Positions 1 through 64,000 of a stretch of DNA of 64,000 bases are shown here, one piece after another; position 1 is the first letter of the stretch, and every line of letters starts with the position of its first letter. Below the pieces are notes generated by a model that was not told where the DNA came from, made no database searches, and saw nothing but the letters and a program-made list of their open reading frames with translations. A program made the translations under genes and the position numbers. This DNA comes from Chloroflexota bacterium (GTDB lineage Bacteria > Chloroflexota > UBA11872), in NCBI GenBank assembly GCA_028873795.1, contig JAPPNP010000005.1, positions 1 to 64,000 of the forward strand. The letters run 5' to 3'.

Positions 1-44
1 ATGTGTTCACCATGTCCCCGAACATGTGTTCATGATGTCCCCGG
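1..44. repeat. Imperfect tandem repeat at window edge
   Basis: Two near-identical units of about 22 bases follow each other (1-23 and 24-44), each with the core ATGTGTTCA then ATGTCCCCG. A short inverted pair, GAACA-TG-TGTTC, lies at their junction (20-31). Repeats of this look can lie at ends of insertion sequences or in operators, but no transposase is visible and the left side is cut by the window edge. Confidence 0.5.
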
Positions 45-76
45 TCCGCACACCATCGGGGTCAAGGAGGCCCGCC

Positions 77-1186
77 ATGGTCACCACCGCGCTGCCTGAA
101 GTCGACGCCCGCACGGACCATCAGCCCAAGACGCAGTTGAAGCTCATCGACGCCGATGTCCACAACTACGTCAACTCCATCGACGAGCTGCTGCCGTTCC
201 TGGCGACGCGCTGGCATGCCTACATCGAGCAATCGGGATTCGAGGCGCCGGGAGGCAATATCTACCCGCGCCTCTACGAGTATGCGGCGCGCCGCGACTC
301 CTTCCCGCCCAGCGGCTGCCTGCCGGGCGGCGACCCGGATTTCGCTCGCGACCAGCTCCTGGACGGCTGGGGCATCGACGCCGCCATTCTGAATCCACTT
401 TACGCCGGGTCTTCGCTGCGCAACCTCGACTTCGCCAACGATCTCTCGCGCGCGGTGAACGAGTTGACGGCCGCTCGCTGGCTGGACCACGACCCCCGCT
501 GGCGTGGTTCGATCGTCGTAAACCCCGAGGACCCCGACGCGGCCGCCGCCGAGATCCGCCGCGCCGGTCGGGACCCGCGCTTCGTGCAGGTGCTCCTGAT
601 CGTCCGCGCCGTCGAGCCCTACGGCCGCCGGCGCTACCGCCCCATCCTCGCCGCGGCCAGCGACATGGGCCTGCCGCTGGGCATTCACTTCGGCGGCAAT
701 CCCGGCCCTATCACGGCCACCGGCTGGCCGTCTTTCTACATCGAGGACCACACGGGCATGCCGCAGGCCTTCGAGGCCCAGGTGCTCAGCCTGGTGGCCG
801 AAGGCGTCTTCGAGAGCTTCCCCGATCTGCGCGTGGCGCTGGTCGAGGGCGGGTTTGCCTGGTTGCCGGCGCTGATGTGGCGCTTCGACAAGAACTACAA
901 GGGGCTGCGCGACGAGATTCCCTGGCTCAAGAAGCTCCCCAGCGAGTACATCCGCGAGCATTTCCGGGCGACCACGCAGCCGATGGAGGAGCCGGACGAC
1001 CCGCGCCACCTGCTGCAGATCATGGACATGATCGGCCGCGACGACTTCCTCATGTTCGCCACCGACTACCCGCACTGGGACTTCGACGCGCCCGACCGCG
1101 CGATTCCCTCCATCGTTCCGGACGACGTGCGCGAGGGCATCATGTCCGCCAACGCGGCGGCGTTCTATGACTTCGACCGCGCATGA
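77..1186 (+). CDS. Amidohydrolase family protein (amidohydrolase 2 / ACMSD-like TIM barrel)
   Basis: A 369-aa metal-dependent hydrolase of the amidohydrolase-2 superfamily, whose members hydrolyse or decarboxylate small cyclic and aromatic acids. The metal-site motif DADVHN lies at residues 25-30, a strand-end HFGG at about 204, and the C-terminal ATDYPHWD, typical of this family, at about 328-335. The ATG at 77 is preferred over one at 26 because a strong Shine-Dalgarno sequence (AAGGAGG, 64-70) sits just upstream of it and the domain starts soon after. There is no signal peptide, so it is probably cytoplasmic. The gene overlaps the Rieske protein gene by 20 bases, suggesting coupled expression and a shared catabolic role. 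The substrate cannot be read from sequence. Confidence 0.88.
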   Translation: MVTTALPEVDARTDHQPKTQLKLIDADVHNYVNSIDELLPFLATRWHAYIEQSGFEAPGGNIYPRLYEYAARRDSFPPSGCLPGGDPDFARDQLLDGWGIDAAILNPLYAGSSLRNLDFANDLSRAVNELTAARWLDHDPRWRGSIVVNPEDPDAAAAEIRRAGRDPRFVQVLLIVRAVEPYGRRRYRPILAAASDMGLPLGIHFGGNPGPITATGWPSFYIEDHTGMPQAFEAQVLSLVAEGVFESFPDLRVALVEGGFAWLPALMWRFDKNYKGLRDEIPWLKKLPSEYIREHFRATTQPMEEPDDPRHLLQIMDMIGRDDFLMFATDYPHWDFDAPDRAIPSIVPDDVREGIMSANAAAFYDFDRA

Positions 1187-1532
1187 CGTGGGGGCGCTCG
1201 CCGAATTCGGCGAGCGCTGCGCGCGCCGCGTGCAGATCGGACGCCACGCCATCGTCGTGGTCCGCTGGGATAACGAGGTCTACGCCCTGCGCGACACCTG
1301 CGCCCACCAGGGCGCGCCGCTGTCGAATGGCACGCTGGGACACCACGTCACCGCGGCCACGGCCGGCGCTCCCTTCGTTCTCGAGCCGGATTCACGCGTG
1401 CTTCGCTGTCCCTGGCACGGCTGGCAATACGACCTCTGCACGGGCCGCTCACTGCACTTTCCCGACCGTGCCCGCGTGAGGACCTATCCCGCTCGCGTCG
1501 ACGACGGCCGCGTCTACGTGGACCTCGGCTAG
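1167..1532 (+). CDS. Rieske [2Fe-2S] ferredoxin-like protein
   Basis: A 121-aa single-domain Rieske protein. The two cluster-binding motifs are clear: CAHQGAPL in the first half and CPWHGW about 45 residues later, giving the two Cys and two His ligands. The interval between them is slightly expanded. Such small soluble proteins serve as electron carriers for ring-hydroxylating oxygenases or are components of nitrite-reductase-like systems. The ATG at 1167 overlaps the end of the amidohydrolase gene; a GTG at 1188 is an alternative. No oxygenase or reductase partner is in the window, so the electron donor and acceptor are unknown. Pairing with an amidohydrolase hints at aromatic-compound catabolism, an inference only. 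Confidence 0.85.
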   Translation: MTSTAHDVGALAEFGERCARRVQIGRHAIVVVRWDNEVYALRDTCAHQGAPLSNGTLGHHVTAATAGAPFVLEPDSRVLRCPWHGWQYDLCTGRSLHFPDRARVRTYPARVDDGRVYVDLG

Positions 1533-1547
1533 CACGGACGCCCGGCG

Positions 1548-2714
1548 GTGGAGACGGCGGTAGCCGCGATCCGCTCATCGCGAGCCATGGTGGCGCTGGC
1601 GATCGCCGGCGGCGGCTCGGGCGTCATTCCGCGCCTGCTCACGCGTCCCGGTGCGTCGCGCACGGTGCTCGAGGCGCAGGTTCCGTATGGTCGCCGCGCG
1701 TTGACCGAGTTGCTTGGGGCGAAGCCGGCGTCGCGCTGCTCGCCGGAAGCCGCGCGCGAGCTTGCGCAGGCTGTTTACCGGCGGGCGCTGCGGCTGCGCG
1801 AGACTCCCCACACGCCGGTGCTCGGGCTGGGCGCCACCGCCGCCCTAGTCACCGACCGCGAGCGCCAGGGCGCTCACCGCATCCACGTCGCGGTCGTCGA
1901 CGGCTTTCGGTCGTGGGAAGCATCGGCCCACCTGCGCAAAGGCGCCCGCACGCGCGCCGAAGAAGAGGCGATTGCCGAGCGCATCATCCTGGGCGCCCTG
2001 GCCGAGGCCATGGTGGGCGGCGAGTTCGACCTCGCGCTACAGCCGGATGAACGCTCCAGCATCGAGGCGGTCTCACTGGCCCATCCATGCGACGTCATTG
2101 CGTGCGGTGAGCAGCCCTGGGCCACGGTCGACACGGCCGGCCGCGTACGCGCGGGCGGACCGTTGCCCGGCATCGTCTTGCCCGGGTCGTTCAACCCGCT
2201 GCACAAAGGCCACGCCGCCCTGCTCGAAGCCGCCCGCCGCCGCACGGCCGGCTTCGCGGCCTACGAGATCTCCATCACCAACGTCGACAAGCCGCCCCTC
2301 GCGGCCGCCGAGCTCGACGCGCGGCTGGCGCAGATCCGCGGTCGGGCGCCGGTGGTGCTCACGCGCGCACCAACGTTCGTCGAAAAGGCTCGGCTCCTGC
2401 CGGGCGCCGCGTTTGCGGTGGGGGCCGACACCGCCGCCCGCATTTTGGAGCCCCGCTACTACGCCGACGCCGACGGGCTGGCGAAAGCCCTGGCGGAGCT
2501 GCGCGAGTTGGGCGCCCGCCTTCATGTGGCCGAGCGGCGCGTGGGCGACAGGCTCCTTCGGCTCGACGACTTGCCGGTGCCTCCATCCGCCGTCGACATG
2601 TTTCAGCCCATCCCGGCCTCGGAGGTTGCGATTGACATCTCGTCGACCGAGCTGCGCAGTCGTCCCGCCGCGAAGGGTCATTCCGAACCACCCCCAATGT
2701 CATTCCGAACGTAG
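1548..2714 (+). CDS. CinA C-terminal-like / HxGH nucleotidyltransferase fusion
   Basis: A 388-aa two-domain protein with a GTG start. Residues about 1-165 resemble the CinA C-terminal (PncC, NMN amidohydrolase) fold: the phosphate-binding start is AGGGSG, not the usual ESCTGG, followed by RPGAS and a later GLGATAALV strand. Residues about 207-370 are a NadD/NadM-type cytidylyltransferase domain with GSFNPLHKGH (HxGH type) at about 210-220 and ISSTELR at about 364-370. The combination suggests pyridine-nucleotide salvage (NMN deamidation and adenylylation), but neither activity can be asserted: the first domain lacks the standard motif. The last residues and stop codon are supplied by an inverted-repeat element, so the usual C-terminal helix after ISSTxLR is probably replaced. 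Confidence 0.75.
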   Translation: METAVAAIRSSRAMVALAIAGGGSGVIPRLLTRPGASRTVLEAQVPYGRRALTELLGAKPASRCSPEAARELAQAVYRRALRLRETPHTPVLGLGATAALVTDRERQGAHRIHVAVVDGFRSWEASAHLRKGARTRAEEEAIAERIILGALAEAMVGGEFDLALQPDERSSIEAVSLAHPCDVIACGEQPWATVDTAGRVRAGGPLPGIVLPGSFNPLHKGHAALLEAARRRTAGFAAYEISITNVDKPPLAAAELDARLAQIRGRAPVVLTRAPTFVEKARLLPGAAFAVGADTAARILEPRYYADADGLAKALAELRELGARLHVAERRVGDRLLRLDDLPVPPSAVDMFQPIPASEVAIDISSTELRSRPAAKGHSEPPPMSFRT

Positions 2715-2788
2715 TGAGGAATCTAAGGACGGTGGTGCAAGCTCCGCGCCCCTTAGATTTCTCGCTTCGCTCGAAATGACACTTGGGG
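2691..2788. repeat. Inverted-repeat element (MITE-like palindrome)
   Basis: Two arms of about 38 bases (2691-2728 and 2751-2788) are imperfect reverse complements, sharing AATCTAAGG at the inner edge and TGTCATT at the outer. The central loop is about 22 bases. Read on the minus strand one arm encodes the phrase CHFERSE, often seen where such palindromes are translated in bacterial genomes. A further half-copy of the outer end (GGTCATTCCGAAC) lies just upstream at about 2677-2689. It overlaps the end of the upstream gene, giving it a stop codon. There is no transposase; mobility is inferred. Confidence 0.8.
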
Positions 2789-2965
2789 CCGAATCGACAC
2801 TGGCGGGTCGAACAGACATCAGAAGGTCGGGGACGACCTGACCACGGCTGAGACGTCTTGACCACTGGGCGCGGCTGACCTGTCCTGGACCAGGGCGCCC
2901 CGACCATACTCGCCACTCCGAGCGATCGGCACCGGGTACCATCGGCCATCCGCGCCTGCGCCGTA

Positions 2966-3646
2966 GTGACCTGGGGGACCGTGGCCGCCGACAACGCCCG
3001 ACCCCCGCCGCAGCCCGAATTCGCCACCTTGCGCCGTCCCGCCCGCGCCCGCGATTCCACCCCGCGCATCGTCGTACGGCCCGGCACGGCCTCCGATTGG
3101 GCGGCGTGTTGGGCCATGGACGTGTCCTACGAGACCGACCACGTGTGGCAGCTGCAATCGAGCGTGCAGGCCGACGTGCCGATGGTCGGCTTCGTGCGGG
3201 TGCGTCTCCCTCGCACCATCACCCTGCGGGATCCCCTGTGGGGCGGGTCGGCCGATCCGCCGCAGCCGGAGCAGGGATCCCTGATCGTCGCCGAGGCCGG
3301 TAGCGGCGTCGAAGGCTTCGCCCTGGTCGTGCCCGACGCCGCGCGCGCCGTAGACACGCTCTGGATGCTCGCCGTGAGGCACCACGCCCGCCGGCGCGGC
3401 CTCGGGGTGCGCCTGGCGCGAGCGGCGATCGAGGCGGCTCGCGCCAGCGGTCGCCGCGCCCTATGCGCCACCATCCAAGCCCGCAATTATCCCGCCATCC
3501 GGACGCTCCAGGCAGCGGGTCTGGTGCTCACGGGCTACGACGAGCACTACTATCCCTCCAACGACGTGGGCCTGCGCTTTGCCCATCGCCTAACCGCCAA
3601 TGGCGGCGGCCGCCGCCCCAAAGACCGGGCGCCCGGAACCGCCTAG
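2966..3646 (+). CDS. GNAT-family N-acetyltransferase
   Basis: A 226-aa acetyl-CoA-dependent N-acetyltransferase-like protein. The acetyl-CoA pyrophosphate loop is visible as RRRGLGVRLA at about 141-150, preceded by the LAV strand, and followed by an asparagine in ARNYPAIRTLQAAGL, the usual GNAT motif B region. The first 35 residues are Pro/Arg rich and may not be translated: GTG 2966 and GTG 2981 are both possible. The C-terminal tail is short and basic. The substrate is unknown; context (between a cofactor-related fusion gene and hom) gives no clear clue. About 250 bases before it hold an inverted-repeat element and otherwise nothing I recognise. Confidence 0.75.
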   Translation: MTWGTVAADNARPPPQPEFATLRRPARARDSTPRIVVRPGTASDWAACWAMDVSYETDHVWQLQSSVQADVPMVGFVRVRLPRTITLRDPLWGGSADPPQPEQGSLIVAEAGSGVEGFALVVPDAARAVDTLWMLAVRHHARRRGLGVRLARAAIEAARASGRRALCATIQARNYPAIRTLQAAGLVLTGYDEHYYPSNDVGLRFAHRLTANGGGRRPKDRAPGTA

Positions 3647-3722
3647 CGCAATCGCCGCGAGTGCCGGGTATTCTGCCTCTGCCGCCTCCCGTCGGGGTGC
3701 TGCGGGCAAGGGTGTGCCACGA

Positions 3723-5024
3723 ATGTCCAGCGGGATAGGCCTCGGTCTCCTCGGCGTCGGCAATGTCGGCTCGGCAGTCGCGCGCCACGTTCACGCCCGC
3801 GCCGACATGCTCGAGCGGCAGCTTGGCCGTCCGATCACCGTTCAGCGTGCGCTCGTGCGTGATCCCAACAAGCCGCGCGATTCGTCCATCCCCTCGGATC
3901 GCCTGACCACGGACGCCGCGTCGGTGATCGACGACCCCAGAGTCGACGTGATTGTTGAGGTGCTGGGCGGCGTCGAGCCCGCGCACCATTACCTGCGCCG
4001 CGCGCTCGAAGCCGGCAAACACGTCGTCACCGCCAACAAAGAGGTTATGGCCGCGCACGGCGTCGACCTGCTGCAGCTTGCCGCGGACCGCGGACTCGAT
4101 CTCTACTTCGAGGCCAGCGTCGGCGGCGGCATCCCGCTCATCGGCCCGTTCCGGCAGGACCTGGCGGCCAACGAGATCCAGGAAGTCCACGCCATCCTCA
4201 ACGGCACCACCAACTACATCCTTTCCCAGATGGCCGAGCACGGCCAGAGCTATGCCGACGCGTTGGCCGAAGCGCAGCAGTTGGGCTACGCGGAGCCGGA
4301 CCCGACCAACGACGTCGAGGGCCACGACACGGCCTTCAAGCTGGCCATTCTCGCGACGCTCGCATTCAGAAGTCGCGTCGCGCCGGAAGATGTCTTTCGG
4401 GAAGGCATTGCGCAGATCACCCAGGCCGACTTCACCTACGCCGCGGAGTTGGGCTACAGCATCAAGCTGCTGGCCATCGCCAAGCGCCGTGGCGACACGA
4501 TTGAAGCCCGCGTCCATCCGGCGCTGGTGCAGCGCGACTTTCTCCTGGGGCAGGTCGAGGGCGTGTACAACGCCGTGCGCATCTCCGGCGATCTCGTGGG
4601 ACGCGCCATGTTCATGGGTCGCGGCGCCGGTCCCGAACCCACCTCCAGCGCCATCGTCTCCGACCTGATCGACCTGGGGCACAACATTCGCCGGACGGCG
4701 CACAACCGGATTCCCGTGCTCCTGGACCGGCCGGTTCGCGTGCTTCCCATCGAAGAGGTGCTCTCGCGCTACTACCTGCGCCTCTGGGTCAAGGACCGCC
4801 CCGGCGTGTTGGCGCGCATCGCGGCCATCTGCGGTGAGCACGCCATCAGCATCGCCTCGGTGCTGCAGAAAGAAGTCGACCCCGACGCCCGGCGCGCCGA
4901 GCTGGTGCTGCTCACCCACGACGCCCGTGAGGCCGACTGGCGGCCGGCCATCCAGCGCATCACCGAGTTGGATGTGGTGCCGGAAGTCGCCAGCGTGATC
5001 CGTATCGAAGACCTGCTCGAATGA
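3723..5024 (+). CDS. hom: Homoserine dehydrogenase
   Basis: A 433-aa NAD(P)-dependent enzyme reducing aspartate semialdehyde to homoserine, the branch point to threonine and methionine. The Rossmann motif GLLGVGNVGSAVARH is at residues 8-22; the substrate-domain motif NGTTNYIL starts at about 160; and a C-terminal ACT domain (about 353-433, beginning LWVKDRPGVLARI) should give feedback control, typically by threonine. The ATG at 3723 is chosen because the Rossmann strand begins eight residues later; the longer open frame to 3600 is low-complexity. The gene overlaps thrC by four bases (ATGA), so the two are translationally coupled. Confidence 0.96.
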   Translation: MSSGIGLGLLGVGNVGSAVARHVHARADMLERQLGRPITVQRALVRDPNKPRDSSIPSDRLTTDAASVIDDPRVDVIVEVLGGVEPAHHYLRRALEAGKHVVTANKEVMAAHGVDLLQLAADRGLDLYFEASVGGGIPLIGPFRQDLAANEIQEVHAILNGTTNYILSQMAEHGQSYADALAEAQQLGYAEPDPTNDVEGHDTAFKLAILATLAFRSRVAPEDVFREGIAQITQADFTYAAELGYSIKLLAIAKRRGDTIEARVHPALVQRDFLLGQVEGVYNAVRISGDLVGRAMFMGRGAGPEPTSSAIVSDLIDLGHNIRRTAHNRIPVLLDRPVRVLPIEEVLSRYYLRLWVKDRPGVLARIAAICGEHAISIASVLQKEVDPDARRAELVLLTHDAREADWRPAIQRITELDVVPEVASVIRIEDLLE

Positions 5025-6085
5025 CCCTCAGCGTCCCGGCGGGCGTCATCCAACGTTATCTCGAGTTCCTGCCGTTCACCGGCGACGCCCCGGACCTCAC
5101 CATTGGCGAGGGCGGCACCCCACTCGTCCGCGCGCCCGTCCTGGAGGCTCGAACCGGCATTCGCGAAGTCTGGCTCAAGCTCGAAGGCTGCAATCCCACC
5201 GGCTCCTTCAAGGACCGGGGCATGGTGGTGGCCGTGGCCAAGGCGCTTGAGGCCAACGCCCGCGCGCTCATCTGCGCCTCAACCGGAAACACCGCCGCGT
5301 CGGCCGCCGCCTACGGTGCGCGCGCCGGCGTCACGACGGTGTGCGTGGTCCCGCACGGTTCCACCGCCGCGGGCAAGCTGGCGCAAACCCGCATGTTCGG
5401 CGCGCGAGTCGTGGCCGTGACCGGCACCTTCGATCACGCGCTCACCGTCGTGCGCCAGTTGGCCGAACGCGAAGGCGTGATCCTGGTGAACTCGGTCAAT
5501 CCCCACCGCCTGGAAGGGCAGAAAACCGCCGCATTCGAGATCGTGGACGCCCTGGGCGACGCGCCCGACGAGTTGTATCTGCCCGTCGGCAACGCGGGCA
5601 ACATCTCGGCCTACTGGCGCGGGTTCGTTGGCTATCACGAGGCTGGGCGGGCCACGCAGACCCCGGTGCTGCGCGGGTTCCAGGCCGAGGGCGCGGCGCC
5701 CATCGTGCTTGGGCATCCCATCGACGACCCCGTGACCCAGGCGTCCGCGATTCGCATCGGCAATCCGGCCAACTGGGAAGAGGCGGCCGTCGCGCGCGAC
5801 GCCTCCGACGGCTCGATCGAAGCCGTCCCCGAGTCGGCGATCGCCGAGGCCTATCGCCTGCTCGCGCAGGAGATGGGCGTGTTCATCGAGCCCGCCTCGG
5901 CCGCCGGAGTTGCCGGCTTGCTGCAACGACGGGCCGGCGGCGCAGCCTCGGCCGACCGCGTGGTGTGCATCCTCACCGGCTCTGGCCTCAAAGACCCGGA
6001 CACCGCCCTGCGCGAATCCGCCGATCCGATCAACACGCCCCCCGACCTCGATGCCGTCACCCGCGTGCTGGGGTGGTCAGACTAG
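5021..6085 (+). CDS. thrC: Threonine synthase
   Basis: A 354-aa PLP enzyme converting O-phosphohomoserine to threonine. The PLP-lysine motif GSFKDRGM is at about 61-68 (Lys 64), followed by the phosphate-loop ASTGNTAASAAAY. The C-terminal region carries LTGSGLKDPD, typical of the short bacterial threonine synthase class (about 350 aa). The start codon is within the hom stop (ATGA), and no thrB is adjacent, so homoserine kinase must be elsewhere. It is the last gene of a hom-thrC pair. Confidence 0.96.
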   Translation: MTLSVPAGVIQRYLEFLPFTGDAPDLTIGEGGTPLVRAPVLEARTGIREVWLKLEGCNPTGSFKDRGMVVAVAKALEANARALICASTGNTAASAAAYGARAGVTTVCVVPHGSTAAGKLAQTRMFGARVVAVTGTFDHALTVVRQLAEREGVILVNSVNPHRLEGQKTAAFEIVDALGDAPDELYLPVGNAGNISAYWRGFVGYHEAGRATQTPVLRGFQAEGAAPIVLGHPIDDPVTQASAIRIGNPANWEEAAVARDASDGSIEAVPESAIAEAYRLLAQEMGVFIEPASAAGVAGLLQRRAGGAASADRVVCILTGSGLKDPDTALRESADPINTPPDLDAVTRVLGWSD

Positions 6086-6142
6086 GCCGCGATCGCGCAC
6101 GGCGAGTTCGCCGCCCGGCGGCCTCGTGGGTCACGTTTCGTC

Positions 6143-6268
6143 CGTCACTCCCGCGAAGAGCCAGCCCCGTACTCGATACGGGGCGGGAATCCACTCTTCA
6201 TAGAGCCTGGGGGCGGACAGGATGTGCCCGGTCATCCCCTAGCCCGGCTGGATTTTGCAAGGGACTCC
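6143..6268. repeat. Dispersed intergenic repeat, copy A
   Basis: This stretch matches 47034-47136 over most of its length, including CTGGGGGCGGA and GTCATCCCC. Copy A carries an extra segment of about 23 bases that splits the short palindrome found intact in copy B; the insert with its flank makes its own hairpin, CCCCGTA-CTCGA-TACGGGG (6165-6183). Both copies lie in intergenic space after convergent or terminal genes. Function unknown; it could be a non-autonomous mobile repeat or an RNA-level structure. Confidence 0.75.
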
Positions 6269-6472
6269 AGAGTCGGGAATCCTAACTCCGCGCTTCGCCC
6301 GAGGCAGGACGCGGGCCGGCAGTTTGCTCCGTGTGAACTCGTCAGCGTGCCGAGTCTGGAGGTCGAAACAGCCCCGAACCCGCCTGGCCCGGCACTTGCT
6401 GGCGCTCGACGCGCCGCTCTACTATCGCGCCGCACAGGCTGTGCCGCCGACCAGGCTTGGGAGTTCCAAAGG
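6269..6472. other. Intergenic, no gene recognised
   Basis: After the dispersed repeat, about 200 bases precede the 60-aa protein gene. Open frames crossing it look like chance products of high GC. I see no convincing promoter, terminator or RNA gene here. Confidence 0.5.
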
Positions 6473-6655
6473 ATGGGGCAGGAAGACACCCGCGAACGAT
6501 CCGATCGAATCCGCCGCGAAGTCCGCGATCTGACCAACAAGGGACTATCGCCGCAGGAAATCCTGTCGCTGTTCTATATGCGGGGCAAATGGCGCAGCCG
6601 CCTCTCCGAGGAAACCGAACCCGACAACTCCCCCAGCCAAGTCGCTCGCGACTAA
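6473..6655 (+). CDS. Small hypothetical protein, possible helix-turn-helix
   Basis: A 60-aa, charged protein starting at ATG 6473. The middle part, NKGLSPQEILSLFYMRGKW, has the spacing of a helix-turn-helix or a short helical hairpin; the rest is hydrophilic. A longer frame from 6224 is possible but runs through the dispersed repeat and looks non-coding. It converges with coaE, sharing four bases at the stop codons. I do not recognise the family. A regulator or an adaptor of a small complex are both possible. Confidence 0.55.
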   Translation: MGQEDTRERSDRIRREVRDLTNKGLSPQEILSLFYMRGKWRSRLSEETEPDNSPSQVARD

Positions 6656-7272
6656 GCGGCCGGAAGGTCGTTCCAGCGGACGGTCACCTGGGCGCGTAGC
6701 TCCTCCAGCGAGCCGTGGTTGCTGATTCGCACGAGCGGCCGCTCGGGATGGAGTCGGCGAAACGCCTCGGCCTTCTCTTCGGGGCCGGCCTGCATCGCCA
6801 GGCGGGCCTGAACCTCGGCGGCTGAGAGGCGCCCGCTGGCGACGACGCGCTCGACCACCACCGCAGGATCGGCCTCGACGAGCCACAGCCCGTCCAGGCG
6901 ACCCCCGGACGGCCCCTCGACCACGTTGATCGCCTCGATGAACGTCACGGGCGCCTGTGTGGCCTCGGCCAGCAGCGCCTCCGTCGCCTCGCCGACGGAC
7001 GGATATAGCAGGTCCTGCAGCAACGCGAGTTTCTCGCGATCCGCGAATACCTCCCGCGCCACGGCGGCGCGATCGATGCCGCCGTCCGGCCGCTGGGCCG
7101 CCGGAAAGGCGGCGCGCACGTCCCGCATCACAGTCGCGTCCGACTCCAGCAGCATTCGCACCGTCGCGTCGGAGTCGATCACGCGCGCGCCCAGCTCCCG
7201 CAGCATCGCCCCGACGGTTGACTTGCCCGCGCCAATATTTCCGGTGAGCCCCCAGACCGGATGCCTGGCCAC
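6652..7272 (-). CDS. coaE: Dephospho-CoA kinase
   Basis: A 206-aa P-loop kinase that phosphorylates dephospho-CoA at the ribose 3'-hydroxyl in the last step of CoA synthesis. The P-loop GNIGAGKST is at residues 11-19, followed by the ARVIDSD motif of this family near 30-36 and an NVVEG/GLWLV strand region. Length fits the family (about 200 aa). It starts with GTG at 7272, three bases after the stop of the upstream HAD-like gene, so the two are probably co-transcribed. Confidence 0.93.
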   Translation of the reverse strand: MARHPVWGLTGNIGAGKSTVGAMLRELGARVIDSDATVRMLLESDATVMRDVRAAFPAAQRPDGGIDRAAVAREVFADREKLALLQDLLYPSVGEATEALLAEATQAPVTFIEAINVVEGPSGGRLDGLWLVEADPAVVVERVVASGRLSAAEVQARLAMQAGPEEKAEAFRRLHPERPLVRISNHGSLEELRAQVTVRWNDLPAA

Positions 7273-7275
7273 GGC

Positions 7276-7980
7276 CTATCCCGCGTCGCGCATGATCGGC
7301 CACCGGTGGCGCCGAGCGATCTGATGCAGCCGCTCGTTCGGCCACACGGCCACCGGGCGCCCCACGAGTTGCAGCAGGTCCAGATCGCGCTCGGTGTCGG
7401 CGTAGGCCACGCTGCGCGTGAGGTCGATGGGCGGATCGGCGCCCTCCGCCATGGACATCACGCGCCGCACTTTCTCCGGGCCCGTCACCGTTTCGCCGAG
7501 CACCCGACCCGTCACCCGACCCTCAACCACTTCGACCCGCGTGCCGATCACCACGTCGAATCCCAGCGCCTCCTGCACCGGCTGCAAGAACGGCTCATAG
7601 GTGGCGGATACCAGGGCGGTGCAATGGCCGTCCGACTTGCTGCGCCGCACCACGTCCGCCACCTGCTCCCGCATGGACGGGCGAAAGATGAATTCCCACG
7701 CATGCTCCACGAGGGCCGCGAGCTCCCGCTCGTCCATGCCGCGCACCGTCGCCCACGCGGCCGGCATCCACCGGCGCACCATGAAATCCGCGCTCACGAC
7801 GCCGACCTTGCTTGCGAGGATGACCGGCAGTTGACGCAGGATCATCATCGTCTTGCGGCGCTTCCATTGGCTGCGTCCGCCCATCCAGGACTCGATGGCC
7901 TGCCACACCTCGCCCGTGACGAGGGTGCCGTTGAAGTCGAAGATCGCGGCGGATTGGGTGGCTGGAGCTTGGCCTGGCAT
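7276..7980 (-). CDS. HAD-like hydrolase (IB/SerB-like) with DxN motif I
   Basis: A 234-aa HAD-superfamily protein. Motif I reads DFNGTLV at residues 15-21, so the first Asp (nucleophile) is kept but the second Asp, the usual acid/base, is Asn 17. Motif II is a VSATYEPF Ser, and motif III is the YADTERDLDLL region near the C-terminus. The overall plan (helical cap between motifs I and II) is that of phosphoserine-phosphatase-like IB enzymes. Start ATG 7980 is chosen because the fold begins ten residues later. It lies upstream of coaE in one transcription unit and is divergent from ribD. The substrate is unknown, and the Asn may reduce or redirect phosphatase activity. Confidence 0.8.
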   Translation of the reverse strand: MPGQAPATQSAAIFDFNGTLVTGEVWQAIESWMGGRSQWKRRKTMMILRQLPVILASKVGVVSADFMVRRWMPAAWATVRGMDERELAALVEHAWEFIFRPSMREQVADVVRRSKSDGHCTALVSATYEPFLQPVQEALGFDVVIGTRVEVVEGRVTGRVLGETVTGPEKVRRVMSMAEGADPPIDLTRSVAYADTERDLDLLQLVGRPVAVWPNERLHQIARRHRWPIMRDAG

Positions 7981-8079
7981 CGATTTGGTGCGGTCCTGGG
8001 GAGACGCAGCGGCAATGTCCCACACGAGCAACGGCCGAGCACGTGTCCAAATTCACCGTCAGCCCCGGTCTATAGTTGA

Positions 8080-8196
8080 TCTGAGACAAGGGCGCTGGGT
8101 CGGGCATCGGCCGGAACCGTGCCTGATCCGCGATCCGAAGCCTCTGATCTTGCCCGGTGCAAGTCCTACCGTCTCACCGCATGAGGAAAAACGCCG
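8080..8196 (+). promoter_or_regulatory. Candidate divergent FMN riboswitch (RFN-like leader)
   Basis: The leader of ribD holds, in the order seen in FMN aptamers, GGGTCGG, CCGGAACCG, TCCGCGAT, CCGGTGCAAGTCC, ACCGTC and ATGAGG. A GGCG near 8088 can pair with CGCC at about 8190-8193, directly against the GTG start, which would allow translational control by a P1-like stem. Several bases conserved in standard FMN aptamers, such as the GAAA of the first internal loop, are absent, so this may be degenerate. A TATAGT box at about 8071-8076 could be the -10 element, without a clear -35. Confidence 0.4.
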
Positions 8197-9333
8197 GTGA
8201 CCACGACGCCCATCGACACGGTGCCCGCGACTGACCGGCAGACCCTGGCGCGCGCCATGCATCGGGCCGTCGATCTGGCGCGCGCCGTGCGCGGCCGCAC
8301 CAGCCCCCTCCCACCGGTCGGCGCCGTGGTGCTGCAGGGCGACCGCGTGGCCGGCGAGGGAGCCACGGACCCGCCCGGCGGACCGCACGCCGAGGTCAAC
8401 GCACTCGCCGCGGCGCGGGAGCAGGCCCGGGGCGGCACTCTCGTCGTGACGCTGGAGCCCTGCAATCACATGGGGCGAACCCCTCCCTGCACGCAGGCCA
8501 TTCAGCGTGCGGGCATCGCCCTCGTGGTCGTTGGTACGCGCGATCCCAACCCACACGTATCGGGAAGCGGCCTGGAGACGCTGGCTGCCGGCGGCATTGC
8601 CACGGAGGTCGGTCTGCTCGACCGTGAGGCGGACGCGCTCATTGCGCCGTTCACCACCCTGGTCACGCGCGGCCGCCCGTTCGTCACGGCAAAATGGGCA
8701 ATGACGCTCGACGGCAAGATCGCCGGCCCTCGCGGCGGCGAACCGATTTCCGGCGCCGAGGCCAGGGCCGAGGCGCACCGCCTGCGGGACCGCGTGGACG
8801 CGGTCGTGGTCGGATCGGCCACCGCGCGCATCGACGATCCGCGGCTCACCGTGCGACCCGCGCCGGACGATGGACGTCAACCGCTGCGCGTGGTGATGGA
8901 TTCGGCGGCGTCGCTGGCGTCGGATGCGCGCATGCTCGGTGAGCCGGGCTCGACTCTGGTCATGACGGCGCGCGAATCTGCCGCCGACCGCGCTCGACTT
9001 GAACGGGCCGGCGCCGAGGTCGTGCGCGTGGCCGGCGGACCCGACGGCCGGATAGACCTGGCTGATGCGCTGGCGCACCTCGGCGCCCGTGGCCTGGCCC
9101 ACGTGCTCGTCGAGGGCGGGTCCCGGCTGCTCGGCGCGCTGCTTGCGGCCGACCTCGTCGACGAGGCGGTGGTGTTCATCGCGCCGCGCGTCATGGGTCC
9201 GGGCGTCCCCGCGTTGGATCCCCCACCCGAAGCCGGCCGCTTCCTCCCCTGGACGCTCGACGAGCCCGACGTGCGTCGACTTGGTCCCGACATCATGATT
9301 CGGGGCCGTCGACCGACGGCTCAGGTCGGCTAG
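8197..9333 (+). CDS. ribD: Bifunctional riboflavin deaminase/reductase
   Basis: A 378-aa enzyme with two activities: deamination of the pyrimidine product of GTP cyclohydrolase II, then reduction of the ribosyl group. The N-terminal zinc deaminase carries HAE at residue 64 onward and PCNHMGRTPPC (Cys 89 and Cys 98). The C-terminal reductase domain starts near 165 with FVTAKWAMTLDGKIAG and ends with a VEGGSRLLGALL strand region. GTG 8197 is the start, with the leader immediately upstream. It is the first gene of ribD-ribE-ribBA-ribH, with three bases before ribE. Confidence 0.96.
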   Translation: MTTTPIDTVPATDRQTLARAMHRAVDLARAVRGRTSPLPPVGAVVLQGDRVAGEGATDPPGGPHAEVNALAAAREQARGGTLVVTLEPCNHMGRTPPCTQAIQRAGIALVVVGTRDPNPHVSGSGLETLAAGGIATEVGLLDREADALIAPFTTLVTRGRPFVTAKWAMTLDGKIAGPRGGEPISGAEARAEAHRLRDRVDAVVVGSATARIDDPRLTVRPAPDDGRQPLRVVMDSAASLASDARMLGEPGSTLVMTARESAADRARLERAGAEVVRVAGGPDGRIDLADALAHLGARGLAHVLVEGGSRLLGALLAADLVDEAVVFIAPRVMGPGVPALDPPPEAGRFLPWTLDEPDVRRLGPDIMIRGRRPTAQVG

Positions 9334-9336
9334 ACC

Positions 9337-9996
9337 ATGTTCACCGGCATCGTCGAGGCGATGGGTGAAGTGGTGGAGATTGACTCCAGCGGATCCGCGC
9401 ACCGCCTCACTGTCGCCGCGCCGGTGCTCGCAGACGGCGTGGCAGTCGGCGATAGCGTCGCCGTCAACGGCGTCTGTCTCACGGCGGTGCGGATCGAGGA
9501 CGATCGCATGACCGTCGAGGTCGTGCCGGAAACGCTCCGCCGCACCAACCTGGGCTCTCTCGAGATCGGCGGCGCCGTGAACGTCGAGCGATCGCTGCCG
9601 GCCGACGGCCGCTTCGGCGGACACGTCGTACAGGGTCACGTGGATAGCACCTGCACCGTCCACAAGCGCGAACCGGACGGCGCCGGCGAGATGGTGACCT
9701 TCACGCTGCCGCCCGAGCACGCCGCCCATGTCGTTTCCAAGGGATTTGTCGCCCTCGACGGCGTAAGCCTCACCGTGGTCGACGCGTCCGCCGACGAATT
9801 CCGCGTGGCGCTGATTCCCCACACCCGCGCGCTGGTGACGCTTGGCTCCGCCGCGGTCGGATATCGCGCTAACCTCGAGGTGGACGTGCTGGCCAAGTAC
9901 GTCGCGCGGGCCATGACCGTGATGCCGCGCGAGACCGCGCTCAGCCGCGCGCAGCTCCAGGCATCGGGGCTTCTGGACGTGGAGACGGAGGAATGA
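9337..9996 (+). CDS. ribE: Riboflavin synthase alpha chain
   Basis: A 219-aa riboflavin synthase that dismutates two 6,7-dimethyl-8-ribityllumazines to riboflavin. The family-specific N-terminus MFTGIVEAMG is present, and two internally similar lumazine-binding halves can be seen (about 1-97 and 98-200, the second starting GGHVVQGHVDSTCTV). The gene overlaps ribBA by four bases (ATGA) with a GGAGG ribosome site just before. Confidence 0.96.
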   Translation: MFTGIVEAMGEVVEIDSSGSAHRLTVAAPVLADGVAVGDSVAVNGVCLTAVRIEDDRMTVEVVPETLRRTNLGSLEIGGAVNVERSLPADGRFGGHVVQGHVDSTCTVHKREPDGAGEMVTFTLPPEHAAHVVSKGFVALDGVSLTVVDASADEFRVALIPHTRALVTLGSAAVGYRANLEVDVLAKYVARAMTVMPRETALSRAQLQASGLLDVETEE

Positions 9997-11192
9997 CCGG
10001 GACCGAGATCGAGGCCGCAATCAGCCACATTGCCGCGGGCGGCATCGTGGCGGTGATCGACGACGGCCGCGATCCGCCCGACGTGGATCTCGTCACCGCC
10101 GGCTCGACCCTCACCGAGACGACCCTTGCCGAAATGCGCGCCCTGACCACCGGCCAACTCCACGTCCCCGTGGCGCCGGAGCGGCTCGATGCGCTGGGCA
10201 TCCCGCTCATGATGGAGTCGCAGGTCAACCACGGCGCGCGCCTGGTCGCGTTCACCGTCACCGTTGACCTGGTCGACCAGCCGCCGCAGCCAGGCTCGTT
10301 GCAGGGTGTGGCCGGCACCATCCGCGCCCTGGCCGATCCAGCGCGCGACGCCGCGGCGTTTCGCCAGCCGGGTCACGTGGCGCCGCTGCGCGGGCGCAGC
10401 GGTGGCGTGCTCCGTCGCTTTGGCCACACCGAGGCCGCCATCGACCTGGCGCGCCTGGCCTCGCTGCCGCCCGTCGCCGTGCTAACCGCGCTGCACACAC
10501 CCGAGGGCCGCGCCGCCCGTCCGGCGGATGCCCTCGAGCTCCTCGACGGCCGCGACATCCCGTCGATCGCCATCAGCGAGATCGTGCGCTACCGCCGGCT
10601 CAATGAGCGCGTCGTGATTCGCGGCGCGGAAGCCTCGCTGCCGATGGTCGCCGGGACGTTTCGAGCGATCGCCTTCCGCGATACCACCACGAACGAAGAC
10701 CATGTGGCGCTCGTGAAGGGCTCGGTCGCCGGCGGAAGCCCGCCGCTGGTGCGGGTGCACTCCGAGTGCCTCACCGGCGACGCGTTTGGCTCGCTGCGCT
10801 GCGACTGCGGCGACCAGCTAGAGGCCGCGACGCGGCGCATCGAGGCCGAAGGCCGCGGCGTCGTGCTCTACATGCGCCAGGAGGGACGGGGCATCGGGCT
10901 CGCCAACAAGCTCCACGCCTATCAGCTGCAGGACGACGGCCTCGACACCGTCGAGGCCAACCGCCATCTCGGCTTCGCCGTCGACCTGCGCGACTACGGC
11001 GTGGGCGCCCAGATCCTGCGCGATCTCGGCCTGCGGGAGCTGCGGCTGCTCACCAACAACCCCAAGAAGACCGAAGGCTTCCGCGCCTACGGACTGCACG
11101 TCGTCGAGCAGATTCCCCTCACCGTCCAGCCGGGGGAGCATAATCAGCGGTACCTGGAGACCAAGCGACAGCGAATGGGCCATGGCGTCTAA
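9993..11192 (+). CDS. ribBA: RibBA-type fusion: intact GTP cyclohydrolase II, degenerate RibB half
   Basis: A 399-aa protein with the RibB (DHBP synthase) and RibA (GTP cyclohydrolase II) layout. The RibA half is intact: zinc ligands Cys 259, Cys 270 and Cys 272 (CLTGDAFGSLRCDC), then RQEGRGIGL and LTNNPKK. In the N-terminal half, family RibB enzymes have a DDEDRENEGDL loop, but here residues 23-33 read DDGRDPPDVDL. The later ISAxDR segment and the CEIMNEDG-like strand are also changed, while PGHVAPLRGR and GHTEAAIDLARLA are retained. The enzyme can probably make the GTP-derived pyrimidine, whereas DHBP synthesis by this half is doubtful. It overlaps ribH by 11 bases. Confidence 0.9.
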   Translation: MTGTEIEAAISHIAAGGIVAVIDDGRDPPDVDLVTAGSTLTETTLAEMRALTTGQLHVPVAPERLDALGIPLMMESQVNHGARLVAFTVTVDLVDQPPQPGSLQGVAGTIRALADPARDAAAFRQPGHVAPLRGRSGGVLRRFGHTEAAIDLARLASLPPVAVLTALHTPEGRAARPADALELLDGRDIPSIAISEIVRYRRLNERVVIRGAEASLPMVAGTFRAIAFRDTTTNEDHVALVKGSVAGGSPPLVRVHSECLTGDAFGSLRCDCGDQLEAATRRIEAEGRGVVLYMRQEGRGIGLANKLHAYQLQDDGLDTVEANRHLGFAVDLRDYGVGAQILRDLGLRELRLLTNNPKKTEGFRAYGLHVVEQIPLTVQPGEHNQRYLETKRQRMGHGV

Positions 11193-11712
11193 TCAAGAAC
11201 CGTCGCCGACCGACGGCGAGGTCATCGAGCCGCGGCTCGACGGCGCCGGGCTTTCGGTGGGCATCGTCGCCGCGCGATTCAACGAGTTTTTCACCACGCA
11301 CCTGCTCCGCGCCTGTCGGCGTGAACTCCGCCGGCACGGCGTCGCCGACGAGGACGTCATCGTCGCCTGGGTGCCGGGAGCCATGGAGCTGCCGATCACG
11401 GCGCGCGAACTCATCGCCTCCCGCGACGTGGACGTCGTGGTCTGCCTGGGATGCATCGTTCGCGGTGAGACCACCCACTACGACCACGTGGCCCAGGAAT
11501 CGGCCCGGGGCATCGCCCGCGCCGCGCTGGATACGGGAACGCCCGTGATCTACGGCGTCGTGACGGCCGAGACGCTGGCGCACGCGGTGGATCGGAGTGG
11601 ATCGCGCGCCGGCAATCGCGGCGGTGACGCGGCGCTGGCCGCCATCGAGATGGCGCGCGTGCTGGCCGAGGTTCGCCAGGGCCGTCCGGTGGTTCCCGCC
11701 GCCGAGCTATGA
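11182..11712 (+). CDS. ribH: 6,7-dimethyl-8-ribityllumazine synthase
   Basis: A 176-aa lumazine synthase joining DHBP with the pyrimidine amine. Family signatures are RFNEFF near the N-terminus, VPGAMELP at about 63, CLGCIVRGETTHYDHV, VIYGVVTAETL and the basic GNRGGDAALAAIEMA segment. It has an N-terminal extension of about 25 charged residues. Overlap with ribBA upstream and ATGA overlap with the DUF3500 gene downstream show tight coupling. Confidence 0.95.
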   Translation: MASNQEPSPTDGEVIEPRLDGAGLSVGIVAARFNEFFTTHLLRACRRELRRHGVADEDVIVAWVPGAMELPITARELIASRDVDVVVCLGCIVRGETTHYDHVAQESARGIARAALDTGTPVIYGVVTAETLAHAVDRSGSRAGNRGGDAALAAIEMARVLAEVRQGRPVVPAAEL

Positions 11713-12719
11713 CCGCGTCGGCGGTCACGTCGTTCGCGCCCCAGGCGGCGTCGGTGATGACGGCGGCGGCCCGGGACTTTCTGGCATCGCTCGACGTCTC
11801 GCAGCGAGCGCTGGCGATGTTCCCCTTCGTCGGCGACGAACGCTTTGTCTGGCATTACACGCCGGTGCCGCGGCGCGGCCTATCGCTCAATGCCATGCAA
11901 CCCGATCAGCGGACCGCGGCCCTGGACCTGGTGGCCACGGGGCTGAGCCCGCGCGGCTGGCGCCAAGCACAGCAGATCATGGCGCTCGAAACCATCCTCG
12001 ACGAGTGGGAACGCATACAGGGCCTACACGTGCGGTGGCTCCGCGACCCCGAGGAATACCACCTCAGCGTGTTCGGCCAACCCGGCGACGACCGCTGGGC
12101 CTGGCGCGTGTGCGGCCATCACCTCCTGACCCACATCACCGTGGCGGCGCAAGCGCACCTGGCGTGCGTGCCGCTGTTCTTCGGCGCCAATCCGGCCGAG
12201 GTGCGCCACGGCCCCGAGAAGGGTCTGCGCATCCTTTCGGTGGAGGAAGACCTGGCGCGCGGCTTGCTCGGGCAGCTCACGCCCGACCAGCGCCGCGTCG
12301 CCATCGTCGACCCGCAGGCGCCCGACGACATCCTCACCAAGAACTATCGCGCCATTCAGCCCGGCATGGCGCCCCAAGGCCTTGCGTTGGGCGACATGGC
12401 GCAGGCGTCGCGCGAGCAGCTGGTGCGGCTCATCCGGCACTACGTCGACCGCTCCGCCGGCGAGATGGCCGCCAACGCCTGGCGCGACATCGAGCACGCC
12501 GGCCTGGACCCCGTCACCTTCGCCTGGGCCGGTCCCCAGGAGCCGGGGCACGGCCACTACTACGCCGTCGTCGGATCATCGTTCCTGATCGAATACGACA
12601 ACACCCAGGACGGCGCGAACCACGTTCACTCGGTGTGGCGCGACTTCACCAACGACTTTGGCGGCGACGTGCTGGCCGAGCACTACGCCGAGTCCGCCCA
12701 CCACCACGACCACGAGTAG
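11709..12719 (+). CDS. DUF3500 family protein
   Basis: A 336-aa protein of the DUF3500 family, function unknown. Visible features are a tryptophan-containing YTPVPRRGLSLN segment near residue 50, a GHHLLTHITV segment near 137-146, an FFGANPAEV segment, a GHGHYYAVV strand, a conserved IEYDNTQDGANHVHSVWRD region, and a His-rich tail (AHHHDHE). The repeated His and acidic residues could bind metal, but this is not shown. Its start codon overlaps the ribH stop (ATGA), tying expression to flavin synthesis, which may be operon convenience or a real link. It converges with the gamma-glutamyltransferase gene (3 bases apart). Confidence 0.8.
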   Translation: MTASAVTSFAPQAASVMTAAARDFLASLDVSQRALAMFPFVGDERFVWHYTPVPRRGLSLNAMQPDQRTAALDLVATGLSPRGWRQAQQIMALETILDEWERIQGLHVRWLRDPEEYHLSVFGQPGDDRWAWRVCGHHLLTHITVAAQAHLACVPLFFGANPAEVRHGPEKGLRILSVEEDLARGLLGQLTPDQRRVAIVDPQAPDDILTKNYRAIQPGMAPQGLALGDMAQASREQLVRLIRHYVDRSAGEMAANAWRDIEHAGLDPVTFAWAGPQEPGHGHYYAVVGSSFLIEYDNTQDGANHVHSVWRDFTNDFGGDVLAEHYAESAHHHDHE

Positions 12720-12722
12720 GCC

Positions 12723-14285
12723 TCACACGCCCAGGGCGTAGCCCTCGCGCCGCGGGTCGGCGCCGCCTTCCAGCCACCCGGCCGCGGACCGCGCGACGCC
12801 CTGCATGCCGCCCATGGCTTGGTCGAATGTCTCGGCCAATTCGACCCGATGCCCGTGACCGCGAAGGGCCTCGACCACGGTCGGCTGCGCGCGGGATTCG
12901 ATTTTGACCAGATCACCGTCGTGGGCATGCAGGCGCGGCGCCTCGATCGCCGTTTGCACGTCGCGGCCAAAGGCCAGCATGCCGACCAAGACTTGGGCCT
13001 GCGCCTGGCAGATCGTGTAGCTGCCCGGCGTGCCGAGGGCCAAAGACGGCTCGCCCCCGCGGGTGACGATGGTCGGCGCGATGGGCAGGGACAGCGGCCG
13101 GCCGCCGGACAGATGGTTCGGGCTGGTTGGGTCGCGGTCGCCCCAGTCCAGCAGGTTGTTCAGCACGATGCCCGTGCCGGGCACGACCAATCCCGAGCCG
13201 AATTTGCCGCCCAGGCTCTGCGTGATACAGACCAGGTTCCCCTCCGCGTCGCCGGTTGCCAGCGCCGTGGTGTGCTGCGGCGGGTGGACTTCGCCCCGGT
13301 CGCTGGTGCGGCTTGAGAGGGTAGTAGCGGCGTCGACGCGCATGCGCGCAACGGCGTCGTCGGTGAGCAACTCTATGAGCTCGTCGCGCGGCGCGTTCGT
13401 GTGCCGGATCCGGGCTGTCGCCGCCACCCGGATCGCCCGCACCAGCGCATCCAGGTACGCCGGCTCGTCGTCGCCTGCCAGATCGTCCTCCAGGACGCGC
13501 AGCGTGAGCAGCATCTGGATGCCCTCGCTGGTTGGCGGCGGCGTGTGCACCTGGACGCCCTTGAATAGCGTGGCCAGCGGCTCGGTCCAGCGGGGCCGAA
13601 CCTCGCGCAGGTCGTCCTCCCCGATCCATCCGCCCTGGGACTGCACGTGCCGCGCCAGCGCCGCGCCGAGCGGTCCGTCGTAGAGGGCGCCCGGTCCGTC
13701 GGCGACGATTTGCTCCAGCGTCGCCGCCAGGTCGGGTTGCCGCAGTACCGAGCCGGCGGGCGGCACCACGCGATCCGGCGTGAACACGTCCAGCCACTCC
13801 GATTGGGCGGCGTGGCGCTCGATGCAAACCTCCAGAAACTCGATGGCGAAGGGCGAAAGCGGGTAGCCCTCGCGGGCGATCTCAATGGCTGGCTGCAGAA
13901 CTTGCGCCGGCGGTTTGCTGCCGTAGCGGCTCAGCAATTCCCACCACCCGGCCAGGTTCCCGGGAGTTCCCGCCGTCTGGGCGGCGGTGGCCTCTTCCCC
14001 GCGCGTTGCGTCCGCCTGGAGCCGGCGCGGCACCGGCGGCACGAAGTCGAGCGCGCGCACTCGCCGTTCGTCCGCCACGTAGCAGCAGGCCACGCCCATG
14101 CCGGCGAGGCCGGACATGTAGGGCTCCGCCGCGCCCAGCGCCGCCGCCGTGGCCACCGCGGCGTCGAAAGCATTCCCACCGGCCATGAGCATCCGCACGC
14201 CGGCGACGGTTGCCAGCGGGTGCGCCGAAGCCACCATGCCGCGCATCGACCGCACGGCCGGCCGGCCGCCGGAGGGGGTGGGCAT
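12723..14285 (-). CDS. ggt: Gamma-glutamyltransferase family protein
   Basis: A 520-aa Ntn-hydrolase of the gamma-glutamyltranspeptidase family. These precursors self-cleave before a catalytic Thr; here the HTTALAT segment places it at about residues 339-340. The N-terminal half contains VASAHPLATVAGVRML, GGNAFDAAVA and GMGVACCYV, and the C-terminal half has the GGRPLSLPIAPTIV and LGTPGSY motifs. There is no signal peptide, unlike many periplasmic GGTs, which argues for a cytoplasmic or atypically exported form. The natural donor (glutathione or another gamma-glutamyl compound) is not known. Confidence 0.9.
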   Translation of the reverse strand: MPTPSGGRPAVRSMRGMVASAHPLATVAGVRMLMAGGNAFDAAVATAAALGAAEPYMSGLAGMGVACCYVADERRVRALDFVPPVPRRLQADATRGEEATAAQTAGTPGNLAGWWELLSRYGSKPPAQVLQPAIEIAREGYPLSPFAIEFLEVCIERHAAQSEWLDVFTPDRVVPPAGSVLRQPDLAATLEQIVADGPGALYDGPLGAALARHVQSQGGWIGEDDLREVRPRWTEPLATLFKGVQVHTPPPTSEGIQMLLTLRVLEDDLAGDDEPAYLDALVRAIRVAATARIRHTNAPRDELIELLTDDAVARMRVDAATTLSSRTSDRGEVHPPQHTTALATGDAEGNLVCITQSLGGKFGSGLVVPGTGIVLNNLLDWGDRDPTSPNHLSGGRPLSLPIAPTIVTRGGEPSLALGTPGSYTICQAQAQVLVGMLAFGRDVQTAIEAPRLHAHDGDLVKIESRAQPTVVEALRGHGHRVELAETFDQAMGGMQGVARSAAGWLEGGADPRREGYALGV

Positions 14286-14408
14286 GGCTGGGGATTCCTG
14301 TCGGCCGAGGGTGACGCGCGATGTTCCGCCATTCCCCTCGCGGTGTCACGCCCTCCCGCGATCGCCTACCATCGCCCCTGGCCGACGCACCGCTTGAATC
14401 GAGCCGAA

Positions 14409-15518
14409 ATGGCGCCTAACGACTCTGTGACAGCCGACGTCTATGCCGATCTGGGTCTCGAGCGGGTAGTCAATGCCCGTGGCAATCAGACCGTGCTCGG
14501 CGGGTCGCGCCTTTCCCCGCGCGTGCTGGCCGCCATGGAGTCCGCCAACGCGTCATTCGTCGATCTGGACGCCCTGCTGACGCGCGTGGGCGAGTTGGCG
14601 GCGGAGATCCTGGGCTGCGAAGCGGCCTACCCGACCTCCGGCTGCGCGGCGGCCATGGCGCTCGGCACGGCCGCGTGCATGGCCGGCGACGACCAGGAGC
14701 TCATCGCCCAGCTTCCCGACACCACGGGCATGCGCAACAAGGTGGTCATTCAGGCACCCCAGCGCAATGAATACGACCGCATGCCCAGCGTGGCGGGGGC
14801 GCAGCTCGTGGTGGTCGAGCCCAGGGACTGGGAAGCCTCCCTCACCGACGACACGGCGGCGGTGTTCTTCGTCGCGTCGTACGACGGCAGGGGCGGAAGC
14901 GTGCTCTTGTCGGAGGCCATCCCGATGGCGCACGACCGGGGCATCCCGGTGATCGTGGACGCCGCCGGCAGCGTCAGCCCGCCGCAGATGATGAATGAGG
15001 TCGTGAGCACCGGCGCCGACCTGATCGGGTTCGGCGCCAAGTATTTTGGCGCGCCGAACTCCACCGGCTTGCTGTGCGGGCGCCGCGATCTGGTCCACGC
15101 GGCGGCGTTGCAGGGCTTCATCGGCTTCGAGTTGCACGGCGGCAACGCGTTCGGCCGCGGCTTCAAGCTGGATCGCGCCGAAGCCGTCGCCGTGATCGAG
15201 GCGCTGCGCGAGTGGCGCAGCGGCGGTTATGAGGCCGTCCGCGATAGCAGCAACGCCCGCGCCCAAGCACTGGTCGAGCTACTCGACGGCGTGCCGGGTA
15301 TGTCGGCGCGGGTGGACGCCGACATGGGGCGCGCCGCGGTCACCTTCGACCCGGACGGCCCGCACACCGCCGAAACCGTCGCCGCAGCCCTCAGCGAGTG
15401 TCATCCGCCGATTTGGGCACGCGTCGAAGGCACGGAACTGGCGTTCCAAACCAACACGCTCAGCGACGACGATCTGAGAATCGTCGCGACGAGCCTGCGA
15501 GGGATATTTGGGAGCTAG
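14409..15518 (+). CDS. SelA-like PLP-dependent enzyme (aminotransferase/lyase class V-like)
   Basis: A 369-aa PLP protein of the SelA-like group, which includes selenocysteine synthase and D-glucosaminate-6-phosphate ammonia-lyase relatives. The segment GNQTVLGGSRLSPRVLAAM and the cofactor-lysine motif GAKYFGAPNSTGLL (Lys 211) fit the family, as does the internal VDAAGSVSPP. No selB, selC-like tRNA or selenoprotein gene is visible nearby, so a sugar-acid or amino-acid lyase role is likelier than tRNA(Sec) charging. Start ATG 14409 is taken because the upstream frame is antisense to the ggt gene. It is followed by the convergent RRM protein gene. Confidence 0.8.
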   Translation: MAPNDSVTADVYADLGLERVVNARGNQTVLGGSRLSPRVLAAMESANASFVDLDALLTRVGELAAEILGCEAAYPTSGCAAAMALGTAACMAGDDQELIAQLPDTTGMRNKVVIQAPQRNEYDRMPSVAGAQLVVVEPRDWEASLTDDTAAVFFVASYDGRGGSVLLSEAIPMAHDRGIPVIVDAAGSVSPPQMMNEVVSTGADLIGFGAKYFGAPNSTGLLCGRRDLVHAAALQGFIGFELHGGNAFGRGFKLDRAEAVAVIEALREWRSGGYEAVRDSSNARAQALVELLDGVPGMSARVDADMGRAAVTFDPDGPHTAETVAAALSECHPPIWARVEGTELAFQTNTLSDDDLRIVATSLRGIFGS

Positions 15519-15554
15519 CGCGGATCTAACGGACCCGCGCCGGACGCTGGAGTT

Positions 15555-15914
15555 CTAGTAGCGCCCGCCGCCGCCGCCGTAGCCACCGCCACCGCCGCCG
15601 TAGCCACCGCCACCGCCGCCGTAGCCGCCACCACCACCGCCGCCGCCGTAGCCACCGCTACGCGGGCGAGACTCGCGCGGGCGCGCCTCGTTCACGGTCA
15701 GCGCGCGACCCATCAGGTCGGAGCCGTTCAGGGCCTCGATCGCCTGACGAGCCATCTCGTCGTCCATCATCTCGACAAAGCCAAAACCGCGTGACTTGCC
15801 GGTCACGCGGTCCTTGATCACCGTGGCTCGTGTGATCTCGCCGTATCGTGCGAAGAGCTCATGAAGCTCGTCATCGGTCGTCACAAACGGCAGATTGCCC
15901 ACAAAGATATTCAT
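15555..15914 (-). CDS. RRM RNA-binding protein with glycine-rich tail
   Basis: A 119-aa protein with one RNA recognition motif, RNP2 at residues 3-8 (IFVGNL) and RNP1 at 42-49 (RGFGFVEM). From about residue 87 the tail is built of GGYGGGGG-type repeats ending in GRY, encoded by near-identical triplet runs at about 15558-15656. Such short RRM proteins with Gly-rich tails occur in cyanobacteria, Chloroflexota and other bacteria, often cold-induced, and may act as RNA chaperones. ATG 15914 is chosen as RNP2 begins two residues later, with GGAAGG upstream. The tail may promote phase separation or RNA contact, as in eukaryotic glycine-rich proteins; this is inference. Confidence 0.88.
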   Translation of the reverse strand: MNIFVGNLPFVTTDDELHELFARYGEITRATVIKDRVTGKSRGFGFVEMMDDEMARQAIEALNGSDLMGRALTVNEARPRESRPRSGGYGGGGGGGGYGGGGGGYGGGGGGYGGGGGRY

Positions 15915-16221
15915 CCAGCTAAACCTTCCGCGGAACTCATGCGACGCTCGCCTGATCCGCCAACCTTGCCCGCCGCACACTCCGCGGTCGCAGCCAAGAA
16001 TCCAACGTTGCAGGTTCCACGCGGAACCCGACACTTCGGAAACAGTACCACGGTATACGGCGTTCGCCGCCACAATTTTTGGGAATGTTCTCCGCGGATC
16101 ACCTGCAGAAGGTCCATCCCGGTCGGCGCAGGGCCGGCGCCGTTCGTGGTGAGCCGGTCGAACCACGCCCTACGACGAGCTCCGAGCCTGTCTTCGGTTC
16201 ACCGCAGGGGCGATCAGGTGC
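15915..16221. other. Leader and intergenic region before the RRM gene
   Basis: About 300 bases without a credible gene. It has two strong hairpins: GGTTCC-ACGC-GGAACC (16013-16028) and CGGCG-TT-CGCCG near 16057-16068. These could structure a 5' leader of the minus-strand RRM gene, as in cold-shock transcripts, but no consensus promoter is evident and I cannot place the transcription start. Confidence 0.45.
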
Positions 16222-17637
16222 CTAGCCTCCGCCGCCGCCCCCCGCGCGCACGCCCGCCTCTGTCATCGGCGTGGGATCCAGCGCCTCGGCCAGTTCGTCG
16301 GCTGGGATATCGGTCAGCCGCGCCGCGACCTCCGGCACGCCTTCGCCGGTGGCGACGGCCTCCTTGGCGATCTCCGCGGCGGCGGCGTAGCCGATCCGTG
16401 GCGCCAGGGCCGTTGCCAGCATGGTGTTCCGCTCCAGCCAGAACCGCAGCATGCGGTCGTCCACTTCCAGGTCGCGAACCGCTCGCGTGTCGAACGCCCG
16501 CGTCGCGTTCGTCAAGACCTCGATGGACTGGCACAGGTTGTAGGCGATGCACGGCATCATCACGTTGAGCTCGAGCTGCCCGGCTTCGGCGGCCCATTGA
16601 ATGGCCGCGTCGTTGCCGAACACGTGGAAGCAGACCATGTTCAGGCACTCGGCCATCACCGGATTCACCTTGCCGGGCATGATCGACGACCCCGGCTGCA
16701 GCGCCGGGAGTCGCAGCTCGGAGATGCCCGTTCGGGGACCCGACGCCAGCAGGCGAAAGTCGTTGGCGATGCGGCTCAGGTCGATGGCGAGCGCACGCAG
16801 CGCCCCCGACAGCATGGCGAACCGGGCCATGCTCTGCATCGAGTAGAAGAGGTTCTCGGCGCGTCGCACCTCGAGACCCGTGATCTCGCCGATGACGTCG
16901 ATCACTTGCACCTGGTACTCCGGCTCCGCGTTCAAGCCGCTGCCGACGGCGGTGCCGCCGAGGCTGAGTTCCTGCACCTGGACCTCGGCGTCGCGAATGA
17001 ACGCCGCATTGCGACGGATGGCCTCCGCGTACGCCCCGAACTCCTGGCCCAAGCGCACCGGCGTTGCGTCCTGCAGGTGCGTGCGGCCTGACTTCACGAT
17101 GCCGTCCCAGTCTCGGGCCTTCTCCTCGAACGCCTCCGCCAGGCCGTCCAGCGACACATACAGGTCTTGCAGCAGCTTCAGCGCCGCGAGGGCGATGGCC
17201 GTGGGAATGATGTCGTTGGTCGACTGGGCCATGTTCACGTGATCGTTGGGGTGCACCGGCGCGTAGGCGCCGCGCTCGCCGCCCAGCAGCTCATTGGCGC
17301 GGTTGGCCAGCAGCTCGTTCGCGTTCATGTTGTGCGAAGTCCCGGCCCCGGCCTGGAAGACATCGACGACGAACTGGTCCTGGTGCCGCCCGTCGACCAG
17401 CACCTCATCCGCGGCCTGCACGATCGCGTCCGCCAACCCCGCCTCGAGCCGGCCCGTGCGCCGGTGCGCGATGGCCGCGGCCTTCTTCACCACCACCGTC
17501 GCCCACACGAAGGCCGGGTGCGGTCCGATGCCGCTGATGTCGAAGTTCTCCACCGCGCGCTGCGTTTGCACGCCGTAGAGCGCGCTGGCCGGAACTTCCA
17601 GATCGCCCAGGGGGTCCGTTTCGGTCCGTGTCGTCAT
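16222..17637 (-). CDS. aspA: Aspartate ammonia-lyase / class II fumarase family
   Basis: A 471-aa member of the aspartase/fumarase superfamily. The signature GSSIMPGKVNP is at about 316-326. The N-terminus reads YGVQTQRAVENFDISG and the residue in the QSTNDIIPTAI segment is Thr, both closer to aspartases than to fumarases (typically QSSND). Still, family assignment between the two (L-aspartate to fumarate plus ammonia, or fumarate hydration) needs a tree. Start ATG 17637 overlaps the MidA-like gene stop by four bases. The protein ends in a run of six glycines, an odd tail that may be an artefact of local repeats. Confidence 0.85.
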   Translation of the reverse strand: MTTRTETDPLGDLEVPASALYGVQTQRAVENFDISGIGPHPAFVWATVVVKKAAAIAHRRTGRLEAGLADAIVQAADEVLVDGRHQDQFVVDVFQAGAGTSHNMNANELLANRANELLGGERGAYAPVHPNDHVNMAQSTNDIIPTAIALAALKLLQDLYVSLDGLAEAFEEKARDWDGIVKSGRTHLQDATPVRLGQEFGAYAEAIRRNAAFIRDAEVQVQELSLGGTAVGSGLNAEPEYQVQVIDVIGEITGLEVRRAENLFYSMQSMARFAMLSGALRALAIDLSRIANDFRLLASGPRTGISELRLPALQPGSSIMPGKVNPVMAECLNMVCFHVFGNDAAIQWAAEAGQLELNVMMPCIAYNLCQSIEVLTNATRAFDTRAVRDLEVDDRMLRFWLERNTMLATALAPRIGYAAAAEIAKEAVATGEGVPEVAARLTDIPADELAEALDPTPMTEAGVRAGGGGGG

Positions 17638-18698
17638 CCGTCGTCCTTCCCGGTGTCGGGCTGTGGCGTGGCTGCGGCAGTCCCCAGTCCACGCAAACGG
17701 TCGATCACTGCGTCGCGAGCCTGTACCAGCACGCGAAACCTTCCAAGATCGGTGGGGGAAACGAGCTGAAAGACGGCGTCCCTTTCGCGCGCATAGTCCG
17801 ACGCTGAAAGGTTCGGACGGCGCTGCACCGCCGGCAAGTGCTCGCCGATTCCCAGTGCCGTGAGAAAGTCTCCCTGCGTGCCCAGGTGAGCCGTCGTGGC
17901 CCCGGCGCACGTTCCCGCGTCGATGAGTTCGGAGAAGTTTACGTGCGCGGTGAGATCCGAGGCGCCCGGATCGGCCAGCACGTCCTCCGAGGCGTGGTGC
18001 CGGCGATACGCCAGCAGCGTTCCTTGGGGGAACCGCGAGCCATGGACTTCGGACGCGAGACCCCCGTAGTCGATGCTCGTCATGACCCATCGACGCGCGA
18101 TGCGTTGAATTCCGGCGTAGATGTCGGCCACTCCCCCGCGCATCTCGATCACTCCGCCGTCGGGAACGCACTGGCCGTAGCGCCGCGCATAGGTCGTGGC
18201 CGTGGCTTCCGCCGGCGCCGGTTCGAATGCCAGGGCGTCGTCGCGCCGCGTCACACGGAGCTCGACCCAATCGTCCCCGTTGCGCTGTAGCAGCCGCACC
18301 GGCAGGGCGTCGAACAACTCGTTGCTCAGAACCGCTGCCGACGGTCCGGCGTCGATCGCGTCCAACGATTCGACAAACGTGGCCGCGGGCTCCCGTTCGC
18401 GAGCCTTGGCTCGGGCGGCGGCGGAACGCTCGACGCCGGTATAGCTGAGGTGCTGGTGCCATTCGAGTTCCCGCGCGGCGGACGCGATCTGGCGGGCGAG
18501 CTTGCCGTCGCCGCAGCCAAGCTCTACCACCCGGAACGGCCGGGGTTGCCCCAGCGCCGTCCACGCGTCGTCGAGGTGCTGCGCCAGCAGCGTGCCGAAG
18601 AGCTCCGAGTGCACCGTGACGCTGGTGAAGTAGTCGGCGGCCCGCGACGGCGCTTGGCTATAGAACCCGTGACGCTCGTCGTAGAGCGCCGACGCCAT
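17634..18698 (-). CDS. MidA/NDUFAF7-like SAM-dependent methyltransferase
   Basis: A 354-aa protein of the MidA family (PF02636), relatives of which methylate an arginine in mitochondrial complex I assembly. The SAM-binding motif VVELGCGDGK is at residues 57-66, and SNELFDALPV follows the usual pattern. The annotated ATG (18698) removes part of the N-terminus: upstream the same frame encodes LFESLRRRIAAEGPISFAEF, which fits the family, but I find no ATG, GTG or TTG in that frame. It lies between the zinc-ribbon gene and the aspartase gene. Confidence 0.78.
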   Translation of the reverse strand: MASALYDERHGFYSQAPSRAADYFTSVTVHSELFGTLLAQHLDDAWTALGQPRPFRVVELGCGDGKLARQIASAARELEWHQHLSYTGVERSAAARAKAREREPAATFVESLDAIDAGPSAAVLSNELFDALPVRLLQRNGDDWVELRVTRRDDALAFEPAPAEATATTYARRYGQCVPDGGVIEMRGGVADIYAGIQRIARRWVMTSIDYGGLASEVHGSRFPQGTLLAYRRHHASEDVLADPGASDLTAHVNFSELIDAGTCAGATTAHLGTQGDFLTALGIGEHLPAVQRRPNLSASDYARERDAVFQLVSPTDLGRFRVLVQARDAVIDRLRGLGTAAATPQPDTGKDDG

Positions 18699-18772
18699 GA
18701 ACTCCGCGAATGAAATCGGGCCCTCCGCGGCGATGCGCCGGCGAAGCGATTCGAAAAGAGGGCCGCGGGACG

Positions 18773-19114
18773 CTACTGCAGGTTCGAGACGACGATGACG
18801 AAGGCGATGATGAGGATGGCCGCGGCGGCCCAGACCGTCAGCGGCAATCCCAGCAGCGAGGTAGACGGCGTGCTCGGCGCGGACTTGCGTGGGCGGCGCT
18901 CCGAGGCGGCGCGCTCACGCTCGGTCTGCTCGCGCAGTCGGCGAAGGTTCTCGCTGATCTTTGGTGCGAATCGATCGGACTCGTCGGGGGCGGCCGTCTC
19001 TGAACTCAGATCGGCTTCGGCCGTCTCCGGCCGAGGCAGCTTCTCGCCGCAGTTGATGCACAGCCAGGCGCCCTCAGTGTTCTGATGGCTGCACTCGGGA
19101 CACCGCATGGACAC
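18773..19114 (-). CDS. Zinc-ribbon, tail-anchored small membrane protein
   Basis: A 113-aa protein with an N-terminal zinc ribbon (Cys 5, 8, 19 and 22), a charged linker rich in Glu and Arg, and a single hydrophobic segment at about 90-110 close to the C-terminus. This architecture suggests a membrane-tethered metal-ribbon protein facing the cytoplasm. Start is ATG at 19114 or 19108. I do not recognise a named family; proteins of this form are common in Chloroflexota and Actinobacteria but of unknown role. Confidence 0.7.
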   Translation of the reverse strand: MSMRCPECSHQNTEGAWLCINCGEKLPRPETAEADLSSETAAPDESDRFAPKISENLRRLREQTERERAASERRPRKSAPSTPSTSLLGLPLTVWAAAAILIIAFVIVVSNLQ

Positions 19115-19307
19115 CGACCCGCTACCGCTTGTCGCTGGCCGCCAATCCTAGCACCCGCCCTGTCCCGCGATCGGTGTGAAACGCGCCGATTGACCGAGGC
19201 AATTCGACCTTCACCCGTGGGCCACGGACATCTCGCATGCCGCAGCCGGCACGCCCCGACAGTCGCCCGTCCGCGCGGACAAACGGCAGGGCGAATCGGC
19301 GCGTTCG

Positions 19308-19313
19308 TATAAT
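19308..19313 (+). promoter_or_regulatory. Possible -10 element (TATAAT)
   Basis: An exact TATAAT lies about 65 bases before the FmdB-like start in the divergent intergenic gap (19115-19379). No good -35 element sits at the expected distance, so this may be coincidental. Confidence 0.3.
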
Positions 19314-19379
19314 CCCGCTTGCGCCGCCACGGCTCGACAGCACCCGGCGGCCCAAACTTTCTTCAAGGAGCGCTGCCGC

Positions 19380-19739
19380 GTGCCGACCTACGAGTACGAA
19401 TGCACCGCGTGCGGCCATAACTTCGAGTTGGTGCAGAAGTTCAGCGACGATCCGTTGACGCAGTGTCCGGAGTGTCCCGGCCGCCTGCGCAAGGTCTTTC
19501 ATGCGGCCGGCATCATCTTCAGGGGCGAGGGGTGGTACGCCACCGACAGCCGCTCGAGCGCCGAAAAGAACAAGTTCAAGGACGACGGCAAGGCCCCGTC
19601 CGAGTCCGGCGACGGCAAGAAGGACGCGGCGGACAAGCCGGCCAAGGACGGCGCGACCAAAGAGGCGCCGGCGAATGAGCCCGCGGCGGCCAAGTCCGAC
19701 GCGAAGGCCGAGCCGGCCAAGGGCGCCGCGTCCGATTGA
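19380..19739 (+). CDS. FmdB-type zinc-ribbon protein with acidic/lysine tail
   Basis: A 119-aa protein. The first 45 residues are the FmdB/putative regulatory zinc ribbon (Cys 8, 11, 29 and 32; MPTYEYECTACGHNFE). From about residue 55 the chain is a low-complexity tail of Lys, Ala, Asp, Glu and Pro, likely disordered. GTG 19380 is used, as AAGGAGCG is 8-9 bases upstream and the motif begins at the start. It precedes dtd by 12 bases. The tail may mediate nucleic-acid or protein contact; function unknown. Confidence 0.82.
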   Translation: MPTYEYECTACGHNFELVQKFSDDPLTQCPECPGRLRKVFHAAGIIFRGEGWYATDSRSSAEKNKFKDDGKAPSESGDGKKDAADKPAKDGATKEAPANEPAAAKSDAKAEPAKGAASD

Positions 19740-19751
19740 GGCGCGGTTTCC

Positions 19752-20219
19752 ATGCGCGTCGTCATCCAACGAGTCTCGCGAGCGCGCGTAGCCGTCGCCG
19801 GCCGCGAGGTGGCGGCCATCGGCCCTGGACTCCTCGTCCTGGTCGGCGCGGCGGAGGGCGATGGTCCCGACGACGTTCGCTATCTCGCGGAGAAGGTCGC
19901 CAATCTGCGAATCATGCCGGACGCGGATCGGCGGATGAATCGGTCCGTGCTGGATACGGCCGGCGCCGTGCTGGTGGTGTCGCAATTCACCCTCATCGCC
20001 GAGACGCGCAAGGGCCGGCGCCCCAGCTTCACCGGTGCGGCCGAGCCGGCCGTCGCCGAGCCGTTGGTGCAGGAGTTTGGCGCGGCCCTGGGCGCCCTGG
20101 GCGTCCCCGTACGCTACGGCGAGTTTGGGGCCGCGATGGATGTCGAGCTGGTCAACGAGGGTCCCGTCACCATCATTCTGGACAGCCATGATCGACACAT
20201 CGCGCGTCGTCGCGCGTAG
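19752..20219 (+). CDS. dtd: D-aminoacyl-tRNA deacylase
   Basis: A 155-aa editing enzyme that releases D-amino acids (and glycine) from tRNA. The SQFTL motif is at residues 77-81 and the cis-Pro GPVT motif at about 137-140, in NEGPVTI. The N-terminus [15 protein letters not shown] is characteristic. Length matches the family (145-155 aa). It sits just downstream of the FmdB-like gene and upstream of hisD. Confidence 0.95.
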
Positions 20220-20249
20220 TCCGGCGACGACCACCGGCGTGGCTCAGCC

Positions 20250-21578
20250 GTGAGCATCCGCATCGTTCACGGCGCCGACGCCGTGCGCCGGGAGCTGATC
20301 GCCCGGCACGGCGAGTTGGCCGTCGTCGACGAAGCGGCGCGGCAACGCGCCTCGGCGGTCTTTGGCGAGTCGCTGAGCCCGCGGGAGTTCGTCGCCAGGG
20401 TCGTCGAACGCGTGCGCGCCGATGGCGACGCCGCGCTGCGAGAGATCGCCGCCAAGGTGGGCGATCAGATTCCCTCTCAGTTCGAAGTCAGCCCGGACGA
20501 GCTTGCCGACGCGCGCGCCAAGGCTCTACCCGATCTCGCCGCCGACCTCGAAGTCGCCGCCGAACGCATCCGCGCCTTCCACCAGCGACAGCGGCCGACG
20601 GACTTCTTCGATGACGCGAGCGGCGTGGGGCAGCGCTGGATCCCGGTGGATCGCGCCGGGATTCACATCCCCGGCGCGTCCGGCCCGCTGGCCTCGTCGG
20701 TGCTCATGACGGCCATCCCCGCGCGCGTGGCCGGCGTGCGCGAAGTCGTGATCTGCACGGCCGCCGCCGAGGATGGCATCGATCCCGTCATCGCCCTTGC
20801 GGCCCACGTGGCCGAGGTCGATCGGGTGTTCCTCGTCTCCGGCGCGCAGGCCATCGCCGCCATGGCCGTGGGCACGGCGTCGGTACCCCGGTGCGACGCG
20901 GTCGTCGCCCCTGGTAACGCCTGGGTGGTCCTGGCGACGCGCGAGGTATTCGGCCTCACCGGGATCAGCGTGCTGCCGGGGCCAACCGAGACCCTGGTGA
21001 TCGCCGACGCGACCGCCGATCCGGCCGATGTCGCGGCCGACCTCATCGCCCAGGCCGAGCACGGCGGTCCGGCCAGCCCGATTGCCCTCACCGACAGCGC
21101 CGCGCTTGCCACCGACATTGCCCGCGAAATCGAGCGCCAGCTGGAGTCGCTACCTAGAAATGAAGTCGCGGCCGACAGCTTTGCCGTCCGTGGCGGCGTG
21201 GGCGTCGTGGCGGATCTGGACGAGGCCGTGACGCTGGCCAACGAATACGCGCCCGAGCATCTGTGCCTGCTGGTGGACGAGCCAGAGCGGCTTCTCAACG
21301 GCGTGCGCCATGCCGGCGGCGTGTTCGTCGGCGCCGGCTCGCCCGAAGTCCACGGCGACTATGTGGCCGGTCCCAGTCACGTCATGCCCACCGGCGGCAC
21401 GGCGCGGTTCGCGTCGCCGTGCGGGGTCTACGCGTTTCTCAAGTCCATGAGCGTGGTGCGGCTTGGGGCGGCTGACTCCCAGCGTTTGGCGCCGGTGGCC
21501 GCCCGCATGGCGCGGGCGGAGCGGCTGGAGGGTCACGCACGGGCCGCCGAGCGCCGCCGGAACCCTTCCGGCCCGTGA
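20250..21578 (+). CDS. hisD: Histidinol dehydrogenase
   Basis: A 442-aa enzyme doing the last two steps of histidine synthesis (histidinol to histidine, via the aldehyde) with NAD+ and zinc. Visible family motifs include SGAQAIAAMAVGTASVP, PGNAWVVLAT, QAEHGGPASP and HGDYVAGPSHVMPTGG. GTG 20250 starts it; hisB follows 42 bases downstream. The other his genes are not in the window, so the pathway is split. Confidence 0.95.
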   Translation: MSIRIVHGADAVRRELIARHGELAVVDEAARQRASAVFGESLSPREFVARVVERVRADGDAALREIAAKVGDQIPSQFEVSPDELADARAKALPDLAADLEVAAERIRAFHQRQRPTDFFDDASGVGQRWIPVDRAGIHIPGASGPLASSVLMTAIPARVAGVREVVICTAAAEDGIDPVIALAAHVAEVDRVFLVSGAQAIAAMAVGTASVPRCDAVVAPGNAWVVLATREVFGLTGISVLPGPTETLVIADATADPADVAADLIAQAEHGGPASPIALTDSAALATDIAREIERQLESLPRNEVAADSFAVRGGVGVVADLDEAVTLANEYAPEHLCLLVDEPERLLNGVRHAGGVFVGAGSPEVHGDYVAGPSHVMPTGGTARFASPCGVYAFLKSMSVVRLGAADSQRLAPVAARMARAERLEGHARAAERRRNPSGP

Positions 21579-21620
21579 CTACAATGGTGCGGCAGCACGC
21601 GCACTAGGGAGTCGCCCGCA

Positions 21621-22220
21621 TTGGCTGACCGCACCGCCTCCGTCCAGCGAGCAACGGACGAGACCGACGTCACGGTATCCGTGGACATCGACGGCGAAGG
21701 CCGATTCGAGGGATCCACGGGCATCGGTTTCTTGGACCACATGCTGGCCCAGATCGCCAAGCACGGCATGTTCGATCTCCACGTCCAGGCAAGCGGCGAC
21801 CTCAACGTCGACGGGCATCACACGGCCGAGGACGTCGGCATCACCCTGGGCAAGGCGCTCCATGACGCCCTCGGCGACCGCGTGGGAATCGCCCGCATGG
21901 CCGACGCCACCGTCCCCATGGACGAGGCGCTGGCCAACGTCGCCGTGGACCTGGCCGGGCGCGACCACCTGTCGTTCGACGCGGAATTCCAGCAGGACGC
22001 GATCGGCGACCTCGAGTCGTCGCTCATCGAGCACTTCATCGGGTCGTTGGCTCGCCACCTTGGGGCGGCCGTCCACGTGCGGCTGCTCGCCGGGCGCGAC
22101 GACCACCACAAGGCCGAAGCCATCTTCAAGGCCCTGGCGCGCGCCCTCGACGCGGCCACCGCGCTCGATCCGCGCCGCGAGGGCCAGGTGCCCAGCACCA
22201 AGGGCACCCTCGAAGCCTAG
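21621..22220 (+). CDS. hisB: Imidazoleglycerol-phosphate dehydratase
   Basis: A 199-aa Mn-dependent dehydratase for the sixth step of histidine synthesis. Metal motifs are GFLDHMLAQIAKH and GHHTAEDVGI near the N-terminus; the family size is about 190-200 aa. The start is TTG (21621), supported by a GGGAG ribosome site about 10 bases upstream. It is unifunctional (no histidinol phosphatase domain). It is followed, after 9 bases, by tlyA. Confidence 0.95.
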   Translation: MADRTASVQRATDETDVTVSVDIDGEGRFEGSTGIGFLDHMLAQIAKHGMFDLHVQASGDLNVDGHHTAEDVGITLGKALHDALGDRVGIARMADATVPMDEALANVAVDLAGRDHLSFDAEFQQDAIGDLESSLIEHFIGSLARHLGAAVHVRLLAGRDDHHKAEAIFKALARALDAATALDPRREGQVPSTKGTLEA

Positions 22221-22229
22221 CCGCGGCCG

Positions 22230-22970
22230 GTGAAGCGCCGGCTGGACGTCGAGTTGGTCCGTCGCGGACTGGCGCCCACGCGAGCCCAGGCCCGCCAATA
22301 TGTGCGTGACGGCTTCGTGCGGCTCGACGGCGCCCCGGCCCGGCGACCTGGACGCACCGTGGCGACCGACGCCGCCATCGAGGTGGACTCGGAAGCGTCC
22401 CTCTACGTGGGACGCGGCGGGCGCAAGCTGGCCTTCGCCCTCGATGCATTTGGCCTGGATCCACGCGGCCTGCGGGTGCTCGACGTCGGTGCCGGGACAG
22501 GCGGCTTCACCGACCTGCTCCTCCAGCGCGGCGCCGCGCACGTGATCGCCGTGGACGTCGGGCACGGCCAACTCGCGCCGGCCCTGCGCCACGACCCGCG
22601 CGTCGACGTGCACGAAGGCGCCGACATCAGGGAAGTCGACGCTATCGAGCCACCCGTAGACGCCGTGGTCGTAGACGTTTCCTTCATCCGCCTGCGCGAC
22701 GTGCTCGGCTCCCTGGTCCGCGCGGCGCCGGCGGCCCAATGGATGGTCCTGCTCCTCAAGCCGCAGTTCGAGCTGCCCGGCAGGTCTGTGCCCGCGGATG
22801 GCGTGGTGAAAAGCCAAGAGCAACGTGATGCGGTCCTGCACGAATTCCAAGCGTGGCTGGCCAGCGCCGGCTACGCCGTAGTCGACACCTGCCCCAGCCC
22901 GGTGCCCGGCGTCGGCGGCAACCGGGAAACCTTTGTGCACCTGACGCCACCCTGGCCGCCGCCCCACTAA
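22230..22970 (+). CDS. tlyA: TlyA-family rRNA 2'-O-methyltransferase
   Basis: A 246-aa protein with an N-terminal S4 RNA-binding domain (about 1-60, starting KRRLDVELVRRGLAPTRA) and an FtsJ-like methyltransferase domain, motif VLDVGAGTGGFTD at about 84-96. TlyA proteins 2'-O-methylate 16S and 23S rRNA cytidines; older annotation as hemolysin is misleading. GTG 22230 start. Gene order tlyA-nadK-recN is widespread in bacteria, which supports the calls. Confidence 0.93.
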   Translation: MKRRLDVELVRRGLAPTRAQARQYVRDGFVRLDGAPARRPGRTVATDAAIEVDSEASLYVGRGGRKLAFALDAFGLDPRGLRVLDVGAGTGGFTDLLLQRGAAHVIAVDVGHGQLAPALRHDPRVDVHEGADIREVDAIEPPVDAVVVDVSFIRLRDVLGSLVRAAPAAQWMVLLLKPQFELPGRSVPADGVVKSQEQRDAVLHEFQAWLASAGYAVVDTCPSPVPGVGGNRETFVHLTPPWPPPH

Positions 22971-23000
22971 AATGCGGCAAAGCCCACCACGGGCCGTGCC

Positions 23001-23864
23001 ATGCGCGTTGGATTGCTCTACCAGCCTCATATCGCCGCGTCGATTCGACATGCGGACCGCGTACGCCAGCGGCTTGGTGACCTCGGCGTCGACGCCTGGA
23101 CGTCGTCGTCGTTCGATATCGTCGACAAGCCGGACCCGATCGAAGGCTCCGATCTCCTTCTGACGTTTGGCGGCGACGGCACCGTGCTGCGAGCCGCGCG
23201 CACGGCGGCTCCCTATGGCGTGCCCTGTGCCGGCGTGAACTATGGACGCATCGGGTTTCTCACGGAATTCAGCGGCGCCGACCTCGACGCGCGCCTCCCG
23301 GACCTGGTGGCGGGCCGGTTTTGGATCGAGCCTCGACTGCTCATCGACTGGACCCACACCGGCAACGGCGGCGCCGAGGCTCGCGGCATTGCCGCCGGCG
23401 ACGTGGTCGTGGGGCGCGGACGCATCGCCCGGGTCATCGAGGTCGAGGTGCGCATCGACGACGCCGAGCTCACCACCTACACCGCCGACGGCGTGATCGT
23501 GGCCGCGCCCACCGGCACCACCGGCTACACCCAGGCCGCCGGCGGACCGATCTTGCATCCCGAGGTCCGCGAGCTTGTCGTCACTCCCATCGCGCCGTTC
23601 CTCACGCCGGCCAACTCGATCGTCGTGGGACGAGACGTCACCATCGACATCGGCGTGCGCACCACCCACGAAGCCACGCTGTCGATCGACGGCCAGACCC
23701 AGTATCTGCTGGACACCGGTGACCGGGTGGTGTGCCGCGCATCCGACCACGTCGCGCAGTTCGCGCGAGTGCAATCGCGCTCCTACTTCTACGCCACGCT
23801 GGCCGAGAAGCTGCGTTGGCGCGTGCCCCATCAGCTGGCGCGGCCCTCGAACTCGGACACCTAA
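23001..23864 (+). CDS. nadK: NAD kinase
   Basis: A 287-aa ATP-NAD kinase. The GGDGT motif is at residues 57-61, with the substrate-binding NYGRIGFLTE following and the TPTGTTGYTQAAGG region further on. Cytoplasmic. It lies 30 bases after tlyA and five bases before recN; co-transcription is likely. Confidence 0.95.
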   Translation: MRVGLLYQPHIAASIRHADRVRQRLGDLGVDAWTSSSFDIVDKPDPIEGSDLLLTFGGDGTVLRAARTAAPYGVPCAGVNYGRIGFLTEFSGADLDARLPDLVAGRFWIEPRLLIDWTHTGNGGAEARGIAAGDVVVGRGRIARVIEVEVRIDDAELTTYTADGVIVAAPTGTTGYTQAAGGPILHPEVRELVVTPIAPFLTPANSIVVGRDVTIDIGVRTTHEATLSIDGQTQYLLDTGDRVVCRASDHVAQFARVQSRSYFYATLAEKLRWRVPHQLARPSNSDT

Positions 23865-23869
23865 GTCGC

Positions 23870-25645
23870 GTGCTGCTCCGGCTGCGCGTGCAGAATTTGG
23901 CCCTGATCGACGCCGTCGAGCTCGCGCTGGAGCCGGGATTCAACGTCTTCACCGGCGAGACCGGCGCGGGTAAGTCGATCCTCATCGACGCAATCGACCT
24001 GCTGCTCGGCCGGCGCGCCCGGCCCGAAGACGTGCGCACCGGCGCCAGGGCCGCCTACGTGGACGGCGTGTTCGCGCCGCCCCCCAGCACAGCCCTTGCC
24101 GCCGCGCTGGAGGCCTATGGCATCGAGCCCGACGAATCGCTGCTTATCTCCCGCGAGGTCATCGTCGACGGGGTGGCGCGCTCCGTGGCGCGTGTCAACG
24201 GACGCGCCGTGCCGGTGCGAGCCCTCGTGGAGCTTGGACCGCACCTGATCGACATCCACGGGCAGGTTGAGCACCAGTCGCTCTTTCGCGCCGCGCGTCA
24301 GCTCGAGTACCTCGACCGCTACGGTGGTCTTGCCGGCCGGCGCCAGACGGTCGCGCAGCTCGTCGACCGCTGGCGCGCCATCAAGGATGAAGAGGCGACG
24401 CTGCGACGGGATGCCCGCGAGACCGCGCGTCTGATCGACCTGCTGTCCTTTCAGGTAAATGAGATCGATGGCGCGGGCCTGTCGGTGGACGAAGACGAGG
24501 CGCTGCGCGTCGAGCGCCAGGTATTGGCCAACGCGCAGCGCCTGCGCGAGCTGGCCGGTGTCTCCGAGCGCCTCCTGACGGGCGATGACGCCGGGGCGGC
24601 GGTGGATCGCCTGGGCGAGGCGATGGCCGCACTCGCCGAGATTGCCGACCTCGATCCGGCGGTCAAGCCCGCGGCGGATCAGATCGCCGAGGCGCAGGCC
24701 GTGATTTCGGACGCGGCGCAGTCCCTTGCCGCCTATGCCGCGGACATCCAATCCGATCCGGCCCGGCTGGAGGAAATCAACGCGCGGCTTGACGTGCTCG
24801 ACACGCTCAAGCGCAAGTACGGCGACTCGCTGGCCGACGTGCTGGCGTTTGCCGACGACGCCCGTCGCCAGCTGTCCGACCTGGGGGCTTCCGACGACCG
24901 GCGGCGTGAACTTGCTGTCGAGCAAGCTGCCCTCGAATCTGACCTCGCGCGCGCCGCGACGGATCTTCGGACACACCGGTTGGCCGCCGCCAAACGACTC
25001 ACGCGCGTGATTGCCGCCGAGCTGGCGGACCTGAACCTCCCCGACGCCGCCGTGGAGTTCCCGCTGGACACGCGACCCGACGCCGCCGGGCTGGTGATCG
25101 ACGCGGGTGAGGAGCCGGTGGCCTTCGATCGATCGGGCGTGGATGCGGGGGAGATGCAACTGAGCGTGAACCGCGGGCAGCCGGTGCGGCCGCTGGCCGC
25201 GGTTGCCTCCGGCGGGGAAATGTCGCGCATTCTGCTGGGACTGAAGTCGGCCCTCGCCGCCGCCGACGAGACGCCGACGCTCATCTTCGACGAGATCGAC
25301 GTTGGCGTGGGCGGACGCAGCGGCGACGTCGTCGGGCAAAAGCTGGCCCGGCTGGCGCAGGCCCACCAGGTGTTGTGCGTGACCCACCTGCCCTCCGTCG
25401 CCGCCTTCGCGGACACGCACTTCGTGGTGGAGAAGCACGAGGAGTCGGCGGGCACCATCACCAACGTGCGGCGGCTCGACCGTGATGCCGTGGTCGAGGA
25501 AGTCGCGGCCATGGGCGGCAGCCATACCACCGCCGGCCGGCGCGTGGCGCGCGATCTGTTGGCCGACGCCGCGGCTTGGAAGCACGCCGGCCAAGCCGAC
25601 CGATCCGATGGATATACCACGGAGGCGGCGGTGCGCCGATGCTAG
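23870..25645 (+). CDS. recN: DNA repair protein RecN
   Basis: A 591-aa SMC-like ATPase for double-strand-break repair. Walker A GETGAGKS is at residues 29-36, the long central coiled-coil spans the middle, and the C-terminus has the ABC signature SGGEMSRILLGLK with TLIFDEIDVGVGG. GTG 23870 fits the family N-terminus (LRLRVQNLALID); an upstream extension is nadK-antisense-like. A perfect hairpin 25657-25675 follows the stop. Confidence 0.95.
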   Translation: MLLRLRVQNLALIDAVELALEPGFNVFTGETGAGKSILIDAIDLLLGRRARPEDVRTGARAAYVDGVFAPPPSTALAAALEAYGIEPDESLLISREVIVDGVARSVARVNGRAVPVRALVELGPHLIDIHGQVEHQSLFRAARQLEYLDRYGGLAGRRQTVAQLVDRWRAIKDEEATLRRDARETARLIDLLSFQVNEIDGAGLSVDEDEALRVERQVLANAQRLRELAGVSERLLTGDDAGAAVDRLGEAMAALAEIADLDPAVKPAADQIAEAQAVISDAAQSLAAYAADIQSDPARLEEINARLDVLDTLKRKYGDSLADVLAFADDARRQLSDLGASDDRRRELAVEQAALESDLARAATDLRTHRLAAAKRLTRVIAAELADLNLPDAAVEFPLDTRPDAAGLVIDAGEEPVAFDRSGVDAGEMQLSVNRGQPVRPLAAVASGGEMSRILLGLKSALAAADETPTLIFDEIDVGVGGRSGDVVGQKLARLAQAHQVLCVTHLPSVAAFADTHFVVEKHEESAGTITNVRRLDRDAVVEEVAAMGGSHTTAGRRVARDLLADAAAWKHAGQADRSDGYTTEAAVRRC

Positions 25646-25656
25646 GCTCCCTGCTA

Positions 25657-25675
25657 CCTGCCCCGCCGGGGCAGG
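25657..25675 (+). terminator. Candidate hairpin after recN
   Basis: CCTGCCCC-GCC-GGGGCAGG forms an eight-base-pair stem just past the recN stop. There is no downstream T-run, so intrinsic termination is uncertain; it may be an RNA-stabilising hairpin. Confidence 0.35.
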
Positions 25676-25745
25676 CCGTGTGTCCCGCGTGCGCGGCAGC
25701 GGATGTCCGCAGCGCGCCGCACGCCCGGCATCGACCGGAGCTCGA

Positions 25746-27302
25746 ATGATCAACGCCAGCGCTCGCCGGGCGGCCTGGTCGACCATCGTGCTGCCACGGC
25801 CCAGCTTTCGCGGGACGGCCTACGGACGGAAGGCGCTGGGTCTTCGGCTGCTGCAGCTGGCGCGTCGCCGACAGCGCGCCCGCGCGCTGGCCCTGGCGCC
25901 GCGCCTGGTCACGCTGGTCATCGTCGGCGCGCTCATCATTGCCGTGCCGGCTGCATGGCTTGGCGGACCCGACCTTCTGGTCCCGTCCGGCATTGCCCTC
26001 GCCGTGGCCGGTGTGGCCGTCCTGGGCGCGGTCACGCTGCATGTGCCGGCGCCCCACGATGTCGCGCTGGCATACGACCACCGCGCGGGCTTGCAGGAGC
26101 GCCTGTCGACGGCCATTGCCGAGCTCCGCAACGTCGATTCCGACGTGCGCGAGCTGCAGCACGGCGACGCGCTGGAGGCGGCGGACCGGCTCAATCCCGG
26201 TCGCGCCATGCCCTACGGCGTCGCCAGACGCGACCTCCTGGTCCTGGCGCTGGCGGCCGGCGCCCTCGCCGGATGGGTGGCGGTGCTCGCGCTCAGCCCG
26301 TTCTGGCGCTCGATCAATCCGCCCCTGGCCTTCGAGTCGGGGAGCGCCGAACTCTCGGATGGCGCGGCCCTTGCCCCAGCGGCGCCGGGGGATTCGGCGA
26401 CCGCGATCGATCCGGCCACCGCCGCCGAGATCGAGCGCATGCAGGCCGCCATCGACGAGTTGCGCGCCCAGATGGATCCCGAAACCGGGGCGGCGGAGCA
26501 AGCACTCAATGAGGCCTCACAGCACCTGCGACTGTCGGACGAGGGACGGCGGCTCGGCCGCGAGCTTGGCAATCGCGAGTACGCCGCCGCCGCGGCGGAG
26601 CTCCGGCAGCTCGCGGCGGAGCTGTCGGAGATGACCGCGGCCCAGCGCGAAGAGCTTGGCGAGCGTTTCGGCGAATCCGCCGCAGCCGCCGCCGCGGACC
26701 CGCGCCTGGCCGAGCCCCTGCAAAGCCTGGCCGATGCCCTGGAGAGCGGCCGCCTCAGTGACGCCCGATCCAGCTTCGAGGAGCTGGCCAGCATGCTCGA
26801 AGCCGTCGAGGAATCAGTGGCCGGCAACACGGCCATGCAGCAGGAGCTTGCGGCCCTCGAGTCTGAACTGGCCGAAATGCTCGCCGATTCCGGGGCAGGT
26901 GCGGGACTGCCCGGCGAGTCCGCCATGGATGCCTCCGCCATGCAGGGCGAGGGCGGCATGGGCGGCGACGGCAACGCGGCCATGCTCGACCAGGGGGCGG
27001 GCGCAGGGGGCGGCCTGGGCGGCTCAGCCGCCGAGGGCCAGGAAGTGCCCACCAACATCGAAGGTCTGGCCGCCGATCAACGCTTGGATGCCCAGGGCCA
27101 GCTCGAAACCGTGCCCATCGATCCGACCGCCGAGGGCCAGGAGACTGTGATGCGGCCCGTGCTCGAGCTGGGCACCGACGTGTCGCGCGAGTTCGAGCCG
27201 TCGGCCGGAAACCGCGGCACGGCGGTGGGGCGTCCCGACATGAGCCGCGCGCTGCCGGCGGACCGGCAGATCCTCCTCGACCGCTACTTCTCCACGCCGT
27301 AG
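25746..27302 (+). CDS. Membrane coiled-coil protein of the MoxR/vWA cluster
   Basis: A 518-aa protein with hydrophobic segments at about 54-71, 79-99 and 160-182, then a long Ala/Glu/Gln-rich region (about 210-400) likely to form coiled coil, and Gly/Met-rich linkers near 405-440. The end, LPADRQILLDRYF, resembles the C-terminus of other uncharacterised proteins that accompany MoxR and BatA genes. It sits 9 bases before moxR. A scaffold or regulator of the cluster is a reasonable inference. Confidence 0.65.
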   Translation: MINASARRAAWSTIVLPRPSFRGTAYGRKALGLRLLQLARRRQRARALALAPRLVTLVIVGALIIAVPAAWLGGPDLLVPSGIALAVAGVAVLGAVTLHVPAPHDVALAYDHRAGLQERLSTAIAELRNVDSDVRELQHGDALEAADRLNPGRAMPYGVARRDLLVLALAAGALAGWVAVLALSPFWRSINPPLAFESGSAELSDGAALAPAAPGDSATAIDPATAAEIERMQAAIDELRAQMDPETGAAEQALNEASQHLRLSDEGRRLGRELGNREYAAAAAELRQLAAELSEMTAAQREELGERFGESAAAAAADPRLAEPLQSLADALESGRLSDARSSFEELASMLEAVEESVAGNTAMQQELAALESELAEMLADSGAGAGLPGESAMDASAMQGEGGMGGDGNAAMLDQGAGAGGGLGGSAAEGQEVPTNIEGLAADQRLDAQGQLETVPIDPTAEGQETVMRPVLELGTDVSREFEPSAGNRGTAVGRPDMSRALPADRQILLDRYFSTP

Positions 27303-27311
27303 GGTGCCAGC

Positions 27312-28310
27312 ATGACTGCCATGACAACCGAACGCCGCGCCGAGCATCTCCGCGAGCTTGCCCACGGGATCATGTCCGAGGTTTCGCGCGTGATCGTGGG
27401 CCAGAACGAAGTCATCCGCGACACGGTCGTCGCCCTCATCGCCGGCCAAAACGTCCTGCTGGAAGGCGTGCCCGGGCTGGGCAAGACGCAGCTGGTTCGG
27501 ACGCTTAGCGAGGTGCTCGACCTCACCTTCAGCCGCATCCAGTTCACGCCCGATCTCATGCCGGCCGATATCACCGGCACCAACGTCCTCGTCGAGCCCG
27601 CCGACGGTCGCCGCGGCTTTCGCTTCGAGTCCGGGCCGATTTTCGCCCACCTCGTGCTGGCGGATGAGATCAACCGCGCGACCCCAAAGACCCAGTCGGC
27701 GCTGCTGGAAGCCATGCAAGAGCGGCAGGTCAGCGTGGGCCGCGAGGTCCACGCGCTCGACCGTCCGTTCTTCGTTATGGCGACGCAAAACCCGATCGAG
27801 ATGGAGGGCACCTACCCGTTGCCTGAGGCCCAGGTCGACCGGTTCATGTTCAAGCTGGTTGTGGACTATCCGTCCAGCGACGAGTTGGGCGAGATCATCG
27901 CCCGCACCACCGGCGCCCAGGTCCCCGACGTCTCCACGGTCGCCACTGGCAACGACCTGATCGACATGGGGGAGTTCGCCCGCCGTGTGGCCATCGCGCC
28001 GCACGTTGAGTCCTACGTGGTCACGCTGGTCAAGGCCACGCACCCGTCCGACTCCCGCGCGCATGCGATGACGCGCCAATACGTGCGCTACGGCGCCTCG
28101 CCCCGCGCCGCCCAGGCCATCGTGCTTGCCGGCAAGGTCTACGCGCTGCTCGATGGCCGCTACAACGTGAGCTTTGACGACATCCGGCGCGCGGTGAAGC
28201 CGGCCATGCGCCACCGGATTCTCTTGAACTTCGAAGCCGAGGCGCAGGGGGTGACCAGCGAAGGCGTGCTGGACCAGATTCTCATGACCACGCGCCCGGA
28301 CGGCGGCTGA
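27312..28310 (+). CDS. MoxR-type AAA+ ATPase
   Basis: A 332-aa AAA+ chaperone. Walker A GVPGLGKT is at about 52-59, Walker B LVLADEINR follows, and sensor-like TQNPIEMEGTYPLPEAQ is the MoxR hallmark. MoxR proteins activate vWA-domain clients by placing metals or remodelling them. Gene order with DUF58 and vWA proteins here is typical. Confidence 0.93.
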   Translation: MTAMTTERRAEHLRELAHGIMSEVSRVIVGQNEVIRDTVVALIAGQNVLLEGVPGLGKTQLVRTLSEVLDLTFSRIQFTPDLMPADITGTNVLVEPADGRRGFRFESGPIFAHLVLADEINRATPKTQSALLEAMQERQVSVGREVHALDRPFFVMATQNPIEMEGTYPLPEAQVDRFMFKLVVDYPSSDELGEIIARTTGAQVPDVSTVATGNDLIDMGEFARRVAIAPHVESYVVTLVKATHPSDSRAHAMTRQYVRYGASPRAAQAIVLAGKVYALLDGRYNVSFDDIRRAVKPAMRHRILLNFEAEAQGVTSEGVLDQILMTTRPDGG

Positions 28311-28316
28311 GGCAGC

Positions 28317-29210
28317 GTGGCCCGGCGGGCCGGACCGGCCTTCGCTCCGGAGGTCGCGCTGCGCGCCCAGCTCGAGCGCCTCACCGTCGTTTCGCATCGA
28401 CCCCACGGACATCTGCATACCGGCGGACGCCGGAGCCGTAAGTCGGGCTCGTCCATCGAATTCGCCGACTACCGCTCCTACACGCCGGGTGACGACTTCC
28501 GGCAAATCGACTGGAACGTCTACGCCCGCAGCGATGAGCTATTCGTCAAAGTCCGCGAATCCGAAGAGACGCTCGTCGTCCACCTGTTCCTGGATGCGAG
28601 CGCGTCCATGGCCACCGGCAGGCCGCCCAAGTTTGAAATCGCCCAGCGTCTGGCGGCGGCGCTCGGGTGGGTGGCGCTCACCAGCCACGACTATCTGGCC
28701 GCAACCCTTGTCGGCGGCGATTCCCGGCATCACTTTCCAGCGCAACAGGGCCGTGCGGCGGCGGGCCGCTTCTACGACTTTCTCGAAACTTCGTCACCCG
28801 CAGGCCCTACCCGCCTGGAGGCGTCGGCGCGCGACCATGCCGCCCGGGGCGGGCCGCATGGCGTGGCCGTGCTGATATCCGACCTGCTCGCCGACGACGC
28901 CACCCAGGCCATCGGCATGCTCGTCGAGCGAGGCCATGAGCTGGTCGTCATTCACGTGCTCGACGGACAAGCCGTGCAGGCCGACTTCGCCGAAGAGGTC
29001 GAGCTGGTCGATGTCGAGAGCGGCGCCAGCCTCGAGCTCTACGGCGACTCGGCGCTCCTGACGGCCTTCCGGGCCACCGTCGCGGAGTGGATCAACGACA
29101 TGCAGGCGTTCTGCCACCGGCGGCACGTGCGCTACATCCCCATCGAGTCGGACTGGTCGGTTGAGGAGGTGCTCCTCCGGCGACTGCGGGCGCACCGCGT
29201 GCTCGCATGA
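28317..29210 (+). CDS. DUF58 domain protein
   Basis: A 297-aa protein. The DUF58 core motif lies at about residues 52-70 (YRSYTPGDDFRQIDWNVYA) and a vWA-like metal site LDASASM follows at about 90. DUF58 proteins are found with MoxR and vWA proteins. GTG 28317 start, six bases from the moxR stop. The C-terminus overlaps the next gene by four bases. Likely cytoplasmic. Confidence 0.9.
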   Translation: MARRAGPAFAPEVALRAQLERLTVVSHRPHGHLHTGGRRSRKSGSSIEFADYRSYTPGDDFRQIDWNVYARSDELFVKVRESEETLVVHLFLDASASMATGRPPKFEIAQRLAAALGWVALTSHDYLAATLVGGDSRHHFPAQQGRAAAGRFYDFLETSSPAGPTRLEASARDHAARGGPHGVAVLISDLLADDATQAIGMLVERGHELVVIHVLDGQAVQADFAEEVELVDVESGASLELYGDSALLTAFRATVAEWINDMQAFCHRRHVRYIPIESDWSVEEVLLRRLRAHRVLA

Positions 29211-31045
29211 CCTGGGCCGCGCCGCTCGCGTTCGGCTGGCTGGCGCTCATGGCGCTCATCGGGCTGTTCTACCTCCTGCGGCCCAAGCGACAGCGAATCG
29301 CAGTGGCCTCGCTGCTGCTGTGGCATCGGACGCTCCAGCGCGAGCGCGACGAATCGTGGCTCGATTGGATCAAACGCCACCTGCTGCTGATCCTCCAGCT
29401 GCTCGTCGTCGCGGCGCTTGCCCTGGCGCTGGCGCGGCCGGAATGCACGGGCACCCGCTCGGTTGGACCGCCGGTCGCGATTGTGGTGGACGCGTCCATG
29501 TCCATGCAGATCGACGACGTGGGCCGTCCCCGGATCGAAGCCGCCAAGGACCAGGCCATCGGGTTCGTGCGTCAGCTGCCGGCCGACGTGCGCGTGTCGG
29601 TGCTCAGCGCGGAGGGCGCGCCACGGCCCCTGGTGACGCATAGCGCCAACCGCTTCGAGATCGAGACCGCGATCGACGGCATTCGGCCGACCGCGGCCGA
29701 GGGGGCGATCCCGGCCACGCTCGACATCGCGCTGTCCCTAGCCCCGCCCGCCGCCGGCGGCATGGTCGCGTTGTTCAGTGACGGCGCGTTCGAGCTGCCG
29801 CCGGGCCGCGCCTACGACGACGTGACGGCGTTCATCGTGGCCGGGGACGCGGCCAACGTGGCCCTGGAGAGGTTCGGGGTGCGCCGGGACTTCGCCGAGA
29901 CGCGAGGCGTGCAGGGACTGGTTGTAGTCCGCAACGACGGCACGCGTGCGGCCGATGTCGCCGTGCGCATCGAGGCCGCCGGCATCGGCGTTGCCGAACG
30001 CCAGGTGACCATTGAGCCCCGCGCCCGGGAGACCCTGCTGATTGACGGTCTTGGCGCGGCGCCCGGCTATTCGGCCACCGTCGTGCGCGACGGCGACGGC
30101 CTGGCGCTCGACAACACCGCCTTCGCCGAGCTGAGCGATCCGCAAAACCTCCGCGTCTTGGTCGTCGGCGAGGAAACCGAGCCGATCGTCCGCGCCCTGC
30201 AAGCGACGGCCAGGGTCACGGCGGCCGCCGGGACACCGGCCGAGTTCGATACCGAGCGCCCCCACGACATCTACGTGTTCCAGGGGTGGTTGCCGGAGTC
30301 ATTGCCCAACACCTCGGTGATTCTGGTGGGTCCGCCGGATATCGAAGTGCTCGGCGTGCAGGAGCTCCCCGCGTTGGAGTCGGCGCCCCGCGCGGCCCGG
30401 GACAGCGTGCTCCTCAGGCACGTGGACCCCCTGGACATGGCGCAGACTCAGACCCGGCGCTATCGGGCGCCGCCCGAGCTTGCCGTGGACCTGGACGTCG
30501 ACGGCGGCGCGGTGCTCGCCCACGGCGTCCTGCAGCGGAAGCGGCTAGTGCTCATCGGGCTCGATCTGCTGGCCCCCAGCGCCACTATCGCGCCCTGGTA
30601 TCCGGTGTTCTGGAGCAACGTCCTGCAATGGTCCGATCCGTTCAATCCCCGCGGCGACGACCTGCCGCTCACGCCCGACCGGCCGGCGCAATTGATTGCG
30701 CATCCGCAGGCCGACGCGCTTGACGTGGTGCATCCCAGCGGCGCGCGATCGGATTTCCCGGTCACCGCCCCCGCGATGCTGGACGCGCGGGAGATCGGCA
30801 CGTATGTCGTGCGGCAATACCGCGAGGGCGAAGTGCTGGCGCAAACGCGCCTGGTGGTCGAGCCGCCCGAGGGGGAGGTTGGCGCCGGATCTGCTCAATC
30901 GATGACGGGCGCGGCAGCGCCCCCCGCCGGCGCAACCGCGGGCGTGCCGGAGTCCTTCGAGCTATGGCCGATTCTTGCCGCGCTGGCATTGGTTTTCCTG
31001 ATCGCCGAGTGGTGGTGGTTCCACCGCGTTCGCGGGCTGCGCTAG
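29207..31045 (+). CDS. BatA-type membrane protein with vWA domain
   Basis: A 612-aa protein. The N-terminus has two hydrophobic segments (about 6-22 and 59-78) flanking RPKRQRIAVASLLLWHRTL, as in BatA-type N-terminal domains, followed by a vWA domain whose MIDAS starts DASMSMQ. A single helix closes the protein (about 585-604). The position after DUF58 fits the Bat-like cluster. Partner of the 882-aa vWA protein. Confidence 0.82.
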   Translation: MTWAAPLAFGWLALMALIGLFYLLRPKRQRIAVASLLLWHRTLQRERDESWLDWIKRHLLLILQLLVVAALALALARPECTGTRSVGPPVAIVVDASMSMQIDDVGRPRIEAAKDQAIGFVRQLPADVRVSVLSAEGAPRPLVTHSANRFEIETAIDGIRPTAAEGAIPATLDIALSLAPPAAGGMVALFSDGAFELPPGRAYDDVTAFIVAGDAANVALERFGVRRDFAETRGVQGLVVVRNDGTRAADVAVRIEAAGIGVAERQVTIEPRARETLLIDGLGAAPGYSATVVRDGDGLALDNTAFAELSDPQNLRVLVVGEETEPIVRALQATARVTAAAGTPAEFDTERPHDIYVFQGWLPESLPNTSVILVGPPDIEVLGVQELPALESAPRAARDSVLLRHVDPLDMAQTQTRRYRAPPELAVDLDVDGGAVLAHGVLQRKRLVLIGLDLLAPSATIAPWYPVFWSNVLQWSDPFNPRGDDLPLTPDRPAQLIAHPQADALDVVHPSGARSDFPVTAPAMLDAREIGTYVVRQYREGEVLAQTRLVVEPPEGEVGAGSAQSMTGAAAPPAGATAGVPESFELWPILAALALVFLIAEWWWFHRVRGLR

Positions 31046-31049
31046 CGCC

Positions 31050-33698
31050 ATGACGCTGGATCGCATCTGGCTGCTCGCATTCCTGGCGCTCATCCCGCTC
31101 AGCGTCTGGATGACGCACGCGAGCCGCGCCCGGCTCTCGCGCCGGCGCACGGCCGTTGCCGCCATTCTGCGCGCGGTCGCCATCGCGGCCGTCGTGCTCG
31201 CGCTGGCCGGACCCGGGGGCGGCAACGGACCGCCGGTCACCATCTTTGCGGTCGACACCTCGGCCAGCGTACCGCTGGCCGACCAGACGCTTGTCATGGG
31301 CCAGGTTGAAGACTTTGCCCGAGCATTCAGCGCCGACACGCCGGTGGGCGTGGTCCAATTCGCCGGTCGCGCCGCCGTTCTGGCCTCCCCCGATCGTCTG
31401 GAGGAGGCCCCGGCCCTCACGGCTGCGCTGCCGACCGACGCCACCGACCTGGCGCAGGGCCTCTCGGCGGCCCTGGCGCTGGTGCCCCCGGATCGCGAGG
31501 GCCGGGTCGTACTCGTCACCGACGGCAATCCAACGGCCGGAAATCTCGACGCGGCGATCAACGCCGCCGTCGCCCGCGGCATCACCGTCTCGCCCATGCC
31601 GGTGGCCGGCGAAGCCGGCACCGATCTGGCCGTCGAAGCCCTCGACGTGCCCCAGGCCACGCGTCGGGGCGCGGCGGCGCAGGCGCAGATCACCGTCGTC
31701 TCGGGACGGCTAACCACCGCGCGGCTGAGACTCTGGAGCGGCCCAACCCTGCTCAGTGACGCGCAGGTCGAGCTTCGTCCCGGTCGCCAGACGTACGTCA
31801 CGGACCTCACCGGGCTCCCGGACGGCTTTCACCGCCTGCGCGCGGAGCTGCTGGAGGACGCCGACGTGCGCCGGGCCAACAACGTGGCCGAGGCCGCCAC
31901 CTGGGTGCAACCCGCGGGGTCGATTCTGCTCGTCGGCGACGCCGTGGCGCCGGCGGTCCAGGGCGCGCTCGCGGCGTCCGGACTGGATATCACGCCGGTC
32001 GGCCCGGCGGACCTCGAGACCGCGGCGCTCCGGGACTTCGACGCCGTCGTCATGGCCGACACCGCCGCCGCGTCGCTGAGTCCGAGTCTCATGGAGTCCC
32101 TGCGAGACTACGTGCGCGACGGCTACGGCCTCGTGGTGACCGGCGGCCCGGCGAGCTTCGCCGCCGGGGAATACGAGGGCACCGCGCTGGACGAAGTGCT
32201 TCCCGTCTGGTCGAACCCGACCGAGGCCCGGCCGGATCCACGCCTGGCCATCGTGCTGCTGATCGATCGGTCGTCGAGCATGTCGCGGGAGACGCCCGAC
32301 GACAAAGTCAAGATCGATCTGGCCATCGAGGCGGCGGTGGAAGCCGTGGAGCTGCTCGAGGAGGGCGACATCATCGGTGTGGTCGCCTTCGACGAAAACA
32401 CGCAGTGGATCGTCCCGCCCCGCGCCATGGCGAGCGTCGCCGATCTTTCACACGTGATCGAATCAATCCAGCGCATTCAGATCGGCAATCTGACCAATCT
32501 CTACCTCGCGATGTATACCGCCCGCGAGCGACTGCAACGTGTCGACGCCTCGGTCAAGCACGTGATCCTGCTGACGGACGGCAAGGCGCACCGCGGCGAC
32601 TTCGACGCCATGGCCCGCTCGATGCGCCGGCGCGACATCACCGTCTCCTCCATCGCCATCGGGGAGGACGCCGACAAGGAGTTGCTGGCCGACGTGGCGC
32701 GGCTCGGCAATGGCCGCTACTACTTCGCGCCCACGGCCAGCGATCTGCCGCGGGTCCTGACGCAAGAGACCCAGCTTGCCGGCGAGTTCGCCATTGTCGA
32801 GCGGGAGTTCCAGCCGCGGCTCCAGACCGCAAGCCCGGTCTTTGCCGGCGAGCTCGAAGGGCAGGCGCTGCCCAATCTGACGGGCTATGTGCGCACCCGG
32901 GCCAAGCCCACCGCCGAGGTCGTGCTGGCCTCCGACAGCAACGATCCAATCTTGGCGCAGTGGCAGTTTGGCCTCGGCCGCGCCGTGGCCTGGACCTCGG
33001 ATCTGGGTGGGGAATGGGCCGCGGAATGGTCCCAATGGCCCTTGTTTGGCGCCTATCTGCGCCAGGCGGTGGATTGGGTGATGTCGTCCCCCGACGGAAC
33101 GCTCGCGGAAGGTCTCTATCCGGCTGTGGAGGCATCGGCCGAGCGCACCACCATCAACATCGACTCGCTCGAGGCCGACGGACGCTTCCGGAACGGGCTC
33201 GACACCAGCGTGCGGCTGATCTCTCCGGAGGGCCGGGTGCTGGAGTTCACCGCCGGCCAGTCCGCGCCCGGCCGCTACACCCTCGACACGGCCAGCCCGC
33301 CGCCCGGCGTCTACGAGGTGCGGATCGAGCAGCGGGCCGACGGGACGCTTGTGGCGAGCAGCCAGACCTCGCTCGTCGTGCCGGCGCGGGCGGAGTTCCG
33401 CAGCATCGAGCCGGACATGGCCACGCTGCGCCGCATCGCGGCGGCCACCGGGGGCGAACTGGTTGAGTCACCGACGGACCTCGCGCGCACGGCCCTGCGC
33501 GCCACGCCCGCGGGACAGCCGCTGGGATGGCCGCTATTCCTCACCATCGGCCTGCTGTGCGCCGTTGCCGACGTCGGCGTTCGGCGGGTTCGGGGCACCC
33601 CGCGTGAGGTCTGGGACCAGCTTTGGGAGCGTGTAGAATCGCTGCGTACGGCGCTTCGTTCGCTGCGTCGCCTGCCGCGCTTCCTACGGCGCGCCTAA
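31050..33698 (+). CDS. Large membrane protein with two vWA domains
   Basis: An 882-aa protein. Hydrophobic segments lie at the N-terminus (about 8-22 and 38-52). A first vWA-like domain follows (FAVDTSAS near 66), then a Rossmann-like DJ-1/GATase-type segment (about 290-380) with the GLVVTGGPASFAAGEY stretch. A second vWA domain has LLIDRSSSM near residue 405, and a late hydrophobic segment lies near 831-852. Such proteins likely use metal-ion sites for protein binding on the membrane. The gene follows the BatA-like one by four bases. Confidence 0.8.
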   Translation: MTLDRIWLLAFLALIPLSVWMTHASRARLSRRRTAVAAILRAVAIAAVVLALAGPGGGNGPPVTIFAVDTSASVPLADQTLVMGQVEDFARAFSADTPVGVVQFAGRAAVLASPDRLEEAPALTAALPTDATDLAQGLSAALALVPPDREGRVVLVTDGNPTAGNLDAAINAAVARGITVSPMPVAGEAGTDLAVEALDVPQATRRGAAAQAQITVVSGRLTTARLRLWSGPTLLSDAQVELRPGRQTYVTDLTGLPDGFHRLRAELLEDADVRRANNVAEAATWVQPAGSILLVGDAVAPAVQGALAASGLDITPVGPADLETAALRDFDAVVMADTAAASLSPSLMESLRDYVRDGYGLVVTGGPASFAAGEYEGTALDEVLPVWSNPTEARPDPRLAIVLLIDRSSSMSRETPDDKVKIDLAIEAAVEAVELLEEGDIIGVVAFDENTQWIVPPRAMASVADLSHVIESIQRIQIGNLTNLYLAMYTARERLQRVDASVKHVILLTDGKAHRGDFDAMARSMRRRDITVSSIAIGEDADKELLADVARLGNGRYYFAPTASDLPRVLTQETQLAGEFAIVEREFQPRLQTASPVFAGELEGQALPNLTGYVRTRAKPTAEVVLASDSNDPILAQWQFGLGRAVAWTSDLGGEWAAEWSQWPLFGAYLRQAVDWVMSSPDGTLAEGLYPAVEASAERTTINIDSLEADGRFRNGLDTSVRLISPEGRVLEFTAGQSAPGRYTLDTASPPPGVYEVRIEQRADGTLVASSQTSLVVPARAEFRSIEPDMATLRRIAAATGGELVESPTDLARTALRATPAGQPLGWPLFLTIGLLCAVADVGVRRVRGTPREVWDQLWERVESLRTALRSLRRLPRFLRRA

Positions 33699-33713
33699 CA
33701 TCGTTTCAGTCCT

Positions 33714-35096
33714 GTGAATAATCCCATCGGGCGCCTCGCGCAAGCATTTCAGCGGGCGGGGTTTGCCTTGTATCTGGTCGGCGGCCCCGTGCGCGACCGC
33801 ATCCTGGGGCGCGAGTCTGCGGACCTGGATTTCACCACCGACGCACGCCCACCGGAGATCAAAGTGCTGCTGCGCCGCGCCGGCGCCGACCACGTCTATG
33901 CCGTCGGCGAGCGCTTCGGCACCATCGGCGGCGTCTTCGGCGACATGCCCGTCGAGATCACGACCTATCGGTCGGAAACCTACGAACCCGGTTCGCGCAA
34001 GCCCAGCGTCACCTTTGGCCACTCGCTCGAGGGCGATCTCTCCCGCCGCGACTTCACAGTGAACGCCATCACCCAGGACATCGCCACCGGCCGCATATTT
34101 GACCCGCTGGGCGGGCTTGGCGACATCGCGCGGCGCGTGATTCGGGCCGTGGGCACTCCCGACGATCGCTTTCGCGAAGACCCGCTGCGCGTGCTGCGCG
34201 CCGTGCGCTTCGCCGCCCAACTCGACTTCACCATCGACCGCGACACGGCGGCCGCCATGCGCCGTCAGGCCACGGGCTTGGGCACCATCAGCGCCGAGCG
34301 GATCGGCGCCGAGATGAATCACATCATGGCTTCGGACCGCCCGCACCGCGCCATCGTCACCCTGCTGGAGCTTGGGTTGTTGGGCTTTGTCATTCCCGAG
34401 CTCATCGCCATGCAGTCCACGGTTCAGGACGAGCGGCACGAGCACAAGGATGTCTTTGCCCACACGATGCGCGTGCTCGCCGGCACGCCGAACCGTTTGG
34501 AGCTGCGCTGGGGCGCCCTGCTGCACGACGTGGGCAAGCCAACGACGAAGACCGTGCGTCGCGGGCGGGTGCACTTCTACGGCCATGCCGAGGTCGGAGC
34601 CCGCATGGCGCGCGTCATCCTGGAGCGGCTGCGAGCCGACAATCGTTTGACCGACCGCGTCTCGCACATCGTGGTGCTGCACATGCGCGCCAACGGCTAC
34701 GAGCCGTCCTGGACGGACGGCGCGGTGCGGCGATTCATCCGCGAGGCCGGCGAGGAGCTCGACAACCTGATCGCCCTCTCCCGCGCCGACATCACCAGCT
34801 ATCGGCCGCGGCGTATCGAAGTGGGGTTGGCCCGCGTCGCCGAGCTGCGGGCGCGCTGCGACAGCCTGATGGCCGAGCAGGACGTCACCGCCCTCGACAG
34901 TCCGCTGGACGGCCACGCGCTCATGGAGCTGTTCCAGCGTCCGCCGGGGCCGTGGATCAAGCCCGTCAAGCAGCACCTGCTCAATCTGGTGCTCGACGGT
35001 GAGTTGGCCCCGGACGACACCGAGGGAGCAACCGCGATCGCGCGCGAGCTGGTCGAACAGGATTCCGCCGTGCCGGCTGCATCGGCCAAGCCCTAG
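33714..35096 (+). CDS. cca: tRNA nucleotidyltransferase / poly(A) polymerase family (CCA-adding)
   Basis: A 460-aa class II nucleotidyltransferase. The head motif VGGPVRDRILG at residues 22-32 and the DLDFTTDA metal-binding motif follow the family, and an HD-domain LLHDVGKPTTKT is present around residue 268, as in CCA-adding enzymes of this size. It may add CCA to tRNA 3' ends or act as poly(A) polymerase; the two cannot be separated by eye. GTG 33714 start. Confidence 0.9.
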   Translation: MNNPIGRLAQAFQRAGFALYLVGGPVRDRILGRESADLDFTTDARPPEIKVLLRRAGADHVYAVGERFGTIGGVFGDMPVEITTYRSETYEPGSRKPSVTFGHSLEGDLSRRDFTVNAITQDIATGRIFDPLGGLGDIARRVIRAVGTPDDRFREDPLRVLRAVRFAAQLDFTIDRDTAAAMRRQATGLGTISAERIGAEMNHIMASDRPHRAIVTLLELGLLGFVIPELIAMQSTVQDERHEHKDVFAHTMRVLAGTPNRLELRWGALLHDVGKPTTKTVRRGRVHFYGHAEVGARMARVILERLRADNRLTDRVSHIVVLHMRANGYEPSWTDGAVRRFIREAGEELDNLIALSRADITSYRPRRIEVGLARVAELRARCDSLMAEQDVTALDSPLDGHALMELFQRPPGPWIKPVKQHLLNLVLDGELAPDDTEGATAIARELVEQDSAVPAASAKP

Positions 35097-35100
35097 CGCC

Positions 35101-35322
35101 GTGGAGCCCCGAGCCGACCAATGGGAGCGCCTGCGCGCCTGGCTTGAACGCAAGATCGCGCAGATAGCGGAAGGCGACTTCGAACGCCTCCCGCCCCAGT
35201 TCAGCGACGACGACGGCCGTCGCGCGACGGAGGCCTACGAGACGGTGCTGCTCGCCATGGAGGTCCTCGAAGGCCGCCGCGGCACGACCGTCCCCCGGCC
35301 CGACGCCGACGACGCGACCTAG
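35101..35322 (+). CDS. Small hypothetical protein
   Basis: A 73-aa acidic protein starting at GTG 35101, four bases after the cca stop. The sequence (QWERLRAWLERKIAQIAEG onward) looks helical and hydrophilic with an Asp-rich end. No family recognised. The short gap suggests co-transcription with cca. Confidence 0.5.
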   Translation: MEPRADQWERLRAWLERKIAQIAEGDFERLPPQFSDDDGRRATEAYETVLLAMEVLEGRRGTTVPRPDADDAT

Positions 35323-35346
35323 TCGGCCCACCCAGCGGTCCGGTGG

Positions 35347-35368
35347 CCCAGGCTGCGTGCAGCCTGGG
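35347..35368 (+). terminator. Perfect hairpin before the GMC gene
   Basis: CCCAGGCTG-CGTG-CAGCCTGGG has a nine-pair stem in the intergenic gap between the 73-aa protein and the GMC oxidoreductase gene. No T-run follows, so it may be a weak terminator or RNA stabiliser. Confidence 0.4.
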
Positions 35369-35409
35369 ATAGCGCGCCCCTTCCCAGCACCAACCGGCGA
35401 CGCGCTAGC

Positions 35410-37059
35410 ATGAGCGGTCTCGCCCACGAGCCGAGCGCCATGTCTCACGACCACGACGCCACCGACGTCCTCATCATTGGCGCCGGCGCGTCCGGGGCGG
35501 CGGTCGCCTGGTCGCTCGCCCGCGACGGCGTCCGGGTCACCTGTTTGGAGCAGGGCGGATGGCTGGATCGGACCGACTATCCGCACGAGCTGCCGGACTG
35601 GGAGCTACACCGGCAGACCGATTTCTCCAACAATCCCAACGTGCGCGGGCGGCCCGAGGACTACCCGCTCAACAATGCCGACACGCCCATCGCGCCGCTC
35701 ATGTTCAACGCCGTGGGCGGCAGCACCATCCACTGGGCGGGACACTTTCCGAGATTCCGGCCCTCGGACTTTCGCGTCCGCACACTCGACGGCGTCGCCG
35801 ACGATTGGCCCATCGCCTATGAGGATCTGGAGCCCTTCTACGAGGAGAACGACGTAAACGTCGGCGTGGCCGGGCTCAGCGGCGATCCAGCCAATCCACC
35901 GCGCGGCCCGCGGCCGCTGCCGCCGGTCGCCCTCGATCGCGCCGCGTACGTCTTCATTGATGGACTCGAAAAGCTCGGCTGGCATTGGTGGCCCGCCGAC
36001 GGCGCGTTACTGACAGCCCCATACGGCGACGGTGGCCGCGAGGTCTGCAACCGATGCGGCCCCTGCGATCTGGGGTGCCCGAACGGCGCCATGTCGAGCG
36101 CCCACGTCACCTATTGGCCCAAGGCCCTCGACCACGGCGCGCGCCTCATCACCCACGCCCGCGTGCGCGAGATCACGGTCGACGCCCATGGCCGCGCGTC
36201 CGGCGCCGTCTACTACGACCGGAACGGCGTTGCCCGGCATCAGGCCGCGCGCGCGGTCGTCGTCGCATGCAACGGCGTCGGCACCCCGCGCTTGCTCCTC
36301 ACTTCCGCGTCGGCGCTCTTCCCGCACGGACTGGCCAATTCAAGCGGCTATGTCGGCCGCAACCTCATGTTTCATCCCATTGGCTTCGTTAGCGGTGAGT
36401 TCGAGGAGCACCTCGAGGGCTATCAGGGTCCGCTGGGCGTGCTGCTGCACTGTCAGGAGTTCTACGAATCCGACCCCTCGCGGGGCTTCGTTCGTGGCTG
36501 CCAAATGCAGCTGCACCACGACTTCGGACCGCTGACCACGGCGCTCGGGGGATTCACGGCACATCGCCTGCCCTGGGGCGCCGATCACCATCGCGTGATG
36601 CGCAATCGGCTCGGGCGCACGCTGTCGATCACCGCGATGACGGAGGATCTCCCGGAGTTGCACAACCGGGTCACGCTCGACGAGACCCTCACCGACAGCC
36701 ACGGAATTCCCGCGCCGAAGATCAGCTACACCCTCAGCGACAACACCCAGCGCGCGATCGACTTCGTGGTCGCGCGGGCGCGCGAGCTCCTCGAAACCTG
36801 CGGCGCGCATGAGGTCCGGGAGCTTCCCTGCGTGCCCGAGTCGGGGTGGCACCTCATGGGAACCGCGCGCATGGGCGACGATCCGGAGACCTCGGTGGTG
36901 GACCGTTGGGGTCGCGCCCACGACGTGCCGAACCTGTTTGTGGTCGACGCCAGCCTCTTCGTCACCGGAGCGCCGGTCAACCCCACCAGCACCATTCAAG
37001 CCCTAGCGTTGCGCACCGCGAGGTGGATGAGCGCCAATCGACGCGAGATCGCGGCATGA
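35410..37059 (+). CDS. GMC-family FAD oxidoreductase (gluconate dehydrogenase-like)
   Basis: A 549-aa FAD enzyme of the GMC group. The FAD motif is GAGASG near residues 24-29, with a Cys-rich CNRCGPCDLGCPNGAM segment in the middle, typical of the gluconate/choline-type bacterial branch, and the C-terminal signature HLMGTARMG followed by VVDASLFVTGAPVNPTST. Substrate is probably an alcohol or sugar acid, unknown. ATG 35410 or ATG 35440 may be the start. It overlaps the small subunit gene by four bases (ATGA). No Tat signal is visible, and no cytochrome c subunit gene follows. Confidence 0.9.
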   Translation: MSGLAHEPSAMSHDHDATDVLIIGAGASGAAVAWSLARDGVRVTCLEQGGWLDRTDYPHELPDWELHRQTDFSNNPNVRGRPEDYPLNNADTPIAPLMFNAVGGSTIHWAGHFPRFRPSDFRVRTLDGVADDWPIAYEDLEPFYEENDVNVGVAGLSGDPANPPRGPRPLPPVALDRAAYVFIDGLEKLGWHWWPADGALLTAPYGDGGREVCNRCGPCDLGCPNGAMSSAHVTYWPKALDHGARLITHARVREITVDAHGRASGAVYYDRNGVARHQAARAVVVACNGVGTPRLLLTSASALFPHGLANSSGYVGRNLMFHPIGFVSGEFEEHLEGYQGPLGVLLHCQEFYESDPSRGFVRGCQMQLHHDFGPLTTALGGFTAHRLPWGADHHRVMRNRLGRTLSITAMTEDLPELHNRVTLDETLTDSHGIPAPKISYTLSDNTQRAIDFVVARARELLETCGAHEVRELPCVPESGWHLMGTARMGDDPETSVVDRWGRAHDVPNLFVVDASLFVTGAPVNPTSTIQALALRTARWMSANRREIAA

Positions 37060-37514
37060 GCGCCGCCCTGCGTTTCCTGACCGACGAGCAGTCGCGCCTC
37101 GCGACCGCCGTCCTCGACGAGATCATCCCGCCGGAAGGGGACCTCCCGGGAGCCGGCGAGGCCGGCGGCGCTCAGCGACTCGACGTAGTCCTAGTCGACA
37201 ATCCCGACCTTCGCCGGACGATCCTCGAGACGTTGCAAGCCATCGATATCGCCGCTGGTTCGTGCGGATTCCTTGCCCTTGAGCCTGCGGCCCGACCCGA
37301 AGTCTTGCGAGCCGTTGAAGCGGCTGAACCCGACGCCTTTACCACCCTGGTCACGCAGACGTTCAACGTCTATTACACGAGTCCAGAAGTGCGCCGTGCC
37401 GTGGGCTTCACGCCCGAGAATCCACAGCCCGATGGATTCACCGACGTTCGACCGTTCGACCCCGAGTTGCTCGACGGGGTGCGCCGCCGAAACCGGACCT
37501 GGCGCCGCGTCTAA
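37056..37514 (+). CDS. Gluconate 2-dehydrogenase subunit 3-like protein
   Basis: A 152-aa small subunit that pairs with GMC oxidoreductases. The segment RFLTDEQSRLATAVLDEIIPP at the start is the family hallmark (a Tat leader normally precedes it in exported versions but is absent here). The ATGA overlap with the large subunit indicates stoichiometric expression. Confidence 0.85.
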   Translation: MSAALRFLTDEQSRLATAVLDEIIPPEGDLPGAGEAGGAQRLDVVLVDNPDLRRTILETLQAIDIAAGSCGFLALEPAARPEVLRAVEAAEPDAFTTLVTQTFNVYYTSPEVRRAVGFTPENPQPDGFTDVRPFDPELLDGVRRRNRTWRRV

Positions 37515-37544
37515 CTCCGACGGCCGGTGGCCGCCGACATTGAC

Positions 37545-37805
37545 TTAGGCCTTTTGCACGCCCAGGTCGCCCGCCCGCATTTCAAACTTCACCTTGAAGC
37601 CCGACTGCGCGGCAGCCGACTGAATCCGCCCGCGAATCGTGGGCTGGCGCTTCTTTTCCTGTTCCGTGAGGCTGATCACTACCCATTCGCCACGCGTCGT
37701 CTTATCTAGACGGTCGACAATCTTGCGAATCTCAGGGCTGATGCGCCGTGATCGCTGCGGTCGCTGCTGCCAGTCGCTGGAAGAAACAACTTCTTTGAGC
37801 TCCAT
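37545..37805 (-). CDS. Small basic hypothetical protein
   Basis: An 86-aa protein with a positively charged centre (RISPEIRKIVDRLDKTTRG) and a beta-like middle (EWVVISL). The ATG at 37805 has GGAGAG about 6 bases upstream; ATG 37817 and 37862 are alternatives. It converges with the GMC small-subunit gene. No family recognised; a nucleic-acid-binding role is possible. Confidence 0.55.
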   Translation of the reverse strand: MELKEVVSSSDWQQRPQRSRRISPEIRKIVDRLDKTTRGEWVVISLTEQEKKRQPTIRGRIQSAAAQSGFKVKFEMRAGDLGVQKA

Positions 37806-38005
37806 CTGACTCTCCATTCCGGTAGAACAATCCGAATTCGATCGCGTAATCATGGCACACACTGATCGACCGATGCAAGGATTGGACCAGAATTGAATCT
37901 ATTCGAAATGTAATCGTGGCAACACCAGTCAGGTCCTCGACCGTGCCATGTTCAGTGGCTTTCTAACGACCTTGTCTTGCGAAAACTGGTGTGCTGTCGA
38001 GTGCT
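37806..38005. other. Intergenic, relatively AT-rich
   Basis: About 200 bases upstream of the small basic protein and past the pyrK stop; visibly less GC-rich than the neighbours. It probably holds the minus-strand promoter of the small gene and the end of the pyr operon. I find no clear terminator or RNA gene. Confidence 0.45.
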
Positions 38006-38809
38006 CTAATCGTGGGTCCATTGCCACGAGAGCGTGTCTTGACGAAAGACTGGCCCGTCCCTACACACACGCTTCACACCATGCGAGGTCCGTACCACGC
38101 ACGAGTAGCACACGCCTATGGCGCAACCCATTCGCGCTTCGAGCGACGCGAAGACCGGGCGTTGGCCCCGCCGTAGCCCGAGACTGGCGCTGAGCGTCGA
38201 CATCGCCTCGAGCATCGGCGTTGGACCGCAGACAAAGACCTGTTCCGCCCAGTCCCACCAGTCCGGAACCAGGTCGGTAATCACGCCGGCGTGCCCCTGT
38301 GAGCCGTCGTCGGTCGCGGTCAAATAGGTGGCCCGCTCGGGAATCCAGTCCGCCGGGGTTACCCCCGCCGCGTCCCGTGCGCCGCACAGAATGGTGGCCT
38401 CCACGCCGCCGGCTGCCGCGTCGTCGGCCATCACCAGCAGCGGGGCCAGCCCGATGCCCCCGCCAACGAAGAGCGCGCGCGTCGAGTCCGCCTGCCACTC
38501 GAACCACGTCCCCAGCGGTCCGAGCAAATCAATTTCGGCGCCGGGATCCTGGCGCACGAGCCAGTCGGTGCCGCGACCGACGACATCGATCAGGAACGCG
38601 ATGCGACCCTGCGCACGGTCCACGCGGCTGAAGCTCAGCGGGCGCCGCAGCATGGGGTCGTAGCTCCAGGGATCGCCGCACAGCGCGTGGGCAAACTGGC
38701 CGGCGCGCGCGGTCGCGGCGATGCCCGGCGACTCATAGGTGCACCACCACAGACGATCGGTGATCCGCTCGTTGCCGACGACGCGCGCCGTCTCTTGGAG
38801 CGCTTTCAC
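38006..38809 (-). CDS. pyrK: Dihydroorotate dehydrogenase electron-transfer subunit
   Basis: A 267-aa flavoprotein of the PyrK family that links dihydroorotate dehydrogenase to NAD+ via FAD and a [2Fe-2S] cluster. FAD-binding LRRPLSFSRVD and nucleotide-binding FVGGGIGLAPLLVMA are visible, and the C-terminal cysteine motif reads GCAIGVCYSCVV, followed by VC. GTG 38809 overlaps the carB stop. The usual partner pyrD gene is not in the window. Confidence 0.93.
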   Translation of the reverse strand: MKALQETARVVGNERITDRLWWCTYESPGIAATARAGQFAHALCGDPWSYDPMLRRPLSFSRVDRAQGRIAFLIDVVGRGTDWLVRQDPGAEIDLLGPLGTWFEWQADSTRALFVGGGIGLAPLLVMADDAAAGGVEATILCGARDAAGVTPADWIPERATYLTATDDGSQGHAGVITDLVPDWWDWAEQVFVCGPTPMLEAMSTLSASLGLRRGQRPVFASLEARMGCAIGVCYSCVVRTSHGVKRVCRDGPVFRQDTLSWQWTHD

Positions 38810-41800
38810 GCGGTCGCCAGTGGGGCGCCGCGGTACTCGTCGATCGTGCACACGTCAAACGTGCCGCGCGTCGTCTCCACCGCGTCCAGCAGCGTGTGCA
38901 CCGTCTCCAGGGTGGTGAGGCAGGGGGTGCGGGTCTCCGCGGCCGCCCGCCGGAGGTAGTGGCCGTCTTGCAGCGTCTGCCGTCCGCCCGTCAGCGTGTT
39001 GACCACCAGCACGCTGCTTCCCGAGCGAATGAACTGCTCGACGTTCGGCGTGCCGGCGCGCATCTTGGCGACCGTGCGAGCGCGGAACCCGAGTTCGCGG
39101 ATGAATCGCGCCGTGCCCACCGTCGCGACGAGCCCGTATCCCAGCTTGTCCAGGCGCTGGATGATGTCGACTGCCGCCGGCTTGTCGCGGTCGGCGATCG
39201 ACAGCAGCACGTCGCCCTCGGGCGGCAGCGCATTGCCGGCCGCGATCATGGCCTTCAGCAGCGCTGGCGGAAACGCGCGATCGACGCCCATCACTTCGCC
39301 CGTGCTCTTCATCTCCGGGCCGAGATACGTGTCCACGCCCGAGAGCTTGGCCATCGAGAACACGGGAGCCTTCACGGCCACCAGGGGAGGCGCCGGCGCC
39401 AGGCCCGGCTCCCAACCCAACTCCCGCAGCGAGGCGCCGAACAGCGTCTGCATCGCCAGCCGCACCATCGGAATCCCGGTGGCCTTGCTCAAGAACGGGA
39501 CCGTCCGGCTCGAGCGTGGATTCACCTCCAGCACGTAGACGTCGCCTTCGTACTCCACGTACTGCACGTTGACCAGCCCGCGCGCGCCCAGCCCCGCGCA
39601 GATGCGCTGCGTGGCGTCCAGAATCGCTTGCTGCGTCGCCTCCGAGGCCGTCACCGGCGGATACACCGCGAAGCTGTCGCCGGAGTGGACTCCGGCCCGC
39701 TCGATGTGCTCCATGATCCCGGGAATCAAGGTGTCCGTGCCGTCGCAGATCGCGTCGACTTCCAGCTCTCGACCCTCGAGGTACTTGTCGATCAGTACCG
39801 GTCGCTCCGGCGACGGCTGTGTGACTTCCCGGATATAGCGTTCCAGCTCCGCCCGGTTGTCGACGATCTCCATGGCCCGCCCGCCCAGGACATACGACGG
39901 ACGCACGAGCACCGGGTATTCCAGCTGCTCCGCCACCGTCACCGCGTCGCGCATGCGCGTCACCGTGGCCCCCGGCGGACGCAGCAGCCCCAGCCGCTCG
40001 AGGAACCGGTCGAACTTGGCCCGATCCTCGGCCTCGTCGATGCTGCCCGGGCCGCCGCCTGCGATCTCATGGCCGAGCGTGTAGAGCGGCTCGGCCAGAT
40101 TGATCGCCGTCTGGCCGCCAAACTGCGCGATGGCGGGCGGCATACCGGCACGCTGGCCCTCGTTGGCGAGCACGTCGGCCACGCTCTCCACGTCGAGCGC
40201 CTCGAAATACAGCCGCGTGGACGAGTCGAAGTCGGTGCTCACGGTTTCCGGGTTCGAGTTGATCATCACGCTGGCGCGTCCCGCCGCCTGCAACGCCCAC
40301 GCCGCGTGCACCGAGCAGTAGTCGAACTCGATGCCCTGGCCAATCCGAATCGGTCCGCTGCCGATCACCACCGCCGGCGAGTCGCCTTCCGGCTGCGCCT
40401 CGTTTTCGTGCTCGTAGGTGCTCCAGTAGTACGGCGTCACGGCATCGAACTCGGCCGCGCACGTATCCACCATCTTGTAGACCGGGGTGATCCCGTCGAC
40501 CTCGCGCCGCTCCCGCACGCGCTGCGGCAGGTCATCGGCCAGCGCGGCGATCATCTCGTCGGAGAAGCCCATCCGCTTGGCATCCCACAGCAGATCGGCC
40601 GTCAGCGGTTCGTCGAGCAGGCGGCGCTCCATGGCGTGGATGCCGGCCATCTTGTCGACGAAGAAGATGTCGATGCGCGACCGGCGGGCGATCTCCGCTG
40701 GTTCCGCGCCGCGCCGCAGGGCCGCCATGATGGCCCACAGCCGCTCATCGTGCGCGTGGTCGATGCGCCACCAGATGGCCTCGTCGTCGTTGGCCCACGC
40801 CGGGTCTTCCCAGAGCAACGTGCGGCCGCCGATTTCCAGTCCGCGAACGGCCTTGTTGAGGCAGGCTTCGATGGTCCGCTCGATCGCCATCACCTCGCCG
40901 GTCGCCTTCATCTGGGTGCCCAGGCGCCGGTCGGCGTGCGCAAACTTGTCGAACGGCCAGCGCGGAATCTTGGTCACCACGTAGTCGAGCGCAGGCTCGA
41001 ACGCGGCGCAGGTCCGCTGGGTGATGGGATTGGGCAGCTCATCGAGACGCCGGCCCAGGGCGATCTTGGCCGCGATGCGCGCAATCGGGTACCCCGTGGC
41101 CTTCGACGCCAGCGCGGATGACCGGCTCACGCGTGGATTCACCTCGATCACGGCGTAGTCGAAGGACTCCGGGTCCAGCGCCAGTTGCACGTTGCACCCG
41201 CCCTCCACGCGCAGCGCCCGGATGATCCGCAGCGACGCCGACCGGAGCATCTGGTACTCCTTGTCGCTGAGGGTTTGGCTGGGCGCGAACACGATCGAGT
41301 CCCCCGTGTGCACGCCCATCGGATCGAAGTTCTCCATGTTGCAGACAGTGATGCAGTTGTTGGCGCCGTCGCGCATCACCTCGTACTCGATCTCTTTCCA
41401 CCCCGCCAGCGAGCGCTCGACCAGCACCTGGCCGATGGGACTCGCCTGCAGCCCGGTGTTCACCACGGCTTCGAACTCGTCCTCATGCCGCGCGAAGCCA
41501 CCGCCCGTGCCGCCCAGCGTGTAGGCCGGTCGCACCACCAGGGGGAAGCCGCAGGAGCGGGCGAAATCCCAGGCTTCCGGCAGCGACGTCACCGTGCGGC
41601 TCTCGGGCACCGGCTCGCCGATGCGCCGCATCAGGGTCCGAAATCGTTCCCGGTCCTCCGCGTCCTGGATCCCTTCCAGCGGCGTGCCCAGGATCCGCAC
41701 GCCCGCCGCTTGCAGAATCCCGGCCTCGGCCAGCTCCACCGCCATGTTGAGGCCCGTCTGTCCGCCCATGGACGCCAGCAGCCCCTGCGGCCGTTCCCGC

Positions 41801-42027
41801 TCGATGACCCTTGCCAGCACGTCGCGCGTGATGGGCTCGATGTACACCCGGTCGGCAATGCCTTCGTCGGTCATGATCGTGGCGGGGTTGGAGTTGACCA
41901 GGATCGAGCGCACGCCCTCCTCGCGCAGCGCCTTGCAGGCCTGCGTCCCGGCGTAGTCGAACTCCGCCGCCTGCCCGATCACGATCGGCCCCGAGCCGAT
42001 CACCAGCACGCTCTCGAGATCAGCCAC
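38806..42027 (-). CDS. carB: Carbamoyl-phosphate synthase large subunit
   Basis: A 1073-aa enzyme that makes carbamoyl phosphate from bicarbonate, ammonia and ATP. Two homologous ATP-grasp halves are visible: a first opening VLVIGSGPIVIGQAAEFDYAG, and a second opening VVIGSGPIRIGQGIEFDYC. The C-terminal MGS-like regulatory domain (about 930-1073) is present with LSIADRDKPAAVDIIQRLD. It overlaps pyrK (GTGA) and lies 27 bases after carA. Length is typical. Confidence 0.97.
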   Translation of the reverse strand: MADLESVLVIGSGPIVIGQAAEFDYAGTQACKALREEGVRSILVNSNPATIMTDEGIADRVYIEPITRDVLARVIERERPQGLLASMGGQTGLNMAVELAEAGILQAAGVRILGTPLEGIQDAEDRERFRTLMRRIGEPVPESRTVTSLPEAWDFARSCGFPLVVRPAYTLGGTGGGFARHEDEFEAVVNTGLQASPIGQVLVERSLAGWKEIEYEVMRDGANNCITVCNMENFDPMGVHTGDSIVFAPSQTLSDKEYQMLRSASLRIIRALRVEGGCNVQLALDPESFDYAVIEVNPRVSRSSALASKATGYPIARIAAKIALGRRLDELPNPITQRTCAAFEPALDYVVTKIPRWPFDKFAHADRRLGTQMKATGEVMAIERTIEACLNKAVRGLEIGGRTLLWEDPAWANDDEAIWWRIDHAHDERLWAIMAALRRGAEPAEIARRSRIDIFFVDKMAGIHAMERRLLDEPLTADLLWDAKRMGFSDEMIAALADDLPQRVRERREVDGITPVYKMVDTCAAEFDAVTPYYWSTYEHENEAQPEGDSPAVVIGSGPIRIGQGIEFDYCSVHAAWALQAAGRASVMINSNPETVSTDFDSSTRLYFEALDVESVADVLANEGQRAGMPPAIAQFGGQTAINLAEPLYTLGHEIAGGGPGSIDEAEDRAKFDRFLERLGLLRPPGATVTRMRDAVTVAEQLEYPVLVRPSYVLGGRAMEIVDNRAELERYIREVTQPSPERPVLIDKYLEGRELEVDAICDGTDTLIPGIMEHIERAGVHSGDSFAVYPPVTASEATQQAILDATQRICAGLGARGLVNVQYVEYEGDVYVLEVNPRSSRTVPFLSKATGIPMVRLAMQTLFGASLRELGWEPGLAPAPPLVAVKAPVFSMAKLSGVDTYLGPEMKSTGEVMGVDRAFPPALLKAMIAAGNALPPEGDVLLSIADRDKPAAVDIIQRLDKLGYGLVATVGTARFIRELGFRARTVAKMRAGTPNVEQFIRSGSSVLVVNTLTGGRQTLQDGHYLRRAAAETRTPCLTTLETVHTLLDAVETTRGTFDVCTIDEYRGAPLATA

Positions 42028-42054
42028 GCATGCGTCCTCGGACTGCCAACCCCG

Positions 42055-43246
42055 TCAAGCCGCCTGCCCGCCCACGCCCTCGATCGCGTCCAGGAACCGG
42101 TCGAAGAGGTATTGGTTGTCTTGCGGTCCCGGACTGGCCTCGGGGTGGTATTGAACGGAGAACACAGGCAGGCGCTCATGGCTCAGGCCTTCGACCGAGC
42201 CGTCGTTCAAATTCACGTGGCTCACGGCGAAGCCGCTGTCGGCGGGAATCGACTCCGCGTCCACCTGAAAGCCGTGATTCTGGGAGGTGATGTGCACCCG
42301 CCCATCCGTGAGGTCCTGCACCGGGTGATTCGCCCCGCGGTGGCCGAAGGGCAGGCGGCTCGTGGTGGCCCCGATCGCCAGCCCCAGCACCTGATGTCCC
42401 AGGCAAATGCCCATCAGCGGATAGCGGCCAATCATCGCGCGGACGGTTTCGACGGCGCGGTCGGCCTGAACCGGATCGCCCGGTCCATTGCCCACGACCA
42501 CGCCGTCCGGCTGCAACGCGGCGATGTCTCCCGGCGTGGAGCCATAGGGCAGCACGCGGACCTCGGCGCCCCGGCGGGCGAGCGAGCGCACGATGTTCGT
42601 CTTAACGCCAATGTCCAGGAGCGCGATGCGCGGTTCCCGATCGCGCCGCCGCGGCTCCGGCCACGGCGCCCAGGGCGCGCTGGTGGCCGTGAACGGCTCC
42701 GGGACGGTGACTTCGGAAACGAACGGCTGGTCGTCGTAAGGCGGCAAGTCCTGCGCCCGCTCAACCTGGCTCTCGGCCCAGGCTGTGGCGCCCGGATGCG
42801 TTCCCCGCAGCCAGTGGAAGGTCGAGGCGCCATCGGCCACCTCGCGCGGCGCGCGGACGAGCCGGCTGGGCGCCGGACCCGTGCGGCGAATCACCCGCAC
42901 CAGCGAGCGCGTGTCGATGCCCATGATCCCGGCAATGCCGTGCTCCTCCAGAAACCCGCCCAGGCCGCCCGCCGCGCGCCAGTTGCTCGACGTCGGCGCA
43001 AGCTCGCGCACGACGAGCCCGGCGATCCATGGACGCCGGGATTCGACATCGTCGGCGTTCACGCCGTAGTTGTTGATCAGCGGATAGGTCAACGTCACGA
43101 TCTGCCCGCGATAGGACGCGTCGGTCGTGATTTCCTGATAGCCCGTCATGCTGGTGTTGAAAACCACCTCGCCCTCGGCCGGCTCGCTGCTCCCGAAGCC
43201 GTAGCCGAAAAACACGTCGCCCGTCGCCAGTGCCAGCACGGCGGGC

Positions 43247-43257
<11 letters not shown>
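42055..43257 (-). CDS. carA: Carbamoyl-phosphate synthase small subunit
   Basis: A 400-aa glutaminase subunit. The N-terminal domain (GEVVFNTSMTGYQEI) is typical and the class I amidotransferase Cys is at 285 (GICLGHQ), with the later YHPEASPGP His-Glu pair. It supplies ammonia to CarB through a tunnel. ATG 43257 overlaps the pyrC stop region by 11 bases. Confidence 0.97.
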
Positions 43258-44597
<1,340 letters not shown>

Positions 44598-44605
<8 letters not shown>

Positions 44606-45218
44606 TCAGGGCCTCAGTCAGGTAGCGGCGCACGGCCTCCTTGGCGACGTCGAGAATCGGCTCGCCGTGGGCCACGGCCAGCGAGGTAAACGGCAGCTCC
44701 AGCAGGCCCAGGAGCGCGTGCGGCGGTCGTGCTCGCGGATGGGCGCCGACCTGGCCTTCGTTGTGCGTCCAATAGCTCGTAGTTCCCAGCGCGTCGCCCA
44801 CGAAGAGCACACCGCGATTCTCGGGCCAGAGCAGCGCGTGCTCGCCGTCGGTGATCGTCCCAAGCGCGATCGCCCGCAGCCCCGCGGGAAGCTCCGTATC
44901 GGCGTTGAACACGTGGTCGGGCGTAACCGACTCGAGCTCGCCGATGTCTCCCTCGGGCGCCCAGACCTCGGCGCCGAACCGTCCGCGCAGCATGGCCGAG
45001 GCCCGCTCGTGAAAGTGGTTCGTCATCAAGATGTCGCTCACGCCGTAGCGCTCGATGGCGCCGATGCTGCGCGGGGGATAGTCGCTGGGGTCGATCAGCA
45101 CGCAGCCGGACGGCTGCTCGATGGCGTAGGACTCCAGCGAATATCGGTGCCAACCCACCGACCAGTGCGTCACGCCGGGAAGGATCTCGCGCGGTCCGGA
45201 TCCCGCATAGCCGCTCAT
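44598..45218 (-). CDS. MBL-fold-like protein in the pyr operon
   Basis: A 206-aa protein resembling metallo-beta-lactamase-fold hydrolases: the metal loop reads TNHFHERAS where most have HxHxDH, and VLFVGDALG and LAVAHGEPIL give the later metal positions. One ligand may therefore differ. It is not a pyrimidine enzyme known to me, yet both ends overlap with pyrB and pyrC (4 and 8 bases), so it is embedded in the operon. Confidence 0.72.
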
Positions 45219-46129
45219 CGTCGTCCCTCCCCGGTGAGCAGGAGATAGAGCACCGCCATGCGCACCGCGACCCCGTTCGCCACCTGCTCTTCAATCACGG
45301 ACTGCTCGCTGTAGGCCACCGCCGGTGAGATTTCTATGCCCTGGTTCATTGGTCCGGGATGCATGACCAGCGCGTGGCGCTGGGCGCGCTCGAGTCGCGC
45401 GGGATTGACCGACCAGCGGCGAGCATATTCCCGCAGATCGGGCAGCAGACCGGCCTGCATGCGCTCACGCTGCACGCGCAGGGCCATCACGATGTCGGCG
45501 CCTTGAATCGCGCCGTCTAGGTCATGCTCGATGCGCACTTCGCCGGTGCCGTTGGTGAGAGCTTCCATAGTGTCGGGCAGGAGGGACGGCGGCCCGCTCA
45601 AGACCACCTCCGCGCCCATGCGCGCGAAGGCCCAGATGCCCGATCGCGCCACCCGGCTGTGCAGGATGTCCCCCACGATGACGATCTTGCGGCCCTCCAC
45701 GTCGCCCAGCCGGCGACGCGCGGTATAGAGGTCCAGCAGCGCCTGCGTCGGGTGGCCGCGGGTGCCGTCGCCCGCATTGATCACGCCGCAGTCAAGGTGT
45801 CGCGAGGCCAGCTCCGGCGCGCCCGCGCGCGAGTGGCGCACCACCACGATGTCCGCGCCGAGCGCCTGAATGGTCTGGAACGTGTCGATCAGCGACTCGC
45901 CCTTCTCCACGCTGCTGCCCGAGGCGGCGATGTTCACCACGTCCGCGCTCAGGTTCTTGCCCGCCAGCTCGAACGACACGCGGGTGCGCGTGCTGGGCTC
46001 GTAGAACACGTTGGCGATCGTGGTCCCGCGCAGCGTCGGCACGCGTCGGATGGGGCGTTCCAGCACCGCGTGCATGCGCTCGGCGGTGTCCAGAACCTCC
46101 GCGAATTCGTCGCGGGTGAAGTCGCTCAC
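45215..46129 (-). CDS. pyrB: Aspartate carbamoyltransferase catalytic chain
   Basis: A 304-aa enzyme making carbamoyl aspartate. The carbamoyl-phosphate loop EPSTRTRVSFE (STRTR 46-50) and HPTQALLDLYT are standard. The GTG at 46129 starts the open frame; the frame upstream encodes KHLLDV, which matches the usual N-terminus, but has only CTG as a possible start, so the true start may be non-standard. No pyrI regulatory chain is present. It overlaps the MBL-like gene by 4 bases. Confidence 0.95.
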   Translation of the reverse strand: MSDFTRDEFAEVLDTAERMHAVLERPIRRVPTLRGTTIANVFYEPSTRTRVSFELAGKNLSADVVNIAASGSSVEKGESLIDTFQTIQALGADIVVVRHSRAGAPELASRHLDCGVINAGDGTRGHPTQALLDLYTARRRLGDVEGRKIVIVGDILHSRVARSGIWAFARMGAEVVLSGPPSLLPDTMEALTNGTGEVRIEHDLDGAIQGADIVMALRVQRERMQAGLLPDLREYARRWSVNPARLERAQRHALVMHPGPMNQGIEISPAVAYSEQSVIEEQVANGVAVRMAVLYLLLTGEGRR

Positions 46130-46142
46130 GTCCAGCAGGTGC

Positions 46143-46718
46143 TTACGTTGCAGGGGTGGCCTCCTGCGCCGGGCTCACCACGCGCTCGATGTGCACCGCA
46201 TCCTCCCCGTCGAGTTCCTGGAGTCGCACGGTCACCCGCTCGTCGTCCGCGGTCGGGAGATTCTTGCCGACGAAATCCGCCCGTACCGGCAACTCGCGAT
46301 GGCCGCGGTCGACGATGGCCGCGAACTGAATCGTGCGCGGCCGGCCAAAGTCGTTCAGCGCGTCCAGCGCCGCCCGCAGCGTGCGGCCGGTGTAAAGCAC
46401 GTCGTCCACCAGGACCACGGTGCGATCGGTCACGTCCACCGGAATGTGGCTGGGATGCACCGGCGGACCGATTGACCGGCGGTCCAAGTCGTCGCGGTGC
46501 ATGGTGGGGTCCACGGCGCCGGTCGGTACCTGCCGGCCCTCGATCGTCTCGATCAGGTCGGCCAGTCGCTCCGCCAGCACCGGGCCCGGCCGTGGAATGC
46601 CGACGAGGACGAGCGAGGCCGCGCCGCGGTTGCGCTCGATGATCTCGTGGGCAATGCGGGACATCGCGCGACCCATGTCGGCCGCCGACATCACCACGCG
46701 GCGCTGCGCCGCTGCCAC
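46143..46718 (-). CDS. pyrR: PyrR: pyr attenuator-binding protein / uracil phosphoribosyltransferase
   Basis: A 191-aa PyrR protein, which binds UMP and the pyr leader RNA to promote termination. The PRPP site reads VVLVDDVLYTGRTLRAAL. GTG 46718 is preferred because GGGAGG lies about 5 bases upstream; an upstream open frame to 46811 passes through the terminator hairpin and is not real. First gene of the pyr operon. Confidence 0.93.
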   Translation of the reverse strand: MAAAQRRVVMSAADMGRAMSRIAHEIIERNRGAASLVLVGIPRPGPVLAERLADLIETIEGRQVPTGAVDPTMHRDDLDRRSIGPPVHPSHIPVDVTDRTVVLVDDVLYTGRTLRAALDALNDFGRPRTIQFAAIVDRGHRELPVRADFVGKNLPTADDERVTVRLQELDGEDAVHIERVVSPAQEATPAT

Positions 46719-46871
46719 GCCCACCTCCCTATGTCTTCGTCCTCCGGGCCGCGTGCTCGGGGCACAAAAAAAAGGGCCGCGAAGGGCCCCAAGTCCGTAC
46801 CCGCCACACACGGTGTCGGCGGTCTGCCGCTTTCCGTCTCGCTGGAACGGATTAAAGGGCCCTCAAGTATA
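46719..46871 (-). promoter_or_regulatory. PyrR-responsive attenuator leader of the pyr operon
   Basis: Reading on the minus strand: a possible -10 box TATACT (46871-46866), then GAGGGCCC (46864-46857), then the PyrR-binding hairpin CCGT-TCCAGCGAG-ACGG (46850-46834), and finally a terminator hairpin. The loop CAGCGA fits the CNGNGA pattern of known anti-antiterminators. GAGGGCCC can pair with the GGGGCCC of the terminator arm and may form the antiterminator. The TATACT box falls so close to the 5' GGGCCC that transcription may start further upstream. Confidence 0.75.
46766..46790 (-). terminator. Intrinsic terminator (attenuator) upstream of pyrR
   Basis: On the minus strand a GC-rich stem built from GGGGCC and GGCCC around a CTTCGC loop is followed by eight T residues (A-run at 46766-46773 on the plus strand). 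It lies about 48 bases before pyrR, as expected for PyrR attenuation. Confidence 0.85.
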
Positions 46872-46922
46872 GCCCCTCCGGCCTGGAGGCCTTACGCGGA
46901 TTGCGGTTAGAAAGTGGGCGAC

Positions 46923-46931
46923 TTATCCACA
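46923..46931 (+). other. Isolated perfect DnaA-box-like 9-mer
   Basis: TTATCCACA occurs once between pyrR leader and purA. A single box does not make an origin; dnaA and other origin genes are absent. Confidence 0.3.
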
Positions 46932-47033
46932 TTTTTCAGCGCCGTACATTGGCCCGGCACCGGCGGGCGCCCGCGACTTGCGGTTGACGCGCCGGGATGG
47001 ATTCCCGCCTTCGGAGACCCTTGCGCAGCCCTT

Positions 47034-47136
47034 CGTCATTCCCGCGAAGGCGGGAATCCACCCCTAATTGAACCTGGGGGCGGAAGGGATGCGTCCAGTC
47101 ATCCCCAAGCACGGCTGGCTTTTGCGAAGGTCTTCC
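47034..47136. repeat. Dispersed intergenic repeat, copy B
   Basis: About 103 bases closely resembling 6143-6268. Here the palindrome ATTCCCGC-GAAG-GCGGGAAT is intact (47038-47057). It lies between the purA stop and the pyr promoter region. Function unknown. Confidence 0.75.
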
Positions 47137-47193
47137 TTCGTGTACATGAAGGACCCAACGAGGGCCACTGCCCGCGACTGGATGGTGTGTTGT

Positions 47194-48492
47194 CTAGCCC
47201 GCCAGGCTGAACGCCGGGTCCCGCGTCGCCACGGCCGACCGATGCTGGCCGGTGCCTACCATCGCCACGGGAATGCCCGTGATCTCCTCGATGGTGCGGA
47301 CGTACTGCTGGGCGTTTGGCGGCAGCGCGTCGTAGTCCTGCACGCCCTCGGTGGAGGAGAGCCAGCCCGGTACGTCGCGGTAGATCGGGCGCGCGCGGCT
47401 GAGCGCATGCGTATCGGGCGCCAGGTCGACGCGCCGGCCGTCAATCTTGTATCCCTCGCACACGCGCAACTGCTCGAACCCGTCGAGCGCGTCGATCTTG
47501 GTCAGCGCCAGGGCGTCGACCCCGCTCAGCACGCCCACCGTGCGGATGGGTACCGCGTCGAACCAGCCGCAGCGCCGTGGACGGCCCGTCGAGGCGCCAT
47601 ATTCCCCGGCGCCGACGTTGCGCAAGCGGTCGCCGGTGCTGTCGTTGAGCTCGGTCGGGAACGGCCCTTCGCCGACCGAGGACGTGAACGCCTTGGCGAT
47701 CCCGAGCACTTTGTCCAGCGCCTTGGGCGGAATCCCCGCGCCGATGCAGGCGCCCGCGGCCGATGGGCTCGATGAGGTGACGTAGGGATAGTGACCCCAG
47801 TCCAGGTCGCGCATTACACCCAGCTGGCCTTCGAGCACGATGTTGCGATTCTGGTCCAGCGCCTCGGCTACCAGCGGCAGCGAGTCGACCACGTGGGGGC
47901 GCAGCGCTTCGCCCCACGCCAGGGCCTCATCAACGAGCGCGCTCGGGTCCAGGGGCTCCAGGCCGTAGGCCTCGGTCAGCAGCCGATTCTTCGGCTCGAG
48001 GATGCTCGGAATCCACGTGGACAAGTAGTCGGCGTCGAGCAAGTCGCCGACCCGAACGCCTGATCGAGCCGCCTTGTCGGCGTAGGTCGGCCCGACGCCG
48101 CGAAGCGTCGTGCCCTGCACCAGCTCGCCACGCTGCTGCTCCTCGGCGGCGTCGAGCGCCAGGTGATAGGGCATCACCACGTGCGCGCGCTCGGCGATCT
48201 TGAACGTGTCGAATGAAATGCCGGTGGCCTCGCCAACTTCCTGCATCTCGTCGATCAGCGCCTGCGGATTCACGATCGTGCCCGGCCCGAGCAGGTTCAC
48301 CGTGCCGGCGTGGAAGACACCCGCGGGCAGCAGGTGCAGCGCGTAGGTGCCGTAGTCGTTGACGATGGTGTGGCCGGCGTTGTTGCCGCCCTGGAAGCGG
48401 ATGACCAAGTCGGCGTGCTCCGCCAGACGGTCGACGATCTTGCCCTTGCCTTCGTCGCCCCATTGCGTGCCGATCACGACTATGGTGCTCAT
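47194..48492 (-). CDS. purA: Adenylosuccinate synthetase
   Basis: A 432-aa GTP-dependent enzyme of AMP synthesis, adding aspartate to IMP. The nucleotide-loop GDEGKGK is at residues 12-18 (WGDEGKGK), the GGNNAGHT loop follows, and GVGPTYADKAAR is conserved. ATG 48492, preceded by GAGGA. It is the last gene after pyrG (92-base gap). Confidence 0.96.
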   Translation of the reverse strand: MSTIVVIGTQWGDEGKGKIVDRLAEHADLVIRFQGGNNAGHTIVNDYGTYALHLLPAGVFHAGTVNLLGPGTIVNPQALIDEMQEVGEATGISFDTFKIAERAHVVMPYHLALDAAEEQQRGELVQGTTLRGVGPTYADKAARSGVRVGDLLDADYLSTWIPSILEPKNRLLTEAYGLEPLDPSALVDEALAWGEALRPHVVDSLPLVAEALDQNRNIVLEGQLGVMRDLDWGHYPYVTSSSPSAAGACIGAGIPPKALDKVLGIAKAFTSSVGEGPFPTELNDSTGDRLRNVGAGEYGASTGRPRRCGWFDAVPIRTVGVLSGVDALALTKIDALDGFEQLRVCEGYKIDGRRVDLAPDTHALSRARPIYRDVPGWLSSTEGVQDYDALPPNAQQYVRTIEEITGIPVAMVGTGQHRSAVATRDPAFSLAG

Positions 48493-48584
48493 CGGGTGTC
48501 CTCTCGCTGGCGGCGCGGGTGAAGCCGCGCGCGCCGGGTCCTGCAGTTCATGGTCGTCTTAGCGGGGTCGAGCGGCGGCGACCC

Positions 48585-50285
48585 TCAGCCGGCCACCTCG
48601 GGCACCGATTCGGGCACGGGACTCCGCCCCTCGACGTGCCGCACCGCCGCCTCCAGGAATCCCCAGAACAACGGATGCGGGCGCGTCGGCCGCGAGGCGA
48701 ATTCCGGATGAAACTGGCACCCGACGAACCACGGATGGTTATCCAACTCCACGATCTCTACCAGTGCGCCGTCCGGCGACAGGCCGCTGAGGGTCATGCC
48801 TTGCGAGCGAAGGATATCGCGATAGCTGTTGTTGACTTCCATGCGGTGGCGGTGTCGTTCTTCAATGCTGGCGGCGCGGTAGACGCGCCGGGCCTGCGTT
48901 CCAGCCACCAAGTCGCAGCGCCACGCGCCGAGACGCATCGAGCCGCCCTTGTTGGCCACGTGATAGTACTCCGGCATCGGGTGGATTGCCGGATGGGCCG
49001 TGTCCGGGTTGAACTCGATACTGGTGCAATCGTCGGTGCCGAGCACCTTGCGCGCGAATTCGATCACCGCCACCTGCATGCCCAGGCAGAGCCCCAGGTA
49101 CGGCACCTTGTGCGTGCGCGCGTAGTGGGCCGCCATGATCTTGCCCTCGATGCCCCGCGGCCCGAAGCCGCCCGGCACGATGATGCCCGCGACCCCGGCC
49201 AGCAGATCGTGGGGATCGCGGTCCTCGAGCTCTTCCGAATCGACCCAGCGGATAACCGGCCGGACTTTCCAGGCAATGCCGGCATGCCGCACCGCCTCCA
49301 CGACGCTCAGGTAGGAGTCGGGCAGTGAGATGTACTTGCCCACGATGGCGATCTCGAGCTCGGGGACGGTGGGATCCAGCAGCGCGTCCACCGTGGCGCG
49401 CCACTCGTCGAACTCCGGCGTCACGTCGCCGAGGCCGAAGTGCTCGGTGATGAAGGCCCCCAACCCCGCCTCCTCGAGCACCAGCGGGACTTCGTAAATG
49501 GACTCCACGTCATGGTTTGAGATCACGGCCCGCGACTCAACGTCGGCAAACAGCGCGATCTTGTCGACGAGCTCCGGCGTCAATCGGTCGTCCGAGCGAC
49601 AGACCACCACGTCCGGCTGAATGCCGATGCTTCGCAGCTCCCGCACGCTGTGTTGGGTGGGCTTGGTCTTGAGTTCGAGCGTCGATCCGAGCCGCGGCAC
49701 CAGCGTCACGTGCACGAACAGCACGTTGCGCATGCCGACCTCGCGACGGAGCTGCCGCAGCGCCTCGAGAAACGGAATGTTCTCGATGTCGCCCACCGTG
49801 CCGCCGACCTCGACGATCACGATGTCGGGATCGTCCCCGTCGCCCACGTCTCGAATGCGCGCCTTGATCTCGTCGGTCACGTGCGGGATGACCTGAATCG
49901 TGCCGCCCAGGAAGTCCCCCCGACGCTCACGGGTGATCACCCGGTCGTAGACCCCGCCGGTCGTCAGGTTGCTGGCCCCGGTCAGGTTCTCGTCCACGAA
50001 CCGCTCGTAATGGCCCAGGTCCTGGTCGGTCTCGGCGCCGTCGACCGTGACGAACACTTCCCCGTGCTCGAGCGGGCTCATGGTGCCGGGATCTACGTTG
50101 ATATAGGGGTCGAGCTTCATGATCGACACGCGTAGCCCGCGGCTCTTGACCATGCGGCCGATACTGGCGGCCGTCACGCCCTTGCCGATGGCCGAGACCA
50201 CCCCGCCGGTGACGAAGATGTATCGCCGCTGGGACCGATGCCTCGCCGCTGCCCGCCCGCTGCCCGACGCTCCGTCGCTCGTCAC
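48585..50285 (-). CDS. pyrG: CTP synthase
   Basis: A 566-aa enzyme converting UTP to CTP with glutamine. The synthetase domain starts YIFVTGGVVSAIGKG and includes KLDPYINVDPGTMSP; the GATase domain has GLCLGMQVAVIEFARKV with the catalytic Cys. GTG 50285 is used, with a GAGGGA ribosome site about 4 bases before. Six bases separate it from the MBL-like gene. Confidence 0.96.
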   Translation of the reverse strand: MTSDGASGSGRAAARHRSQRRYIFVTGGVVSAIGKGVTAASIGRMVKSRGLRVSIMKLDPYINVDPGTMSPLEHGEVFVTVDGAETDQDLGHYERFVDENLTGASNLTTGGVYDRVITRERRGDFLGGTIQVIPHVTDEIKARIRDVGDGDDPDIVIVEVGGTVGDIENIPFLEALRQLRREVGMRNVLFVHVTLVPRLGSTLELKTKPTQHSVRELRSIGIQPDVVVCRSDDRLTPELVDKIALFADVESRAVISNHDVESIYEVPLVLEEAGLGAFITEHFGLGDVTPEFDEWRATVDALLDPTVPELEIAIVGKYISLPDSYLSVVEAVRHAGIAWKVRPVIRWVDSEELEDRDPHDLLAGVAGIIVPGGFGPRGIEGKIMAAHYARTHKVPYLGLCLGMQVAVIEFARKVLGTDDCTSIEFNPDTAHPAIHPMPEYYHVANKGGSMRLGAWRCDLVAGTQARRVYRAASIEERHRHRMEVNNSYRDILRSQGMTLSGLSPDGALVEIVELDNHPWFVGCQFHPEFASRPTRPHPLFWGFLEAAVRHVEGRSPVPESVPEVAG

Positions 50286-50291
50286 GTTCCC

Positions 50292-50927
50292 TCAGTTCCT
50301 GCGTTCGAGCATACGCACGTCGATGGGATCGGGAAGTTGGCGGCGGTTGGCGTTCAGGTTGCCGTCCGCCACGGGCGCCGCGCCGTGGAGCTCGCGCGCC
50401 ACGAGCCGCCAGGCCGCCTCGCCGCCCGCGAGGTCGTCGTCGCCGTAGGGAATCACGATGTTTGGCTCGATGCGCGACACGGTCTTGATGATCTGGTCGG
50501 GCGTGAGGAAGCCGTCGCCGCTGCGCACGCCGATCAACAGCACGTGAATCGTGCCCAGTTCATCCAAGAGCGCATCCACCGGAACGCCCGCCAGCTCGGG
50601 CAGGTGCCCGATCGATACGCCATCGACGTCGATCGTGAACAGGGTCGTCCGTTGCTCGGCCTGGGCGGGCGCCGGCACGCCGTGCACGTACACGCCGGCA
50701 ACCTCGTATTCGCCCGGACCATCGGCGCGGTACGCCGGGCGCGTGCTATCGGTGCGCCGCTTCGGCAGGTTGGACCAACTGTCGCCGACGGATTCGCTCA
50801 GCGTCACCACATCCGCGTTGGGCATGGCGGAGCGCTGCTTGATACCGCTGGTGTGTGGGTCGGTGAGAACGGAAGCGTCACGGCCGCGGAGGCGGAAACA
50901 GCCGCCTCCAACCCACGTAACGTCCAT
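50292..50927 (-). CDS. UlaG-like MBL-fold protein lacking metal ligands
   Basis: A 211-aa protein with the plan of UlaG-type metallo-beta-lactamase-fold proteins: TWVGGGCF, a GPGEYEVAGVYVHG strand, IGHLPELAG and IVIPYGDDD. Each spot where a metal-binding His or Asp usually lies is altered (GGGCF for GHACF, LSESVGD for HxHxDH, HLPELAG for HLGDLGH). ATG 50927, preceded by GGAGGGG. It is upstream of pyrG by six bases. Likely a non-enzymatic or altered-function protein. Confidence 0.75.
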   Translation of the reverse strand: MDVTWVGGGCFRLRGRDASVLTDPHTSGIKQRSAMPNADVVTLSESVGDSWSNLPKRRTDSTRPAYRADGPGEYEVAGVYVHGVPAPAQAEQRTTLFTIDVDGVSIGHLPELAGVPVDALLDELGTIHVLLIGVRSGDGFLTPDQIIKTVSRIEPNIVIPYGDDDLAGGEAAWRLVARELHGAAPVADGNLNANRRQLPDPIDVRMLERRN

Positions 50928-51037
50928 CCCCCTCCGATGGTGGCTTTGGCGCTGGGAACCCCAGAACCGGCGGATTGTAGCATGGAGCACGGTCCAATCC
51001 GGGCGTGAGATGCGCCCGCGAGCCGCCTAGCACGCGC

Positions 51038-51892
51038 ATGGAGCACCGCATGGCACGCGCCGCCGCCTCGCTCGAAATGTCCTGGGCGCGCCGTGTCTGG
51101 GGCGCTGTCCGAGAGCTCGCGGACTATACCGATCTGCTGCGCAACCTCGTCGTTCGCGACCTCAAGGTGCGCTATCGCGGGTCAATCTTCGGCTTCGCCT
51201 GGTCCCTGCTCAATCCGCTGCTGATGATGGCCGTGTTCACTCTTGTATTTCAGGTATTGGCGCAATACGACGAAATCCATCTCTACCCGTTTTTCCTCAT
51301 GGCGGCGCTCGTGCCCTGGCTGTTCACGGCGCAGGCGTTGACTTCCGCCATGCGCAGCATTACGAGCAACGCGCAGCTCATCAAGAAGGTCTATTTCCCG
51401 CGCGAATTACTGCCAATGAGCGCCGTGCTTGCCAGCTTTGTAAATTTCGTGCTGGCGTTCCTTATTTTCTGGCTCATCGGCCTGGTCTTCGGTGTCGGAA
51501 ACTCGCCCGCAATGTTCATGATTCCCTTGATCATGCTGTTGCAGCTGGCGCTTGTCATGGGTCTAAGTCTTATTCTGGCGATGGCCAACGTGTTCTTCCG
51601 CGATACGGAGCATTTGGTCGAAGTCGGATTGCTGGCATGGTTTTTCCTCACGCCTATCTTCTATCCCCTCTCGTTTGTTCCCAACGTCACGTTCCTCGGG
51701 CGCGATGTGCACCGGTGGGTCCTCACGCTCAATCCCATGGCCACGCTGACCACCGACTACCGCTTCGCCATCATGGAAGGGGCCTTCCCCATCCGCCACA
51801 CCATCGCCACCATCGTCGTGGCGGCAGTGGCGCTCGGCTTCGGCTGGTGGGTTTTTCGGCGCTACGCCCACCGCTTCGCCGAGGAGCTGTAG
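51038..51892 (+). CDS. ABC-2 type polysaccharide export permease (Wzm-like)
   Basis: A 284-aa membrane protein with a soluble N-terminus and about six hydrophobic segments from residue 55 on. The sequence YTDLLRNLVVRDLKVRYRGS before the first segment and LNPMATLTTDYRFAI are typical of O-antigen/teichoic-type exporters. Partner of the ATPase 7 bases downstream. ATG 51038 or 51050. The middle third uses more A/T-rich codons than its neighbours, though Phe/Ile-rich membrane sequence partly explains this. Confidence 0.88.
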   Translation: MEHRMARAAASLEMSWARRVWGAVRELADYTDLLRNLVVRDLKVRYRGSIFGFAWSLLNPLLMMAVFTLVFQVLAQYDEIHLYPFFLMAALVPWLFTAQALTSAMRSITSNAQLIKKVYFPRELLPMSAVLASFVNFVLAFLIFWLIGLVFGVGNSPAMFMIPLIMLLQLALVMGLSLILAMANVFFRDTEHLVEVGLLAWFFLTPIFYPLSFVPNVTFLGRDVHRWVLTLNPMATLTTDYRFAIMEGAFPIRHTIATIVVAAVALGFGWWVFRRYAHRFAEEL

Positions 51893-51898
51893 CGCGTC

Positions 51899-53614
51899 GT
51901 GCCTGACCCGCAGCCGCCCGCCATCGAGCTCCGCGACGTCCGCAAGCGGTTCGTCATTCGCCACGAAGCGGCTCGTACCTTTCAAGGCATGGCGCTGGCG
52001 ATGCTGGGGCGGCGGCCCATGGAGCACGAGGAATTCTGGGCGCTTGACGGCGTGAGCCTCGCCGTGGCGCCCGGAGAGACGCTGGGCATCATCGGGCCGA
52101 ACGGGTCGGGCAAGAGCACGATCCTGAAGCTCCTCGCCGGCACGATTCAGGCCACGGACGGCCAGGTCACCGCGCGCGGTCGGGTGTTTGGGCTGCTCGA
52201 ACTCGGCGCGGGCATGCATCCGGATCTCACCGGGCGCGAAAACGTGTTCCTCAACGGTTCGTTTCTCGGCCTCAACCGGCGCACCATCCAGGCCATGTAT
52301 GACGACATCGTGGCCTTTGCCGAGCTCGAGCAGTTCATAGATACGCCGGTCAAGCACTACTCGTCCGGCATGTTCATGCGGCTGGGATTCGCCATCGCCA
52401 TCCACGTCGACCCGGAGATTCTCTTGATCGACGAGGTCTTGGCCGTGGGCGATGCGCACTTCGCCGCCAAGTGCTACGCGGCCCTGGCCCGCGTCAAGCG
52501 CCGCGGCCGCACGATGGTGCTCGTCTCCCACGATCCCATCCAAGTGCGGCGGTTCTGCGACCGCGTGATCTGGCTGGATCGGGGCAAGGTGCGTCAGGCC
52601 GGCGATCCCAATCAGGTGATCCAGGACTATGTGCAGTTCATGCAAGGGGGAGCGACCCCCGACGATGCAACGGCCGTGCAGCGCGAGGACGACGCGCCCA
52701 GCGACCTGCGGATTCGGGCGGCGGTCCTTCGCGAGAGCGCCACGGGCCCCGAGCAATACACCGTGCTCCCGGGTGACACGGTCACCGTGGCCGCCGAGCT
52801 GGAGGCCGAGACGCACCTGACCGACGTGATCGTTGGGTGCGCGCTCCACCGCAGCGACGGATTGCTGGTTGCCGAGTCGACCACCGAGGCCACCATCGGT
52901 CCGCTGGACGTGCCGCCGGGCCGCACCATCGTCACCTGCCGCCTCGGGCCGGTGCCGCTTGGCGTCGGCGCCTACAACGTTTCCCTTCGCGCCTGGCCCG
53001 AGCACAAGCGCCACCGGCCCTACCATCGGTGGGACAACGCCCTGACCTTCTTCGTGGGCAAGTTCGCCGGCTTTCAGCGGGGCGCGGTCGTCGTGCCGGC
53101 TCAATGGCGCGCCCGCGTCTCACGCGATCATCCGCCGCTCGAGCGGAGCGACGCGCCGGTGGCCCAGCCGGACATGATTAGCGAGTCGCCGCGACAGATC
53201 TGGCGCAGTCCGCCCGCCGAGCTCCGGCTGGGCGAGGGCGATGACGACTGGCTGGGCGAAGGGTGGCACCCGGCCGAGGAGTGGCCCCCGCGTCTCCGCT
53301 GGACCACGGATCGCGCCGTGGCCTATGTCACGCAATCGGTTGGGCAGGGGACGTTGCGGCTCTCGGTGTGCCGCCCGTTTCACGATGTCGATGGCGCCAG
53401 CGTGCAGCTTCGCCTCAATGGCCGGCACGTGTCGACCTTCACGGTGCGGCACATGGACTTCGAGGACGTCATCGTGCCGCTCGATCCGGTGACCGGTCCC
53501 ACGACGCTGCGGCTCGAAATCACGGTTGACGAGCCGCTCGTGCCCGCCGTCGTGGGCATTGAAGACGACACCCGCGTCCTCGGGCTGGCCGTGCGCTCGA
53601 TCAGCGTGGAATGA
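51899..53614 (+). CDS. Polysaccharide ABC exporter ATPase (Wzt-like) with C-terminal beta modules
   Basis: A 571-aa protein. ATPase domain (about 1-245): Walker A GIIGPNGSGKST near 63-74, YSSGMFMRLGFA signature and ILLIDEVLAVGD Walker B. A Wzt-C-like beta-sandwich domain follows (about 260-395), then a second module (about 446-571) with LRWTTDRAV near 466-474 and a GLAVRSI end. Wzt C-terminal domains can bind the exported glycan. GTG 51899 start; four-base overlap with the GT2 gene. Confidence 0.88.
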   Translation: MPDPQPPAIELRDVRKRFVIRHEAARTFQGMALAMLGRRPMEHEEFWALDGVSLAVAPGETLGIIGPNGSGKSTILKLLAGTIQATDGQVTARGRVFGLLELGAGMHPDLTGRENVFLNGSFLGLNRRTIQAMYDDIVAFAELEQFIDTPVKHYSSGMFMRLGFAIAIHVDPEILLIDEVLAVGDAHFAAKCYAALARVKRRGRTMVLVSHDPIQVRRFCDRVIWLDRGKVRQAGDPNQVIQDYVQFMQGGATPDDATAVQREDDAPSDLRIRAAVLRESATGPEQYTVLPGDTVTVAAELEAETHLTDVIVGCALHRSDGLLVAESTTEATIGPLDVPPGRTIVTCRLGPVPLGVGAYNVSLRAWPEHKRHRPYHRWDNALTFFVGKFAGFQRGAVVVPAQWRARVSRDHPPLERSDAPVAQPDMISESPRQIWRSPPAELRLGEGDDDWLGEGWHPAEEWPPRLRWTTDRAVAYVTQSVGQGTLRLSVCRPFHDVDGASVQLRLNGRHVSTFTVRHMDFEDVIVPLDPVTGPTTLRLEITVDEPLVPAVVGIEDDTRVLGLAVRSISVE

Positions 53615-55023
53615 CCGGCGCCATCGCGGCCGAGGCGCCGCGGCAGCCGAATCCGACGGTTGGCGGCACTCGCGCCGACCTGCCGCGCGTCCAGATCGTT
53701 GTACTCACCTATAACCCCGGCGCGTACATCGATCGGTGTTTGAGCGCCGTCCTCGCCACGGACTATCCGACGTTCGACGTCACCGTCGTCGATAACGCCT
53801 CCACGGACGGCTCCGTGCGCCATGTGCGCCGCGACTTTCCCGACATTGCGCTGCTGGAGGCTGGGGCCAACCTTGGCTTTTCCCGCGGCAACAACCTGGC
53901 CATGCGCGAGGCGACCGCCCCCCTCATTGCGCTCCTGAACCCCGACACCGAGGTCGATCCGGGATGGCTCCGACCCCTCGTGGAGCGCATGGATCGGGAC
54001 CCGGTGGCGGGGGGCGTCGCGCCGAAGATTCTGTACCAGCACGACCGCATTCCCGTGGACCTGCGCGCACCGACCTTCGTCCCCGGCGGCGGCGACGCGC
54101 GCGAGCTTGGCGTGCGCCTCTATGAGGATGCGTCCGAAGCCGCGCCGGCTGTCATCAACCAGGGGGCGTACGGCCCCGAGGTCGACCACGACGGCGCCAC
54201 GTTTCGCTGGACCGAAGGTTCGGCGACGCTGGCCGTTCCCGTCGTCGACGGCCGGGCCCGGCTCACGCTCGACGTCGCCGCCGGCCGCAATGACTTCGCA
54301 CTCGCAGTGGGCGTCGGCGGTCGCGAGCTTGCGGAGTTGCCCCTCACGTCCGAGCGCGCGCGATTCGAGCTCGATATCCCGGAGAACGCCATCGGCGAGT
54401 TCGCGCGCCCGGTGATTGAGAACGCCGGCATCAAACCGCTTCCCGACGGCTCCATGCGCGACCGCGGCACGTTCGTCACCCACGGCAACGTCTGGCAAGC
54501 ATGGGACGGACCGGACTTTGCCGCGCCCCGTGAGGTGTTCGCCGTCAAGGGCGGCGCGGCGCTCTACCGCCGCTCGATGCTCGAGTCGCTGGACTTCCTC
54601 GACCCAGGCATCTTCATGTACTACGAGGACGCCGATCTTGCCTGGCGCGCGCGCCGTCGCGGCTGGCGCTTCTGGTACGAGCCGGCATCGGTCGTCCGCC
54701 ACGCGCACGCGGCGTCGAGCCGCGAATGGTCGCCCGCGTTCATCCGCAATGTCGAGTTCGGCAAGCTGCGCATGCTGGCCAAGAACGCGCCCTGGCGCTT
54801 CGCCGGCCACCACGCGGCGCTCGCGCTGGCCCACGGCGGACGCGAGATCCGCCGCGGGTTCTCCCTGGGAGACGCCCAGGCGCTGGCGCGGGGGCGAGCC
54901 CGGGCCTCGGCGCTGCGCGCGTCGCTGCGCGCCCTGCCGGCCACGCTGCGGCTGCGGCGCATTGAGGCGCGCCTCGCGCCGTTGGACGCACGCGAGCTGC
55001 AACCCTTCGTCGAGCCCGAGTGA
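53611..55023 (+). CDS. Glycosyltransferase family 2 with inserted beta module
   Basis: A 470-aa GT-A enzyme: VVLTYNPGAYIDRCL, VVDNASTDGS and NPDTEVDPGWL give the nucleotide-sugar site; YYEDADLAWRARRRGW is the acceptor/catalytic region. Between about 165 and 290 an insert, including FRWTEGSATLAVPV at 198-211, splits the GT fold. The pattern resembles the modules in the neighbouring Wzt and GT4 proteins. GTGA overlap with the next gene. Confidence 0.85.
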   Translation: MTGAIAAEAPRQPNPTVGGTRADLPRVQIVVLTYNPGAYIDRCLSAVLATDYPTFDVTVVDNASTDGSVRHVRRDFPDIALLEAGANLGFSRGNNLAMREATAPLIALLNPDTEVDPGWLRPLVERMDRDPVAGGVAPKILYQHDRIPVDLRAPTFVPGGGDARELGVRLYEDASEAAPAVINQGAYGPEVDHDGATFRWTEGSATLAVPVVDGRARLTLDVAAGRNDFALAVGVGGRELAELPLTSERARFELDIPENAIGEFARPVIENAGIKPLPDGSMRDRGTFVTHGNVWQAWDGPDFAAPREVFAVKGGAALYRRSMLESLDFLDPGIFMYYEDADLAWRARRRGWRFWYEPASVVRHAHAASSREWSPAFIRNVEFGKLRMLAKNAPWRFAGHHAALALAHGGREIRRGFSLGDAQALARGRARASALRASLRALPATLRLRRIEARLAPLDARELQPFVEPE

Positions 55024-56618
55024 AGGCCGCCGTCTACAACCGCTGGTTGCACCAGCGCGGCGGCGGCGAGCGTCACGCCGCCATGGCCGCCGCCGTCCTG
55101 GCCCAGCGCTTCGCGGACACGCGCCTGGTGACGCACCGCGGCATCGCCCGCGAAGACCTGGAATCCGCCCTCAACATCGACCTGTCGAACGTCCGAATCG
55201 AGGTCATCCCGGCCCTGCCGCCCAACCGGTTCGCCGAGTACACCTCGCAATTCGACCTCTTCGTCAATTCCTCATTCATGACCTCGCAGCCATCGGCGGC
55301 GCGCCGCAGTCTGATGCTGGTGCTCTTCCCGTCGCCCATCGAGCGCGGTTGGACCGCGCGCCTGCGCCGCAACGTCGGCGAGATGCTGATTCGGCAGTTG
55401 CTCCTTCCCGAGTGGCTGGATGGCTTCTACGACGTGCATCCGCTCGGCCGGGGCTGGTTTCGTTACACCACGGACCGCGCGGTCGTGCGCCTCCCCTGGC
55501 CGCCGGGGCGCACGTTGGCAAACGTCGAGATCATCGCCGGCAACTTTCGCGCCGACGAGTTGCTTCCCGTCCGATGCCTCGTCGACGGCGACCTGCTCGA
55601 CGAGCGCACCTTCGAGCCGCGCCCCGGAGAATTCGAGCGCTGGCCGCTGCGCATCCAGCGCCCGAGCGGGGCGAATGACGCTGTCGAGATCACGCTCGAA
55701 TCTCCGGTGTTCAACCCCGCCGAGACCCTCGACGAGGCGGACAACCGCGAGGTGGGCCTGGCGGTCACCGACGTGCGCGTGCGCAGCCCCCGCCGGCTGA
55801 TCTACGAGCTGCTATTCCGCCGGCTCTTGCCTGAAGCCGGCATCCGGCTGGAGGGCCTGCCGACCTATGGGTCGCTCGACTTTCTGGACGCCTACGATCT
55901 GATCGCGCCCATCTCCGAGTTCAGCCGGCGCTGGATGCGCTACTACTGGGACCGCGACGGTCCGTTGCTCTTCCCACCCGTCGACACCTCGTGGGCGACC
56001 CCCGGGCGGCGTCGCAAATCTATCCTTGGCGTGGGCCGGTTCTTTCGCGGCACGCACGAGAAGAAGCATCGGGTGATGATCGACCAGTTCATTCGCATGC
56101 GGCGCGAGGGCCTTGACGGCTGGACGTTACATCTGGCGGGCCACCAGAGCGAGCGCGATATCGACCTCGACTACACCCGCGACCTCCAGCGCCGCGCCGC
56201 CGGGCACCCCATTGAGTTTCACGTCGGCGCGCCGTTCGCCGACCTGCAACGGTTGTACGGTGAAGCGCAGGTCTATTGGCACGCCGCCGGCCATGGCGAA
56301 CGCGAGTCGCGCCATCCGGTCAGATTCGAGCACTTTGGCATCACGGTGGTCGAAGCCATGGCCAGCGGCGCGGTTCCGGTGGTGCTCGACCGAGGGGGGC
56401 TGCCCGAAATCATCAGCCATGGCGTGGACGGCTTTCGCTGGTCAACGACACGTGAGCTGCGCGAACACACCTGGACGCTCGTGCGCGACGCCGAGTTGCG
56501 AGAGCGCATGTCCGAGGCCGCCCAGGCCGCGAGTCAGCGATTCAATGTCGCCGCTTTTGACGAGCGTCTGAATGCGCTCGTTGATGAGCTTGGATTCCCC
56601 GCTGCGCCCGCCGCTTAG
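55020..56618 (+). CDS. Glycosyltransferase family 4 with inserted beta module
   Basis: A 532-aa GT-B type enzyme. The C-terminal half carries FEHFGITVVEAMASGAVPVV, the E-x7-E sugar-nucleotide motif. About residues 140-262 hold an insert starting FRYTTDRAVVRLPW and ending GLAVTDVRV, like that of the Wzt-type protein. The N-terminal acceptor domain starts KAAVYNRWLHQRGGGERHA. GTG 55020 start, sharing GTGA with the GT2 stop. Confidence 0.85.
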   Translation: MKAAVYNRWLHQRGGGERHAAMAAAVLAQRFADTRLVTHRGIAREDLESALNIDLSNVRIEVIPALPPNRFAEYTSQFDLFVNSSFMTSQPSAARRSLMLVLFPSPIERGWTARLRRNVGEMLIRQLLLPEWLDGFYDVHPLGRGWFRYTTDRAVVRLPWPPGRTLANVEIIAGNFRADELLPVRCLVDGDLLDERTFEPRPGEFERWPLRIQRPSGANDAVEITLESPVFNPAETLDEADNREVGLAVTDVRVRSPRRLIYELLFRRLLPEAGIRLEGLPTYGSLDFLDAYDLIAPISEFSRRWMRYYWDRDGPLLFPPVDTSWATPGRRRKSILGVGRFFRGTHEKKHRVMIDQFIRMRREGLDGWTLHLAGHQSERDIDLDYTRDLQRRAAGHPIEFHVGAPFADLQRLYGEAQVYWHAAGHGERESRHPVRFEHFGITVVEAMASGAVPVVLDRGGLPEIISHGVDGFRWSTTRELREHTWTLVRDAELRERMSEAAQAASQRFNVAAFDERLNALVDELGFPAAPAA

Positions 56619-56657
56619 CGAACGCTGCGTGCGGCGTCTCGATTTGGCGCGCGTCTA

Positions 56658-58904
56658 GTGCGGCTGCGCGTGCCGGCCTGGATGGTCCATCGTCCGGCGC
56701 TCGTGCTATTCGTGCTCGCCGCCAGCGTCTATCTGCTCACCGCCGGCGTGAGCCGCAATGGCGTCGGCTACAGCGCCGACGGGACCTTCGCCTTCGAGAT
56801 GGCCAAGAGCGTCGTCGTGGATCCCGATCACAAGTACTTGAAGGAGCATGGCGGCAACTTCTCGCGCTGGGGTGTGGGCCTGCCGCTCGCCCTGATGCCG
56901 ATGGTTGCCGTCGCCGAGCCCTTCGCGCATCTCGCGCCACAGCGCGATCGGCTGCCGATCCTTGGAGGCGAGCACGAAATGCTGTTGGTGAACTACGCGC
57001 CGCTTGGCGGCATGCCGCAGCCCAACAGCACCGGAGTGCTCGAGCTTGGTCTCGAACCCGGACGCTATGACCGGTTGGCGCTGCTCACCCACGCCGGTCT
57101 GAGCGCTGCATTCCCCCAGGGTCTTGAGATTGCGCAGCTCATCGTCACGGTGGCTGACGGGACCGAGATCGTGCGACCGATCCGCGTGGGCATAGAAACC
57201 GCGGAATGGGCCTACGACCGCGGCGATGTCCGGGCCCGGATCCAGCATGAGCGCCCGCCGCCCGCCGGTCGCCAGATCGGCAACGCGCGGGCGTACTACT
57301 ACCTGGCGACCTGGGACTTTCCCCGGCCCATCGACCTGGAATCCGCCCGGCTGAAATACCGCCAGCCGGACGGCAACCTGTACGTCGACGGCGTGGCCGC
57401 GCGGCTGGTCGACGGCGCCTGGGTAGACGGGCCGGGCATCGGCCGGCTGTGGTCCGAGCGTCAGACGGTCGACTTTTTCCGGCGCATTTGGGTACCGCTC
57501 GTCAACTCCCTGATCACCGCCTTTGGCGCCGTTGTCGTGTTTCGCATCGTGCGGCGCCTCGACTACCGCGCGGACATCGCCCTGGCCATCGGCCTCGTCT
57601 ATGCGCTCGGCACCATGGCCTGGCCCTACGCGGTCGTCGACTTTGCGGAGCCGTTGGTGACTGCGCTCGTGCTCGTGTGCGTCTGGCTGCTCTTGATCTA
57701 CGACCAGACCCAACTGCGGCGGTATCTGCTGCTCGCCGGTCTCGTGGCGCTCGCCGCGGCCGTCACCAAGTACGTCACCGTCATCATCATGCCGCTGCTC
57801 GTGGTGGCGATCTTCCTGAGCCACAAGCCCGGGCGCACCTGGCGCGAGGCCGGGCGCCAGGGCTTTGTGCCGGCGCTCGCATTCGCCGCGCCCAGCATCG
57901 CCGTTGTGCCCGTCGGCCTGGTGGCGGCCGCCTTCCTGTTCGATGTGCGGCTGCTATACGTCCACGAGCTGTGGGGCGGCATCAGCCGCGGGTGGTTGGG
58001 CCTGCCCATCGAGCTCGGAATTCACGGGCTGATTTCCAGTTGGGGCAAGGGCTTGCTCTGGTACAACCCGGTGCTCCTCGTCGCGATCCCGGCCATTCCC
58101 TGGTTTATCCGGCGTCACGGATGGCGCGCGTTCATCTTCCTCGCCATACCCATCGGCTACGTGCTGCTCTACAGCAAGAAAGAGGTGTGGTACGGCGGCA
58201 ACGCGTGGGGCCCGCGCTATCTCGTGCCCATCGTGCCCTTGCTCGTCATCATGGCCGCGCCGGTGATCGAGTGGCTGGCGCGCAAGGGTCGCCACGCGCT
58301 GCCGCGGGCGGCCTTCGCCCTCGTGCTCGTAGCCAGCGCGGCCGTACAGGTGATGGGGGTGAGCAAGGACTTTGGTTCGTACCTTGACCTCTATCAACAG
58401 CAGGTGGTGCGGGAGCTTCCCGAGGACGGTGCGGTATACGGCGGAGCGGCCTATCAGCCCTGGTCAGCCAAACAGCCGGAGGGCGACTTCGTGGCCGTGC
58501 TCTACGCGCACCAATTCTCCCCGCTGCTCGCGCATGCCTGGCTCCTGCGCGCCGATGCCACGAACCTGGTGGCGCCGGATCGGACCGACCTGCTCGAAGA
58601 CGCCCTGGCGCGCTCGCCCTGGTCCCGCTTCGGGATCGACGTCCGCCCGCCGCGTCCCGAGAACGGCCTCGGCCTGGACTTCTGGTCCACCACGCTGATC
58701 GAGTACTACCTGGCCTATCCGGTCGTCCTGGCGTTGGCGGCCCTGGTGCTCGTGGCGCTCCAGGTCACCTCCGTCGTCGCGCTCGCCGCGGCCACCCACC
58801 AGCTCTGGCCGCAGGGGCCCAATGCCGTGCGCTGGAGACTCTCGGTCGTTGGCGTCTACGGGGCTGTCCAACTCGCCTTTGACACGCTCCACTTCATGCT
58901 CTAG
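56658..58904 (+). CDS. Polytopic glycosyltransferase-like membrane protein
   Basis: A 748-aa protein with one N-terminal hydrophobic segment (about 10-30), a soluble extracytoplasmic region (about 35-285), then many hydrophobic segments to about 565 and a last one near 690-715. The context and plan resemble GT39/ArnT-type lipid-linked sugar transferases, but the usual acidic motif after the first helix is unclear (SADGTFAFEM). The soluble part has beta-rich content, with GRYDRLALLTHAG and VTVADGTEI strands. GTG 56658 start. Confidence 0.7.
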   Translation: MRLRVPAWMVHRPALVLFVLAASVYLLTAGVSRNGVGYSADGTFAFEMAKSVVVDPDHKYLKEHGGNFSRWGVGLPLALMPMVAVAEPFAHLAPQRDRLPILGGEHEMLLVNYAPLGGMPQPNSTGVLELGLEPGRYDRLALLTHAGLSAAFPQGLEIAQLIVTVADGTEIVRPIRVGIETAEWAYDRGDVRARIQHERPPPAGRQIGNARAYYYLATWDFPRPIDLESARLKYRQPDGNLYVDGVAARLVDGAWVDGPGIGRLWSERQTVDFFRRIWVPLVNSLITAFGAVVVFRIVRRLDYRADIALAIGLVYALGTMAWPYAVVDFAEPLVTALVLVCVWLLLIYDQTQLRRYLLLAGLVALAAAVTKYVTVIIMPLLVVAIFLSHKPGRTWREAGRQGFVPALAFAAPSIAVVPVGLVAAAFLFDVRLLYVHELWGGISRGWLGLPIELGIHGLISSWGKGLLWYNPVLLVAIPAIPWFIRRHGWRAFIFLAIPIGYVLLYSKKEVWYGGNAWGPRYLVPIVPLLVIMAAPVIEWLARKGRHALPRAAFALVLVASAAVQVMGVSKDFGSYLDLYQQQVVRELPEDGAVYGGAAYQPWSAKQPEGDFVAVLYAHQFSPLLAHAWLLRADATNLVAPDRTDLLEDALARSPWSRFGIDVRPPRPENGLGLDFWSTTLIEYYLAYPVVLALAALVLVALQVTSVVALAAATHQLWPQGPNAVRWRLSVVGVYGAVQLAFDTLHFML

Positions 58905-58921
58905 CGTCGAACCGAGGCTAC

Positions 58922-59146
58922 GTGATGTCCGACTCCTCAATCGCCGATCTGATCCCCGCCGACTTCCTCGCCATTCTGCGCTGTGTGAACGATGCGCATC
59001 CGCGCGATGACGGGGTGCTCCGCATTGAAGGCGACACCCTCGTGTGCACCGTCTGCGGCTACGCCTATAAGGTCGAGGACGGCATCCCCAACATGCTCTG
59101 GGACGAAGCCATTCCGCCCGCCGATTCAACCCCCGCCAGCCCGTGA
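58922..59146 (+). CDS. Trm112/UPF0434-like small zinc protein
   Basis: A 74-aa protein of the Trm112-like type: FLAILRC near residue 20, then LVCTVCGYAYKVEDGIPNML. One Cys of the classical four is replaced; only LRC and CTVC are seen. Trm112 proteins support methyltransferases, and relatives in glycan loci are unexplored. GTG 58922 or ATG 58925. It overlaps the radical SAM gene by four bases. Confidence 0.75.
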   Translation: MMSDSSIADLIPADFLAILRCVNDAHPRDDGVLRIEGDTLVCTVCGYAYKVEDGIPNMLWDEAIPPADSTPASP

Positions 59147-60231
59147 ACTCAGTCGCGCAGGCCAAGGACCTCATCCTCAACTTCCGCCGCCACAAGGCGG
59201 TGGCGCATCCGCGCCTGGCGCGCTTCGCCTACCACTGGATGCGCGGCTCCTCCGAGTTGCCCTACGGGCCGCTCAAGATGCATGTGGAGCCCACCAGCTT
59301 TTGCAACTTGCGCTGCCCCATGTGCCCGCAGAGCGTTGGCGCCAACGCCACCAACGGGTTCATGGAGATGGATCTGTTCAACAAGATCATCGACGAGGCC
59401 CGGCACTTCACGCGCGAGATCAATCTGTTCTTCCGCGGCGAATCGTTGATGCACAAGGGCATCTACGAAATGATCGAGACCTGCGAGCGTGCCGGGATCG
59501 CCGCCCACATCAACACCAACGCCACGCTCTGGCGCGACGATGCCATTGCCAATCTGTTGGAGGCGCGTCCCTCCAAAGTGACCATCAGCTTCGATTCTGG
59601 CGAGCCCGAGATCTACGAGCAGATGCGCAAGGGCGCCACCTTCGATCGCGTGCTGGAGCGCGTCCTGCGGTTTCTCGAGGCCCGCAAGCGCCTCGCCGGC
59701 GCGAAGCCCTACGTGGTCATGCAAGTGATCCAGCTTTGGGAAAAGTCGATGGGCATCGGGGCGCGCCCGGTGATCCCGGACCACTTCACGGAGCGCTTTG
59801 CCGGCCTGCCGGTTGACGAGTGGGACACCTTTTGGGCCCACGGCTGGGCCGGCACGCTGACCGACTCCGACTTCTACACCGCGCGGCCGCACGGTCCCGT
59901 TTACTACCCCTGCAACTGGCTGTGGAAGTCCATGGCGGTCTACTGGGACGGGCGTGTGCCGTCGTGCTGCGCCGACTTCGCCGAAGAACAGATCATGGGC
60001 GACCTCAGCACCCAGTCGATCCAGGAGGTCTGGAACAGCGACGCCTACCGGGCCATTCGCGAGGCGCACACGCAAGGTCAGCTGGCTGATTACCCGCTGT
60101 GCGCCGGCTGCGACGCCAAGTGGCAGGAAGACACCCCGCTCTGGCGGGCGTTTGCCGGCGCGCGGTCGGTTGCCACCACGGAGCCGCTGCCGGTGCTGCA
60201 GAACGGTCGCGCGAACGGCCACGCCGGATAG
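59143..60231 (+). CDS. Radical SAM protein with SPASM domain
   Basis: A 362-aa radical SAM enzyme. The CxxxCxxC motif (Cys 54, 58 and 61; CNLRCPMC) binds the [4Fe-4S] cluster, and a C-terminal SPASM-type Cys region includes PCNWLW, PSCCADF and PLCAGCDAKW. SPASM proteins modify peptides or sugars. In this setting a sugar or peptide modification tied to the glycan locus is possible, but the substrate is unknown. GTG 59143 start. Confidence 0.88.
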   Translation: MNSVAQAKDLILNFRRHKAVAHPRLARFAYHWMRGSSELPYGPLKMHVEPTSFCNLRCPMCPQSVGANATNGFMEMDLFNKIIDEARHFTREINLFFRGESLMHKGIYEMIETCERAGIAAHINTNATLWRDDAIANLLEARPSKVTISFDSGEPEIYEQMRKGATFDRVLERVLRFLEARKRLAGAKPYVVMQVIQLWEKSMGIGARPVIPDHFTERFAGLPVDEWDTFWAHGWAGTLTDSDFYTARPHGPVYYPCNWLWKSMAVYWDGRVPSCCADFAEEQIMGDLSTQSIQEVWNSDAYRAIREAHTQGQLADYPLCAGCDAKWQEDTPLWRAFAGARSVATTEPLPVLQNGRANGHAG

Positions 60232-60303
60232 CGGTTCGCGAGGGCGGGACGCCTTGTGCTCGCTCGGTTGTGGCCCCCAACGCTCGGTGCTAGCGTCGCG
60301 AGC

Positions 60304-61476
60304 ATGCGTCTAACGCTGGTGTCGAACATCTTTCCGCCCGCCGTCGGCGGTCCCGCCACGCACGTCTATCACCTGGCCGCGTCGCTGCATCAGCGCGGCC
60401 ACAAGGTGCGCGTAATTGCCGGCACCGACGATCCCGAGGGCGCGGTCAAGGTTCCCTATCCCCTGGTCCGCGTGTCGTGGAGCATGCCGGTGCCGATCCG
60501 CTACCTGCGCGTCATGTGGCACACCTGGCGCGCGGCCCGGCGGTCCGACGTGGTGTACATCAACGGCATTGAGCTCCCCGCCAGCCTCGGGGCGCTGCTC
60601 GCTGGCCGTCCCCGCGTGCTCAAGGTCGTCGGGGATTGGGCGTGGGAGTCGGCCATTCGGCGCGGACTCACCACGCTGGGCATCGAGCCGTTTCAGAGCG
60701 CCGCGCATGGTGTGAAGACCCGGCTGTTTCGAGCCATCCAGCGGTTCTACTGCCGGCTCGCCAGCGTCGTGATCGTGCCCAGCGCCTACGTGGGCTCCCT
60801 CGTCGCGGGATGGGGCGTTGACGCGCGCAAGACCCAGGTCATTCAGAACGCGCTTACCAGCGCGCCGCGTCCCGACGAGGAGCCTGAGTCCGTGCGCCGG
60901 GCGCTCGGCGTGGACGCCCCCGTAGTCTGCAACGTCTCGCGGCTCTACGCCTGGAAGCACGTCGACGCGCTGATTCGCATGGTGCCGAGATTCGACCAGG
61001 GCGCCGCCCTGCTCATCGTCGGCGGCGGACCGGAGCAGTCGCGACTGGAGCGCCTAGCGCGGGAAGTAGGAGTCGCCGACCGGGTGGTCTTCACCGGCGA
61101 CGTGCCCCACGACCGAGTGGCTACCTACCTGCGAGCGTCGCAGATCTGCGTGCTCAACACGCAGTACGAGGGTCTCTCACACACGCTGGTGGAGGCCCGC
61201 CACGTCGGAACGCCGATCGTGACCACCGACATTGGCGGCAACCGCGAGATTCTGCGCCACGGCCACTCCGCGGTGCTGGTGCCGTTCGGCGATGAGGACG
61301 CCTTCGTGCAAGCCGTCAACGACGTGCTCGCCGACCCGGCATACGCCGCGCGGCTGGCTCAAGCCGCGCAGGCCGGCCTGGAGCACTTTCGCTGGGACCG
61401 GTTGGTGGACCAGACGCTCGAGGTGCTGCATGAGGCCATCGACCGCCGGCCCGGAGCCGCCCGCGCCGTCGCATGA
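60304..61476 (+). CDS. Glycosyltransferase family 4 (1 of 3 consecutive)
   Basis: A 390-aa GT-B transferase. N-terminal NIFPPAVGGPATHVYHLA is the GT4 donor-side glycine motif, and the C-terminal NTQYEGLSHTLVEARHVGTP gives the acidic sugar-nucleotide site. Start ATG 60304; an earlier GTG at 60256 adds a non-conserved leader. It overlaps the next GT4 gene by four bases (ATGA). Confidence 0.9.
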   Translation: MRLTLVSNIFPPAVGGPATHVYHLAASLHQRGHKVRVIAGTDDPEGAVKVPYPLVRVSWSMPVPIRYLRVMWHTWRAARRSDVVYINGIELPASLGALLAGRPRVLKVVGDWAWESAIRRGLTTLGIEPFQSAAHGVKTRLFRAIQRFYCRLASVVIVPSAYVGSLVAGWGVDARKTQVIQNALTSAPRPDEEPESVRRALGVDAPVVCNVSRLYAWKHVDALIRMVPRFDQGAALLIVGGGPEQSRLERLAREVGVADRVVFTGDVPHDRVATYLRASQICVLNTQYEGLSHTLVEARHVGTPIVTTDIGGNREILRHGHSAVLVPFGDEDAFVQAVNDVLADPAYAARLAQAAQAGLEHFRWDRLVDQTLEVLHEAIDRRPGAARAVA

Positions 61477-62603
61477 AACCCAGCCTGCTGATGCTCAGCG
61501 GCGATCGCGACGTAGCGGCGGGGCGGCGAGGCCCGTTCTACTACACGCTCGAGGGACTGTCGCGGGAGTTCGACCGGATCGACGTGCTGACACCGAACGT
61601 TGCAAACGGCCAACCGCGCACGCTTCATGGCGTCGCGCACATCCATCCGTCGACGGGCGGGCGGCTCTGGCACGCGCGCTGGCTGATCCGTCGGGGGCGC
61701 GCCCTGGCCGCCGAGCGGCGCTACCACCTCATCGTGAGCCACGACTACGGCATCTTCTCGAACGGCATCGCTGCCGCGCGCCTGAGCCGGCGGCTTGGCG
61801 CGCCATATGTCAGCGAAATCCACCACATCCCGGCACACCCGCGGCGTGCGCAGTGGTGGGAGTCCGCGGCCAAGCTTGGCTATCGCGCCTACATCGGATT
61901 CGCGGCCACGCGCGCCCGCGCCATCCGCGTGGTCAATCGCCGCGAGGTCCCCGAACTCCTGCGACGGTGGGGCGTACCGCCGGAAAGGATCCTGGTGCTG
62001 CCCTCGGCGCACGTCGATCGGGAGGTGTTCCGTCCCGGCGACGATCCACGGCCCTACACGCTGGGCTTCGTCGGGCGCCTGGTCGCCAACAAGGGGCTTG
62101 ACTATCTGGCCAAGGTCTTTGCAACCCTCGCGGCTGACGCCCCGGACGCTCGATTCGTTGCAGTGGGCAATGGTCCCGAAGCCGCCGACTTGCAGCGCCG
62201 GCTTTCCGCGGCGGGAATCGAGGATCGAGTCGACCGCATTCGCTGGGTCGACGGTCCGGACGATCTGGCGGCGCTCTACCGCCAAATGGACGCCCTAGTC
62301 TGCCCGTCGCGCAGCGAAGGCGGTCCCCGCGTCTGCCTCGAAGCCATGGCCTGCGGCACGCCGGTCTTCAGCACGCCCGTGGGCCTGATGCCCGAAGTCA
62401 TCGAACCCGGGGTGAATGGCTGGCTGCTCCCATGGGACGCGAAGGCCGGCGCTGATTTGGTCGTGCGGGCGCTCGGCGCCCGAGACGCCCTGGCCGGCGC
62501 CGGCACGGCCGCCCGCCGGGCAACCGAGCCCTTCACGCGTGATCGGGTGCTCGGCGCCTACGCTCGCGCCTATCGAGACCTGGCGTCGGAGTCGCTGGCG
62601 TGA
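61473..62603 (+). CDS. Glycosyltransferase family 4 (2 of 3)
   Basis: A 376-aa GT4 enzyme. RRGPFYYTLEGLSREF near the start and CPSRSEGGPRVCLEAMACGTP toward the C-terminus fit the family. Overlaps the previous and next genes by four bases each (ATGA, GTGA), so the three GT4 genes are coupled. Confidence 0.9.
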   Translation: MKPSLLMLSGDRDVAAGRRGPFYYTLEGLSREFDRIDVLTPNVANGQPRTLHGVAHIHPSTGGRLWHARWLIRRGRALAAERRYHLIVSHDYGIFSNGIAAARLSRRLGAPYVSEIHHIPAHPRRAQWWESAAKLGYRAYIGFAATRARAIRVVNRREVPELLRRWGVPPERILVLPSAHVDREVFRPGDDPRPYTLGFVGRLVANKGLDYLAKVFATLAADAPDARFVAVGNGPEAADLQRRLSAAGIEDRVDRIRWVDGPDDLAALYRQMDALVCPSRSEGGPRVCLEAMACGTPVFSTPVGLMPEVIEPGVNGWLLPWDAKAGADLVVRALGARDALAGAGTAARRATEPFTRDRVLGAYARAYRDLASESLA

Positions 62604-63745
62604 GCGAGGCCGAACGCGGCCTGCGGCTGCTGCTGATCACCCAGGAGCTCGCGGCCGACAGCTCCAATATGGGCGTGGCCCATCTCTGGACCAACGAGCT
62701 GGCGCCGCTGGTCGAGCGTCTGCATGTCATCGCCGCGACCACCGGCGTCGTGGACCTGCCGCACAACGTCACCGTGCACGCGCTCGGCAAGGAACGCGGG
62801 CGCGGGCGCCTGAGCCGCTGGCCGGCGCTGCTCGCCCGGTGCCATCGGTTGATCGGCGGAGGCCGCGTCGATGGCGTGCTGGCGCACATGGTCCCGGCCT
62901 ACGCCATCGCCGCCGCGCCGTGGTGCCTGGTCCGGCGAACGCCCCTGGTGCTCTGGTACACCAGCCACGGCCGCACCCGAGCCCTGCGGGTCGGCGCCAG
63001 GTTGTCCAGCGCGGCCATCACTGCGTCGCCCGAGAGCTTCCCGATGAAGAAGGCGCCCGCCTTCGTCATCGGGCACGGCATCGACACGGACCGGCTGGCG
63101 GCTGCGCCCGTTCGTTCGGCGGTATCCGAGCCGCCCGTGGTTGGCGTCGCCGGGCGCATCACGCCGCTGAAGGGACTGTCGACCGTGGTCGAAGCCGTCG
63201 CCAAGATGCGCGATGACGGCTCGCCCGTCGAGCTGCGCATCGCCGGCGAGCCCTTCTATCCGGCGGATCATGAGTATTTCGGCGGCATTCAGAAGCGCGT
63301 CCGCGAGCTTGAGCTCACCGACCGCGTCACGTACCTGGGCGCGCTCCCCAGCGCGGCCATGCCGGACTTCTACGCTGGACTTGACGCCTTCATCGCCTGG
63401 CGCGATCGCCCCGCGCTCGACAAGACCGGATTGGAAGCCCTGGCCGCCGGCACGCTGCTAGTCACCAACAACGTCGCCTATCACAGCGCCCTTGGCCCGT
63501 TCGCCGGTGACTTTCTCGTTCCATCGTCGGCGGAAGCGTTGGCTGATGGCCTGCGACGGGCGCTGGCGCTTCATCCTGGCCTGCGCACATCGGCCATCGA
63601 GCAGCTCCGACAGGCGGTCCTCGAGGAGCATGCCGCCAGCAGCCTGGCGGGTCGGCTCGTCCAGGTGTTCAGGGCCTTGTGCGAGGGGCGGGAGCCGCCG
63701 TTTCCACGGGCTGCGCCCGCCGCAAAGGCGGACGAGCGTGGCTAG
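62600..63745 (+). CDS. Glycosyltransferase family 4 (3 of 3)
   Basis: A 381-aa GT4-like protein. VGVAGRITPLKGLSTVVEA is the start of the C-terminal half, and DKTGLEALAAGTLLVT replaces the usual E-x7-E region, so the first catalytic Glu may be missing (DKTGLEAL contains one). GTG 62600 start. Sits before a gene cut off at the window end. Confidence 0.85.
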   Translation: MSEAERGLRLLLITQELAADSSNMGVAHLWTNELAPLVERLHVIAATTGVVDLPHNVTVHALGKERGRGRLSRWPALLARCHRLIGGGRVDGVLAHMVPAYAIAAAPWCLVRRTPLVLWYTSHGRTRALRVGARLSSAAITASPESFPMKKAPAFVIGHGIDTDRLAAAPVRSAVSEPPVVGVAGRITPLKGLSTVVEAVAKMRDDGSPVELRIAGEPFYPADHEYFGGIQKRVRELELTDRVTYLGALPSAAMPDFYAGLDAFIAWRDRPALDKTGLEALAAGTLLVTNNVAYHSALGPFAGDFLVPSSAEALADGLRRALALHPGLRTSAIEQLRQAVLEEHAASSLAGRLVQVFRALCEGREPPFPRAAPAAKADERG

Positions 63746-64000
63746 CGTGACGACAACTGGGAAAGAGACGGCGCGCCTCACGCCTCGCGCTCGATGGGCT
63801 ATCGAGCGTGCCTCCGACGCCTTCGAGCGCCTCCTGGGGCCTGAGGGCTACGCGCCTTGCCCCGAGCACGGCCTGGACTACACGGGCAAGACGGCGCGCG
63901 CCATCGTGCTCAACTGCGCCCTGGCCGCGGACGCCGAGAACGACTCCTACCTCGACCGCGCGGTGCGCGTGGCGCGCACGATCATCGGCCGGCTGGGTCA
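63738..64000 (+). CDS. Partial gene at window end, helical protein
   Basis: An open frame from GTG 63738 (overlapping the previous stop; GTG 63747 is an alternative) to the window edge, giving 87 complete codons and no stop. The sequence includes RARWAIERASDAFERLLG, and later ARAIVLNCALAADAEND and YLDRAVRVARTIIGRLG, which look like paired helices of an alpha-alpha toroid. That form is common in glycan lyases and epimerases, and fits the locus, but is not proof of function. Confidence 0.6.
   Translation, partial: MASVTTTGKETARLTPRARWAIERASDAFERLLGPEGYAPCPEHGLDYTGKTARAIVLNCALAADAENDSYLDRAVRVARTIIGRLG

Follow-up and report, generated by a model that had tools for sequence, protein, structure and literature searches.

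DHBP synthase (RibB), a possible drug target under discussion, is regarded as the sole route to one riboflavin precursor. Its active-site residues are numbered here as in the Vibrio cholerae enzyme, in which the catalytic loop runs from D34 to D43. The sections of one study that deal with this site describe E39 mutants of both M. jannaschii and V. cholerae as inactive and the M. jannaschii variants T108S and D114S as less active; they also place D43 in a bond with O3 of ribulose 5-phosphate and in contact with H154, which serves as a ligand of the metal (PMC5228156). Among plant RibBA proteins, RIBA3 has been shown, in the part of the work that describes it, to keep only GTP cyclohydrolase II (GCHII) activity (PMC3509567). 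Deletion mutants of ribBA in Sinorhizobium meliloti and B. abortus are prototrophic, and in the passages concerned with these mutants a further enzyme, RibB2, is postulated that the authors did not find (PMC9478397). For sponge SAR202 Chloroflexi, which may or may not belong to the order studied here, GTP and ribulose 5-phosphate are described as the starting compounds of a riboflavin pathway attributed to them, in the portion of their description that bears on it (PMC6306507). No earlier report of the degenerate RibB pattern set out below was found in the open literature searched.

The window, a stretch of 64,000 nucleotides from the genome of a Chloroflexota bacterium, carries riboflavin genes in the order ribD-ribE-ribBA-ribH (Table 1). 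The ribBA gene overlaps ribE by 4 bases and ribH by 11 bases. No FMN riboswitch or other Rfam family was detected in the window at gathering score. The genome belongs to an order represented by 24 genomes, comprising family f1 (six genomes of genus g1, including that of the window, and 13 of genus g2) and family f2 (g3, two genomes of g4, g5 and g6). A DUF3500 protein (273 bits; window 11709-12719, plus strand) overlaps ribH by 4 bases; its cluster follows ribH in the g1 loci only and is absent there in g2 and f2. In g1 genomes the gene between coaE and ribD (window 7276-8031, minus strand) is one which, from its sequence, we take to be HAD-like, and it might be a riboflavin-pathway phosphatase. 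A different HAD-like ORF is located after ribH in f2 genomes.

Table 1. Riboflavin genes of the window and the segments of ribBA discussed in the text
Feature	Position	Strand	Remarks
ribD, deaminase/reductase	8197..9333	+	PF00383, PF01872; TIGR00326 294 bits
ribE, riboflavin synthase	9337..9996	+	PF00677; NF006767 218 bits
ribBA, 399 aa, non-canonical RibB half and complete GTP cyclohydrolase II	9993..11192	+	
RibB (DHBP synthase) half	10011..10592	+	PF00926
Former acidic loop DDEDRENEGDL, now DDGRDPPDVDL, residues 23-33	10059..10091	+	
Loop-4 segment SLQGV instead of SAxDR	10296..10310	+	D114->G105, R115->V106
GHTEA retained	10422..10436	+	H154 = H145, then T155, E156
TALH instead of CEIM/CELT	10485..10496	+	E175->A166
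RibA (GTP cyclohydrolase II) half, complete	10626..11117	+	zinc cysteines C259, C270, C272
ribH, lumazine synthase	11182..11712	+	PF00885 171.5 bits

The two halves of the RibBA protein differ in how well they satisfy the models of their families. The RibA half (residues 212-375) matches PF00925 with 243.9 bits and exceeds the cut-off of the RibA equivalog TIGR00505 (257.7 bits against 205.85). Its three zinc cysteines are invariant across 58 RibBA rows and it aligns end to end with the Escherichia coli GCHII 2bz0, in agreement with the initial description of this half as complete. The RibB half (residues 7-200) matches PF00926 with 145.8 bits, or 148.1 in the genome search, against a cut-off of 26.4; the intact RibBA proteins of class-mates score 278-298 bits, with the exception of a split gene in G028. 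Both the RibB equivalog TIGR00506 (121.7 bits against a cut-off of 177.45) and the bifunctional RibBA equivalog PRK09311 (462.2 against 569) are missed. The AlphaFold model of the protein has a pLDDT of 90.2 and finds its best PDB match in the RibBA structure 4i14 (E 2.1e-36). Foldseek comparison of the model with single-domain RibB structures gave TM scores (target) of 0.79-0.91. Retention of the RibB fold by this half is thus predicted from the model, and the stretch GHTEAAIDLARLA, previously singled out as fold-typical, is found within it.

What has changed is the active site. An intact reference set of 40 RibB rows, drawn from relatives, standalone RibBs and V. cholerae, has R38, E39, E41, D43, R115, H137, R151, T155, E156 and E175 in all 40; at these positions the window reads D, P, D, D, V, H, R, T, E and A. 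Within the loop, R38, E39 and E41 are replaced by D27, P28 and D30, and D43 is retained as D32. Outside it T108 has become Gln and D114 Gly, and H154 is retained. The canonical residues R38, E39, T108, D114, R115 and E175 are therefore gone, and of the catalytic set E39/E41/D43/T108/H154/E175 only D43 and H154 remain. The sequence-only reading had held that the catalytic loop was lost and that the ISAxDR and CEIM-type segments were absent; both losses are seen in the residues read at these places (DDGRDPPDVDL, SLQGV and TALH). To this can be added the conservative change of E41 to Asp and the retention of D43, R151, H154, T155 and E156. The window protein hence combines lost DHBP synthase residues with retained GCHII residues, as expected of a RIBA3-like protein.

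The same residues are missing throughout f1. None of the 19 f1 rows has R38, E39, E41 or E175, a single row has R115, and H137 is retained only in the six g1 rows. No common substitute has taken their place: E39 is replaced in the f1 rows by Pro (6), Gln (7), Arg (5) or Ile (1), and between members of the order by Pro, Gln, Arg, Ile or Ser, while E175 gives way to Ala, His or Arg, T108 mostly to Gln, Ala, Glu or Pro, and D114 mostly to Gly, Ala, Gln or Ser. H154 is Gln in 13 of the 40 intact rows, and a His at this position is thus not indispensable.

The sequence-only reading had suggested that the operon may lack DHBP synthase activity unless a second RibB exists elsewhere. In the window's own genome, which is 96.6% complete, there is one match to PF00926 and one to PF00925, both of them the window RibBA ORF, and a lax search with TIGR00506 returned only a chance match in an HD-domain ORF; no second RibB was found there. 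As to the suggestion as a whole, the motif loss, the complete RibA half and the missing second RibB all stand, whereas an absence of DHBP synthase activity may, but need not, follow from them.

Across the order, PF00926 is present in 23 of 24 genomes. The scores of the order's RibBA proteins all fall within 99-148 bits, and the RibB half is degenerate in all 23 genomes with RibBA. The remaining genome, G002, is without both PF00926 and PF00885. Standalone RibBs scoring 200-235 bits occur in G019 (g3), G021 (g5) and G022 (g6), each divergent beside moeA. This leaves 20 genomes (18 of f1 and the two of g4) with a degenerate RibBA and no other RibB, among them G006, which is a single contig; each of the 20 encodes RibH. 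In G018 (8% contamination) there are two RibBA, both of them degenerate. When 19 of the 24 genomes were searched with TIGR00506 at E values of up to 10, only chance matches were seen among the matches examined. Those of G000 and G003 were dismissed as they lie inside an HD-domain ORF of 162-166 aa, upstream of what we take, from its sequence, to be an scpA-like gene. The weak match of G004 agrees with these two in frame length and profile range, and that of G014 falls inside an ORF that presumably, judging by its sequence, encodes a 3-hydroxyacyl-CoA-dehydrogenase-like protein.

Beyond the order, a draw of 221 Chloroflexota genomes that are at least 85% complete contained PF00926 in 134. A sole, low-scoring RibB was found outside the order only in G147 and G235: the gene of G147 is frameshifted with a loop that reads intact, and that of G235, judged by its match coordinates (profile 1-60), is a contig-edge fragment. 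In G227 and G233 (loci L177 and L178; family f21) RibBA has degenerated independently and a high-scoring RibB is encoded elsewhere, which is the expected arrangement. Of 80 named loci, from 516 relatives found, five are degenerate, all of them in Chloroflexota MAGs matching the order. In two genomes of family f5, G037 (L011) and G034 (L015), an intact RibBA is immediately preceded by a separate RibB gene, also intact.

A tree of 28 taxa built from RibD, RibE, the RibA half and RibH places f1 and f2 as sister groups and resolves f2 as g3,(g5,(g6,g4)), with support of 75 for g6+g4 and of 100 for f1, f2 and g5+g6+g4. The occurrence of standalone RibB at the moeA site in g3, g5 and g6 points to its presence in the f2 ancestor and its loss in g4. 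On a fixed topology, the ratio of RibB-half to RibA-half rates is 6.7 on the order stem, 2.9 on the f1 stem, 3.0 on the g4 stem, 3.7 in g6, 2.8 in g5 and 4.7 in g3, against 0.87 in intact outgroups. It is proposed that RibB degeneration began in the stem of this uncultured Chloroflexota order. The dN/dS values of the RibB and RibA halves are 0.189 and 0.043 in g1, and 0.226 and 0.089 in g2; in genera with intact RibBA they are 0.054 and 0.044 (g8), and 0.056 and 0.124 (g9, three pairs only). In g1 and g2, ribD and ribE give 0.17-0.24 and ribH 0.08-0.09 (0.08 in the genus of the window). The RibB half is thus constrained about as strongly as two presumed-active enzymes, and the operon is not decaying.

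A comparison of lineages with and without a backup RibB, the former being g3, g5, g6, G227 and G233, bears on whether this constraint reflects catalysis. Sixty-nine columns are conserved in intact RibB, and 29 of these are retained both in f1 (in at least 90% of the 19 rows) and in g4. Only D43 and H154 (as His or Gln) are retained in f1 and g4 yet lost in all five backup lineages. In total, 35 columns are retained in f1 and 40 in g4, and 31, 40, 37, 36 and 28 in the backup lineages. As a control, other lineage pairs also have one to three private retained columns, so that two is not unusual as a count and only the identity of the residues is. At position 154 the f1 genome G013 has Leu; moreover, the contrast was noticed before being tested, and the five backup lineages may include two that go back to a single event. 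The contrast is a hint and not a proof. Taken with the purifying selection kept on RibH, RibE and RibD, the retention of D43 and H154 implies that the RibB half may have been remodelled, or that another enzyme makes DHBP.

It is probable that f1 and g4 make DHBP without a canonical RibB, by means of either a non-homologous synthase, such as the postulated RibB2, or a RibB that lacks the E39, E175 and loop-4 machinery. The explanation preferred here, if tentatively, is that the ribBA product would be a working GCHII fused to a RibB half which has ceased to be a DHBP synthase of the canonical two-metal type. That half would remain in frame chiefly as a folded pseudo-domain that probably forms dimers, and riboflavin would still be synthesised via RibA, RibD, RibH and RibE, with DHBP coming from an enzyme that escapes every RibB model. 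The sequences show the residue losses, their spread through the order, the lack of any further RibB-family match and an operon retained under purifying selection; a lack of canonical RibB activity, continued riboflavin synthesis and another source of DHBP are inferred. The pseudo-domain is favoured because the lost residues are the catalytic ones, without a new conserved set replacing them: residues that are costly to mutate are gone and variably replaced, the RibB half is accelerated, and no other RibB was found although RibH is retained. Plant RIBA3 and the prototrophic ribBA mutants of S. meliloti and B. abortus offer precedents. On the other hand, a purely structural domain does not predict that D43 and H154 should be retained in RibB-less lineages, the RibB half evolves no faster by dN/dS (0.19-0.23) than ribD and ribE do, and an enzyme is required that nobody has seen. 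These objections are the strength of the chief competitor, in which the RibB half has remained a DHBP synthase, its site composed of D43, H154, an acidic residue at position 41, R151, T155 and E156, and has abandoned E39, E175 and loop 4. Such a site would have decayed alongside a standalone RibB (g3, g5 and g6) and been kept without one (f1 and g4). No new enzyme is called for, the equality of dN/dS with ribD and ribE is accounted for, and two residues that touch each other are kept exactly where the backup is missing; furthermore, as g4 is nested in f2 (through the g6+g4 node), the backup lineages lost D43 and H154 more than once. Nevertheless, a remodelled site appears rather unlikely, since E39, T108, D114, R115 and E175 have gone and what stands in their place varies freely, the RibB half of g4 is no less accelerated than that of g5 or g6, and the contrast itself is weakened by its post hoc nature, by the private columns of other pairs and by the Leu of G013.

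It is more doubtful still that a canonical RibB was simply missed, on a plasmid or an unbinned contig, or that riboflavin or DHBP is taken up from neighbours. The named relatives are MAGs, and G002, with neither RibB nor RibH family matches, would fit this reading. However, RibB is absent from 20 of 20 f1 and g4 genomes with a degenerate RibBA, one of them a single contig, the operon genes are under purifying selection, and importers of the ECF (PF12822) and PnuC/RibM (PF04973) families are found in none of the 24 order genomes. A DXS-like carboligase could in principle form DHBP from pyruvate and glycolaldehyde phosphate, and a second DXS-like ORF is indeed present in 11 of 11 f1 genomes tested and in none of five f2 genomes. 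This paralogue, however, has neither the GDG...NDN thiamine-diphosphate motif nor the C-terminal domain, looks dead, and is absent in g4, which is also without RibB; as a source of DHBP it was rejected, and this route is highly improbable. The ORF, of 423-433 aa (L172:7909-9210, plus strand; L174:7284-8555; L175:7783-9084), reads as another conserved pseudo-enzyme. A full DXS match is missing in the f2 genomes G021 and G022 and was found in the other 14 tested.

Candidates for the DHBP-supplying enzyme of the preferred explanation were also sought by position. No replacement gene is conserved within the operon, and the flanks beyond ribD-ribE-ribBA-ribH vary among g1, g2 and f2 (compared without the RibBA locus of G021). 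Nor does the moeA site provide one: the three genomes with standalone RibB share moeA-ribB, and the other lineages carry unlike genes there. To judge by sequence, these are presumably an aminoglycoside-phosphotransferase-like and a thioredoxin-like ORF in g4, archease and rtcB in g1, and varied genes in g2. The creatininase family (BrbF relatives) is present in 24 of 24 genomes, with 4-7 copies in f1 and g4 and 1-2 in g3, g5 and g6; the latter genomes are smaller, so these counts support no inference.

For annotation, a ribBA gene called over the Pfam cut-off overstates the evidence for the ribulose 5-phosphate branch. A family without a canonical RibB in which ribD, ribE, ribA and ribH remain under selection is a natural test bed for a missing enzyme, which could be sought by its expected distribution among genomes, with f1 and g4 having it and g3, g5 and g6 lacking it. 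If the RibB half is functional, it can instead show how little of the active site suffices.

Among described proteins, M. tuberculosis RibA2, the RibBA of structure 4i14, has the same domain order, fold and complete RibA half, unlike the window protein in that the latter is without the RibB catalytic residues. RibBX (6mnz) we take to be the mirror case, its RibA-like half being the one considered inactive. This protein of A. baumannii, considered here together with the NCBIfam families PRK14019 and PRK12485, is likewise a two-domain Rib protein, described by its depositors as a DHBP synthase. The comparison with plant RIBA paralogues made at the outset is apt: as far as the description of RIBA3 as a GCHII-only RibBA extends, the two have in common a bipartite protein, the loss of DHBP synthase residues and the retention of GCHII (PMC3509567). 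Unlike plants, which retain a bifunctional RIBA1, no other RibB was found here. With the postulated RibB2 of Sinorhizobium and Brucella, as presented in the sections on the mutants, f1 and g4 would share riboflavin synthesis without the known RibB, and the question posed here thus bears on the undiscovered RibB2 of S. meliloti; there the evidence comes from prototrophic deletion mutants, whereas here it comes from genomes in which RibB is naturally degenerate (PMC9478397).
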